Assembly (NCBI GenBank): GCA_028282785.1 | Contig: JANQHE010000062.1 | Span: forward strand, 1 to 44,641 | DNA from: Bacteroidales bacterium | Lineage (GTDB): Bacteria > Bacteroidota > Bacteroidia > Bacteroidales > UBA12077 | Length of the DNA: 44,641 nucleotides | Direction of reading: 5' to 3' | Part shown: in pieces, positions 1 through 44,641 of the stretch | Position numbering within the stretch: position 1 is the stretch's first letter | Layout: every line of letters starts with the position of its first letter | Made by a program: the position numbers and the translations under genes | Notes under the pieces: model-generated | Told to the model about the DNA's origin: nothing | Database searches by the model: none | Seen by the model: the letters and a program-made list of their open reading frames with translations, nothing else

Positions 1-23
1 TCCTGATTTTCAACATCTTCACC

Positions 24-44
24 CCTGTCTGCCGACAAGGCAGG
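24..44 (+). repeat. Short dispersed palindromic element, copy A
   Basis: The 21-base segment CCTGTCTGCCGACAAGGCAGG lies just downstream of the trpS stop (trpS reads leftward). It matches the reverse complement of positions 13868-13888 at 19 of 21 bases and is related to 16779-16798. It is followed by CTTTAGGG, also present after the 16779 copy. It can form a small imperfect hairpin and may help end trpS transcription, but no clear T-run follows it on the minus strand. Confidence 0.5.
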
Positions 45-132
45 CTTTAGGGTTTGGGGCAGAAAGATGATGAAAATCACATATGCTTCCTTTTTGGAAA
101 GCTCCTTTATTTTATATTTTCAGCAGTAAATT

Positions 133-1122
133 CTAAAACGGTTTAAACCCTATTATTTCTCTTACTTCTTTAACCGTTTTTGACGCACTTTCCCTGGCTT
201 TTTCAGCTCCCATTTTAGCTACTTTTCTAAGATAATCATCATTTGATTTAATAGCATTAATTTCTTCTCTGATTGGAGCTACGACCTTATTTATATCCTG
301 AGCCAATTGTTTCTTTAGATCTCCATAACGTATTTCGCAATTAGCATACTTTTCTTTATAGGAATCAATGGTACTTTTTTCCGAAACAACATCCATTAAC
401 GTAAATAAATTTTGAATTGGTTCGGGCATTTCAGAGTTCATTTCAGTTGGGCCACTATCGGTAACAGCTCTCATTACCTTTTTCTTTAATACCTTTTCAT
501 CATCAATCAGAAAAATACCATTACCCTCAGATTTTCCCATTTTTCCGGTTCCATCCAAGCCCGGAATCTTTATTAAAGCTTCTCCAAAATTATATGGTTG
601 AGGTTCTGTAAAATATTCCACTTTATACATATTGTTAAAACGTCGGGCAAATTTACGTGCCATTTCAAGATGTTGCTCCTGGTCTTTACCCACCGGAACT
701 TTTGCGGCATTATGAATAATAATATCGGCAGCCATTAAAACAGGATAAGTTAAAAGCCCTGCATTTACATTTTCCGGTTGTTTACGAATTTTATCTTTAA
801 ATGAGGTAGTACGTTCTAATTCCCCCACATATGCATTCATATTAAGCAGTAAATACAATTCTGTAACTTCGGGAACATCACTTTGCAGGTAAATAGTGGC
901 TTTTTCAGGGTCCAAGCCACAAGCTAAATATTCGGCTAAAACTTGTTTTACACTTCCATGTAAGTCTCCTGGAGTTGGATGAGTTGTTAAGGAATGATAA
1001 TCAGCAATAAAAAAATAGCAATTATTTTCATTTTGCATTTTTATGAAATTCTCCATTGCTCCAAAGTAATTACCTAAATGAAGATTTCCTGTTGGTCTGA
1101 TTCCACTAACAACTGTTTCCAT
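133..1122 (-). CDS. trpS: Tryptophan--tRNA ligase
   Basis: Cytoplasmic class I aminoacyl-tRNA synthetase that charges tRNA-Trp with tryptophan. The 329-residue length is normal for bacterial TrpS. The HIGH-type signature appears as HLGN at residues 15-18 after RPTG, the AADI segment of the Trp pocket is at about 131-134, and the KMSKS-type loop is KMGKS at 194-198. It starts at ATG 1122; the family N-terminus (METVVSGIRPTG) fits directly, so no other start is needed. It is transcribed alone, divergently from the small membrane protein gene at 1249, and a -7-like element sits 40 bases upstream. Nothing in the sequence suggests a tryptophan-responsive leader. Identification is secure. Confidence 0.97.
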   Translation of the reverse strand: METVVSGIRPTGNLHLGNYFGAMENFIKMQNENNCYFFIADYHSLTTHPTPGDLHGSVKQVLAEYLACGLDPEKATIYLQSDVPEVTELYLLLNMNAYVGELERTTSFKDKIRKQPENVNAGLLTYPVLMAADIIIHNAAKVPVGKDQEQHLEMARKFARRFNNMYKVEYFTEPQPYNFGEALIKIPGLDGTGKMGKSEGNGIFLIDDEKVLKKKVMRAVTDSGPTEMNSEMPEPIQNLFTLMDVVSEKSTIDSYKEKYANCEIRYGDLKKQLAQDINKVVAPIREEINAIKSNDDYLRKVAKMGAEKARESASKTVKEVREIIGFKPF

Positions 1123-1161
1123 TGTAAAAGTTTATTTTGTTGAATGATTATAGTAATTTTG

Positions 1162-1169
1162 CAAAAGTA
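1162..1169 (-). promoter_or_regulatory. Bacteroidota -7 promoter element of trpS
   Basis: On the minus strand this reads TACTTTTG, an exact match to the Bacteroidota consensus TAnnTTTG. It lies about 40 bases before the trpS ATG, giving a leader of roughly 30 bases. No TTG at -33 is visible at the usual spacing, so the call rests on the -7 element and its position. Confidence 0.5.
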
Positions 1170-1248
1170 AAAAATGTTTATTAAATAAATGGTTGTCTTT
1201 TAAATAATGATAAGCATTTATTTAATTTCCCTAATTTGAAAGGTTTCT

Positions 1249-1476
1249 ATGTTAAGATTTTTATTGGTTTTACTTATAATTTATTTGATTATCAGAATCT
1301 TTAGCAGGTATTTTATTCGAAGATACGCTAAAAATATGCAGCAAAATTTTGAGGATAGGCAAAACAGATACAATAAGAAAAAAGAAGGAGATGTAACAAT
1401 TAAAACAAATTCTGCGAATAATAAAAAATTCAAAAAGGATGAAGGAGATTACGTTGATTTCGAAGAGATAAAATAG
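1249..1476 (+). CDS. Small single-pass membrane protein, DUF4834-like
   Basis: A 75-residue protein with a hydrophobic N-terminal helix (about residues 2-18, rich in Leu and Ile), followed by a basic stretch with Arg, Lys and Tyr, then a charged and probably disordered tail. This architecture resembles the small Bacteroidota DUF4834 proteins (one TM helix plus a short cytoplasmic tail), whose function is unknown. The assignment is by remembered resemblance, not by a search. The basic residues after the helix favour the tail being cytoplasmic. The gene starts at ATG 1249, is divergent from trpS and appears monocistronic. The reading frame on the opposite strand is a shadow. Confidence 0.65.
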   Translation: MLRFLLVLLIIYLIIRIFSRYFIRRYAKNMQQNFEDRQNRYNKKKEGDVTIKTNSANNKKFKKDEGDYVDFEEIK

Positions 1477-1740
1477 GAGAAGGTTTGAACTGCCAGAAGT
1501 AGAGAAAAAAGGCAAAAAATACCAGACTATGTTTTCTGTTGGAGGAGACGGTTGAAAACTGCAATGAGAAAAATAAAACATTTGCCGGACGGATAACTCT
1601 CAAACCTGAAGTTTAAAATCTTGAACTTATAACCAGTCGGTATCGGTACTATCAGTTTACAATAAGAATAAGTTACACTCTAAACTTTAAATCTTAAATA
1701 AGATAAAACCCGGAACTGAAAACAAAAAACTTAGAACTAA
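1477..1740. other. A-rich spacer between convergent genes, no gene seen
   Basis: 264 bases between the stop of the small membrane protein gene and the stop of the large protease/propeller gene. It is dominated by A-rich runs with AAAC and CTTAAA motifs. A similar A/C-rich texture occurs in the spacer at 23390-23450. No convincing open frame, tRNA or strong hairpin was found. Confidence 0.5.
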
Positions 1741-4700
1741 TTACCATCCTCCGCCACTTATTATAAATCCTGTTGAATAATCAACATTGTCTAACTGAAA
1801 TGGCATGGCAATATATGGTTCAAGAATTGCATAGCCAAACAAATTAATACGTAAAGAGGCTCCCAAACTATAAATAGGAGTATAATAATTTGGATTTGGA
1901 TTCCAATGGAATCTCACATCACTTGATTCTAACCAGGGAAATCTATCTTTTGTCCAGGAAACTCCGGCATCAAAAAACAAAACAATATCAGAAAATAAAT
2001 ATCCCGATTTAAATAGTGAAAATCTTTCAATTCCGGTAAACGGAAATCGTAATTCAGAATTAAAAACAATAATCTTACTTCCTGCAATATTGTTAATATC
2101 CAGATAGCTTTGCGGGCTTGATTCTTTGGATTTATTAAAAGCATTAAAATTATATCCTCTTACCAAATATTCATTTCCAAGGAATAAAGCGTATAAATTA
2201 TTTGCATCTTTTCCATAACGTCCATAGTGCATAGTTCTAAAAGCAAGACTAAAAGGTTTTAAAAAGAAATATTTACGTATATCAAGTGATAAGCTCGTTA
2301 TGTCATATTCATCGAACATTTGCCCAACCTGAAATCGGTATCTGTACCCCATCATGGGTGATGTAATTCCGAAACTTGAATTATCTCCTACAAATGCAAT
2401 ATAAGCACTACCAACATTGAACGGGTCCGGTACATCTTTGACCTTAGCCTTGGTTTGGCCCACATAATATCCATTATCATAATAATATGTTATACTATCT
2501 ATTCTGTAACTATACCTTGAGTATGACATACCTCCTTCAAATCTTAGCTTTGTTGATAAGGGATATTGAGAGAAAAAGGATAAATTTTCTTCAAATATTC
2601 TAATGAGGTCATAATTTGTGTATTGTAGATCATTAGCCGTATCAACTCCCAAAGAATAGGTCATTCCCCTGTATGGAAAATGTGAAAAAGAACCGCCCCA
2701 TGTAATTCTCTTTTTTGAATTTATATATGCCAGTTGTCCTCCAAAATCATAAACTTCACCATTGATATTTAGCATGGTATAAATTTGATGGTGTTTTAAC
2801 ATGTCACTAAATAACATACTTACACCACCCGAAGCAAAAGTACCGTATGTACTTTGCGCTACTCCAAAACCGTTTGACCCAATGTATTCCAGCTCAAATT
2901 TTGGATCATAGTCCTGAATCTTAAATGAATCTTCGGGCCATGATTTTTCATAATTCAAATTATGATCAACAATATTTACAAGTCTTTTTTTACCCGGAGG
3001 TAAAGATTCTGCATCCAAATTTACCATGTAAGGATTAACTGGAATTTGCAGAAAATCATCAGGGCCAGCCTTAAAAATCTCATAATTATCATTTCGATAT
3101 AATGTATAAGCTACCTCTCCGGTTTGGCTTGAAACGCTGTATGCCGGAGCTAAATCTGTGATCCCGCTTATTCCGGTAGCAAATTTGGTGAGCTTAAATA
3201 CTTCTCCGCTATGTAAATGATATCGATATAAGTTTCTGAATCCATCTGCATTTGAAAGAAAATATAAGGATGAATCTGTTGGAGAATATTGCGGGCTGAA
3301 AATGTTGGCGCCCGGAAATAAATCATATACCAAAACTTGTTTAGTCTCCAGTTTTAAAACACATAGCCTGTAATTTCCAAAAACTTGTTTTTCGAGATCT
3401 GAATCCTGACCACGTTCTGAAATGAACGCTATTTCAGATCCGTCCATTGACCATGAGGGCTGTAAATCGGAATATAAGTCATCTGTTAGTTGCTCAACTT
3501 TTCCAGATTCCAAATGATATAGATAAAGATCGCTTTTACCTTTTACTAATCCGTTAAACAAGATCGTTTTTCCATCAGGCGACCATTCCGGATTTATAAG
3601 TCCGTCAATACCTTCAATTTCAATTTCTTTGGTTGATTTTACCTTATTTTTTTCAAGATTTACAATTAAAAACTTATTAGTTCCTTTGGTGAAGGTAGTC
3701 ATTATGTATTTTGTTCCGTCAGGCGACCATGAACCAGCTTCTTCTATATAATTAAAATCATCAATATGTGATTTACGCAATGATGAAGTTAACTTGGAAA
3801 TTACTTTTCCGGTATGCGCATCAGCCAGTAAAAGATCAACATTAATTACATCTTTATTCGAAAGAAAAGTAATGTATTTACCATCAGGACTTAACACAGG
3901 CGAAAGGTTTATTTCACCTCCGCTTTCTGTATTAAACATGTTATTACCAACAGGTGCAATTGTATCTGTTAAATATTGTCTATAATGATCTTTAGTTGAA
4001 TTTGCCCATAAAACTGATAAACTGTCAGAATCTAAACCAAGCATACTTTTGAAAGCATAATCAAAACCGTAGCGTAATGAGTTATAAAACAAAGGTTGCA
4101 TAATATTATCTCCCCAGACACCTGTTATATAGGCCCAAAAGGCATGTCCGTATCTATAAGGGAAATATTCGCCCATCTTTCTGGTCATATCTTTAATGGT
4201 AGGAATGTCATCAGTAATAACTGCATCCCTCATCCACATTGCAGTTCTATTATCGGATGATCCTATAGATAAAAATTCTGCCATTCCTTCAATCATCCAT
4301 AAAGGAGTATTTGCTAAAGAGGAAAATGAAAGACTATCATTTTCTCTAACTAAATTAAATTGGAATACATGGACCATTTCATGACCAAGAACATGGTCAG
4401 TTTCTTTATTTGATACCATAACAGGAATAACAACTCTGCTTCTTAATCCTTCGGTTACACCACCTGTTCCAACACCAATTATTCCTGATATAACAGTTGT
4501 TTGTTTAAAATCACCCGTGTTATTGTATAGTATAATCGGGCTGTTTTCCAAAGAATCTGCAAACATGGCAAAATGCCTTAAGTACCACCGTTCTGATAAT
4601 TGACCCAAATTTAAAAGTACCGTATCGTTTTTAAGATAATTGTGAATTTCGAAATGGGGAGTATTAAAAACTTCAAAATCAAAATGGTCATACATCACTT

Positions 4701-4776
4701 TATTTTGACCAAATTGAGAAAAGCTTTTTATCGAAACAGTAATAAAAAGAATGGTTAAGATGAGTATTCTCTTCAT
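1741..4776 (-). CDS. Secreted metalloprotease-like, WD40/PD40 beta-propeller, outer-membrane barrel protein
   Basis: A 1011-residue secreted protein. Residues 1-20 are a signal peptide ending before Gln. A gluzincin-like zinc site HEMVH lies at 132-136, followed about 27 residues later by MIEGMAEF (163-167), giving a plausible third ligand; this resembles the peptidase MA-like family. The middle contains at least five TolB/PD40-type blades with the W/YSPDG pattern (WSPDG, PEWSPDG, PSWSMDG, PQYSPT). The C-terminal 350 or so residues alternate aromatic and polar residues, include YLVRGYNF and end in GGGW, as in Omp85/surface-antigen-type barrels. Expected location is the outer membrane with a periplasmic or surface propeller. 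Substrate is unknown. It stands alone, divergent from the M48 protease gene. Confidence 0.8.
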   Translation of the reverse strand: MKRILILTILFITVSIKSFSQFGQNKVMYDHFDFEVFNTPHFEIHNYLKNDTVLLNLGQLSERWYLRHFAMFADSLENSPIILYNNTGDFKQTTVISGIIGVGTGGVTEGLRSRVVIPVMVSNKETDHVLGHEMVHVFQFNLVRENDSLSFSSLANTPLWMIEGMAEFLSIGSSDNRTAMWMRDAVITDDIPTIKDMTRKMGEYFPYRYGHAFWAYITGVWGDNIMQPLFYNSLRYGFDYAFKSMLGLDSDSLSVLWANSTKDHYRQYLTDTIAPVGNNMFNTESGGEINLSPVLSPDGKYITFLSNKDVINVDLLLADAHTGKVISKLTSSLRKSHIDDFNYIEEAGSWSPDGTKYIMTTFTKGTNKFLIVNLEKNKVKSTKEIEIEGIDGLINPEWSPDGKTILFNGLVKGKSDLYLYHLESGKVEQLTDDLYSDLQPSWSMDGSEIAFISERGQDSDLEKQVFGNYRLCVLKLETKQVLVYDLFPGANIFSPQYSPTDSSLYFLSNADGFRNLYRYHLHSGEVFKLTKFATGISGITDLAPAYSVSSQTGEVAYTLYRNDNYEIFKAGPDDFLQIPVNPYMVNLDAESLPPGKKRLVNIVDHNLNYEKSWPEDSFKIQDYDPKFELEYIGSNGFGVAQSTYGTFASGGVSMLFSDMLKHHQIYTMLNINGEVYDFGGQLAYINSKKRITWGGSFSHFPYRGMTYSLGVDTANDLQYTNYDLIRIFEENLSFFSQYPLSTKLRFEGGMSYSRYSYRIDSITYYYDNGYYVGQTKAKVKDVPDPFNVGSAYIAFVGDNSSFGITSPMMGYRYRFQVGQMFDEYDITSLSLDIRKYFFLKPFSLAFRTMHYGRYGKDANNLYALFLGNEYLVRGYNFNAFNKSKESSPQSYLDINNIAGSKIIVFNSELRFPFTGIERFSLFKSGYLFSDIVLFFDAGVSWTKDRFPWLESSDVRFHWNPNPNYYTPIYSLGASLRINLFGYAILEPYIAMPFQLDNVDYSTGFIISGGGW

Positions 4777-4913
4777 AATGGTAAAAGTATAAAAAGATGT
4801 ATAAAAATACCCTCAAATATTATACAAAATAATAACGAAATGATAACTAATTAAGTTTTTTAACACTTTTTTATTTTTATTAAATTGCACAACCAATTTT
4901 AACTTATGTTCAC

Positions 4914-5717
4914 ATGAAATCTAAATTTATTTCAATTATTTTAATTTTAGTTGTTGCTTTGAGTTCATGCGACGACGGAAGTATTAATTTTTTCTCTGTA
5001 CAGGATGATATTGATTTTGGAGAGGAATTTCACAGACAGATTCAAGAATCGTCAGGTGAATTCCCCATTTTAAGCCGTTCTGAATACCCTGAAGCATATA
5101 GCCATTTGGAATCAATAAGAGATGCTCTTTTAGAATCAGATGATTTAAGGTACGCTGATGAGTTTAGCTGGGATGTATATATTATAGATGATGGCGAAAC
5201 ACTAAATGCTTTCTGTATTCCGGGGGGTAAAATGTATTTCTATACCGGTATAATTGAATTTCTGGATAACGAGGCACAATTTGCAGGTGTGATGGCTCAT
5301 GAAATGGCCCATGCGGATAGAAGACATTCAACAAGTACAATGACAAAGCAATATGGCTTTTCTTTGTTATTATCAATAATGTTAGGTGATGAACCTACCT
5401 TAATGGAAGAAATTGCAGCGGATTTAGCTCAAGGTTTGGGATCATTGAAATTTAGCAGAGATCATGAATATGAAGCCGATGAATATGCAGTTCGTTATGC
5501 TGATGATGGTTCGGGAGATTATAACTATTACCCGAAAGGAATTTCTGCTTTTTTTGAGAAAATAGAAGGACAGACACACTCTATAGAATTCTTAAGTACG
5601 CACCCTAATCCGGGTAACAGATTAGAAAATATTGATGAGTTTTGGAAAAGTATAGGTTCTCCTGAAGGAGAAGAGTACACGGATCGTTATGAAGATTTTA
5701 AGAATAGTTTACCATAA
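4914..5717 (+). CDS. M48-family zinc metalloprotease lipoprotein
   Basis: A 267-residue lipoprotein: the signal segment ends in the lipobox LSSC, with Cys19 as the lipidation site. The catalytic zinc motif is HEMAH at 129-133, the third ligand is in the SRDHEYEAD segment (Glu185), and the upstream NAFCIPGG (about 99-105) is the usual NAF-PGG substrate-strand motif of M48 proteases. A THPNPGNR motif near the C-terminus is also typical. Relatives such as BepA and LoiP act in outer-membrane protein quality control; this one probably cleaves misfolded envelope proteins, but its targets are unknown. No TPR domain is present. The start is ATG 4914. The gene ends in an inverted-repeat terminator shared with convergent rnhA. 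Confidence 0.9.
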   Translation: MKSKFISIILILVVALSSCDDGSINFFSVQDDIDFGEEFHRQIQESSGEFPILSRSEYPEAYSHLESIRDALLESDDLRYADEFSWDVYIIDDGETLNAFCIPGGKMYFYTGIIEFLDNEAQFAGVMAHEMAHADRRHSTSTMTKQYGFSLLLSIMLGDEPTLMEEIAADLAQGLGSLKFSRDHEYEADEYAVRYADDGSGDYNYYPKGISAFFEKIEGQTHSIEFLSTHPNPGNRLENIDEFWKSIGSPEGEEYTDRYEDFKNSLP

Positions 5718-5722
5718 ACATT

Positions 5723-5875
5723 AAAAGAGTTGTCCAAAAAGGCTCGAAAACGTCATTGCGAATCCTGACATTTATAGTCAGGATGAAGCAATCTGTTCAT
5801 TCTTGTAATCAATAGATTACTTCGTCGTTCCTCCTCGTAATGACGTTGGATTTTGACTTTTTGGACAACTCTTTT
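5723..5875. terminator. Nested inverted-repeat element, likely two-way terminator (copy 1)
   Basis: Outer arms AAAAGAGTTGTCCAAAAAG (5723-5741) and its exact reverse complement (5857-5875) give a 19-bp stem flanked by A and T runs on both strands. Inside are a second stem (CGTCATTGCGA with TCGTAATGACG, 5751-5761 and 5835-5845), a perfect 7-bp hairpin TCCTGAC/GTCAGGA (5763-5783), and a GAAGCAATCT/AGATTACTTC stem (5785-5823). The folded form is a branched, cloverleaf-like structure. It lies between convergent genes (M48 protease and rnhA) and shares its outer parts with 13828-13944. Related CGTCATTGCGA...TCGTCGTTCCTCC repeats are, to my recollection, common in Bacteroidota genomes. Confidence 0.8.
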
Positions 5876-6352
5876 TTATTTCATTTTAAGCTGATCTGAG
5901 TTTTCGTATCCTTTATCGATTAATAAATTACTCTTTTTTGAGGCTTCAACAGCAAGTTGATCACATCTTTCGTTTTCCGGAATGTTAGCATGCCCTTTAA
6001 CCCAATGAAATTTTACCTGGTGTTTTCTATAAACTTTTAAAAAACGAATCCAGAGGTCCGGATTTTTTTTCTTCTTAAACTGAATTCTTTCCCAATCGAA
6101 CACCCAACCTTTTTCAACTGCGTCTACCACGTATTTTGAATCTGAATATATAACAACGTTGTAGCCTGTTTTTTTTATTTTTTCTAAAGCTACAATTACT
6201 GCTAATAACTCCATTCTATTATTTGTGGTACGTCTATATCCTTGAGAAAATGGTTTTTCATAATCTCCCAATTTCATAACAATTCCATAGCCACCTGGCC
6301 CTGGATTTCCCCTAGCTGCACCATCGGTATATATTATAATTTTTTCTGACAT
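5876..6352 (-). CDS. rnhA: Ribonuclease HI
   Basis: Cleaves the RNA strand of RNA-DNA hybrids, for example at R-loops and Okazaki primers, using two metal ions. The 158-residue size is that of E. coli RNase HI. All four catalytic carboxylates are in place: Asp10 in YTDGAARGNPG, Glu48 in NNRMELL, Asp71 in YSDSKYV and Asp131 in CDQLA. The flexible-loop histidine is His121 in WVKGHA. A lysine-rich segment (QFKKKK) corresponds to the substrate-binding basic protrusion. It starts at ATG 6352. It is downstream of the S46 peptidase gene on the same strand but separated from it by a hairpin terminator, so it probably has its own promoter. An RnhB enzyme is also encoded at 9807. Confidence 0.97.
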   Translation of the reverse strand: MSEKIIIYTDGAARGNPGPGGYGIVMKLGDYEKPFSQGYRRTTNNRMELLAVIVALEKIKKTGYNVVIYSDSKYVVDAVEKGWVFDWERIQFKKKKNPDLWIRFLKVYRKHQVKFHWVKGHANIPENERCDQLAVEASKKSNLLIDKGYENSDQLKMK

Positions 6353-6395
6353 GTTTTTAGATTTGGGATTTAAAGATAAGCATTCAAAATTGTAT

Positions 6396-6428
6396 AAAAA
6401 AAGTAGGTTCAGAACATTCTGAACCTAC
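6396..6428 (-). terminator. Rho-independent terminator of the S46 peptidase gene
   Basis: GTAGGTTCAGAA (6403-6414) pairs perfectly with TTCTGAACCTAC (6417-6428), a 12-bp stem with a 2-base loop. On the minus strand the hairpin is followed by seven T residues (complement of the A-run 6396-6402). It lies 25 bases past the peptidase stop. Confidence 0.88.
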
Positions 6429-6452
6429 CCAAGAAAATATCTACAATAATAA

Positions 6453-8597
6453 TTATTCTATAATTGTCATTTCTTCGATTAAACGAGTTGCACCTGCAAA
6501 TTTGTCGATAATGAATAAAGTATATCTAACATCAACATTGATACAACGTTGCAGTTCGTTTTCAAAAACAATATCACCGCTCATTGCTTCCCAGTTTCCG
6601 TCAAAAGCTGTTCCAATCAGTTCACCTTTACCATTAATTACGGGACTACCTGAATTACCTCCGGTTATATCATTTGTTGTAAGGAATGCTACTGGCATTT
6701 CTCCCGATTCCATTGCATATCTACCATAGTCTTTATTGTTATAAAGCTCCTTAAGTTTTTCCGGAACTACAAATTCCCAATTGTTAGGGTCTTCTTTCTC
6801 CATAACACCTTTTAATGTAGTTATATAGTTATAATGAACCGCATCTCTTGGATAATAATCTAAAACCGATCCATAAGTTAAACGCATAGTGAAATTTGCA
6901 TCAGGATACATTGGTTTACCTTCGTTCTTTTCCAGAATACCTGCTATATAAAGTCTATGCCCTTTGTCAAAATCAGCATCTATTTCATCTAATTTATCAT
7001 TAAGTTCATCATATTTCATATTTATAGATTTTGCAGCAATAAAAGCAGGATCATTTTCAAGTTTTTCTTTTGAAGGGTTTTCCAAAAAACGATACAGCTT
7101 ATCCCTATCAGCGAATAATGAGATTGCAAATACATCATCCGTATACTTTTTATAATTGTTGTTATATTCACTTTCAATTGTTTTATACATATCAGGATAA
7201 AACTCGCTATTAATATTCTTAGCAAACAATTCAAACATTACCGGAACTACTTTTTTATCAAGAGGAGCATGATAGTCTTTATAAAATTTCTCGGCAGTTT
7301 CTCTAAAATCATCAATTTCATTTTGTAATTCTTTTTCATCAGAATCAAATGCATTAACTAACCCCTTAGCTTTATAAGCAATTTCAAAAATCTCCATTGA
7401 TCTTTTCATTGATTCACTAATATATTGCCTTGCATTTTTAATATCAGCTCTTTCATTTACAGCTTTATTAATTAGGTTTAATGCTTCACCATATTTTTTA
7501 GTAAGTTTTTTGTTGCTGTTTACCCAATTAATGAATTCTTTTTCTTTTACTTGTTTCTTTTCAAATATTTTAAGCTGTTTTAAAGCTTTATTCATACCGA
7601 TAGAGTTTTTCCAGTAGTTTGTAGACCTGGAGTATTTTGAAGCATATTTAATGCGGATTGCATCATCTTTAAGCATATCTTCCAATAAAATTTCCTGGCG
7701 AATTCCACGAACATGTATTCTATTGTTATTGGTTATATTAATTAATTCTTCAATTTCCATGGAAGTCATGTAACGATCAGTACCTCCAGGATAACCTAAT
7801 ATCATAGCAAAGTCTCCCTTTTCAATTCCTTTAAGAGAAATAGGCAAGTGATGTTTTGGTTTGTAAGGAACATTATCAGTAGAATAATCTGCAGGCTTAT
7901 TATCTTTTCCTGCATAAACACGGAATAAAGCAAAGTCTCCGGTATGACGTGGCCACATCCAGTTATCGGTATCAGCACCAAATTTACCGATTGATGATGG
8001 TGGTGCACCAACCATTCTAACGTCGGTAAATTTCTCATATATCAACAGGTAATATTTATTTCCACCATAAAAATTCTGAACTCTGGCAGAATAATGTGTG
8101 TTTTCAGTAGCATTATCAGCAATAACCTTACCTTCTTTTTTTGCTGCTTTCTGACGTTCCGGTTCTGTCATTTTATTATTAAAAACCTTGTTTATTTGTT
8201 CGGTAACATCCTCAATGCGAACCAGGAAAGTTACTGATAAACCCGGAGTCGGAATTTCTTCTTCCATCGACATTGCCCAAAAACCATCTTTTAAATAATC
8301 TTTTTCAGGAGTACTATGCTTTTGAATTGCACCATATCCACAGTGATGATTTGTAAGAAGAAGTCCTTTGTCAGAAATAATCTCTCCTGTACAACCGCGG
8401 CCAAAAATTACAATTGCATCTTTTAAACTTGTTTGATTTATACTATAAATTTCTTCAGCAGATAATTCACAACCCATTTGTTGCATTTTTTCAATGTTTA
8501 ATTGCTGAATAAGTGGCAACAACCACATTCCCTCGTCCGCTCTTGTAGTAATATTTAAAAGCAGTACAATCGTTAAAAACGTAAATAATCTTTTCAT
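6453..8597 (-). CDS. S46-family dipeptidyl-peptidase, DPP7-like
   Basis: A periplasmic serine exopeptidase that removes dipeptides from peptide N-termini. The start is taken at ATG 8597 because it gives a standard signal peptide (MKRLFTFLTIVLLLN, cut near ADEG) and 714 residues, the S46 norm; an upstream in-frame start at 8669 would add 24 non-signal residues. The triad is visible: His85 in TNHHCG, Asp221 in RHTGDFALF, Ser649 in GGNSGSPV. In P. gingivalis enzymes the residue 18 after the serine sets P1 preference (Arg in DPP11, Gly in DPP7). Here it is Gly667, so a hydrophobic P1 is inferred. Such enzymes feed peptide-using metabolism. Monocistronic, ending at a clear terminator. Confidence 0.93.
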   Translation of the reverse strand: MKRLFTFLTIVLLLNITTRADEGMWLLPLIQQLNIEKMQQMGCELSAEEIYSINQTSLKDAIVIFGRGCTGEIISDKGLLLTNHHCGYGAIQKHSTPEKDYLKDGFWAMSMEEEIPTPGLSVTFLVRIEDVTEQINKVFNNKMTEPERQKAAKKEGKVIADNATENTHYSARVQNFYGGNKYYLLIYEKFTDVRMVGAPPSSIGKFGADTDNWMWPRHTGDFALFRVYAGKDNKPADYSTDNVPYKPKHHLPISLKGIEKGDFAMILGYPGGTDRYMTSMEIEELINITNNNRIHVRGIRQEILLEDMLKDDAIRIKYASKYSRSTNYWKNSIGMNKALKQLKIFEKKQVKEKEFINWVNSNKKLTKKYGEALNLINKAVNERADIKNARQYISESMKRSMEIFEIAYKAKGLVNAFDSDEKELQNEIDDFRETAEKFYKDYHAPLDKKVVPVMFELFAKNINSEFYPDMYKTIESEYNNNYKKYTDDVFAISLFADRDKLYRFLENPSKEKLENDPAFIAAKSINMKYDELNDKLDEIDADFDKGHRLYIAGILEKNEGKPMYPDANFTMRLTYGSVLDYYPRDAVHYNYITTLKGVMEKEDPNNWEFVVPEKLKELYNNKDYGRYAMESGEMPVAFLTTNDITGGNSGSPVINGKGELIGTAFDGNWEAMSGDIVFENELQRCINVDVRYTLFIIDKFAGATRLIEEMTIIE

Positions 8598-8705
8598 TTT
8601 GTATTGATTTTTAAATAAATAATTTCCCATTAAATTAATTAAGATGTTAGATATGATTTTTAACTGCAAGTTTAATATAAACCAAAAAAAGATTGAATTT
8701 TAATA

Positions 8706-8713
8706 TACCTTTG
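8706..8713 (+). promoter_or_regulatory. Bacteroidota -7 promoter element of rlmN
   Basis: TACCTTTG matches TAnnTTTG exactly. It predicts a transcript start near 8720 and so argues that translation begins at ATG 8743 and not at the in-frame TTG at 8725, which would be only a few bases from the transcript start. No -33 TTG is at the expected distance. Confidence 0.55.
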
Positions 8714-8742
8714 TTTTCTGAATTTTGTTCAAATTTAATTTA

Positions 8743-9801
8743 ATGGATCAAGAATATATGGGAGAGCAAAAGCGCGATATTCTTATACTTTCTTTAAAAG
8801 AGATAAAGGAATTTTTAACCGGTAATGGAGAAAAGACTTTCAGAGCAAAGCAGATTTATGAATGGTTGTGGAAAAAACCGGTTAAAAGTTTTGATGAGAT
8901 GACAAATATTTCAAAGGATCTAAGAATATTATTAAATGAGAACTTTACGATACAATCAGTTCAGGTACATGATTTACAAATAAGTTCAGATAAAACAATA
9001 AAGATAGTTTTTAAGCTTTTTGATGGTGCTCTGGTTGAAGGCGTATTAATACCTACTGATAACAGGGCAACAGCATGCATATCATCACAGGTAGGATGCA
9101 ACCTGGGATGCGAATTTTGTGCAACAGGAAAACAGGGATTAAGAAGAAATTTAAGTATTGGTGAGATTTACCATCAGGTTGTTGAAATGATGAAATTAGC
9201 CCGGGAGAAATATAATCTGTCGCTTACCAATATTGTACTTATGGGTATGGGAGAACCGCTTTTAAATTACGAAAATGTAAAGAAAGCAATGGAAATGGTT
9301 TCTTCTGATGATGGTCTTTCGATGTCTCCTCAGAGAATTACATTATCGACCGTTGGTTTACCACGAATGATCAGGAAATTAGCTGATGATCAGGTGAAAT
9401 TTCATTTGGCGGTATCTTTGCATTCAGCAAATGACAAAAAGAGAAGCGAATTTATGCCTGTAAACAAAAGAAATTCTCTTAATGATTTAAGAGACGCTTT
9501 AGTATATTTTAATCAGAAAACAGGTCAGCGAATAACTTTTGAATACCTGTTAATGGATAGAATCAATGACTCATTGAAAGATGCAAAGGAATTTGCTGAA
9601 TATTGTAAAAGTTTTCCTGTAAAAATTAATATTATAGAGTACAATTCTACACGAGATAAAAGGTTTCAACGCTCAAAAGGAGAATCCTTTAATGAATTTG
9701 TCACATTTCTGAAAAGCAGAAATTTAGTTGTTAATGTTCGTCGAAGTCGGGGTCAGGATATTGATGCGGCGTGTGGACAGCTGGCCGGGAAAAGAAAATA
9801 A
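8743..9801 (+). CDS. rlmN: 23S rRNA (adenine(2503)-C(2))-methyltransferase
   Basis: Radical-SAM enzyme that methylates C2 of A2503 in 23S rRNA, and also tRNA A37 in some bacteria. The radical-SAM Fe-S motif is CNLGCEFC with Cys119, Cys123 and Cys126 (352-residue numbering). The two non-cluster cysteines of the ping-pong mechanism are present: Cys112 in ACISSQVG and Cys344 in DAACGQLAG. GMGEPLLNY is the family's SAM-binding GEP motif. The start chosen is ATG 8743, supported by the -7 element just upstream. The gene is single, convergent with rnhB, with only five bases between the stop codons. Identification is secure; the exact start is less so. Confidence 0.96.
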   Translation: MDQEYMGEQKRDILILSLKEIKEFLTGNGEKTFRAKQIYEWLWKKPVKSFDEMTNISKDLRILLNENFTIQSVQVHDLQISSDKTIKIVFKLFDGALVEGVLIPTDNRATACISSQVGCNLGCEFCATGKQGLRRNLSIGEIYHQVVEMMKLAREKYNLSLTNIVLMGMGEPLLNYENVKKAMEMVSSDDGLSMSPQRITLSTVGLPRMIRKLADDQVKFHLAVSLHSANDKKRSEFMPVNKRNSLNDLRDALVYFNQKTGQRITFEYLLMDRINDSLKDAKEFAEYCKSFPVKINIIEYNSTRDKRFQRSKGESFNEFVTFLKSRNLVVNVRRSRGQDIDAACGQLAGKRK

Positions 9802-9806
9802 TTTGT

Positions 9807-10421
9807 CTAAAAATTAAGACTTAATTGTTCGTCTAAAAGCCTGAAAGACATCCTATGGTAAGCTGTTTTCCCAAATTCCTTTATGGCCTGTCGATGTTGT
9901 TTGGTTGGATACCCTTTGTTATTTTTCCAGTTATATTCGGGATGCTTTTGATGAAGATCGTTCATAATATCATCACGGTAAGTTTTAGCTAGAATCGAAG
10001 CTGCTGCAATAGAATAATACTTCGAATCTCCTTTAATAATGGTTTTATGCGGGATATCTTTATAATTGAAAAACTTATTACCGTCAATTATAATATGCCC
10101 GGGAATTTTCTTCAGGGAATCAAGAGCTTTATGCATTGCCAGTATAGAAGCTTTCAATATGTTGATTTCATCTATTTCTTTGTTATCTATAATTCCGACA
10201 GCGTATGCAATGGCCGACTCCTCTATTTCTTTTCTTAGTCCGTAACGTTTCTTTTCATTAATTTGTTTTGAGTCATTTAAAACCTGATGATTAAAATCCG
10301 CCGGAAGAATAACTGCTGCTGCGACAACAGGACCTGCCAAACAACCTCTTCCTGCCTCATCACAACCGGCTTCCAATACTCCATCTCTATAAAAACTTAA
10401 TAAACCTTCCAGATTATTCAT
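9807..10421 (-). CDS. rnhB: Ribonuclease HII
   Basis: Cytoplasmic endonuclease that removes ribonucleotides misincorporated in DNA and cuts RNA-DNA hybrids. The RNase HII signature [13 protein letters not shown] carries the catalytic Asp-Glu pair (residues 21-22 from the chosen start). NDSKQ, IIDGNK and [20 protein letters not shown] (the last a conserved helix) follow in the usual order. ATG 10421 gives 204 residues, standard for the family; a TTG at 10436 would add five. The ATG overlaps the last 8 bases of the upstream glycosyltransferase gene, so the two are probably co-transcribed and translationally coupled. The neighbour suggests no functional link beyond shared transcription. Confidence 0.95.
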
Positions 10422-11541
10422 ATAAAACCTTTTCAATGGATTCCCAGAATTTTTCAGCTGTTTTATCCCAACTGAACTTTTTGCATTGAATTTTACCTTT
10501 CTTTATTAATTGGGTTCTTAATTCAGGTTCTTGCTGAATTTGGATCATTGCATTAGCAATTACTTCTGTAGAGAAAGGATCAACTAATAATGCCGCATCA
10601 CCGGCAACTTCAGGCATTGATGTTACATTAGATGTTATTACTGCTGTTTCACAATTCATAGCTTCGATTATTGGAATGCCAAAGCCTTCAAAATACGGAA
10701 CAAAAGTCAATGCGTATGCCGATCCGTATATTTTACTTAATTCTTCAGGATTCATCCGGCCAACAAATACCACATCTTTCTCATGTTTCATATTAGAAAA
10801 AACGGTTTTTATGTTTTTGGTCTTAAACATTTTTTCTCCCACAATTACTAATTTGAAATTACTCTTGGTTTTTTCCTTGAATATATCGAATGCTGAAAGT
10901 AAGTTAGCCACATTCTTTCGGGGACTTAATGCTCCAACAAATAAAAAATAATCTTTTCCTTGTGAATATTTATTTTTGGTAATTGATTTTTCATTTTCTA
11001 ATGATGGTTTGTATATTTCTTTTGAACCATTATAAACAACGTCGATATTTTCCGGATTTATCGCAAATTGTTCGGAAATATCATTTTTAGAAAAATCAGA
11101 AACAGTTACAATGCGTTCTGCTTTTTGGGCAAATCTGGGGAAAAAATATTGGTAATAATTTCTTATACCAAATGGAAAATCCTTCGGATTATGCATAAAA
11201 TTTATGTCATGCATCACGGGAATTGATTTTGTTTCTGTTGAGAGCGATAAATATCCGTCCGGAGAAATAAAAATATCCGCATTTATATGCTTTAGTATTT
11301 TACTTACAGATTTCTCAAACCAATAATAAAATAGAACAGGATGTCGAGCTTGTGGCCCTATAATAATTGGTTTTACATGATCGGAGAAAATGAATTCTTT
11401 ATCGTACGGGCGGTCAAAAATAAAAAAGAATTTATGTTCCGGATGATTTTGTGTTATACGTTTCATGGTTTCATAAGTAAACCATCCAATTCCTTCAAGT
11501 TTATTTTTAAGTAAGACCCGAGTGTTAACAGCAATATTCAA
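10414..11541 (-). CDS. GT4-family glycosyltransferase
   Basis: A 375-residue retaining GT-B glycosyltransferase. The C-terminal Glycos_transf_1 domain shows [10 protein letters not shown] (201-210), [12 protein letters not shown] (257-268) and the E-x7-E motif in [13 protein letters not shown] (Glu285, Glu293), followed by [15 protein letters not shown]. The N-terminal domain begins [17 protein letters not shown], a familiar start for this subfamily. Translation appears to begin at TTG 11541; no ATG is available before residue 26. It probably transfers a hexose from a nucleotide sugar to a surface glycan acceptor; donor and acceptor cannot be read from sequence. It overlaps rnhB and diverges from the FkbM methyltransferase and flippase genes, which suggests a small surface-glycan group. 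Confidence 0.88.
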
Positions 11542-11567
11542 AAAGCAGTAGATTTAATGTATTATCC

Positions 11568-11575
11568 TATATTTG
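11568..11575 (+). promoter_or_regulatory. Bacteroidota -7 promoter element upstream of the FkbM gene
   Basis: TATATTTG is an exact TAnnTTTG match. A transcript start near 11582 would leave only about 12 bases before the TTG start codon of the methyltransferase gene, so the leader would be very short. No -33 TTG is present at the normal spacing. Confidence 0.5.
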
Positions 11576-11593
11576 CAACAAAGATGCTAAAAA

Positions 11594-12337
11594 TTGAAGA
11601 ACTTTCTTAAATACATACTTCAAAAAACACTCGGATTAAATCTTTACCTGTATCTGTTCGCAAGGTTTGTAATATTAAAACTGCCCTATAATAAACAGGA
11701 AAAAGATTTTCTAAAATTCATTGATTTAATTAATGATGGGGATCATGTTTTGGATATCGGAGCAAATATTGGAGTTATGACATATTATTTTTCGAAGAAA
11801 CTCCCCAATTCTGCAATTCATTCTTTTGAGCCAATTCCTGAAAATTTAAAAGTTTTATTAAGGGTAAAGCAAAAGTTAAGACTATTAAATGTAAAGACCT
11901 ATTCATATGCAATTGGTGAAAAAAACGGGATAATTGAAATGATAATGCCCGAAAAAAATAAAGTGTATTTCCACGGATTGAGTCATGTAATAAGTAACTC
12001 AGAGCAAAAAGGAAGGATAAATAGTGTTGAAATTAAAAGATTGGATGAAATTAAAGAACTTAATAAAGTAAAAGTTGGTGCAATAAAAATTGATGTTGAG
12101 GAATACGAATATAAAGTATTAATGGGAGCTGAGGGATTGATTAAAAAAAACAAGCCAATTATTTATTGCGAACTTTGGGATTCGGAGAATAGAAGAAAAA
12201 GTATGGATTTTATCAAGAGTTTGGATTATAAAGTATGCATATATAATGGTAATAAAGTAATTGAGTATAAAGATCAAAAAGGATTTCAGAACTTTTTCTT
12301 TGTTCCAACGGAATATTGTGATGAACTAAAACTTTAG
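11594..12337 (+). CDS. FkbM-family SAM-dependent methyltransferase
   Basis: A 247-residue class I methyltransferase. The SAM motif I is HVLDIGANIGV, with the acidic residue closing strand 2 in HSFEPIPENL. The FkbM hallmark AIKIDVEEYEYKVLMGAEGL lies toward the C-terminus, followed by IIYCELWD. FkbM enzymes methylate hydroxyls, often on glycans or natural products. Here the neighbouring glycosyltransferase and flippase make a sugar substrate likely, but that is inference. The start is TTG 11594: no in-frame ATG exists before the SAM motif, and the ATG at 11584 is out of frame and stops after eight codons. It is followed 41 bases later by the flippase gene. Confidence 0.85.
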   Translation: MKNFLKYILQKTLGLNLYLYLFARFVILKLPYNKQEKDFLKFIDLINDGDHVLDIGANIGVMTYYFSKKLPNSAIHSFEPIPENLKVLLRVKQKLRLLNVKTYSYAIGEKNGIIEMIMPEKNKVYFHGLSHVISNSEQKGRINSVEIKRLDEIKELNKVKVGAIKIDVEEYEYKVLMGAEGLIKKNKPIIYCELWDSENRRKSMDFIKSLDYKVCIYNGNKVIEYKDQKGFQNFFFVPTEYCDELKL

Positions 12338-12378
12338 TACATTTACATTTCTAATTTGTTTGTAAAGCCTAGTTAATT

Positions 12379-13827
12379 TTGAGAAGAAAATTTTTCACAA
12401 ATCTTTCACTTCTTCTATTCTTAAATTTGCTTATTAAGCCATTTTGGATATTTGGAATTGATCGGACAGTTCAGAACGTTGTTGGAGCAGAGGAGTATGG
12501 CTTATATTTTTCGTTATTTAATTTTTCACTTCTTTTAAATATACTTCTTGACTTAGGAATAACTAATTACAACAACAGAAACATTGCTCAACACAATCAA
12601 TTGCTAAGCAAGTCTCTTTCGAACATAATTGGGCTAAGATTTTTATTAGCTATTATTTATTCGGCAGTTACTCTGCTTGTTGCGTTTTTCTTGGGATATG
12701 AATTGAGACAATTTCAATTACTATTCTTTTTAATCTTTAATCAGTTTTTGGCTTCATTTATATTATATCTAAGATCAAATTTAAGTGGCTTACATCTTTT
12801 TAAAACTGACAGTATAATTTCTGTTCTGGATAGAGCATTAATGATTTGTATTTGTGGGTTGTTATTATGGAGTAGATTTGTGAAAATTGATTTCCGAATA
12901 GAATGGTTTGTTTATGCACAAACAGTTGCCTATGTTATAACATTCTTAATTGCAGCAGTATTTGTTTATTTAAAATCCGATTTCCTTAGATTAAATTTCG
13001 ATAGAAGATATTTTATTGCTATTCTAAAAAAAAGCTATCCTTTTGCTGTATTAGCCTTATTAATGATGTTTTATTATCGAATAGATTCTGTGATGTTGGA
13101 ACGTATGCTTTCCAACGGAAAAGAACAAGCTGGTATTTATGCACAAAGTTTTCGAATATTAGATGCAGCTACAATGTTTTCTTTTTTATTTGCAGCACTG
13201 TTGCTACCGATGTTTTCAAAAATGATTAAGCAAAAGGAATCGATTAGTAACTTAACTTTATTTTCATTTCAATTATTAATTGTTCCGACCATTGGTATTT
13301 CAATGGTAGCTTATTTTTATAGGGTAGAGTTGATTGATTTGCTTTATCATCAGCATGTAAAATCTTCTTCAACTATTCTGGGAATATTAATGTTTTGTTA
13401 TATAGGAATTTCAGTATCATATATATTTGGCACCTTACTAACCGCAAATGGTAGTTTAAAGGAGTTAAACATAATTGCTGCTGGCAGTGTAATATTAAAT
13501 ATAATTTTGAATATAGTTTTAATTCCAAAATATCATGCAGTTGGTTCTGCAGTGGCAAGTTTGGTTACACAATCAATTACTGCAATAACACAATTTATAT
13601 TAGCTAAAAAAATATTTGGTTTTAAAGTAAGAATAAAGGTCTTAATACTACTTTCTGCATTTGTAATTAGCGTTTATTTTATTACTAAATTTTCAGTAGG
13701 ATTAAACTTCTTATGGTATTACAAGCTAATTGGAATTTTAATAATTACATTGTTTCTATCATTAATTTTTAGATTAGTTCGTTTAAAATTAATTTATGAG
13801 CTTCTTGTAAATGGAGATGCAAAATAA
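12379..13827 (+). CDS. Wzx-like polysaccharide flippase (MOP superfamily)
   Basis: A 482-residue, highly hydrophobic inner-membrane protein with roughly 12-14 predicted membrane spans and the general layout of polysaccharide-biosynthesis flippases (RfbX/Wzx). Visible features are an N-terminal segment with GAEEYGLYFSLFN (the conserved G-x-x-x-Y-G-x-Y region), a central FYYRIDSVMLERM segment, and a C-terminal pair of helices at GSAVASLVTQ. It would flip a lipid-linked glycan across the inner membrane. The start is TTG 12379, because the next Met is far inside the protein and TAG closes the frame nine bases upstream. Together with the FkbM gene it forms a two-gene operon ending at an inverted-repeat terminator. 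Confidence 0.87.
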   Translation: MRRKFFTNLSLLLFLNLLIKPFWIFGIDRTVQNVVGAEEYGLYFSLFNFSLLLNILLDLGITNYNNRNIAQHNQLLSKSLSNIIGLRFLLAIIYSAVTLLVAFFLGYELRQFQLLFFLIFNQFLASFILYLRSNLSGLHLFKTDSIISVLDRALMICICGLLLWSRFVKIDFRIEWFVYAQTVAYVITFLIAAVFVYLKSDFLRLNFDRRYFIAILKKSYPFAVLALLMMFYYRIDSVMLERMLSNGKEQAGIYAQSFRILDAATMFSFLFAALLLPMFSKMIKQKESISNLTLFSFQLLIVPTIGISMVAYFYRVELIDLLYHQHVKSSSTILGILMFCYIGISVSYIFGTLLTANGSLKELNIIAAGSVILNIILNIVLIPKYHAVGSAVASLVTQSITAITQFILAKKIFGFKVRIKVLILLSAFVISVYFITKFSVGLNFLWYYKLIGILIITLFLSLIFRLVRLKLIYELLVNGDAK

Positions 13828-13944
13828 AAAGGGGTTGTCCAAAAAGACTCGAAGACGTCATTGCGAACCTGCCTTGCCGGCAGGCAGGCTTCGTCGTTCC
13901 TCCTCGTAATGACAGTAGGTTTTGACTTTTTGGACAACCCCTTT
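13828..13944. terminator. Nested inverted-repeat element, likely two-way terminator (copy 2)
   Basis: Outer arms AAAGGGGTTGTCCAAAAAG (13828-13846) and the exact complement at 13926-13944 form a 19-bp stem. Its inner stem CGTCATTGCGA/TCGTAATGAC and the CTTCGTCGTTCCTCCTCG block match copy 1 (5723-5875) closely. The centre differs completely: here it is a CCTGCC/GGCAGG hairpin (13868-13884) instead of copy 1's longer insert. It separates the convergent flippase and phosphohexomutase genes. The first stem base overlaps the flippase stop region. Confidence 0.8.
13868..13888 (-). repeat. Short dispersed palindromic element, copy within terminator 2
   Basis: On the minus strand this reads CCTGCCTGCCGGCAAGGCAGG, 19 of 21 identical to positions 24-44 on the plus strand. 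It sits as a module inside the larger inverted repeat and replaces the central part seen in copy 1, which suggests that the two repeat families combine in a modular way. Confidence 0.55.
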
Positions 13945-13948
13945 AGTA

Positions 13949-15286
13949 CTATTTAAATTTTTTAATTATCGTTTTTATATCATCAAGTCTTGCCTTAAGA
14001 ATATCTTCATTATCAGCTTCTGCTAAGACCCTTAAATAAGGTTCTGTATTTGAAGGTCGAACATTGAACCACCAATCTTTAAATTCAAGGCGGTATCCGT
14101 CAAAATCAAGAATTTCCATTGGTTCTTCTTCGGCTACAAAATAATCCTTTAATGCTTCCATAGCTTCCTTCTTTTGTTTTATTTTATAATTGATCTCACC
14201 TGAATTAGCATATTTGCCAATTTCTGAGATCAACTCTGATAAAAGCTTCCCTTCTTTCTTAAATTTCGAAACCAGGTTTAGTACAATTAATGAAGCTAAG
14301 ATTCCCGAATCAGAATAAAAGAAATCACGAAAATAATAATGTCCTGCTAATTCGCCCCCGTAAATACCTTTTATCTCTCTTAATTTTGGTGTAGCATAGG
14401 CTCTTCCCACTCTCCAGGTATGCATTTTGCCTCCTAACTGCTCAACATATTCTTTTACAGCCTTAGAAGTTCTTATGTCTTCCAATACAGCTCCTTTTTC
14501 TTTTTCAAGAAAGTAGTTTGCCATAAATCCGATCATCAGATCAGGAGAAATAAACTGGCCCTTCTCATCAACAAACATTACACGGTCTGCATCGCCATCG
14601 AAAATAACGCCTATATCACATTTTTTTTCCAAAACTGTTTTCTTAAGGTCTGCAACATTACTTTCAATTAATGGATTTGGTTCATGATTCGGAAAACTTC
14701 CATCCATTTCTTCATACAAGTAAATAGGTTTTTTACCCAATAATTTCTTAATTAATAATCCGGCCATTCCATTTGAGCAGTCAACAGCCATTTTAATATT
14801 CGAGTAATCCTGAACATAAAACTTAAGAAATTCTAAATACTCATCTTTAACTTTATAATCAACAATTTTACCTTTCTTTTCGGCAATAAAAATTTCACGA
14901 TTCTCGATCATATCAAGCAGTTTATTTAATCCTGTGTCGAATCCAACCGGAATAGCATTTGCTTTTGATATTTTCATTCCATTATATTCGCGTGAATTAT
15001 GAGAAGCGGTAATTTGAACTGAAGCAGCAAATTTATGTTTGGCAGTTGTATAATAAACCATTGGTGTTGTAGCTAAGCCAATATTATATACGTTGGCCCC
15101 GCTATCGATAATTCCCTGGGCAAGATGTTCGAAAATTTCGTCTGATGAAACACGAGCATCTCTTCCAACTAAAACATTATCCGCTTGTAAGAGTTCCGGT
15201 AAAAAGTACCCGATTTTATAAGCATCTTCCTTATTAAAATCTTCGTTGTAAATACCTCTAATGTCGTACGCTTTAAAAGCTTTCAT
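13949..15286 (-). CDS. Phosphomannomutase/phosphoglucomutase
   Basis: A 445-residue alpha-D-phosphohexomutase that interconverts hexose 1- and 6-phosphates in the cytoplasm. The phosphoserine is Ser95 in TASHNS, the Mg-binding loop is DGDADR (230-235), the sugar-binding loop is GGELAGHYYF (310-319), and the phosphate-binding loop is RPSNTEPYLR (410-419). These give the complete four-domain set. The GHYYFRDF form of the sugar loop is usual in ManB/AlgC-type enzymes acting on mannose and glucose phosphates rather than in GlmM. Its product can feed GDP-mannose or UDP-glucose synthesis for surface glycans. It lies downstream of the PGK genes but after a terminator-like hairpin, so it may be transcribed on its own. 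Confidence 0.92.
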   Translation of the reverse strand: MKAFKAYDIRGIYNEDFNKEDAYKIGYFLPELLQADNVLVGRDARVSSDEIFEHLAQGIIDSGANVYNIGLATTPMVYYTTAKHKFAASVQITASHNSREYNGMKISKANAIPVGFDTGLNKLLDMIENREIFIAEKKGKIVDYKVKDEYLEFLKFYVQDYSNIKMAVDCSNGMAGLLIKKLLGKKPIYLYEEMDGSFPNHEPNPLIESNVADLKKTVLEKKCDIGVIFDGDADRVMFVDEKGQFISPDLMIGFMANYFLEKEKGAVLEDIRTSKAVKEYVEQLGGKMHTWRVGRAYATPKLREIKGIYGGELAGHYYFRDFFYSDSGILASLIVLNLVSKFKKEGKLLSELISEIGKYANSGEINYKIKQKKEAMEALKDYFVAEEEPMEILDFDGYRLEFKDWWFNVRPSNTEPYLRVLAEADNEDILKARLDDIKTIIKKFK

Positions 15287-15309
15287 ATTGCATAAAATTT
15301 GTAAATCAG

Positions 15310-15350
15310 AAAAAAATAGATAGAAAAGAAGCCAGATTTAAACTGACTTC
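15310..15350 (-). terminator. Rho-independent terminator of the PGK-like gene
   Basis: GAAGCCAG (15328-15335) pairs with CTGACTTC (15343-15350) around a 7-base loop, allowing one G-U pair. On the minus strand it is followed by a T-run complementary to 15310-15316. It lies between the PGK-like gene and the phosphohexomutase gene. Confidence 0.7.
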
Positions 15351-15388
15351 TTTCAGAAAATTTATATCCACAAAAATGCGATTTTTTT

Positions 15389-16675
15389 TTATTTTGTTAA
15401 AGCTTTTACCGGTTCAATTCCCAAGGTTGTTCCTTCCTGAATTGCTTTTAAAACGGCACCACCACCGGTAAAAATATAATACTTAGGACTATCCAGGGCT
15501 ACAATATATAGTCCGGGTAATAATCTTTTAAGTTCTTGCATGGTGTCGCCACCACCGTATAATTTTACAGCTTCAACATTTTCATCAATTAATTCATCAA
15601 GAGCAATGGTGCCTTCATTAAAGTGCGGAGTAAACCCCATTACGGCATTCACAAAAATAGTTCGAGCCGATGAAAATATATCATGAATTTTTTCTTCGTA
15701 AAATGATTCTTTAGCTACATCAAGCACATAATTTAATTTAGTTCCGGATTTCAATTCATGAATATTATGAACTCTGTGTTTGCCTTCGAATTTGCCATCT
15801 AAAGTATCCGATTCAACAATAAAAGGAAGTTCAACTAATTTGCCCGGATATTGCTCGCTGAATTTTACAAATTCTTTGGCGTGCGTTAAGTCATCTTCAG
15901 ATATACCTTTAATTTCAATACCATATTTTGCATATAAGTATGCATTATAAATAACACCACCCAGTACCAAATAATCTGCTTTCTTAATTAAAGCATAAAG
16001 AGAATCAATTTTTGTGTCGAATTTGGATCCCGCAACGACTGCAATAAATGGAGATTGTGGACTATAGATTCTTTCAAGATTCTCAATTTCTTTCTGCATT
16101 AAAAAGCCGGCATAAGAAGGTAAGTATTTATTAACGCCTACAGTTGAAGCATGTGGTTGCCACGATCCGAAAGCATCATTAACAAAAATATCAGCCAAAC
16201 CTGCCAGCTGATTTGCAAATCGGTCCTGATCAGCACCTTTGGATTCTTCTCCTTGGAACCAACGAGTATTTGGTAAATAAATACCATCAATTTTTCCTTC
16301 TTTTAACTCACGGATAGAATGATTTATTGATGTTTCTATGCCTATGTATCCTTTATTTTCATGAGGATAAAAATCAGGAATTTTCATGTTGATATGCAAC
16401 TTGTTTCTCAGATATTCAACGATAGGTTCAACCGAGGTATCCTTGCTAATTTTAATATCACCGTTTTTTTTATCCTTAGGACGACCAACATGTGTCATTA
16501 GTATAATTTTACCGCCTTTTGCATTGATATGGTATAAAGTACCAATGGTTGCGTCTATTCTATACGGATCATGAATTACTCCTTTTTTAACCACATTATG
16601 ATCTACACGTACCAAAACAACTTTACCATTTAGATCTGCATCCTGGATAGATGGAATGTTATATTTTTCGAGCAT
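15389..16675 (-). CDS. Divergent phosphoglycerate kinase-family paralogue
   Basis: A 428-residue PGK-fold protein. Retained elements: RVDHN (23-27), an Arg like that of the TRI segment (Arg39), THVGRP (61-66), the Arg of NTRW (138), Lys218 and Lys223 of AGSKFDTK, GGGD (374-377) and TGGGA (403-407). Changed elements: the 3-phosphoglycerate loop AFGTAHRAHAS is AFGSWQPHAS, one residue shorter and lacking the His-Arg pair; the nucleotide loop WNGPxGVFE reads VNAVMGFTP; the N-terminal VDFNVP motif is VDHNVV. It is therefore unlikely to be a standard PGK and may act on another acyl phosphate or be regulatory. Start ATG 16675. It lies downstream of the two-domain PGK gene on the same strand, 277 bases apart. 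Confidence 0.8.
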   Translation of the reverse strand: MLEKYNIPSIQDADLNGKVVLVRVDHNVVKKGVIHDPYRIDATIGTLYHINAKGGKIILMTHVGRPKDKKNGDIKISKDTSVEPIVEYLRNKLHINMKIPDFYPHENKGYIGIETSINHSIRELKEGKIDGIYLPNTRWFQGEESKGADQDRFANQLAGLADIFVNDAFGSWQPHASTVGVNKYLPSYAGFLMQKEIENLERIYSPQSPFIAVVAGSKFDTKIDSLYALIKKADYLVLGGVIYNAYLYAKYGIEIKGISEDDLTHAKEFVKFSEQYPGKLVELPFIVESDTLDGKFEGKHRVHNIHELKSGTKLNYVLDVAKESFYEEKIHDIFSSARTIFVNAVMGFTPHFNEGTIALDELIDENVEAVKLYGGGDTMQELKRLLPGLYIVALDSPKYYIFTGGGAVLKAIQEGTTLGIEPVKALTK

Positions 16676-16952
16676 AAAACCTCCGTTTTTTATTATTAAT
16701 AACCATTATTCATTTTTACAAAACCCTGTTGATTTTTTTATCCCACCCTTTAAGCGTGAGTAAAAATCAATTTTCTTCCCTGATTGCCGTCAGGCAAGCT
16801 TTAGGGATTAAGGGCAAACATAATTAAAGGAAACACAAGTTAATCCAAAATTGTTTTTTTATCAATTAAAACAAATATCTAAAATGGACAATTTTTTCTT
16901 ACCGTTTGAAAATATCCATATAATACTTAAATGAAAACGTTTGCAGCAGATA
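16676..16952. other. Spacer between PGK genes with repeat and possible promoter
   Basis: 277 bases between the two PGK-family genes. It contains the short palindromic element at 16779-16798 and, on the minus strand, TATGTTTG (16822-16815), an exact TAnnTTTG match that could serve the PGK-like gene with a leader of about 135 bases. No strong terminator for the two-domain PGK gene is evident, so read-through is possible. Confidence 0.4.
16779..16798 (+). repeat. Short dispersed palindromic element, copy B
   Basis: CCTGATTGCCGTCAGGCAAG is a diverged relative of the element at 24-44, and the match continues into CTTTAGGG at 16799-16806. It lies between the two PGK-family genes. Confidence 0.4.
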
Positions 16953-19337
16953 TTAGATATTTTCATTAATTGCCTTTAATGCAGGTAATTCTTTTCCTTC
17001 GATATATTCAAGTAATGCTCCTCCTGCCGTTGAAATGTAACTTATTTTATGTGCTAAACTAAACTTGTTTACAGCTGAAATTGAGTCACCCCCACCAATT
17101 AAAGAGAACGCACCTTTATCTGTTGCTCTGGCAACTGACATTGCTATTTTTAAAGTCCCCATGGAGAAATTCGACATTTCAAATACTCCAATTGGGCCAT
17201 TCCACAGTATGGTTGCAGAATTTTCAATTACCTCACAAAATTGGTTTGCCGATTTTATACCAATATCCAGTCCCATCCATCCATCTTTAATAGTGTGAAT
17301 TTCACTGTGCTCTATGTTAGCATCATTCTTAAAATCATCTGCAATTATACAATCCGTTGGTAAATATAAATTTATTCCCTTTTCTTTGGCTTTAGCTAGA
17401 ATTTCTTTTGCCACATCCAGGTAATCATCTTCAACTAAAGAATTTCCAATTTTTCCGCCCATTGCTTTGGCAAATGTAAATGCAATACCTCCTGCAATAA
17501 TCAGGTTGTCAACCTTTTCTATTAATGCTAAAATGATATGGATTTTAGTAGAAACTTTTGAACCACCAAGAATGGCTGTAAAAGGTTTTTTCGCTCGTTT
17601 AACCACTTTATCAATATTATTAATCTCGCTTTCTACAAGGTAACCAAACATTTTATCTTCCGGGAAAAATTTTGCTAAGGTATATGTTGAAGCATGAGCT
17701 CTATGTGCTGTTCCAAAGGCATTAAAAACATATACATCGCCTAACTCCGATAATTGTTTAGCAAATTTTTCATCAGCATCAGTTTCTTCTTTATGGAATC
17801 TTAAATTTTCGAGCAATAAGCATTCTCCCGGTTTTAAAACAGTTGTTGCAATAAGCGCTTCTTCACCAATACAATCATTTACAAATTTAACTTTACCATC
17901 TAAAGCTTTGTTTAGGAATGGATGAATATGCTTCAATGAGTATTTTTCATCAATTTTACCTTTTGGCCGTCCCAGGTGCGTTAAAAATATAATAGATCCA
18001 CCTTCGGCCAATATTTTTCTAGCTGTTGGTAATGCAGTAACAATTCTTGTTGAATCAGTTATTTCGAAGTTTTCATCTAACGGAACATTAAAATCAACAC
18101 GCATTAACACCTTCTTTCCTTCAAAACTGTACCTGTCAATATTTAAACCTTGTTTAACTGCTTTGATACTAGGTAACTCTTTGCCTTCCAAATACTCCAG
18201 TAATGCACCGCCCGCAGTTGAGATATAACTTATTTTGTGTGCAAGGCTGTATTTATTAACAGCAGCAATTGAATCTCCACCACCAATTAAAGAAAAAGCC
18301 CCCTTATCCGTAGCTCTGGCAACTGACATGGCTACCTTTAGTGTGCCCATTGCGAAACTTGGCATTTCAAAAACACCTATAGGCCCATTCCAAAGGATTT
18401 TCTTTGAATTTTCTATAACCTCTGCAAATCGGTTAGCTGTTTTTATACCAATATCCAATCCCATCCAGCCATCAGGAATTTCCATAATATCACAATGATC
18501 TATGTTAGCATCGTTCTTAAATTCATCTGCTATAACACAGTCTGTAGGTAAATATAATTTTACTTTATTTTTTTCTGCTTGTTTTATTATGTGCTTGGCA
18601 AAATCCAAGAAATCTTTTTCAACCAAAGAGTTACCAATATTACCTCCCATTGCTTTGGCAAAAGTAAACCCGATCCCACCTGCAATAATCAAATTATCTA
18701 CTTTTTCTATAAGTGATTCAATTATGTGTATCTTGGTAGAAACCTTTGAGCCTCCTAAAATGACAGTAAAAGGATGAATTGGTTGATGTAGTATCTTATC
18801 GATATTATTAATTTCACTTTCCACTAAATAGCCAAACAAACATTTCCCCGGAAAATATTTTGCTATTGTATATGTAGAGGCATGTGCCCTATGAGCTGTT
18901 CCGAATGCATTGTTAACATACACATCACCAAGTCGTGCTAATCTCTTTGCAAAGTCTTCATCCGCATCTGTTTCTTCTTTGTAAAATCTTAGATTTTCTA
19001 ATAAAAGAATTTCTCCTGACTTTAATTCATTTGCAAGTCCTTGTGCTTCTTCACTAATACAATCCTGTGCAAATTTAACCTCCTTTCCCATAACCTTAAT
19101 TAAATGAGGAAGAATAACTTTTAACGACATCTTTTCATTGAATTTTCCTTTGGGTCTCCCTAAGTGCGTTAACAAAATAATTGATCCTCCTTCGGCAATA
19201 ATTTTTTGGATAGTAGGGATCGCAGTAATTATCCTTGTATCATCGGTAATTTCAAGATTTTCGTTAAGAGGAACATTGAAATCAACACGCATTAACACCT
19301 TTTTCCCTGCAAAACTGTAGTTGTCGATAGAATACAT
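16953..19337 (-). CDS. pgk: Tandem-fused phosphoglycerate kinase (two complete PGK domains)
   Basis: PGK transfers phosphate between 1,3-bisphosphoglycerate and ADP in glycolysis. A normal enzyme has about 395 residues; this frame encodes 794, made of two full domains (about 1-395 and 399-794). The start is ATG 19337; TTG 19343 is the alternative. Domain 1 / domain 2 motifs: RVDFNVP (17-23 / 413-419), HLGRP (58-62 / 454-458), ENLRF Arg (117 / 513), HRAH (149-152 / 545-548), GGSK (195-198 / 591-594), WNGP (316-319 / 712-715), GGGDS (352-356 / 748-752). Both halves read STAGGA instead of the usual STGGGA, and VNN or VFN instead of VND. Hand alignment is ungapped at about 75% identity. Both sites look competent. 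The join (18138-18157) has no start codon. Confidence 0.93.
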   Translation of the reverse strand: MYSIDNYSFAGKKVLMRVDFNVPLNENLEITDDTRIITAIPTIQKIIAEGGSIILLTHLGRPKGKFNEKMSLKVILPHLIKVMGKEVKFAQDCISEEAQGLANELKSGEILLLENLRFYKEETDADEDFAKRLARLGDVYVNNAFGTAHRAHASTYTIAKYFPGKCLFGYLVESEINNIDKILHQPIHPFTVILGGSKVSTKIHIIESLIEKVDNLIIAGGIGFTFAKAMGGNIGNSLVEKDFLDFAKHIIKQAEKNKVKLYLPTDCVIADEFKNDANIDHCDIMEIPDGWMGLDIGIKTANRFAEVIENSKKILWNGPIGVFEMPSFAMGTLKVAMSVARATDKGAFSLIGGGDSIAAVNKYSLAHKISYISTAGGALLEYLEGKELPSIKAVKQGLNIDRYSFEGKKVLMRVDFNVPLDENFEITDSTRIVTALPTARKILAEGGSIIFLTHLGRPKGKIDEKYSLKHIHPFLNKALDGKVKFVNDCIGEEALIATTVLKPGECLLLENLRFHKEETDADEKFAKQLSELGDVYVFNAFGTAHRAHASTYTLAKFFPEDKMFGYLVESEINNIDKVVKRAKKPFTAILGGSKVSTKIHIILALIEKVDNLIIAGGIAFTFAKAMGGKIGNSLVEDDYLDVAKEILAKAKEKGINLYLPTDCIIADDFKNDANIEHSEIHTIKDGWMGLDIGIKSANQFCEVIENSATILWNGPIGVFEMSNFSMGTLKIAMSVARATDKGAFSLIGGGDSISAVNKFSLAHKISYISTAGGALLEYIEGKELPALKAINENI
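18138..18157 (-). other. Junction between the two PGK domains
   Basis: On the minus strand the codons read Lys-Gln-Gly-Leu-Asn-Ile: the C-terminal KAVKQ of domain 1 runs into IDRYSFEGKK of domain 2 through only three linker residues (Gly-Leu-Asn). There is no in-frame ATG, GTG or TTG at the position where domain 2 would begin as a separate gene. Confidence 0.85.
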
Positions 19338-19343
19338 TTTCAA

Positions 19344-19518
19344 GCACTTTTTTTGATGATGCGTTAAAGATAGAAATATATTTTTATTTAATTTTTAAAT
19401 TAGAGTGAGCAGTATATTATCGATTACAGGTAGGAACTAATTTAAATGTTGTTCGTATTTTCTTTATGCTTATTTTTACAAATTATCCTTCAAAAAGAAA
19501 ACAAATAACAAGTTATTT
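19344..19518. other. Divergent promoter region, PGK and holB
   Basis: 175 AT-rich bases between the start of the two-domain PGK gene and the start of the DNA polymerase III delta' gene. It must hold both promoters, but no exact TAnnTTTG element was found on either strand. No hairpin or RNA gene was recognised. Confidence 0.4.
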
Positions 19519-20646
19519 ATGCAGTTTAAAGAAGTCATTGGACATCAAAATATTAAAGATAAGCTAATAAAAACCATAAAGGAAAACAGAGTTAGTCATG
19601 CTCAGCTTTTTTTGGGTTCGGAAGGTTCGGGAAATTTGGCACTGGCCATTGCATATGCTCAATATGTGTCTTGTGAGAATAAACAGGAAAATGATTCATG
19701 CGGAGTCTGTTCTTCTTGTGTAAAATATCAAAAGTTGGTACATCCCGATTTACATTTTGTGTTTCCGGTATCAACTTCCAAGGTAGTTACAAAAGACCCG
19801 ATTAGTGATGATTATATTAATCAATGGCGAGAAACGATAACTGAAAATCCTTATATAAACCAAAATAAATGGTACCAGGTTATTGATGTTGAGAATAAAC
19901 AAGGAATTATAAGTAAAAATGAAAGCTATGAGATATTAAAAAAGTTAAATCTTAAAACTTTTGAGTCTGAATATAAAATAATGATTATATGGCTACCTGA
20001 AAAGATGAATGCTTTTGCAGCAAACAAGCTTTTAAAACTAATTGAAGAACCACCGGCAAAAACTTTATTTCTTTTGGTTTCTGAGAATTCTGAACAAATT
20101 ATCCCTACCATATTATCAAGAACTCAGTTTGTGAAAATCCCGAAAATTGATAATGAAAGCATTCGAAATGCCCTTTGTGACAGAAGTGGATTATCTCCTG
20201 AAAAGGCTAATGATATAGTTCACCTGGCTAATGGTAATTATTATCAAGCTCTTAATTTAGTTGATGCTTCAGAAGAAGAAGATTTCAATTTTGAACAATT
20301 TTCACTACTGATGAGACTTTCGTACCAACGAAAGGTGATTGAAGTAATTGTATGGGTAGATGAAATAGCCAGGATTGGACGTGAAAAACAAAAAAACTTT
20401 TTAGCTTATTCAATTAGGTTAATTCGCGAAAACTTTATGTTGAATATGCAAAAAAGAGAAATTGTATATTTAACTCAAAAGGAAATGGAGTTTTCTGAGA
20501 AATTCTCACAGTTTATTAATTCGGAAAATGTAAATCAAATTTATGAGGCGTTTAATCGCGCACATGCGGATATAGAAATGAACGCCTACAATAAAATTGT
20601 TTTCCTTGATTTAGGATTAAAAATTATAAAATTGATAAGAAAGTAA
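19519..20646 (+). CDS. holB: DNA polymerase III subunit delta'
   Basis: A clamp-loader subunit of the replicative polymerase. The 375-residue AAA+ protein has a degenerate Walker A (GSEGSGNLA at 33-41, with Asn where Lys would bind nucleotide), which is expected of delta' rather than of ATP-hydrolysing DnaX. The zinc module is intact: Cys52, Cys61, Cys64 and Cys67. LLKLIEEPP and a sensor-type ILSRTQF follow; the SRC finger motif here reads SRT. Between the zinc module and LKLIEEPP is an insertion of about 60 residues (PVSTSKVVTKDP...YQVIDVENKQGI), common in Bacteroidota homologues as far as I recall. Start ATG 19519. The ricT-like gene follows after its own promoter. Confidence 0.88.
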   Translation: MQFKEVIGHQNIKDKLIKTIKENRVSHAQLFLGSEGSGNLALAIAYAQYVSCENKQENDSCGVCSSCVKYQKLVHPDLHFVFPVSTSKVVTKDPISDDYINQWRETITENPYINQNKWYQVIDVENKQGIISKNESYEILKKLNLKTFESEYKIMIIWLPEKMNAFAANKLLKLIEEPPAKTLFLLVSENSEQIIPTILSRTQFVKIPKIDNESIRNALCDRSGLSPEKANDIVHLANGNYYQALNLVDASEEEDFNFEQFSLLMRLSYQRKVIEVIVWVDEIARIGREKQKNFLAYSIRLIRENFMLNMQKREIVYLTQKEMEFSEKFSQFINSENVNQIYEAFNRAHADIEMNAYNKIVFLDLGLKIIKLIRK

Positions 20647-20661
20647 TTTTCATTACTTTTG
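20632..20661 (+). promoter_or_regulatory. Complete Bacteroidota promoter upstream of the PSP1/ricT-like gene
   Basis: TTG (20632-20634), a 19-base spacer, then TACTTTTG (20654-20661) match the -33 and -7 boxes of the primary Bacteroidota sigma factor at the standard spacing. The -33 box lies inside the last codons of holB. The predicted transcript start is near 20668, giving a leader of about 60 bases before ATG 20731. Confidence 0.68.
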
Positions 20662-20730
20662 CATACTGATATCGTTGCATTTTAATGATATTTACAGGAG
20701 AAAGATTTTGTAGCGAATAAGATTGAAGTT

Positions 20731-21891
20731 ATGGATAGTACTGAAAAAGAAAAATCAGGGAATAAACCCGAAACAAATATATCTTCTTGTAATGGTTGTT
20801 TAAGATCGAAAAAATGTAGTAAGCTGGAAACTTTTGATTGGTTAAATGATGTTCCTAGTTCTACTCAAAACTTCGATATAGTTGAAGTAAGATTTAAAAA
20901 TACAAGAAAGGATTTCTATTTAAACACAAATTCATTGCGTTTGAGTAAAGGTGACATTGTTGCTGTTGAAGCCTCACCGGGTCACGATATTGGTATTGTT
21001 TCTTTAACGGGAGAAATAGTGCATTTTCAAATGAAAAAGCACGGAATCAATCCAAAGGAACATGAATTTAAAAAAGTATATCGAAAAGCAAAACCAGCAG
21101 ATCTGGATAAATGGCATGAAGCTACTTCACTGGAAGATCAGACAATGCTTAAAACAAGAATTATTGCATCGGATTTAAATCTTGATATGAAAATTGGTGA
21201 TGTAGAATATCAAGGTGATAAAACTAAAGCGATATTCTATTACATAGCTGATGAACGAGTTGATTTTCGTGAGTTGATTAAAATTTTAGCTGAAAAATTC
21301 AAGATTAGAATTGAAATGCGTCAAATTGGTGCAAGGCAGGAGGCCGGAAGAATTGGAGGAATTGGATCATGTGGCCGGGAACTTTGCTGTTCTACGTGGA
21401 TAACAAATTTCGTTTCTGTAACAACCAATGCGGCCAGATATCAGGAAATTTCTCTAAATCCGCAAAAGTTGGCGGGACAATGCGGGAAATTAAAGTGTTG
21501 TTTAAATTATGAATTGGATTGTTACATTGATGCACAAAAAGACTTTCCTTCAAAGGAAGTTATTTTAGAAACTAAAAGTGGACAAGCTCATCATACAAAA
21601 ACAGATATTTTCCGGGGAATTATGTGGTATACATTTGATCCGGTTAATATGGTAAATTTTGTTCCTGTACCAGTGGAAAGGGTTAAGAGAATTATTGAAT
21701 TAAATAAAAAAGGGAAAAAGGTTGATGTTTTAATAGATACATCGAGTGCAAAAAATGAAGGATCTTTGGAATTTAAAAATGAAGTAGGGCAAGAAAGTTT
21801 AACCCGTTTTGAAGAAAGTAAACCAAAAAGAAAAAAGAAAAAAAATCCGAAACGTAAAAAAACAAGAAATGACAAGAAACCTAATGCATAA
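20731..21891 (+). CDS. PSP1-domain protein, RicT (YaaT)-like
   Basis: A 386-residue cytoplasmic protein of the PSP1/RicT family. The core domain (about 120-205) contains DLNLDMKIGDVEYQGDKTK and the invariant GARQEAGRIGGIGSCGREL. Cysteines occur in clusters: Cys20, Cys23 and Cys29 near the N-terminus, Cys214, Cys219 and Cys220, Cys251, Cys256 and Cys257, and Cys264. In B. subtilis, RicT binds Fe-S clusters with RicA and RicF and affects RNase Y. No RicA or RicF partner is seen here, so the role in Bacteroidota is open. The last 25 residues are a Lys/Arg-rich tail suited to nucleic-acid binding. Its end overlaps the gldH start, indicating coupling. Confidence 0.85.
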   Translation: MDSTEKEKSGNKPETNISSCNGCLRSKKCSKLETFDWLNDVPSSTQNFDIVEVRFKNTRKDFYLNTNSLRLSKGDIVAVEASPGHDIGIVSLTGEIVHFQMKKHGINPKEHEFKKVYRKAKPADLDKWHEATSLEDQTMLKTRIIASDLNLDMKIGDVEYQGDKTKAIFYYIADERVDFRELIKILAEKFKIRIEMRQIGARQEAGRIGGIGSCGRELCCSTWITNFVSVTTNAARYQEISLNPQKLAGQCGKLKCCLNYELDCYIDAQKDFPSKEVILETKSGQAHHTKTDIFRGIMWYTFDPVNMVNFVPVPVERVKRIIELNKKGKKVDVLIDTSSAKNEGSLEFKNEVGQESLTRFEESKPKRKKKKNPKRKKTRNDKKPNA

Positions 21892-22351
21892 AAATCTTTT
21901 CATTCTGTTAATATTGCTTGTGTTTTCAGCATGTGATCCAAACCAGGTTTATGAAAGCAATGTGGAAATTAACGATTATTCTTGGTATAAAGATTCGGTT
22001 ATTAAATTTGAAGTAGATATTCAGGATACTATAAATCCGCATAATATTTATCTTAATGTTCGAAATACATCTCGCTATAAGATGCAAAACCTTTTTCTTT
22101 TTATAAATACTACAGCTCCTTCTGGTTTTGCGATTAGTGATACGTTTGAGTGTTACTTGGCAGATGAAAGAGGTAAATGGACAGGTAGTGGATGGGGAGA
22201 TATTTATGATAATCAATTTATTTACAAAAAGAATATTCGATTTCCTGTTTCAGGAATTTATACTTTTGAATATATTCAAGCAATGCGAACCGATAAATTA
22301 GAATATATTTCTGATATAGGACTTAGAATAGAGAAAGTTGAAATTCAATAA
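21869..22351 (+). CDS. gldH: Gliding motility lipoprotein GldH
   Basis: A lipoprotein of about 160 residues (155 from the alternative ATG at 21884) with a hydrophobic signal ending in the lipobox FSAC, followed by Asp-Pro-Asn. Family signatures include WYKDSVIKFEV, NPHNIYLNVRNTSRY, ERGKWTGSGWGDIYDN and RFPVSGIYTFEYIQAMR, which I recognise as GldH. In Flavobacterium johnsoniae GldH is needed for gliding and T9SS function. It overlaps the end of the PSP1 gene by 8 to 23 bases, a gene order I recall from other Bacteroidota. A longer in-frame extension to 21809 is not credible because it would precede the signal peptide with a basic stretch. It is followed by trmB 20 bases later. Confidence 0.9.
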   Translation: MTRNLMHKNLFILLILLVFSACDPNQVYESNVEINDYSWYKDSVIKFEVDIQDTINPHNIYLNVRNTSRYKMQNLFLFINTTAPSGFAISDTFECYLADERGKWTGSGWGDIYDNQFIYKKNIRFPVSGIYTFEYIQAMRTDKLEYISDIGLRIEKVEIQ

Positions 22352-22371
22352 GCTTATAATATCAGCTAAAA

Positions 22372-23067
22372 GTGGGAAAGAAAAAATTGCAGAGGTTTGC
22401 CGAAATGAAAACCTTTGATCATGTTATTCAACCACCATTTGATGAGGTGTTTAAAAAAGATTTCAGATTAAAAGGAAAATGGAGCAGAGATTTCTTTGAG
22501 AATGATAATCCTCTTATTGTGGAATTAGGTTGTGGTAAAGGAGAATATACAGTCGGTTTAGCAAAACAAAATCCGGAAATTAATTTTATTGGGATTGATA
22601 TTAAAGGAGCACGAATGTGGAGAGGCGCTAAAACTGCTGTTGAAGATGAAATAAGAAATGTTGGTTTTTTGAGAACACGTGTTGATTTGATTAATTCCTT
22701 TTTTGCCGATGAGGAAATTTCTGAAATTTGGATAACTTTTCCTGATCCTCAACCTAAAAAATATTACAAGCGACTTACTTCAACCCGATTTTTGGGATAT
22801 TATCAAAAGTTAATCGTAAATGACGGCTATGTAAATCTTAAAACCGACAATGCCGATTTATATACATATACAAAAGAACTCGTGGAATTAAATAATTTGG
22901 AGATAGCAACTAGTACAGACAACTTATATAAATCAGGTAGAGCAAGCGAGATTCTTTCTATAAAAACTTTTTACGAACAACAATTCTTGGCTCAGGAAAA
23001 GCCAATTCATTATATAAAATTCAAACTTGAAAAAAACATTGAACTTGAAGAACCAGAAGAAAAATAG
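22372..23067 (+). CDS. trmB: tRNA (guanine-N7-)-methyltransferase
   Basis: Makes m7G46 in the variable loop of tRNAs, using SAM. The 231-residue length is typical. The SAM site is VELGCGKGEYTVGLA, with acidic Asp in FIGIDIKGARMWRGA. The TrmB hallmark WITFPDPQPKKYYKRLT is followed by RFL. The start is GTG 22372, supported by the family N-terminus GKKKLQRFAEMKTF directly after it. The gene is co-directional with gldH and overlaps the following alkyltransferase-like gene. Identification is secure. Confidence 0.95.
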   Translation: MGKKKLQRFAEMKTFDHVIQPPFDEVFKKDFRLKGKWSRDFFENDNPLIVELGCGKGEYTVGLAKQNPEINFIGIDIKGARMWRGAKTAVEDEIRNVGFLRTRVDLINSFFADEEISEIWITFPDPQPKKYYKRLTSTRFLGYYQKLIVNDGYVNLKTDNADLYTYTKELVELNNLEIATSTDNLYKSGRASEILSIKTFYEQQFLAQEKPIHYIKFKLEKNIELEEPEEK

Positions 23068-23389
23068 CGGTTTTTTTAATCAGGTTTATGAGGTTGCAAG
23101 GCAAATTCCATTTGGACGCGTAACCAGTTATGGAGCAATTGCTAAATTTTTGGGAACAGCACAATCGGCAAGGGTTGTTGGTTGGGCTATGAACGACTCC
23201 CATATTTCCAGAAAATTTGTGCCGGCTCATCGTGTTGTAAACAGAAATGGAGTTTTAACAGGTAAACATCATTTTGGAAATTCAAATACTATGAAACAAC
23301 TTCTCGAAAATGAAGGTATTAGAGTTGAAGATGATCAAATTATAGATTTTGAAAAACACTTCTGGGATCCATCTAAAGAATTGTTGTAA
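23027..23389 (+). CDS. Alkyltransferase-like protein (MGMT family, no catalytic Cys)
   Basis: A protein of about 115-120 residues with the DNA-binding domain of O6-alkylguanine-DNA alkyltransferases: PFGRVTSYGAIAKFLG, then SARVVGWAMND with the finger arginine, then FVPAHRVVNRNGVLTG. The active-site PCHR motif is PAHR (Ala67), so it cannot take up alkyl groups. Alkyltransferase-like proteins (Atl) bind alkylated guanine and flag it for nucleotide excision repair; that role is inferred here. No ATG is available. The frame can open at TTG 23027, 23039 or 23045, and the last best matches the family length. In every case it overlaps the end of trmB, implying coupled expression. Confidence 0.85.
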   Translation: MKKTLNLKNQKKNSGFFNQVYEVARQIPFGRVTSYGAIAKFLGTAQSARVVGWAMNDSHISRKFVPAHRVVNRNGVLTGKHHFGNSNTMKQLLENEGIRVEDDQIIDFEKHFWDPSKELL

Positions 23390-23456
23390 ATACAGTTTAT
23401 ATCCTATAACATTTAAAACTTTCAGCCTTAAACTCAAAACTAAATAACTAAATTAT

Positions 23457-23464
23457 TATCTTTG
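23457..23464 (+). promoter_or_regulatory. Bacteroidota -7 promoter element of mrp
   Basis: TATCTTTG is an exact TAnnTTTG match located 40 bases before ATG 23504. The region upstream is A/C-rich and shows no TTG at -33. It would drive mrp and the NifU-like gene. Confidence 0.55.
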
Positions 23465-23503
23465 TCACGTTAATTTAAATTAAATAAAAATAAGGATAAA
23501 GAT

Positions 23504-24619
23504 ATGTCTTATTCCAGTAAACAAATATTAGATGCTCTTAGAAATGTAAAACATCCTGAAACAGGACAGGATATTATTTCCATGGGAATGGTTGATGATA
23601 TTTGGATTGAAGGAAATAAAGCAGGATTTACATTAAGTTTTAAAAAACCTACTGATCCATTTATAAATTCAATGCAAAAGGTTTGTATCCAGGTATTAGG
23701 GCAAGAGTTAGGTAAGGATTTGGATTTCAATGGTAACATTAAAATTAAAACTCCTGAGTTAAAATCTAAAACACAAAAGCAAGAAGCAGAGTCTTTAAAG
23801 GATGTAAAAAATGTTATTGCTGTTGCTTCTGGTAAAGGTGGAGTTGGAAAATCCACGGTGGCAACAAATTTGGCAATCTCGTTAGCAAAAACCGGGGCAA
23901 AAGTTGGGTTAATAGATGCAGATATTTATGGACCATCAATTCCAAAAATGTTTAATGTGGAAGGCCAACGGCCGTTTGTTAGAAAAGTAGGAGAAGTTGA
24001 TATGATTACTCCTGTCGAAAACTATGGAGTAAAGATCTTATCGATCGGATTTTTTATAAATCCTGAAGATGCTTTGGTTTGGCGGGGTGCTATGGCAACA
24101 AGTGCTCTGAAACAATTAATTCATCAAGCTGAATGGGGCGAACTTGATTATTTGGTAATTGATTTACCACCAGGCACAAGTGACGTTCATTTAACCTTAG
24201 TGCAGGAAACTTCGGTTACCGGAGCACTTATAGTAAGTACACCACAAGAGGTTGCATTAGCAGATGCAATAAAAGGAATAAAAATGTTTACAGGTAAACA
24301 GATCAATGTGCCTATTCTTGGTTTGATCGAAAATATGTCATGGTTTACACCGGAAGAATTGCCAGACAATAAATACTATATTTTTGGTAAGGATGGGTGT
24401 AAAAACCTTGCAGAAAAAGAGAATATTTCTTTACTTGGTCAGATTCCAATTGTTCAAAGTATTCGAGAAGGAGGTGATTATGGTAACCCTGCTTCTTTAA
24501 ATGAAGGATCAATTGTAGAGATTGCATTTAAGGAATTATCAACTGCTGTGATAAATGCAGTTGAACAGAGAAACATTGAGCTGGAACCTACAAAAAGAGT
24601 AGAAATTAAAACTAGGTAA
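23504..24619 (+). CDS. Mrp/NBP35-family iron-sulfur cluster carrier ATPase
   Basis: A 371-residue cytoplasmic P-loop ATPase that carries and delivers Fe-S clusters (ApbC/Mrp). An N-terminal MIP18/DUF59 domain (about 1-95) precedes the deviant Walker A ASGKGGVGKST, the Walker A' region LIDADIYGPSIP and the Walker B-like IDLPPGTSD. The bridging CxxC of E. coli ApbC and NBP35, which should follow ENMSWF, is missing; the segment is TPEELPDNKYYIFGKDGC, with a single Cys. I recall this as the usual Bacteroidota form. The gene precedes the NifU-like gene by 17 bases and they share a terminator, consistent with a Fe-S operon. Confidence 0.92.
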   Translation: MSYSSKQILDALRNVKHPETGQDIISMGMVDDIWIEGNKAGFTLSFKKPTDPFINSMQKVCIQVLGQELGKDLDFNGNIKIKTPELKSKTQKQEAESLKDVKNVIAVASGKGGVGKSTVATNLAISLAKTGAKVGLIDADIYGPSIPKMFNVEGQRPFVRKVGEVDMITPVENYGVKILSIGFFINPEDALVWRGAMATSALKQLIHQAEWGELDYLVIDLPPGTSDVHLTLVQETSVTGALIVSTPQEVALADAIKGIKMFTGKQINVPILGLIENMSWFTPEELPDNKYYIFGKDGCKNLAEKENISLLGQIPIVQSIREGGDYGNPASLNEGSIVEIAFKELSTAVINAVEQRNIELEPTKRVEIKTR

Positions 24620-24636
24620 ATTTAAATAATAATAAG

Positions 24637-24882
24637 ATGGAAGAAACTAAGAGACAAGACCTTGAAAAAAGAGTAAATGAAGCAATTGATGTGGTAAGAC
24701 CATATTTAGTTGCTGATGGCGGTGATATTAAATTTGTAGAACTTACCGATGATATGGTTGTTAAGGTGCAGTTGCTTGGAGCGTGTGGTGCATGCCCGTA
24801 CAGCATTCAAACATTAAAGAATGGTGTTGAGCAAGCTGTGAAAAAGCAAATACCGGAAATAAAAGAAGTTGTTTCTGCTTAA
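24637..24882 (+). CDS. NifU-like C-terminal domain Fe-S scaffold
   Basis: An 81-residue protein made only of the NifU C-terminal domain. The cluster-binding CxxC is in LGACGACPYSIQTL, and the preceding VRPYLVADGGDIKFVEL is the family's conserved strand-turn region. Such proteins hold a transient Fe-S cluster and pass it to targets. It lies 17 bases downstream of mrp and is followed by a strong terminator, so the two genes form a transcription unit. The length is normal for stand-alone Nfu-type proteins. Confidence 0.93.
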   Translation: MEETKRQDLEKRVNEAIDVVRPYLVADGGDIKFVELTDDMVVKVQLLGACGACPYSIQTLKNGVEQAVKKQIPEIKEVVSA

Positions 24883-24904
24883 ATTATTCGATCAAAAAAA
24901 GTTT

Positions 24905-24940
24905 GAAAATGGATGTTGATGTCAACATCCATTTTCTTTT
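24905..24940 (+). terminator. Strong rho-independent terminator after the mrp-nifU-like operon
   Basis: GAAAATGGATGTTGA (24905-24919) pairs perfectly with TCAACATCCATTTTC (24922-24936), a 15-bp stem with a 2-base loop, followed by TTTT. It ends the mrp operon 22 bases past the stop codon. Confidence 0.93.
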
Positions 24941-24990
24941 ATGTCATTTTCAATTTATTTACTAGTTTTATAGATTCCTTTCTTATAAAA

Positions 24991-24998
24991 TATTTTTG
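24991..24998 (+). promoter_or_regulatory. Candidate -7 promoter element of porW
   Basis: TATTTTTG matches TAnnTTTG, 69 bases before the GTG start of porW and downstream of the strong terminator. It lies in a T-rich stretch where a chance match is likely, and no -33 box is seen. Confidence 0.4.
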
Positions 24999-25066
24999 AT
25001 TTTATATAATATTTTAAAGATTTTAAGGTTAAATTTAATTGAGTTATAATAGATAAAAATTAACGG

Positions 25067-27763
25067 GTGTATAGAGCTTTAAAGATTTCCGGATTTGTCA
25101 TTTTTACTATCTTACTAGTTTCTGGATGTTCTACTAAAAAGAATACCGGCGTTACAAGATTTTACCATAGCTTAACAACTAAATATAATATTTTGTTTAA
25201 TGGTTCTGAAAGCTATAAAACTGGTGTGTATAAGTATAATCAGGCATATGTTGATGACTATTCTCAAGTTTTACCGGTTTTTACTTATGGCGACGAAGAA
25301 ATTGCTCTAACTACAAAACCGGAAATGGACAGAACTATTGAAAAGTCAACAAAATCAATCAGACTACACTCAATAACAAGAAAGCCTGACAAGAAAGGTA
25401 ATATGTCTGATAAAGACAAAGCTTTTTATAGTAAAAATGAATATAATATTTTTATAGATGATTCTTACTTATTAATGGGAAAGGCGTTTTTTTACCAGGC
25501 TGACTATTCAAGTGCCATTCGTATTTTCGAGTTTATAATTAAGCAATATGATGAGGAAGAAACAAAATATATGGCTTACAACTGGCTGGTAAGATCAAAT
25601 GTTGAAATCAATGATTTGCGTGAGGCGCAAGAATTAATAGATATTTTAACCACTGATATTGATTACCCTGAGAAATTATATTACCAGCTTAATTTAACAA
25701 TTGCAGATTTTTATCTAAAGCAACAAAAATATGCAGAGGCCGAACCTTACGTTGGAGAAGCATTAACGCAGGTAAAAAGAAAAAAAGAAAAAATAAGATT
25801 AACATTTATTCAGGCACAGTTAAAAGAAAGATCAGAAAATTATCAAGAAGCATCAGATTTGTATGAAGCTGTGATCAAAATGAATCCAGCTTATGAAATG
25901 GCATTTAATGCAAAAATTAAAAGAGCAACTTTACATACTGGAGGATCATCGAAATCGATTAAGGCCGAGTTGCTCGATATGCTGAAAGATGATAAAAATA
26001 TCGAGTATCAAGATCAGATTTATTTTGCACTTGGCGAACTAGAGATGAAAAACGATAATGTAAATCAAGCCATTGAATATTATCAACTATCTGCTGCTAA
26101 AACTATAACTACTACTAATCAAACAGGATTAACTTATTTAGCACTAGCTAATATATTTTTCAATAGAACTGAATACCTTGAATCTCAAGCATATTTTGAT
26201 AGTGCTGTTACTTCTTTAGATATGGAATTTCCAGGATATATGGAACTTTCAAGAAAAAACCAATATTTATCGAAGCTGGTAAAAAATTTAAGAGAGGTTG
26301 AGTTCCAGGATAGTGTTCAGATGGTAGCTAAAATGAGTGAAGTAGAAAGAAATCAGTTTATTCAAAAAATAATTCAGGATTTAGGTAGAAAGGAAGCGGA
26401 AGAAGTTCAAAGACAAAGACAGAGAGAATTAGCTGAATTGAATCAGTTAGGAGGTTCAAGTTCCCGTCCTTTAGTATCTCAAAATCAAAGTGGTAAATGG
26501 TACTTTTATAATCCGTCTGCTAAAAGTTTTGGTCAGCCAGAGTTTAGAAGACGATGGGGTAAGAGAAAACTTGAAGATAATTGGAGAAGAAAAAATAAGC
26601 AAATGGCAGGCTTTGAGCAAATAGCCGAAGACGAGTTTACAGATGAAGTTATTGATAATAAGATTGGATTAGATAAAAAGTCGCCCGAGTATTACTTGGT
26701 TGACCTTCCATTAACTGATTCGGCAATGGAAGCATCTCATCTAAAAATACAAGCGGCATTATTCAATGCCGGCGAGGTATATAGGAATGATCTGAAAGAC
26801 TATCCAATGGCAATTGATTCATATAAGGAGCTTATTGATAGATACCCGGAAAACGAATATAAAGTACCTGCTTATTATAGTATGTATAAAGTTTATTTAG
26901 CTCAAAATAATCTATCGCAATCGGATGTTTATAAAAATATGATTATTCGTAATTATCCTGATTCAAAGTATGCTAAGGTATTAGTTGATCCTAACTTCTT
27001 TAAACAATTTGAAGCAGAGGAAAATGAGAAAAGAGAATACTATATAAAGTCTTTGGAATTGTATAAACAAAAAAGATATTCTGAAGTGATTAGCAGATGT
27101 AATCTGGGCCTAAACAAATATCCCGAAACCGAGTATGTGCCTAAGTATAGATATTTAAGAGCTCTTGCAATGGGTGAAGTTTATGGAGTTACTGTTTTAA
27201 AATCTGAACTTGAAAAAGTAGCCCGGGAATTTAAGAATGATCCTGTTTCAAAATCATCTGAAGATTTATTAGCATCAATTAAGGAGAATGAGTTAAAGAG
27301 CTTAAAAGATATTAAAATTGCACAAAAAGATTCTACAAAAGCAAAAGATGTAAGTGATGTAATTGCACAAAAAACAATTGAAGAGATTGAGAAAATTTAT
27401 CAATATAATCCGGAATCGAGACATTATTTAGCGGTAGTTGTATCAAAGCAAGCAGATCGTAATCAATTGAAATTCAATATTATTAATTTTAATTTGGATT
27501 TTTATATCCAGAAAAGCTATGATATTGAAAGTAAAGAGTTCAATGAATTTTTTACTATATTAGCAATTAAAGATTTTAAAAACTCCGAAGAGAGTAAAGA
27601 ATATTATAATAGATTCAAAGCAGAAGAAGAACGTATATTTGCTGATGTAAAAACTGAGGAATACCAGTTTTTTATAATTTCAGAATCTAATTTTACAAAT
27701 CTAACTGAAGAAAAAACAGTTAGAGACTATCTTTTATTTTATAACAACAACTATCAGGAATAA
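25067..27763 (+). CDS. porW: Type IX secretion lipoprotein PorW/SprE
   Basis: An 898-residue TPR-rich lipoprotein. The start is GTG 25067, giving a signal segment that ends in the lipobox VSGC with Cys21, followed by STKKN. The opening TRFYHSLTTKYNILFNGSESYKTG is the recognisable PorW/SprE N-terminus. Numerous TPR-like helix pairs follow (for example around 130-260 and 580-680), with a low-complexity QRQRQRE segment near 445. PorW/SprE is an outer-membrane-associated part of the T9SS, needed for secretion and gliding; published work places it with the PorKLMN core. It is 42 bases upstream of porX, and a 12-bp hairpin overlaps its stop codon. Confidence 0.88.
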   Translation: MYRALKISGFVIFTILLVSGCSTKKNTGVTRFYHSLTTKYNILFNGSESYKTGVYKYNQAYVDDYSQVLPVFTYGDEEIALTTKPEMDRTIEKSTKSIRLHSITRKPDKKGNMSDKDKAFYSKNEYNIFIDDSYLLMGKAFFYQADYSSAIRIFEFIIKQYDEEETKYMAYNWLVRSNVEINDLREAQELIDILTTDIDYPEKLYYQLNLTIADFYLKQQKYAEAEPYVGEALTQVKRKKEKIRLTFIQAQLKERSENYQEASDLYEAVIKMNPAYEMAFNAKIKRATLHTGGSSKSIKAELLDMLKDDKNIEYQDQIYFALGELEMKNDNVNQAIEYYQLSAAKTITTTNQTGLTYLALANIFFNRTEYLESQAYFDSAVTSLDMEFPGYMELSRKNQYLSKLVKNLREVEFQDSVQMVAKMSEVERNQFIQKIIQDLGRKEAEEVQRQRQRELAELNQLGGSSSRPLVSQNQSGKWYFYNPSAKSFGQPEFRRRWGKRKLEDNWRRKNKQMAGFEQIAEDEFTDEVIDNKIGLDKKSPEYYLVDLPLTDSAMEASHLKIQAALFNAGEVYRNDLKDYPMAIDSYKELIDRYPENEYKVPAYYSMYKVYLAQNNLSQSDVYKNMIIRNYPDSKYAKVLVDPNFFKQFEAEENEKREYYIKSLELYKQKRYSEVISRCNLGLNKYPETEYVPKYRYLRALAMGEVYGVTVLKSELEKVAREFKNDPVSKSSEDLLASIKENELKSLKDIKIAQKDSTKAKDVSDVIAQKTIEEIEKIYQYNPESRHYLAVVVSKQADRNQLKFNIINFNLDFYIQKSYDIESKEFNEFFTILAIKDFKNSEESKEYYNRFKAEEERIFADVKTEEYQFFIISESNFTNLTEEKTVRDYLLFYNNNYQE

Positions 27764-27786
27764 TTATTGTACGGACAATAATTATT
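27759..27786 (+). promoter_or_regulatory. Perfect inverted repeat between porW and porX
   Basis: AATAATTATTGT (27759-27770), loop ACGG, then ACAATAATTATT (27775-27786). The 12-bp stem includes the porW stop codon (27761-27763). It is not followed by a clean T-run, so it may be an operator, an RNA-stability hairpin or an attenuator that sets the porW to porX ratio. Confidence 0.6.
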
Positions 27787-27805
27787 GAATTTTAATTGGT
27801 AATAT

Positions 27806-29359
27806 ATGGGAAAAGTAAGCATATTATGGACTGATGATGAAATTGATTTGTTAAGACCACACATATTATTCCTTGAAGAAAAAGGATTTGAACTTTCTAC
27901 GGCAAGTAATGGCGATGATGCTATCGAAATGGTTAAAAAGAATGATTACGACCTGGTTTTTCTTGATGAGAATATGCCGGGATTAAGTGGATTACAAACA
28001 TTAACATATATAAAAGAAATTAGGCCGGATATTCCAGTTATAATGATAACCAAGAGCGAAGAAGAGAATATAATGGATGAAGCGATTGGTTCAAAAATTG
28101 CAGATTATTTAATAAAACCTGTAAACCCTAAACAAATACTATTAAGTATTAAAAAGAATATTGACACCAAAAGATTAGTTTCTGAAAAAACATTATCAGA
28201 TTATCAATCACAGTTTGGACAAATTGGCTTAAAGATTTCTGATGCTAATTCATTTGATGAATGGGTCGGATTGTATAAAAAATTAGTTTATTGGGAGTTG
28301 GAATTAGAGCAAAATGAGGAAACCGGTATGCAGGAGGTCTTTCAGATGCAAAAATCTGATGCTAATAAGGATTTTGCAAAATTCATTAAAAAAAATTATC
28401 AATCCTGGTTTGACGGAACCATTGAAAAACCTTTATTATCACCAAGTTTATTTAAAGAGCGAATATTTCCAATGCTAGATAAGGGGGAGAAAGTTTTTGT
28501 TTTATTGATTGATAATTTTCGTTACGATCAATGGAAGTTAATTCAACCACTTATTGGTGAATATTTTACAGTAGAAGACGAAGAATTGTACTGTAGTATT
28601 TTACCTACAGCAACCCAGTATGCTCGAAATGCTATTTTTGCAGGTTTAATGCCTTATGAAATAAATAAGTTACATCCCGAATATTGGCTACATGACGAAG
28701 ATGAGGGAGGAAAAAACATGAAGGAGGATGAGCTATTTCAAACCCAGCTAAATCGCTTTGGTAAGAAATATAAATATTTTTATGAAAAAATAAGCCAGTT
28801 AAAGACCGGAGAAAAGCTGGTCGAGAATATTAAAGACCTTTTAAATAATCAGTTAAATATATTGGTTTATAATTACATCGACATGCTTTCGCATGCAAGG
28901 ACCGAAATTGAAATGATTCGGGAACTTGCTAATGATGAACCTGCTTATCGGTCTTTAACACTATCATGGTTCAAACATTCACCTCTTTTTGCTTTAATTA
29001 AAGAGTTGCAACAACATAATGTCAAAATTATTCTAACCACTGATCATGGAACTGTTCGTGTTAAAAATCCGGTTAAAGTCATTGGTGATAAGAATACTTC
29101 AACAAATCTTCGTTATAAAAATGGCCGTAACCTAAATTATAACCCAAAGGACGTATTTGAAATTCGAGAACCGGAAAAAGTACATTTACCGAAATCACAT
29201 ATTAGTACCAGCTATATATTTGCCATTAATGATGATTTTTTGGCATACCCGAATAATTTCAATTATTATGTAAGTTATTATAGAGATACTTTTCAACATG
29301 GTGGAGTATCACTGGAAGAAATGATCGTTCCTTTTGTAAAATTAAAACCTAATAAATAA
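27806..29359 (+). CDS. porX: Response regulator with PglZ phosphatase domain, PorX
   Basis: A 517-residue two-domain regulator. The receiver domain (1-120) has the acidic pair Asp10-Asp11, phospho-acceptor Asp54 (FLDENMPG), Thr82 and Lys104. The C-terminal PglZ/alkaline-phosphatase-like domain has LIDNFRYDQW (Asp236), the nucleophile region PTATQYARNAIF (Thr268/Thr270), YIDMLSHA (Asp359, His363), TTDHGT (Asp413, His414) and FQHGGVSLEE (His498), a full set of zinc ligands. In P. gingivalis and Flavobacterium, PorX pairs with the kinase PorY to control T9SS genes and has phosphodiesterase activity on cyclic and linear oligonucleotides. No porY lies in the window. It is followed by tsaE 20 bases later. 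Confidence 0.93.
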   Translation: MGKVSILWTDDEIDLLRPHILFLEEKGFELSTASNGDDAIEMVKKNDYDLVFLDENMPGLSGLQTLTYIKEIRPDIPVIMITKSEEENIMDEAIGSKIADYLIKPVNPKQILLSIKKNIDTKRLVSEKTLSDYQSQFGQIGLKISDANSFDEWVGLYKKLVYWELELEQNEETGMQEVFQMQKSDANKDFAKFIKKNYQSWFDGTIEKPLLSPSLFKERIFPMLDKGEKVFVLLIDNFRYDQWKLIQPLIGEYFTVEDEELYCSILPTATQYARNAIFAGLMPYEINKLHPEYWLHDEDEGGKNMKEDELFQTQLNRFGKKYKYFYEKISQLKTGEKLVENIKDLLNNQLNILVYNYIDMLSHARTEIEMIRELANDEPAYRSLTLSWFKHSPLFALIKELQQHNVKIILTTDHGTVRVKNPVKVIGDKNTSTNLRYKNGRNLNYNPKDVFEIREPEKVHLPKSHISTSYIFAINDDFLAYPNNFNYYVSYYRDTFQHGGVSLEEMIVPFVKLKPNK

Positions 29360-29379
29360 AAAATCGTAAAATTGCATAT

Positions 29380-29796
29380 ATGGAATCATTGATTTTAAAA
29401 TCATTGTCTGATTTGAATATTGTGGCGGAGAAATTTCTGAGATTAATGAAAGATCAGAAAGTTTTTGCATTTTTTGGTCCAATGGGTGTTGGTAAAACAA
29501 CTTTTATAAAAGCATTGTGTAATGAATTGGGCGTAGTCGAGATAGTTACGAGCCCAACTTTTGCATTGGTAAATGAATATCAGACAAATAAAGGTGATGA
29601 AATTTATCATTTTGATTTCTATCGAATTGAAAAAATTGAAGAAGTTTACGATTTTGGATATGAGGATTATTTCTTTTCCGGTAACTACTGTTTTATTGAA
29701 TGGCCTGATAAAATAGCTGAAATACTTCCTGAAAATGTAGTTTTTGTACAAATGGTTGAAAACGAAGATAGCTCAAGAACGATAAACATTCGTTAA
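29380..29796 (+). CDS. tsaE: tRNA threonylcarbamoyladenosine biosynthesis ATPase TsaE
   Basis: A 138-residue ATPase that works with TsaB and TsaD to form t6A37 in tRNAs that read ANN codons. Walker A is GPMGVGKTT (33-41). TSPTFALVNEY and HFDFYRI follow, and the C-terminal IEWPDKI is the family's conserved acidic/Trp motif. The length is typical. It sits between porX and alanine dehydrogenase in an apparent operon; I recall this order in other Bacteroidota, with no obvious functional link to secretion. Confidence 0.94.
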   Translation: MESLILKSLSDLNIVAEKFLRLMKDQKVFAFFGPMGVGKTTFIKALCNELGVVEIVTSPTFALVNEYQTNKGDEIYHFDFYRIEKIEEVYDFGYEDYFFSGNYCFIEWPDKIAEILPENVVFVQMVENEDSSRTINIR

Positions 29797-29903
29797 ATTT
29801 CTATTGACATCGAAAAGATCGATTAAAAATACTTGAAAAAACCAACTATTTATGTTATTTTGGGAGTTCTCTTTTTGTTATTATTCCCAAACCAGAGTAA
29901 ATT

Positions 29904-31124
29904 ATGTCGGATAAAAAGGAAAAGTCAGGGTACACATTTGGTAGTACGGGATTCTTACCACAGGAAGAAATGCTCGAGATCGGAAAGAAAAAGCAGAAAC
30001 TTGTTATTGGAATTCCAAAAGAAAATAAAAAATACGAAAGTCGCGTTGGTTTAACTCCCGAAGCTGTCGAAATTCTCGTAAATAATGGACATGAAATAAT
30101 TCTTGAAAAAGGAGCGGGTAAAGCTGCAAATTATGGTGATACAAATTATAGCGAGAATGGGGCTCAAATAGTTGATAATAAGGAAGAAGTTTATCAATGT
30201 GATATTGTTTTAAAAATCGCTCCACCAACCATCGAGGAAATAGAGTTATTCAAGAATAATCAAGTATTACTGTCATCGCTTCATTTTCCTTCTCAAAATG
30301 AGGATTATATAAGGAAATTGATGCAAAAAAAAGTAACAGCTATTTCATTCGAAGGACTAAAAGATGCAGATAATTGTTATCCGGTAGTTCGTTCAATGAG
30401 CGAAATTGCAGGTACCACATCAATTTTAATAGCTTCGGAGTATTTAAGCAATGTAAATGATGGAAAAGGTGTAATGTTAGGAGGCGTTAGTGGAATAACT
30501 CCTACTGAAGTAATTATACTGGGTGCAGGAACAGCAGCAGAATATGCGGCTAGAGCAGCAATAGGACTAGGAGCCTTTATAAAAGTATTTGACTTTTCTG
30601 TTACAAAGTTAAAGCGTTTACAAACTAGTCTTTCAATGAGATTATTTACTTCTGTATTCCATCCAAGGGTGATGAAAAAGCATCTTAAATCGGCTGATGT
30701 TGTTATTGGAGCAATGCATTTGGGAAAAACAGGCCCACAGTTTTTAATTACTGAAAAGATGGTTAGGGAAATGAAAAAGGGAGCTGTAATTGTTGATTTG
30801 AGTATTGATCAGGGAGGATGTATTGAAACATCGGAATGTAGGAGTCATTCAAATCCGGTGTATAAAAAGTTTGATGTGATTCATTATTGTGTTCCAAATA
30901 TTGCATCGCGCGTTGCGCGAACAGCATCAATTGCTTTAAGTAATATCTTCAATCCTTTATTATTAAAAATCGCCGATGCAGGTGGAGTTCAAAAACAACT
31001 TAAGGGTGATATAGGTTTAAGACATGGTGTGTATATCTACAATGGAATTTTAACAAATTCTAGAATTGGTAATTATTTTGGAATACCGTCCAAGGATATT
31101 GATTTGTTAATGGCAGCTTTTTAA
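29904..31124 (+). CDS. ald: Alanine dehydrogenase
   Basis: Oxidatively deaminates L-alanine to pyruvate and ammonia with NAD, or runs in reverse. The 406-residue protein has about 30 extra N-terminal residues before KLVIGIPKE. Substrate residues correspond to Arg47 (ESRVGLTPE), Lys104 (IVLKIAPP) and His127 (SLHFPS). The Rossmann motif is ILGAGTAAEYAARAAIGLGA, with GAG at 207-209. The catalytic Asp is Asp302 in LSIDQGGCIETSE. The nucleotide motif differs from the GGGxxG form of Bacillus Ald, so this is a Bacteroidota subfamily. A related activity such as the transhydrogenase alpha fold is possible but less likely. It ends directly against the stop of the convergent barrel gene. Confidence 0.85.
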   Translation: MSDKKEKSGYTFGSTGFLPQEEMLEIGKKKQKLVIGIPKENKKYESRVGLTPEAVEILVNNGHEIILEKGAGKAANYGDTNYSENGAQIVDNKEEVYQCDIVLKIAPPTIEEIELFKNNQVLLSSLHFPSQNEDYIRKLMQKKVTAISFEGLKDADNCYPVVRSMSEIAGTTSILIASEYLSNVNDGKGVMLGGVSGITPTEVIILGAGTAAEYAARAAIGLGAFIKVFDFSVTKLKRLQTSLSMRLFTSVFHPRVMKKHLKSADVVIGAMHLGKTGPQFLITEKMVREMKKGAVIVDLSIDQGGCIETSECRSHSNPVYKKFDVIHYCVPNIASRVARTASIALSNIFNPLLLKIADAGGVQKQLKGDIGLRHGVYIYNGILTNSRIGNYFGIPSKDIDLLMAAF

Positions 31125-34100
31125 TTAAAAGAAGGCTCGCAATTGGAGGCTTCCAGTGTGAATTGTTTTTGAATTTTCTGATACTCTGCCATTGTATGAA
31201 AAATTCATTTCAAGGTATCCGGCTATTTTTCTTTGGAAAGTTAAACTCCAGGTAGCATTGTTTCCTTGTTTTAGGCCTTGCATCATTTCATAAGCAATTG
31301 AAGTGTTTGCATCCGAATTATAATCAATATTTAGATAGTTCCCTTGAACTAAAAGATTTCCTTTTTTGGTTACAGAGTAACTTATTTCTGTTCCAATGTC
31401 ATGTGTTATATTTTTCTCAGATGCCAGTTTATTAGTTTTATCAGAGTAAGTATAGTTTAGTTCAAACCTTGTTTGAAATCCAGGCTGATATTGAATTTTA
31501 GTTTCATTGTTATAGTTGTTTATTTCATAATTTTTAGAACTGAAAAACTCGGATTTATAGAGCTTATTACCCATTTCGGAATAATTTTGAATTGTAAAAT
31601 CAGAAATAAATTTCCATCTGATTTTTATACCGTGTATCATTTTATCTCTTTGATCAAATCCATTTGATAAAAGAATTTTGTTTTGATTTTTTTGAAAAAT
31701 ATAATCTACTCCAAATTTTGAATTGATTCGATTAAAAGAAAAAGTATTTCTAAAACTTTGACTATAATTTATTAAGGTACTATCACTGGATGAAGAACAA
31801 AACGGATTTAAACTTTGTTCTAAAACTTCATCGACAGACTTTTGATTTATTTGGTACGCTAAACTGTTCGAAAAACGTGAAATAATTTTTTTTGCTCCGG
31901 TTTTTGATCTCCAAATAGCTTCTGGCCTTATATTCAATATTTGGCTAAATTCATTTTTGTAAGTTTTAATGTACTCACTTCCCGGAGTATAAATTCTAAT
32001 GTAATTTGCCTGATCCTGAAATTGTGCTATCTCAAATTCATCCAGTTCTGCAACTCCATTTTCATTATAATCTTCCCAATAGTAAACACCTTGTCCTGTT
32101 GAAACCTTTAGGTATGAATATTCCCTTTTTGGCTCAAGACCAGATCCGGCTTCATAAAAAGTAGAAGATGTAATTGCTCCTTTAAACACTTTTAACGTAT
32201 AATCTATTCTTCCTGTTAATGTGTTTTCTTCTTGTTGTTGTATGATATTAGTATCTAAAATTTCAAGCCTGCGATAGTTTACAATGGTTTTTAATATACT
32301 ATTTGGATTTTTTAATAAACTAAATCCAACCTGAAAATCTTCAGCTTTTGTGGCATCGTTAAGGCTATTTTGAGAAGGAAGAAAATCATTACGAAGTTTA
32401 TAACTTAAAGAATATTTATTAATGGTTGAATCGGAATCTTCGATATAGAATCGATAGGACGAAAAACTAAAACTATTATTTAATAAACTATCTGTTTGTG
32501 TGTTTTTCCACTCATTATGTTCCAATTCATTTTCAATCCCAAATTTTATTATCGAAACCGATTTTGAAAGGTTCACTAAATATCTTATAAATTGAGTATT
32601 ATTTTCATCTGAATTTGTATTTAAGAGGCTGGAATTGAATTTAAAATTAAAACCGGATCGTTGGATCAATGCATTAAGTTGATGCCGATAGCCTGAATAT
32701 TCCGGTTTACTTCTAAGAAGACTAAAATTGTAATTATTATATAAGAATGTTTTTCGTTGATAATTTAGACCAATTGATGCTGAATGTTCATCTCCAATTA
32801 ATGGGGCATCCAGGTTCCAATCTCTTTCAAATTCAACTGTCCTGAATCTTTCAACTGTTGTAAAGTGCTTATTAATAAGCTGGTAGTAGGCGGATGTTTT
32901 TAATTGGTTAATAGTTGTGTCAGTATTTAATAGATTTTTTTTAATCCCAAAATTCAGGGCATATCCTACGTTATCATTTCCATCTTTTGATGAAAAAGTA
33001 TTTACATCGTAATTACTTAGGGCCAGTTCAAAATTAGTTTCTGTACTTTTATTAATTTTGATGTTCCCACCAAAATTTGCTAATTGTTGTTTTTTAGGTG
33101 CAATTAATAACCGGACAGGTTCATAATCGCCTTGAGGAATTCCGGATATGGGAGCGGTCCATTCAAATACTTTACCATTGGCAGCATTTTGAACTTGAAC
33201 ATAATTACCTTTATTATTTCCAACATAACTAAATCCCACTTGATATACAGCTTTATCGGGATCTATTGAGTATTGATAAATTTCGAAACTAGTACCGTTA
33301 TCAATGGTATCAATTTTTGCATATAAAACGTAATCGTTTTTAAATTCAACGCTATCAACATTTGCAACAAAAGAACTGTTTATGCTATCACCTGACTCAG
33401 AAAGCAGCTGTTTTTGTTCTTGGGTTAAATCCTGATTAATGGGTTGATTTTTACTATCCTGTTCAGAATAAACATTTAACCAGAAATTTCCAATTTTACT
33501 TTTAAACTCATTTGAGGTATAGATTATAAAGCGAGCGTAACTTCTTTCCGAATATTCAAATTCGACTGATATTCGAGAGTCTTTCGTTATAGGTCTATTG
33601 GCTGTAAAAGTAATTTCTCCTGTGTTATAATCAATTACATAATTATTTTCTTTTCCTCTGGTTTGTAGTTTTCCATTAATATAAACTTTTTCAGATCCGG
33701 CAAGTACGATTATAAATTGTTCGTTTTCGCAACCGGTAAGTTTATATGGGCCTTGGTTTCCTTCTTGTCCTTGAAATGTTTTTCGACAATATTTACCTTT
33801 ACTTACAGCTCCACTGATGGTAGTTTCAAACTGACTACTTTCACTTTTTTTACTTTTAACTTTTGTATTTAGCAACCCACCCTGTGCTTTTTTATTTATG
33901 TTCAAAAACAAACCCTTAGGTTTATAAATTTCAAAATCTCCTGCGATAAGTTTGGTTTTATCATTATACAATTGAATAAATACTTTATCAAAGTCCTGAA
34001 TTTGCTGTGAGTTTCCATCAGGTTGAATAGGAATATTTTCATCGGAAATGGCTGCTAAAAGATACATATCATTGCTGATCTTACCGGATATTTGAAGGTT

Positions 34101-34583
34101 TAAATTGGAATTTATCACAGCATCCTGATTATTCCCAACTGTAATTCCTCTTAAAATACTACCTCGTTTATCCAGCTGATTATCTGTAAAAAGGTTGCTT
34201 TGTGAAATTTCTTGAACCGAATTGGCTTTAGTCAGTACAGGCCCAATTATAACAGTTTTTTCTTTCTTTCTATAAAAAAGAGGTTCTGAAAAATTAATAG
34301 GGAATACCCTATATTTAATTTGAACTTCGGAATATTTATTAATAAAAGATTTTGATGTTATTAAAATTGCATTCGAATAATCTATATGATAAATAGAATC
34401 GGGAATAACGGATTTTTTATCATCAAATATTATTTCAGAATTAGGTACTATACTTAAAGAGTCAAGTTTAATAGTATCACCAACTATGAATAAGGTTTTT
34501 ACACGAAAATTGATCAATTCCTGGGAATTCGCAGTAAAAAAGACAAAAGTAAATAATATTAAAAGGATTATCTTCCGCAACAC
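31125..34583 (-). CDS. Large predicted outer-membrane beta-barrel protein, function unknown
   Basis: An 1152-residue exported protein. The start is GTG 34583 with a signal peptide (about 1-20, ending NSQ). An N-terminal part of mixed strands (about 20-130) precedes a conserved-looking segment around 140-205 with RGSILRGITVGNNQDAV and ILRSDENIPIQPDG-like content (here AISDENIPIQPDG), which I recall from a widespread uncharacterised Bacteroidota family. The remaining 900 or so residues alternate aromatic and polar residues, and the C-terminus ends in Phe-Phe, as in barrel assembly signals. No enzyme motif was found. It is convergent with ald with no spacer and divergent from waaA. Role unknown; a transport or surface-assembly function is only a guess. 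Confidence 0.75.
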   Translation of the reverse strand: MLRKIILLILFTFVFFTANSQELINFRVKTLFIVGDTIKLDSLSIVPNSEIIFDDKKSVIPDSIYHIDYSNAILITSKSFINKYSEVQIKYRVFPINFSEPLFYRKKEKTVIIGPVLTKANSVQEISQSNLFTDNQLDKRGSILRGITVGNNQDAVINSNLNLQISGKISNDMYLLAAISDENIPIQPDGNSQQIQDFDKVFIQLYNDKTKLIAGDFEIYKPKGLFLNINKKAQGGLLNTKVKSKKSESSQFETTISGAVSKGKYCRKTFQGQEGNQGPYKLTGCENEQFIIVLAGSEKVYINGKLQTRGKENNYVIDYNTGEITFTANRPITKDSRISVEFEYSERSYARFIIYTSNEFKSKIGNFWLNVYSEQDSKNQPINQDLTQEQKQLLSESGDSINSSFVANVDSVEFKNDYVLYAKIDTIDNGTSFEIYQYSIDPDKAVYQVGFSYVGNNKGNYVQVQNAANGKVFEWTAPISGIPQGDYEPVRLLIAPKKQQLANFGGNIKINKSTETNFELALSNYDVNTFSSKDGNDNVGYALNFGIKKNLLNTDTTINQLKTSAYYQLINKHFTTVERFRTVEFERDWNLDAPLIGDEHSASIGLNYQRKTFLYNNYNFSLLRSKPEYSGYRHQLNALIQRSGFNFKFNSSLLNTNSDENNTQFIRYLVNLSKSVSIIKFGIENELEHNEWKNTQTDSLLNNSFSFSSYRFYIEDSDSTINKYSLSYKLRNDFLPSQNSLNDATKAEDFQVGFSLLKNPNSILKTIVNYRRLEILDTNIIQQQEENTLTGRIDYTLKVFKGAITSSTFYEAGSGLEPKREYSYLKVSTGQGVYYWEDYNENGVAELDEFEIAQFQDQANYIRIYTPGSEYIKTYKNEFSQILNIRPEAIWRSKTGAKKIISRFSNSLAYQINQKSVDEVLEQSLNPFCSSSSDSTLINYSQSFRNTFSFNRINSKFGVDYIFQKNQNKILLSNGFDQRDKMIHGIKIRWKFISDFTIQNYSEMGNKLYKSEFFSSKNYEINNYNNETKIQYQPGFQTRFELNYTYSDKTNKLASEKNITHDIGTEISYSVTKKGNLLVQGNYLNIDYNSDANTSIAYEMMQGLKQGNNATWSLTFQRKIAGYLEMNFSYNGRVSENSKTIHTGSLQLRAFF

Positions 34584-34955
34584 AAGAATATTATACTTTG
34601 ATTATAAGCAATTAAAGAACGGAAAATTTTTGGAAATGTTGAAGTATCACATATAAAAAACAAGAAAGGCCTTCTTGGGATGAAGACCTTTGGGTTTAAA
34701 TTTTAGGGTTAGGGTATCAAGAAATCCATATCGATGGCTAAAAATATAAAAAATCTTTAAGAAACAATAAAAATCATGATAATTATTAGCTTTTTGTTAA
34801 AAATATATCAAAAAAAGATTATCCTAGTTTTTGTTTAATCTGTGAAATGTTCAGAAAATCAAATAAATAGCACAAGTATAGAATTAATCTAAAAAAAACA
34901 TAAAAAAAACAATTAAAGACCATTAAATTTGTTGCTGCAATTCAAAAAATATCTT
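34584..34955. other. Long AT-rich divergent spacer with hairpin and mini-ORF
   Basis: This spacer separates the barrel gene and waaA. It holds a hairpin, AAAGGCCTTC (34665-34674) with GAAGACCTTT (34682-34691), one G-U pair, 7-base loop. It also holds a mini-ORF at 34680-34706 encoding MKTFGFKF, which overlaps the right arm. The remainder is AT-rich with repeated AAAAAT tracts. The layout recalls a leader or attenuator, but no clear terminator hairpin precedes waaA. Confidence 0.45.
34924..34931 (+). promoter_or_regulatory. Bacteroidota -7 promoter element of waaA
   Basis: TAAATTTG matches TAnnTTTG exactly. It overlaps an in-frame TTG (34929), which therefore cannot be the start of translation if this promoter is used; the ATG at 34956 lies about 18 bases past the predicted transcript start. 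Confidence 0.55.
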
Positions 34956-36188
34956 ATGACCATTCTATATTTACTCGGGATTCGTATTTTTCAAATATTG
35001 GTTGTTATCATTTCACCATTTAATCAAAAAGCCAAACTATGGTTAAATGGGAGAAAAAATATATTTGGAAGGTTGAGTGAACATATAAATAAAAATGAAA
35101 AAGTAGTATGGTTTCATTGTGCTTCTTTAGGTGAGTTTGAACAAGGAAGGCCTGTAATTGAGGCATTTAAGCAAAAATATTCAAATTATAAAGTTTTACT
35201 CACTTTCTATTCTCCTTCTGGTTATGAAATCAGAAGAAATTATGAGTTCGCTGATTATATATATTACTTGCCACTTGACACTCCTTATAATGCCAGGAAG
35301 TTTGTTGAGATTGTAAATCCTAAAATGGTTTTTTTTATAAAATATGAATTTTGGTATTTCTTTTTAAAAGAAATACATAAAAAAGGCATACCACTATATT
35401 TAGTTTCTGGTATATTCAGGGAGAATCAAAGATTTTTTAAAAAAGCAGCAGTTAAATCAAGGAAAATGCTCATGTGGTTTACTCATTTTTTTGTTCAGAA
35501 TGAGGAATCAAAAAGATTACTTCAATCAATAAAAATTGAGACAATTACAATTACAGGAGATACAAGATTTGATCGTGTTTATGCTATTACTCAAAAAGCT
35601 AAAGACTTACCATTGGCTGAAAAATTTTCCAAAAATAATAAGGTTTTAGTGGCAGGAAGTACTTGGAAACCTGATGAGGATCTATTGATAAAGTACTTTA
35701 ATGAAAATAAAAAGGAGTTAAAACTTATTATAGCACCACATGAGGTTCATAAAGAAAATATTGAAAGAATCATAAATTCTATAAAAAGCAATAAGGTTGT
35801 TAAATATTCCGAGGCTTCACTTGATAATATAAATGAAGCAAAGGTTTTAATTATTGATGGTATTGGATTTCTTTCATCCATATATCGTTATGGAACAATT
35901 GCATATATTGGCGGAGGTTTCGGAAAAGGTATTCATAATATTTTGGAAGCTGCTACATTTGGTTTGCCTATATTATTTGGTCCAAATCATTTAAAATTTA
36001 AAGAAGCTGTTGATTTAAAAAAGCGAGGAGGTGCAATTTCAGTTTCTAATTATTTTGAATTGGAAGCAAGTCTTAATAATTTCTTAATTAATGAGAAACA
36101 GACTTTTGAAACCAGTAGGATTTGTTCCAATTATGTTAAGGAAAATACAGGTGCCACTGAAAAAATTCTCAATTTAATTTATCATTAA
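34956..36188 (+). CDS. waaA: 3-deoxy-D-manno-octulosonic acid transferase
   Basis: Transfers Kdo from CMP-Kdo to lipid A precursor at the inner membrane. The 410-residue GT-B protein has an N-terminal membrane anchor (TILYLLGIRIFQILVVII), the family motif WFHCASLGEFEQGRPV with the catalytic Glu in GEFEQ, TFYSPSGYEIR, YLPLDTPYNARKFV and FIKYEFWYFFL, and the C-terminal GGGFGKGIHNILEAATFGLPILFGP. The start is ATG 34956, as the TTG at 34929 coincides with the promoter. The short N-terminal extension and length match WaaA. It shows that the organism makes Kdo-containing LPS or lipooligosaccharide. The downstream SPOR-repeat gene begins 129 bases later. Confidence 0.94.
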   Translation: MTILYLLGIRIFQILVVIISPFNQKAKLWLNGRKNIFGRLSEHINKNEKVVWFHCASLGEFEQGRPVIEAFKQKYSNYKVLLTFYSPSGYEIRRNYEFADYIYYLPLDTPYNARKFVEIVNPKMVFFIKYEFWYFFLKEIHKKGIPLYLVSGIFRENQRFFKKAAVKSRKMLMWFTHFFVQNEESKRLLQSIKIETITITGDTRFDRVYAITQKAKDLPLAEKFSKNNKVLVAGSTWKPDEDLLIKYFNENKKELKLIIAPHEVHKENIERIINSIKSNKVVKYSEASLDNINEAKVLIIDGIGFLSSIYRYGTIAYIGGGFGKGIHNILEAATFGLPILFGPNHLKFKEAVDLKKRGGAISVSNYFELEASLNNFLINEKQTFETSRICSNYVKENTGATEKILNLIYH

Positions 36189-36317
36189 TTGTTGGTGATT
36201 TATATCAACTTTTTACTTTGGCATTTTTTTAATTTATACCTTTCCAGCGCCTAAACATTAATTAACTAAATTATAACATAAGAAAATGTGTTGTAATGAT
36301 CACGCTATGTAGTAAAT

Positions 36318-38324
36318 ATGGATTTCTTAAAAAAAGGAAATTTTAGAATATTATATTTATTATTATCTGTCATAATTTCCACAGGATTTACAGATATAGA
36401 CCTCCCTTTAGAAAAGGAAGATCAGAAGAAATTAGAAAAGGCTCTTAAACTTAATCAAGAGGCCCAGGGATTTCTTGATAAAGCAAATGCCATATATTCT
36501 ACGCTGGCACAGTACGATAAGTCGGACGGAAGTAACTCAAAGAAAATTGGTAAGCTCGAAAAAGATGCCATAGAACTGCAATTAAAAGCTTTGGAGCTTC
36601 AAGGAGAAGCAAATTGGTTAGAAAGAAGCGTTTATAAAAAAGTTATACCATTATTAAAATCAGATTATTCAAAGAATAATAAAATTACTGTTGAGTTTAG
36701 TTTGCTCGAAGAAAAGATTGAAGAGCTATTTTTAAAAGCAGAAAATTTTAAATATGAGGCTGAAAAATTAGGGAAAGATGAATCTTACACAAAATTTTCA
36801 AAATTATCAGAAGCACAAAAATTAGAAAAAGAAAGTATTCTAAATCAAAAGGAATTAATTAATTATTACCTGGGAAAAGAAACAATTGATTTAAAAAATC
36901 AAAATGCTGGAAGTCAGTATGAAAAAGAGGTTGTAATAAATGATGATCTTTTAAGAGCATATATGAATTATGTGAACTCACAAGACACCCTGATCACTGT
37001 AGATGTTTTCCGTAATTTAATGTATTCGGGTCAATTTTCAGCATCTGATTTTCGTGATACCTGGGATAATTATATATATGCAGATGTGGTTTATGCCGAT
37101 CGCACAGATTCATTAGAAATGGATATAATTGCCGAAGCTGATGCGAAAATTGCTGATACGGAAACAGATCAACATAATGAAACGGAAAAAGAAGATATTC
37201 TTACAGGAGCTGTATACAAAGTTCAAATAGCCGCTAATAGTAGCCCATTATCACAGCATCATTTAAAGAAAATATATGATGGTAACAAGAAAGTGCAAAT
37301 GGTTAGTGAGGATGATTGGTATAAATACTCTATAGGCGATTTTAATTCTTATGCAGAAGCTGAAGAATTTAAACGATCATTAAAAATTACTGATGCATTT
37401 GTTGTTGCATATACCGATAATAAAAAAGTGGACCTGTTGGCTTTAAATAAGGATAATAAAGCTTCTAAAAAACAAACAACTTCTACGATTAAGGGATTAA
37501 TATTTAAAGTTCAGGTTGCAGCTAGTAGAAATAAATTATCAGATGCTTATCTAAAAGAAATTTACAATGGAAACGAAACAATTGACATCTTAATCGAAGA
37601 CAATTGGTATAAATATTCTTTAGGTAAATTTAATAAATATGATCAGGCATTAGATTTAAAAAATCAAATAAATGTTAACGGTGCATTTATAGTGGCATAT
37701 CAAAATGGGGTAAAAGTTTCATTATATGACGCAAAAAAAGGAGTGCTTTCAACTGAATTGGGGCAGATTGTTTTCAAAGTTCAAATCGCAGCAGATATAA
37801 AATCATTAAGTTCTGAAAAACTTCATAGTATTTATTCTGGTTATGAAAACATTAAAATGTTTAAAGAAGATGGATGGTTTAAGTATTCAATCGGGGAATT
37901 TAAAACCTTTAATGAAGCAAATATTTTAAGAAAGAACAGTAACGTGGATGGAGCATTTGTGATAGCCTTCAGAGGGAATAAAAAAATGAATGTCCTGGAA
38001 GCAAAAAAAATGACAAAATGCAAAGATCCGGTTTTTAATACGGATTGGTTAAATACAAATACAGAACTTGTATTCAAAGTGCAAATTGCGGCAAGTTTAA
38101 AGGAGTTAAATGAAAATCAAATAAAAAAGATCTGTTGCATTGAAGAGGATATTTACGTTACTAAGGAAGATGAATGGTATAGGTACTCAATTGGTAGTTT
38201 TAAATCTTATATCAATGCAGTTCAGTTAAAACAAATATCTAATGTTAATGGAGCATTTATCGTGGCTTATAAAAACGGTAGAAAACTTGGATTAAAAGAA
38301 GCAATGAAAGTATTAAATAAATAA
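36318..38324 (+). CDS. Exported coiled-coil protein with four SPOR-like repeats
   Basis: A 668-residue protein. A hydrophobic N-terminal segment (residues 10-24) is a signal peptide or anchor. Residues 30-195 are Lys/Glu-rich and likely coiled coil. Four repeats of about 77 residues follow at about 299-375, 395-470, 484-560 and 584-661. Each has the pattern F/Y-K-V-Q-I-A-A, then an IY-x-G segment, W-[FY]-[KR]-Y-S-[IL]-G-x-F, and D/N-G/A-A-F-[IV]-[VI]-A-[YF]. This resembles SPOR (sporulation-related) domains, which bind denuded peptidoglycan, though the resemblance is by pattern only. It starts at ATG 36318 and precedes the Wza and Wzc genes by 21 bases, so it probably belongs to the polysaccharide export unit. 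Its exact role is unknown. Confidence 0.8.
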   Translation: MDFLKKGNFRILYLLLSVIISTGFTDIDLPLEKEDQKKLEKALKLNQEAQGFLDKANAIYSTLAQYDKSDGSNSKKIGKLEKDAIELQLKALELQGEANWLERSVYKKVIPLLKSDYSKNNKITVEFSLLEEKIEELFLKAENFKYEAEKLGKDESYTKFSKLSEAQKLEKESILNQKELINYYLGKETIDLKNQNAGSQYEKEVVINDDLLRAYMNYVNSQDTLITVDVFRNLMYSGQFSASDFRDTWDNYIYADVVYADRTDSLEMDIIAEADAKIADTETDQHNETEKEDILTGAVYKVQIAANSSPLSQHHLKKIYDGNKKVQMVSEDDWYKYSIGDFNSYAEAEEFKRSLKITDAFVVAYTDNKKVDLLALNKDNKASKKQTTSTIKGLIFKVQVAASRNKLSDAYLKEIYNGNETIDILIEDNWYKYSLGKFNKYDQALDLKNQINVNGAFIVAYQNGVKVSLYDAKKGVLSTELGQIVFKVQIAADIKSLSSEKLHSIYSGYENIKMFKEDGWFKYSIGEFKTFNEANILRKNSNVDGAFVIAFRGNKKMNVLEAKKMTKCKDPVFNTDWLNTNTELVFKVQIAASLKELNENQIKKICCIEEDIYVTKEDEWYRYSIGSFKSYINAVQLKQISNVNGAFIVAYKNGRKLGLKEAMKVLNK

Positions 38325-38345
38325 TAATAACAAAACGATATAATC

Positions 38346-39122
38346 ATGAAAACAAAAGCTATGTATACCCTTAAGGTTATTGCAAAATTGCTTGTCATAA
38401 TTTCACTATTTTCTTCATGTGTTTCACAAAAGAAGGTACAGTTACTTCAAGAAAAATCGGTTGAAGATATTTCTTCAGGATTTATTAATAGCAGAAAAAC
38501 GGCTTATAATTTACAACCAGGAGATCAGCTTTATATTAAGGTACATAGTGTTGATCAAAAGACAAGCAGGTTATTTCAAACAGATTTCCCAAACCCGATG
38601 ACTGCTACATATCAGGAATTAAACAGTTATAGAGTTGAGGAAGATGGATATATTAACTTTTCATTTATTGATAAAGTTTATGTTAAAGGTATGACTGTTA
38701 AAGAGGTAAATGACCTTTTGCAGAAAACTGTAAATGAATACTTTAAAGAAGCTACTGTTGTTGTGCAATTAATAAACTGGAGAGTTTCTATATTAGGAGA
38801 AGTTCAAAACCCTGGAACATTTATCATTAAAAACAAACAAATTAACATTCTTCAAGCAATAGCTCAAGCGGGAGGAACTGAAAATTTTAGTAATTTAAAA
38901 AAGGTAAAGTTGGTTCGGCAGACCTTGGAGGGATCAGAAATGTATTACCTTGATTTAACAGATAATGGGGTATTACAGTCAGATTATTTTTATTTGATGC
39001 CAAATGATGTAGTTTATGTGGAACCTTTAAATAGTAAATCCTTTGCATTTGATAATTTTCCATATAGCCTTATTTTATCAACAATATCTACTGCAGCGAT
39101 TATTGTAGCGTTGTTTCAATAA
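38346..39122 (+). CDS. Wza-type polysaccharide export lipoprotein
   Basis: A 258-residue outer-membrane polysaccharide export protein. The lipobox is LFSSC with Cys25, followed by VSQKK. The polysaccharide export domain begins near YNLQPGDQLYIKVHS (about 54-68) and includes VEEDGYINFSFIDKVYVKGMT. An SLBB-type segment runs from VSILGEVQNPGTFII to QAIAQAGG. A C-terminal hydrophobic stretch (about 238-258) replaces the barrel helix of longer Wza proteins, the usual Bacteroidota form. It pairs with the Wzc-type kinase encoded 36 bases downstream to move capsule or exopolysaccharide across the envelope. Confidence 0.92.
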   Translation: MKTKAMYTLKVIAKLLVIISLFSSCVSQKKVQLLQEKSVEDISSGFINSRKTAYNLQPGDQLYIKVHSVDQKTSRLFQTDFPNPMTATYQELNSYRVEEDGYINFSFIDKVYVKGMTVKEVNDLLQKTVNEYFKEATVVVQLINWRVSILGEVQNPGTFIIKNKQINILQAIAQAGGTENFSNLKKVKLVRQTLEGSEMYYLDLTDNGVLQSDYFYLMPNDVVYVEPLNSKSFAFDNFPYSLILSTISTAAIIVALFQ

Positions 39123-39158
39123 TTACTCTACAAGGGTATAAATTTTTATTTTAAAATC

Positions 39159-41513
39159 GTGGGGATAAATCAATTTCCAAATATTGAGGAAGAATCTATT
39201 AATTGGAGAGCTTATATTTTTAAAATCATCAGATTTTGGTATGTATTTCCAATTACAGTTTTTATTAGTCTGATTATATGTTTTTTTGTTATTAAAACGG
39301 CAACACCTGTTTATAAGGTCGGTTCTAAAATACTTGTAGAGAATGAACAATCCTTAATGGACCCAAATGCCATTTTGCAGAATGCAACAAATCCATTTTC
39401 GGTAGGTGATTATAAAATTAGAAACGAAATTGAAATACTAAGTTCATATGAACTTACGAAAAAAACGGTATCTCAATTAAATTTTTCTGTATCATATTAC
39501 ATCAAAGGTAAATATAGAGATATAGAACTTTATGAGGAAATTCCCTTTGTCGTTTGGTATGATTCGCTTCATTTCCAACCTGTAGGTGTAGCTTTCTTTT
39601 TAGAGAAAATTGACGAAAACAAATACCACGTTTGGTCTGAAGGGGAGAACGTTACAATTTATTTATATGAAAATGATACATATAGTTTTATTAAACCTGA
39701 ATTTAAATTTGAAGATACTGTTTCAAATCAAGAATTGATATCAAATGATTTGCTGAGGTTTAGAATTAAAGATTATAATATAAAAAGAGGTGAAATTTAT
39801 AAATTCAGATTAAGGCCCTTACGTTCAGTAATTGCTGAGTTTAGAAGGTTAAGAGTAGAAAACATAAAATATTCTTCTGTAATTAAACTTGAATATGAAG
39901 GTCATCAAATTAAAAAATCGATAGATTATTTAAATAAGTTTATTGAAGTTTATTTAAACAGGGGCGTTGAAAAGAAAAATCTAGTCGCGATTAATACAAT
40001 CAAGTTTATTGACAGCCAGATTTATGATATAGCTGATTCCTTAAGAAGTGCAGAAGATCGGTTACAAAGATATAGATCAACACAAAAAGTAATGAATATT
40101 GACTTTCAGGCACAAAAGGCATATGAAAACCTGGAAAGTCTTCAAAATCAAAAAGCTGAGTTAATTTTAAAACAAAAATATTATAAGTATTTACAGGAAT
40201 ACTTAACAAAAAATGAGGATATCCAGGAGCTAATAGCTCCTTCTTCAATGGGTGTGAACGACCCTCTTTTAAATAATTTAATCGTTGAACTTACAAAACT
40301 TTATGCCGAGAAGGTTGATGTAATGGTAAACACCAAAAAGGATAATCCATATTTGGAAAGTATTAATGCAAAAATAAATAATCAGAAAAATACATTAGAA
40401 GAGAACATTGTAAACTCAATTGACAGAACCGAATTATCATTAATTGATATAGATGAACGAATTGAAAATCTTACTTCAGAAGTACAATCGTTACCTGAAA
40501 CGCAAAGAAGACTTCTTAATTACGAGAGAGAATTTCAATTACACGACGCCTTATATACATTTTTACTAAGAAAAAAGTCAGAAATGCAGATAGCTAAGGC
40601 TTCGAATTTTCCTGAGAATGAAATAATTGATTATCCAAAACTTCTGCAAGGTTCTCCGGTATCTCCAGATATTAGATTAATTTATATTATGGGGTTATTA
40701 CTGGGATTTGGAATTCCGGTATTAATAATCTTATTATTTGATTATTTTAATGATAAGATAGTAGATTTAACTGAAGTGGAGAAAATTATTGACTTTCCTA
40801 TAATTGGTAATATTATTCATAGTAAGGAAAGTAATCCGTTTGTTGTTCATAATTTTCCAAATTCTGTAATAGCAGAATCATTTCGTTCATTAAGAACTAA
40901 TTTTCAATATGTATTAGGAGACAATAGTTGCCCTGTTATTATGATAACCTCAACAATGATGGAGGAAGGAAAAAGCTTTGTTTCTATTAATTTGGCTTCA
41001 AGTTTTGCTTTATACAACAAAAAAGTACTATTGCTGAGTTTTGACCTAAGAAGGCCTACTGTTTCAAAATTATTTGGACTTGATAAAAATGAGGGTTTAG
41101 GTAATTATTTAAGTGGCGGTTGCGAATTAAAAGATGTAATACTGGATACAGATATTCCTAATCTATCAATAGTAACAACCGGGCCTATACCACCAAACCC
41201 TTCGGAATTAATAGCTTCTGAAAGAACAAATAAAATGTTTGAACTCCTTAAAAAAGAATTCGACTATATAATAATAGATACTCCTCCGATAGGTATAGTA
41301 TCAGATGCCTTATTGTTAGAGAAATATGTTGATAAAAGTGTATTTATAATTCGCCATAAATACTCTAGAAAGAGAATGATATCTCATTTATTTTCAAGTT
41401 TAGAAAAGAAAGAAATTAGTAATATTAATTTGGTTATTAACGATATAAATATAAAAAGAATAGGTTATAATTATGGCTACGGCTATGGTTATGACTATAA
41501 AACCAATCAGTAA
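39159..41513 (+). CDS. Wzc-type polysaccharide co-polymerase/tyrosine autokinase
   Basis: A 784-residue inner-membrane protein starting at GTG 39159. Two TM segments (about 25-45 and 505-528) flank a periplasmic Wzz domain with coiled coil (290-480). The cytoplasmic BY-kinase domain has Walker A at 597-606, TSTMMEEGKS, where the usual PGEGKS loop reads MEEGKS; a Walker A' FDLRRP with Asp629 but Ser at the position of the first Asp (SFDLRRP); and Walker B IIIDTPP (705-711). The C-terminal tail is a Tyr-rich run (Tyr at 770, 772, 774, 776, 778, 780), the expected autophosphorylation cluster. It controls export through the adjacent Wza-type protein. The unit lies between waaA and a TonB receptor. 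Confidence 0.9.
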   Translation: MGINQFPNIEEESINWRAYIFKIIRFWYVFPITVFISLIICFFVIKTATPVYKVGSKILVENEQSLMDPNAILQNATNPFSVGDYKIRNEIEILSSYELTKKTVSQLNFSVSYYIKGKYRDIELYEEIPFVVWYDSLHFQPVGVAFFLEKIDENKYHVWSEGENVTIYLYENDTYSFIKPEFKFEDTVSNQELISNDLLRFRIKDYNIKRGEIYKFRLRPLRSVIAEFRRLRVENIKYSSVIKLEYEGHQIKKSIDYLNKFIEVYLNRGVEKKNLVAINTIKFIDSQIYDIADSLRSAEDRLQRYRSTQKVMNIDFQAQKAYENLESLQNQKAELILKQKYYKYLQEYLTKNEDIQELIAPSSMGVNDPLLNNLIVELTKLYAEKVDVMVNTKKDNPYLESINAKINNQKNTLEENIVNSIDRTELSLIDIDERIENLTSEVQSLPETQRRLLNYEREFQLHDALYTFLLRKKSEMQIAKASNFPENEIIDYPKLLQGSPVSPDIRLIYIMGLLLGFGIPVLIILLFDYFNDKIVDLTEVEKIIDFPIIGNIIHSKESNPFVVHNFPNSVIAESFRSLRTNFQYVLGDNSCPVIMITSTMMEEGKSFVSINLASSFALYNKKVLLLSFDLRRPTVSKLFGLDKNEGLGNYLSGGCELKDVILDTDIPNLSIVTTGPIPPNPSELIASERTNKMFELLKKEFDYIIIDTPPIGIVSDALLLEKYVDKSVFIIRHKYSRKRMISHLFSSLEKKEISNINLVINDINIKRIGYNYGYGYGYDYKTNQ

Positions 41514-41696
41514 GTTCGTTCAATTACTTAAAGTAAAAGAGTTTCAATTTCATCCAGAAGTTATTAACAATTAGTGAATTATTTATAGTCCGCACCTTTG
41601 TTTTTCCCATTAATAGCTGTGTGTATCAGGCAATTAAACATTGAAAAATGTTAATATGTTAAAATGCAATATTTAACTATAACTTAATATTTTCAA

Positions 41697-41704
41697 TATA
41701 TTTG
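41697..41704 (+). promoter_or_regulatory. Candidate -7 element (distal) of the TonB receptor gene
   Basis: TATATTTG matches TAnnTTTG exactly, 80 bases before the receptor ATG. It also provides a TTG that could act as a -33-like box for the second match at 41721, with a spacing of 16 bases, shorter than usual. Confidence 0.4.
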
Positions 41705-41720
41705 ATGTTCCAATAAAATC

Positions 41721-41728
41721 TAGTTTTG
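41721..41728 (+). promoter_or_regulatory. Candidate -7 element (proximal) of the TonB receptor gene
   Basis: TAGTTTTG matches TAnnTTTG exactly, 56 bases before the receptor ATG, giving a leader of roughly 50 bases. Of the two candidates this one has the better support because a TTG lies upstream of it. Confidence 0.5.
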
Positions 41729-41783
41729 TAGTCTTGTAATTTTTAATAAAAATTAATATAAACCCAAACCTTAAAACAATTCT

Positions 41784-44462
41784 ATGATGAAAATTTTTAA
41801 AATTAAATTTTTATTGCTGGCATTGATGCTTGTTTCATTTGCATCTTTTAGCCAGACAACTGTGAGAGGTACGCTCGTTGATGCACAATCTGATGAGGTA
41901 CTTATTGGAGCTTCTGTTGTTGTTGATGGCACAACTATCGGTACAGCAACTGCTTTAGATGGAACATTTTCAATTACTGTACCGTCTGGAGGTCAAAAGC
42001 TGGTTTTTTCCTATGTTGGTTATATCGAAGTAGCTCAGGATATAACTGTTTCCGGAGAAGAAATTAACTTAGGTAAAATTGCATTAGAATCTGATGCGGT
42101 TAATATTGACGCTGTTAAAGTTGTTGCTTCTGTTGCTGTTCAAAGAGAAACTCCGGTTGCAGTTTCAACAATTCAACCGGCACAAATTGCTGAAAAATTA
42201 GGTACCAAAGAGTATCCTGAGATTTTAAAGTCTACACCTGGTGTTTATGCTACTAAGCAGGGTGGAGCATTTGGTGATTCTCGTGTTAACATTCGTGGTT
42301 TTGACCAAAGAAACACTGCAACTATGATTAATGGTGTACCTGTAAATGATATGGAAAACGGATGGGTATACTGGTCAAACTGGGCTGGTTTAGCTGATGT
42401 TACTCGTTCTATGCAGGTGCAAAGAGGTCTTGGAGCATCTAAGGTAGCGGTACCTTCATTAGGTGGTACAATTAATATCTTAACAAAAACTACTGATGCT
42501 AAAAAAGGAGGTTCTGCATTTTCTACTGTTGGTAACGATGGTTATAACAAATATGGTTTTACCTTGTCAACAGGTTTAACTGAAAATGGATGGGCTGCAA
42601 CTATTTCATTAGCTAAATCTTCAGGTGATGGTTATGTTGATGGTACACAGTTCGAATCGTACTCTTATTTTGCTAACATTTCAAAACGATTAAATGATAA
42701 TCACACATTGGCATTCTCTATTTTCGGTGCACCTCAATGGCATGGTCAAAGAGATCGATATTCTAAATTGTCTATCGCTGAATGGGAAGATAAAGGGATA
42801 AGATATAATCCAGATTGGGGTTATAAAAATGGTGAGGTATTTTATGCTGAGAAAAACAAATACCACAAGCCACAGGCTATCTTAAATCATTTCTGGACCA
42901 TGGATGAAAATACTAGTTTAGTTACTGCTATTTATGCTTCAGTAGGAACCGGTTATGGAACAGGAGGGTATGGAACTAGCAAATTTTATGGTGATGCTTA
43001 TCAAAGAGAAGATCAAATAGACTTTGATAAAATTGTTGATGAAAATATAGCGTCAACTACAGGTTCTGAAACAATTTTAAGAACATCGAATAATAACCAC
43101 CAATGGTATGGTTTAATTACATCATATAACAAAACATTAGGTGATCTTGATTTAATGATAGGACTAGATGGTAGATATTATATTGGTGAACATTACAGAG
43201 AAGTTGAAGATCTTCTAGGAGGTGAATTTTATTTAGATCAAGGAGTTGATGTAAATAACTATAATAAAATCGTAAGAGAGGGAGACAAAATAGCTTACCA
43301 TAACGATGGACATGTAGGCTGGATTGGTGGATTTGCACAAGCAGAGTACACTCTAGGAAATCTAAATACATTTGTTTCTGTTGCTCTTTCTAATAAATCA
43401 TACAAAAGAGTTGATTATTTTAATTACTTTTCTGATGATATTATTGATCAAATTAATTCTAGTTCTGCTATTGAGCAACAGTACAGAGATTTAATAGGTA
43501 GTGATGGAGAATTCGAAGAAGCTATGAAAGGTCAAGAGACTGAGTGGGTTGGTTTTTTAGGATATTCTGTTAAAGGTGGCGCAAATTACAATTTAACTGA
43601 TAATCACAATGTATTTTTTAATACAGGTTATTTTGAGAGACAACCGGATTTTGACGCTGTTTTCTTGAACTATATAAACTGGATTAACGAAGACGCTGAA
43701 AACGAAAAAGCTTTTAGTTTTGAGTTGGGATACGGATACCGCTCAAGCAAATTATCAGCTAATTTGAATGCATATTATACTAAATGGAGTGATAAGACAG
43801 AAACACTCTCTGATTATACAGAAGATGAAACCACTGGTGAAAGAACTTACTTTTCAGCAAACGTTTTAGGAATTGAAGCAGCTCATATGGGAGTTGAATT
43901 AGATTTTGTTGCTAAACCAATTAGTAAATTAGAGATATCTGGATTTGTTTCAATTGGAGATTGGAGATGGTTATCGGATGTTGAAGATGTACAACTTGTT
44001 GATGAAAATCAACAAGCATTAGATTCAACAAGCGTTTATATCAAAGATGTTCATGTTGGTGATGCCGCACAAACTACATTTGGTTTAGGAGTAGATTATG
44101 AGTTGTTAAAAGGCTTGAAAATTGGAGTTGATTATAATTTTTATGATAGAATCTATGCTAATTATGATGTAGAAAATAGAAATACTAAGTATGCTGATGG
44201 GAACCCAGATTCATGGAAGTTACCTTTCTACAGCTTAGTTGATATGAACTTGCGTTATAATTTTAAAATATCGGACATTAATGCAACATTATTTTGTAAT
44301 GTAGATAATTTACTGGATTATAATTATATTGCCGAAGCTCAAGGTGGATTTGATAAAGTTCCTGAGGGTTATGAGGATGAAATAAAACCAGGTGAAGAAG
44401 CAACAACTGTATTCTATGGATGGGGACGTTCATGGTCAGTTGGTTTAAAAATTAGATTTTAA
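41784..44462 (+). CDS. TonB-dependent outer-membrane receptor with CarboxypepD_reg-like domain
   Basis: An 892-residue outer-membrane transporter. A signal peptide (about 1-24, ending FSQ) precedes an N-terminal CarboxypepD_reg-like domain (about 27-105, with VRGTLVDAQSDEVLIGASVVV and KLVFSYVGY), then a plug domain (about 120-240, with TPGVYATKQGGAFGDSRVNI-type sequence and VNDMENG), then a 22-strand-type barrel ending in the C-terminal aromatic GLKIRF. This is the common Bacteroidota receptor layout for large substrates driven by TonB-ExbBD. The substrate is unknown: the receptor lacks a SusD partner in the window, but a lipoprotein gene follows 22 bases later. The start could be either of two adjacent ATG codons. 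Confidence 0.92.
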   Translation: MMKIFKIKFLLLALMLVSFASFSQTTVRGTLVDAQSDEVLIGASVVVDGTTIGTATALDGTFSITVPSGGQKLVFSYVGYIEVAQDITVSGEEINLGKIALESDAVNIDAVKVVASVAVQRETPVAVSTIQPAQIAEKLGTKEYPEILKSTPGVYATKQGGAFGDSRVNIRGFDQRNTATMINGVPVNDMENGWVYWSNWAGLADVTRSMQVQRGLGASKVAVPSLGGTINILTKTTDAKKGGSAFSTVGNDGYNKYGFTLSTGLTENGWAATISLAKSSGDGYVDGTQFESYSYFANISKRLNDNHTLAFSIFGAPQWHGQRDRYSKLSIAEWEDKGIRYNPDWGYKNGEVFYAEKNKYHKPQAILNHFWTMDENTSLVTAIYASVGTGYGTGGYGTSKFYGDAYQREDQIDFDKIVDENIASTTGSETILRTSNNNHQWYGLITSYNKTLGDLDLMIGLDGRYYIGEHYREVEDLLGGEFYLDQGVDVNNYNKIVREGDKIAYHNDGHVGWIGGFAQAEYTLGNLNTFVSVALSNKSYKRVDYFNYFSDDIIDQINSSSAIEQQYRDLIGSDGEFEEAMKGQETEWVGFLGYSVKGGANYNLTDNHNVFFNTGYFERQPDFDAVFLNYINWINEDAENEKAFSFELGYGYRSSKLSANLNAYYTKWSDKTETLSDYTEDETTGERTYFSANVLGIEAAHMGVELDFVAKPISKLEISGFVSIGDWRWLSDVEDVQLVDENQQALDSTSVYIKDVHVGDAAQTTFGLGVDYELLKGLKIGVDYNFYDRIYANYDVENRNTKYADGNPDSWKLPFYSLVDMNLRYNFKISDINATLFCNVDNLLDYNYIAEAQGGFDKVPEGYEDEIKPGEEATTVFYGWGRSWSVGLKIRF

Positions 44463-44483
44463 TTTTTCTAAAACATTTGAACA

Positions 44484-44641
44484 ATGAAAAACAAAAATAT
44501 ATATAGTATAATTCTAGCATTAATCGTTATGATTTCTGCTTGTGATAGCACTTATGACGACATTTATGATAAGATTGATGAGAAAGGTGATCCCGTAGTT
44601 TCTTCTATTGAATACACTTTAACTTCGGACGACTATGCAAC
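44484..44641 (+). CDS. Companion lipoprotein, N-terminal part (cut by window edge)
   Basis: The frame opens at ATG 44484 and stays open to the window end, giving 52 residues. The N-terminus MKNKNIYSIILALIVMISAC is a lipoprotein signal with lipobox ISAC, then an acidic DSTYDDIYDKIDE segment and IEYTLTSDDYA. It begins 22 bases after the receptor stop, so it is almost certainly co-transcribed. It is probably a surface-exposed partner that captures the receptor's substrate, but too little is present to name a family. A SusD-like fold cannot be confirmed or excluded. Confidence 0.7.
   Translation, partial: MKNKNIYSIILALIVMISACDSTYDDIYDKIDEKGDPVVSSIEYTLTSDDYA

Follow-up and report, generated by a model that had tools for sequence, protein, structure and literature searches.

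Two complete phosphoglycerate kinases fused head to tail in one reading frame in several Bacteroidales lineages

The tandem gene and its neighbourhood

The window, i.e. the whole 44,641-nucleotide stretch of DNA analysed here, is contig 46 of a 5.5-Mb genome in 81 contigs that is rated 100% complete. Its minus strand carries a gene for two phosphoglycerate kinases (PGKs) in one reading frame, followed by a third PGK gene of a divergent type. The features considered below are:

16953..19337, minus strand: tandem PGK-PGK gene, 794 aa plus stop (open reading frame, translation and two PF00162 domains)
18150..19337, minus strand: half 1 (N half), a complete PGK, residues 1-396; PF00162 match of 508.1 bits at 18180-19328
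18732..18755, minus strand: GGSKVSTK of half 1 with lysines K198 and K202 (alignment)
18112..18176, minus strand: linker-less junction LPSIKAVKQGLNIDRYSFEGKK (junction pattern and codons; low model confidence)
16956..18149, minus strand: half 2 (C half), a complete PGK, residues 397-794; PF00162 match of 489.3 bits at 16992-18140
17544..17567, minus strand: GGSKVSTK of half 2 with lysines K594 and K598 (alignment)
15389..16675, minus strand: third, divergent PGK of 428 aa (PF00162), directly downstream of the tandem
15324..15354, minus strand: terminator-like hairpin after the divergent PGK (consensus scan only)

The tandem frame opens with an ATG at 19337 and closes with the stop codon at 16953-16955, and an in-frame TTG at 19343 offers a possible 2-aa N-terminal extension. 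An earlier note on this DNA had described two complete PGKs in one frame, about 75% identical without gaps and both equipped with the PGK motifs, and this description holds in every part; the minus-strand orientation and the divergent third PGK gene are additions to it. Two Pfam PF00162 matches summing to 988.5 bits were obtained on the protein, each half covering profile positions 1-379 of 379 (cut-off 27 bits), and the halves are 75.4% identical over 394 ungapped positions. RVDFNVP, HLGRP, ENLRF, HRAH, GGSKxxxK, WNGP and GGGDS, which we take to be the 3-phosphoglycerate- and nucleotide-site motifs, are present in both halves, and 19 of 19 motif positions checked in the alignment are intact in each. 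The lysines K198/K202 and K594/K598 presumably correspond to human K215/K219.

In the window genus both halves are under equally strong purifying selection, with a median dN/dS of 0.061 for the N half and 0.058 for the C half (medians from 22 and 26 of 120 pairs, respectively, with dS below 1.5; the set was taken without L071, L075 and L087, and dN was left unused, owing to register errors, for L068-L078, L062-L074 and the N versus C comparison of L096). AlphaFold2 modelling of 30 tandems gave two PGK folds with a mean pLDDT of 81.3 and a pTM of 0.51. The pLDDT fell below 50 at the joint (residues 388-398), so that the model fixes the folds and not the mutual orientation of the halves; in such a model the joint may be accessible to proteases. 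The best Foldseek matches are solved single PGKs covering one half (3q3v_B first; 3q3v_A with TMt 0.97).

At the junction, the C-terminal tail of half 1 (LPSIKAVKQ) is followed immediately by the N-terminal head of half 2 (GLNIDRYSF), which may be set beside the protein's own start, MYSIDNYSF. The observation that half 2 lacks a start codon of its own extends beyond the window: in all 30 tandems examined, window included, the codon where the Met used to be is not ATG, GTG or TTG. Other in-frame ATG, GTG or TTG codons lie near this site at positions that vary between lineages, namely a TTG one codon past it in L079 and L081, an ATG or GTG three codons past it in L096 and L069, and an ATG 11 residues into half 2 that is common in the window genus and also found in L062, L069 and L087. 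A start at the last of these would remove the first strand of half 2. With the old Met site empty in 30 of 30 tandems and the nearby candidates unconserved between lineages, an internal start for half 2 looks unlikely. Promoter scans of the window gave counts at chance level.

The host genome contains three PF00162 matches, all at the tandem locus (the two halves and the divergent 428-aa PGK), which leaves the tandem as its only canonical PGK; GAPDH is matched once. The divergent PGK is 33.0% and 30.7% identical to the two tandem halves. It has Gln at the position that we assign to human R170 and has lost the one that we assign to human E343, while both lysines and GGGD are retained. In 11 of the 20 genus genomes (host counted) it lies less than 500 nt from the tandem on the same strand. 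The hairpin at 15324..15354 could possibly mark the end of a transcript comprising both genes, the consensus scan having returned 5 such hairpins against 3.3 expected in shuffles.

Members of the divergent family (L022, L056-L060 and L191-L193) are about 31-33% identical to the canonical halves. No canonical PGK was found among the five genomes of the sister genus, four of which have the divergent type only and one of which (57% complete) has no match; the divergent type is likewise the sole PF00162 match in eight sampled genomes of other families. GAPDH is present in 10 of the 12 genomes with the divergent PGK alone, so it may be their working PGK, and by the same token the copy adjoining the tandem may account for some or even all of the PGK flux. 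An extra full-length canonical PGK was absent from 10 genomes of the order with a tandem or tandem-derived gene (G033, G057, G077, G105, G106, G170, G180, G184, G208 and G209). In another set of nine genomes, G513 has an extra single PGK and G510 an extra fragment.

Elsewhere in the window, a 668-aa reading frame at 36318-38324 (plus strand) contains four similar repeats of the [VF]KVQIAA type that look SPOR-like by eye. A small reading frame at 23027-23389 (plus strand) that by eye looks MGMT/alkyltransferase-like overlaps the methyltransferase-like frame before it at that frame's end.

Distribution of the tandem

The tandem was found in 18 of the 19 other genomes of the window genus, each time with a period of 1188 nt and free of stop codons; the exception, G013, is a genome of 78% completeness. 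Within the order, 20 of 393 sampled genomes matched a tandem profile at E ≤1e-210; for comparison, the best single PGK in the search of the class had 4.9e-188. These genomes belong to families f1 (5), f10 (2), f34 (2), f48 (1), f54 (3) and f83 (3), the f48 case and both f10 cases reaching contig ends, and to f82 (4), in which the tandem has a degenerate form. Beyond the order, no tandem other than that of the window's own genome was seen among 295 genomes of the class (next best 626 versus 1606 bits), and among 395 genomes of the phylum only the window's own genome was tandem-like.

A DNA pattern specific for the junction recognised all 28 tandem loci, two of which are the window, and none of 32 other loci. 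Applied to a collection of 84,980 species, it returned 41 stretches, of which three (L073, L076 and L077) are chance matches and 38 are true tandems from 37 genomes, several of them also in the genus set; the scan sees this junction only, and fusions with another junction escape it. Ten of the 38 stretches are truncated at a record end. The earlier view that the fusion is more than two genes joined through one sequencing error is borne out by its presence in 18 genus genomes and in these 38 stretches. The stretches share the junction motif K-[QDEN]-x-[FYL]-x-[VIML]-D, and the alignment of tandems across families contains few indels. All 38 come from MAG or uncultured records, with 36 labelled Bacteroidota, one Delongbacteria (L071, genome G509) and one Aminicenantes (L069, genome G510); the latter two may represent transfer, mislabelled bins or mixed bins. 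In G509 the divergent PGK directly follows the tandem on the same strand, as it does in much of the window genus. A different arrangement was noted on contig 21 of G163 (22063-24736; L039 and L190), where two unfused single PGKs of different clades are adjacent on one strand.

Across this set, 29 of the 38 stretches have no change at the covered motif positions. The nine that are changed at one or more checked positions comprise six with both N317D and S356T in the N half, L063 with His58 to Ser in the N half, and two in which an S-to-T substitution is the sole change (the C half of L069, and L072, which is partial).

Evolution of the two halves

To place the halves among other PGKs we used several trees. 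In a 66-row IQ-TREE analysis all tandem halves formed one clade (100/99), whose sister group consists of single PGKs from other families of Bacteroidales (union 97/89). This tree was drawn from a 91-row set by taking out the f82 remnants (two rows), 14 tandem rows that were partial or redundant, and 9 singles; the earlier tree had itself used 91 of 186 rows, without L155_S, L106_K and L109_K. Single PGKs in the 91- and 66-row trees came from f27, f28, f40, f50, f52, f80, f87, f91, f96 and f120, and those of f13 were sampled in a 186-row FastTree. There, with L155_S, L106_K and L109_K included, 77 tandem rows (f82 among them) were split with support 100 from the single PGKs, 98 from the order and 11 from the class. 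The proposed tree of halves together with single-domain PGKs thus places no sampled single PGK inside the clade of halves.

Within that clade, the N and C halves of the window genus pair as sisters (98/87) in the 66-row tree, and so do the f34 halves (98/88); none of 200 bootstrap trees united the N halves in a clade. Neither a single N clade (p 0.29) nor a single C clade (p 0.316) was rejected by an AU test, which used 53 rows, without tandem rows L061, L067, L072, L082 and L092, most singles, L155_S, L106_K and L109_K. We also counted concerted sites, where the halves of a protein agree and the proteins differ, against orthologous sites, where N agrees with N and C with C. Concerted sites were in excess in 14 of the 16 comparisons made between lineages, including all 11 that involve the window (e.g. 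18:7, 16:3 and 19:4), the exceptions being L100-L062 and L062-L071 with orthologous:concerted counts of 18:12 and 20:6. The same ratio in five within-lineage comparisons was 24:4, 28:3, 33:4, 27:3 and 13:9. These comparisons share sequences and are hence not independent. No clear gene-conversion tracts were seen, a runs test giving clustering at p ≤0.03 in only 2 of 21 pairs (L065-L080 and L075-L096), and dS between the halves of one protein is near saturation (1.22-2.71 in the six proteins, of seven, that could be used), which gives no sign of recent conversion. From one family to another, evolution of the halves seems to have been largely concerted. The evidence for this tentative conclusion lies in the starred branches of the 66-row tree and in the site counts; one fusion with early homogenisation in most lineages would explain the concerted site counts together with the shared junction.

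Some relatives are asymmetric. In the lineage made up of L062, L068, L074, L078, L082 and L088, hereafter the Asp lineage, Asn317 of the N half is replaced by Asp (WDGP) in six of six sequences, and GGSK reads GGDK in five and GGNK in one. Identity to the window genus is 59% for the N halves and 67% for the C halves (five of six compared). The N half of the Asp lineage likely has reduced activity because acidic groups would lie beside the nucleotide-site lysine. GWF2_38_335 (L047/L063) has Ser at His58 of its N half. The four f82 genomes (L212-L215) encode a 638-aa protein in which a C-lobe remnant precedes a full PGK (AlphaFold2 pLDDT 83.6, pTM 0.77). In the remnant GGSK has become GGDK, the second lysine Gln and GGGDS DGDDT; it groups with the N halves of the Asp lineage (100 SH-aLRT, 91-row tree) on a very long branch of 4.56, and the full domain falls inside the tandem clade (100/99, 66-row tree). 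The dN/dS of the remnant is 0.063-0.083 in six of six pairs, compared with 0.007-0.012 for the full domain, so the remnant is under selection; as judged from its residues, it is a catalytically broken C-lobe. The full domain looks mosaic, residues 81-160 being closer to Bacteroides-like single PGKs and residues 161-200 and 321-360 to tandem C halves. Some side branches appear to be losing one PGK copy.

Interpretation and comparison with known systems

The tandem is real and conserved. We consider it probable that each chain is a covalent PGK dimer whose two active sites both work, derived from one head-to-tail fusion that replaced the single enzyme. In such a scheme, a single Bacteroidales PGK gene would have been duplicated head to tail, the copies fused in frame without a linker and with loss of the second copy's start Met, and the tandem would then have taken the place of the single PGK. 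Each half would fold as a full two-lobed PGK and very probably catalyses 1,3-bisphosphoglycerate + ADP <-> 3-phosphoglycerate + ATP, the chain staying uncleaved. After the one fusion, the halves would have been homogenised early in most lineages, and on a side branch the N half would have lost its catalytic role. The benefit may be dosage together with a fixed stoichiometry of two sites; co-location of the active sites is a further possible gain.

Other readings of the same data were weighed against the covalent dimer. That a sequencing or assembly artefact joined two neighbouring genes has a negligible probability: the identical fusion occurs in independent assemblies, and the old Met site of half 2 holds no start codon in 30 of 30 tandems. 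Since the conserved junction is repeated in independently assembled genomes, such an error, or joining by a single error, was ruled out. Had each family duplicated and fused its own PGK, one would expect the sister N and C halves seen in the window genus (98/87) and f34 (98/88), the lack of an N clade in 200 bootstraps and the predominance of concerted sites in 14 of 16 between-lineage comparisons; against this stand the linker-less junction with similar letters common to the 38 named stretches, the single clade of all halves against all sampled singles, and the AU test, which leaves both one N clade (p 0.29) and one C clade (p 0.316) standing. We therefore hold repeated independent fusions to be unlikely.

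The fate of the chain and of its two sites may also be viewed differently. Cleavage at the junction into two ordinary monomers would agree with the low model confidence at residues 388-398 (pLDDT below 50) and has a precedent in the Euglena chloroplast PGK (PMC7729029, section 7.1.2), but the tail is fused directly to the head with no added linker and with equal domain spacing in 18 of 18 genus tandems, indels are few across families, and the f82 remnant stays in frame with its full PGK; cleavage is accordingly very improbable. The earlier note had named division of labour as a possible gain, with one half glycolytic and the other gluconeogenic; more broadly, the halves might differ in kinetics or direction, or one might be turning regulatory as in mammalian hexokinase I and eukaryotic PFK. 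For the window genus this fits poorly, as the halves have complete motif sets and equal dN/dS and, in 11 of 11 window comparisons, the two halves of a protein resemble each other at more sites than they resemble their counterparts, which suits the same function. The idea gains from the asymmetric relatives, i.e. the Asp-lineage N halves with N317D in six of six sequences, GGDK or GGNK, and 59% identity against 67% for the C halves, and the f82 N half, a broken C-lobe under purifying selection (dN/dS 0.063-0.083). Taken together, division of labour seems unlikely for the tandem.

Starting again from the covalent dimer, one may tentatively arrange the forms in a duplication-fusion series resembling hexokinase or PFK, from the window tandem through the Asp-lineage N halves to the dead but selected nucleotide lobe of f82 with its full PGK, although we think this series somewhat doubtful. 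If it were true, the derived forms would be PGKs with allosteric or cooperative behaviour, their N half sensing a ligand and tuning the C half, with the window tandem as their starting point. In any case, several Bacteroidales lineages have a fused double PGK in place of the single enzyme, which lets one ask why a glycolytic kinase is kept as a covalent dimer. The benefit of the tandem can be tested through relatives whose N half is changed or broken, and those in which one half looks weakened or broken let one ask how a second active site turns into a pseudoenzyme domain.

The nearest relatives among known systems are of several kinds. Single-domain Bacteroidales PGKs, the sister clade, have the same motifs and per-domain length as the tandem halves and differ in having one domain per chain. 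Mammalian hexokinases I-III and eukaryotic PFK are glycolytic kinases enlarged by duplication and fusion, in which one half can turn non-catalytic or regulatory. They differ from PGK in fold and reaction, and both PGK halves of the window genus look active; judged by residues only, the window lacks the one inactive half of a hexokinase I-like enzyme.

The NCBIfam model for PGK-TIM, NF010569, scores 1005.9 bits on the window tandem against a cut-off of 883 bits. Its best match extends over model positions 5-393 of 645, and the Pfam search gave two PGK domains but no TIM, so membership of the PGK-TIM family was rejected; the model apparently passes by its PGK part matching twice. A PGK/TIM model that passes its cut-off on a TIM-less protein calls for caution in automated annotation. 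The tandem is indeed distinct, as first noted, from the PGK-TIM fusion of Thermotoga maritima (PMC7729029, section 4), which resembles it as a bacterial PGK covalently joined to another glycolytic enzyme domain but has TIM as the partner.

According to the same 2020 review (PMC7729029), PGK is as a rule monomeric. The initial impression that no PGK-PGK fusion had been described holds for bacteria, where none was found in open-access full texts, so that as far as this literature was searched the tandem is undescribed in bacteria; it does not hold for eukaryotes. The nearest described case is the chloroplast PGK of Euglena gracilis, which PMC7729029 (section 7.1.2) presents as a two-PGK polyprotein that a thiol protease of the stroma splits into two almost identical enzymes of 423 aa. 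Both systems place two complete PGKs head to tail in one open reading frame. The Euglena protein is eukaryotic, plastid-targeted and cleaved into near-identical products, whereas the window tandem is bacterial, has halves that are 75% identical, and has its origin inside the Bacteroidales PGKs.
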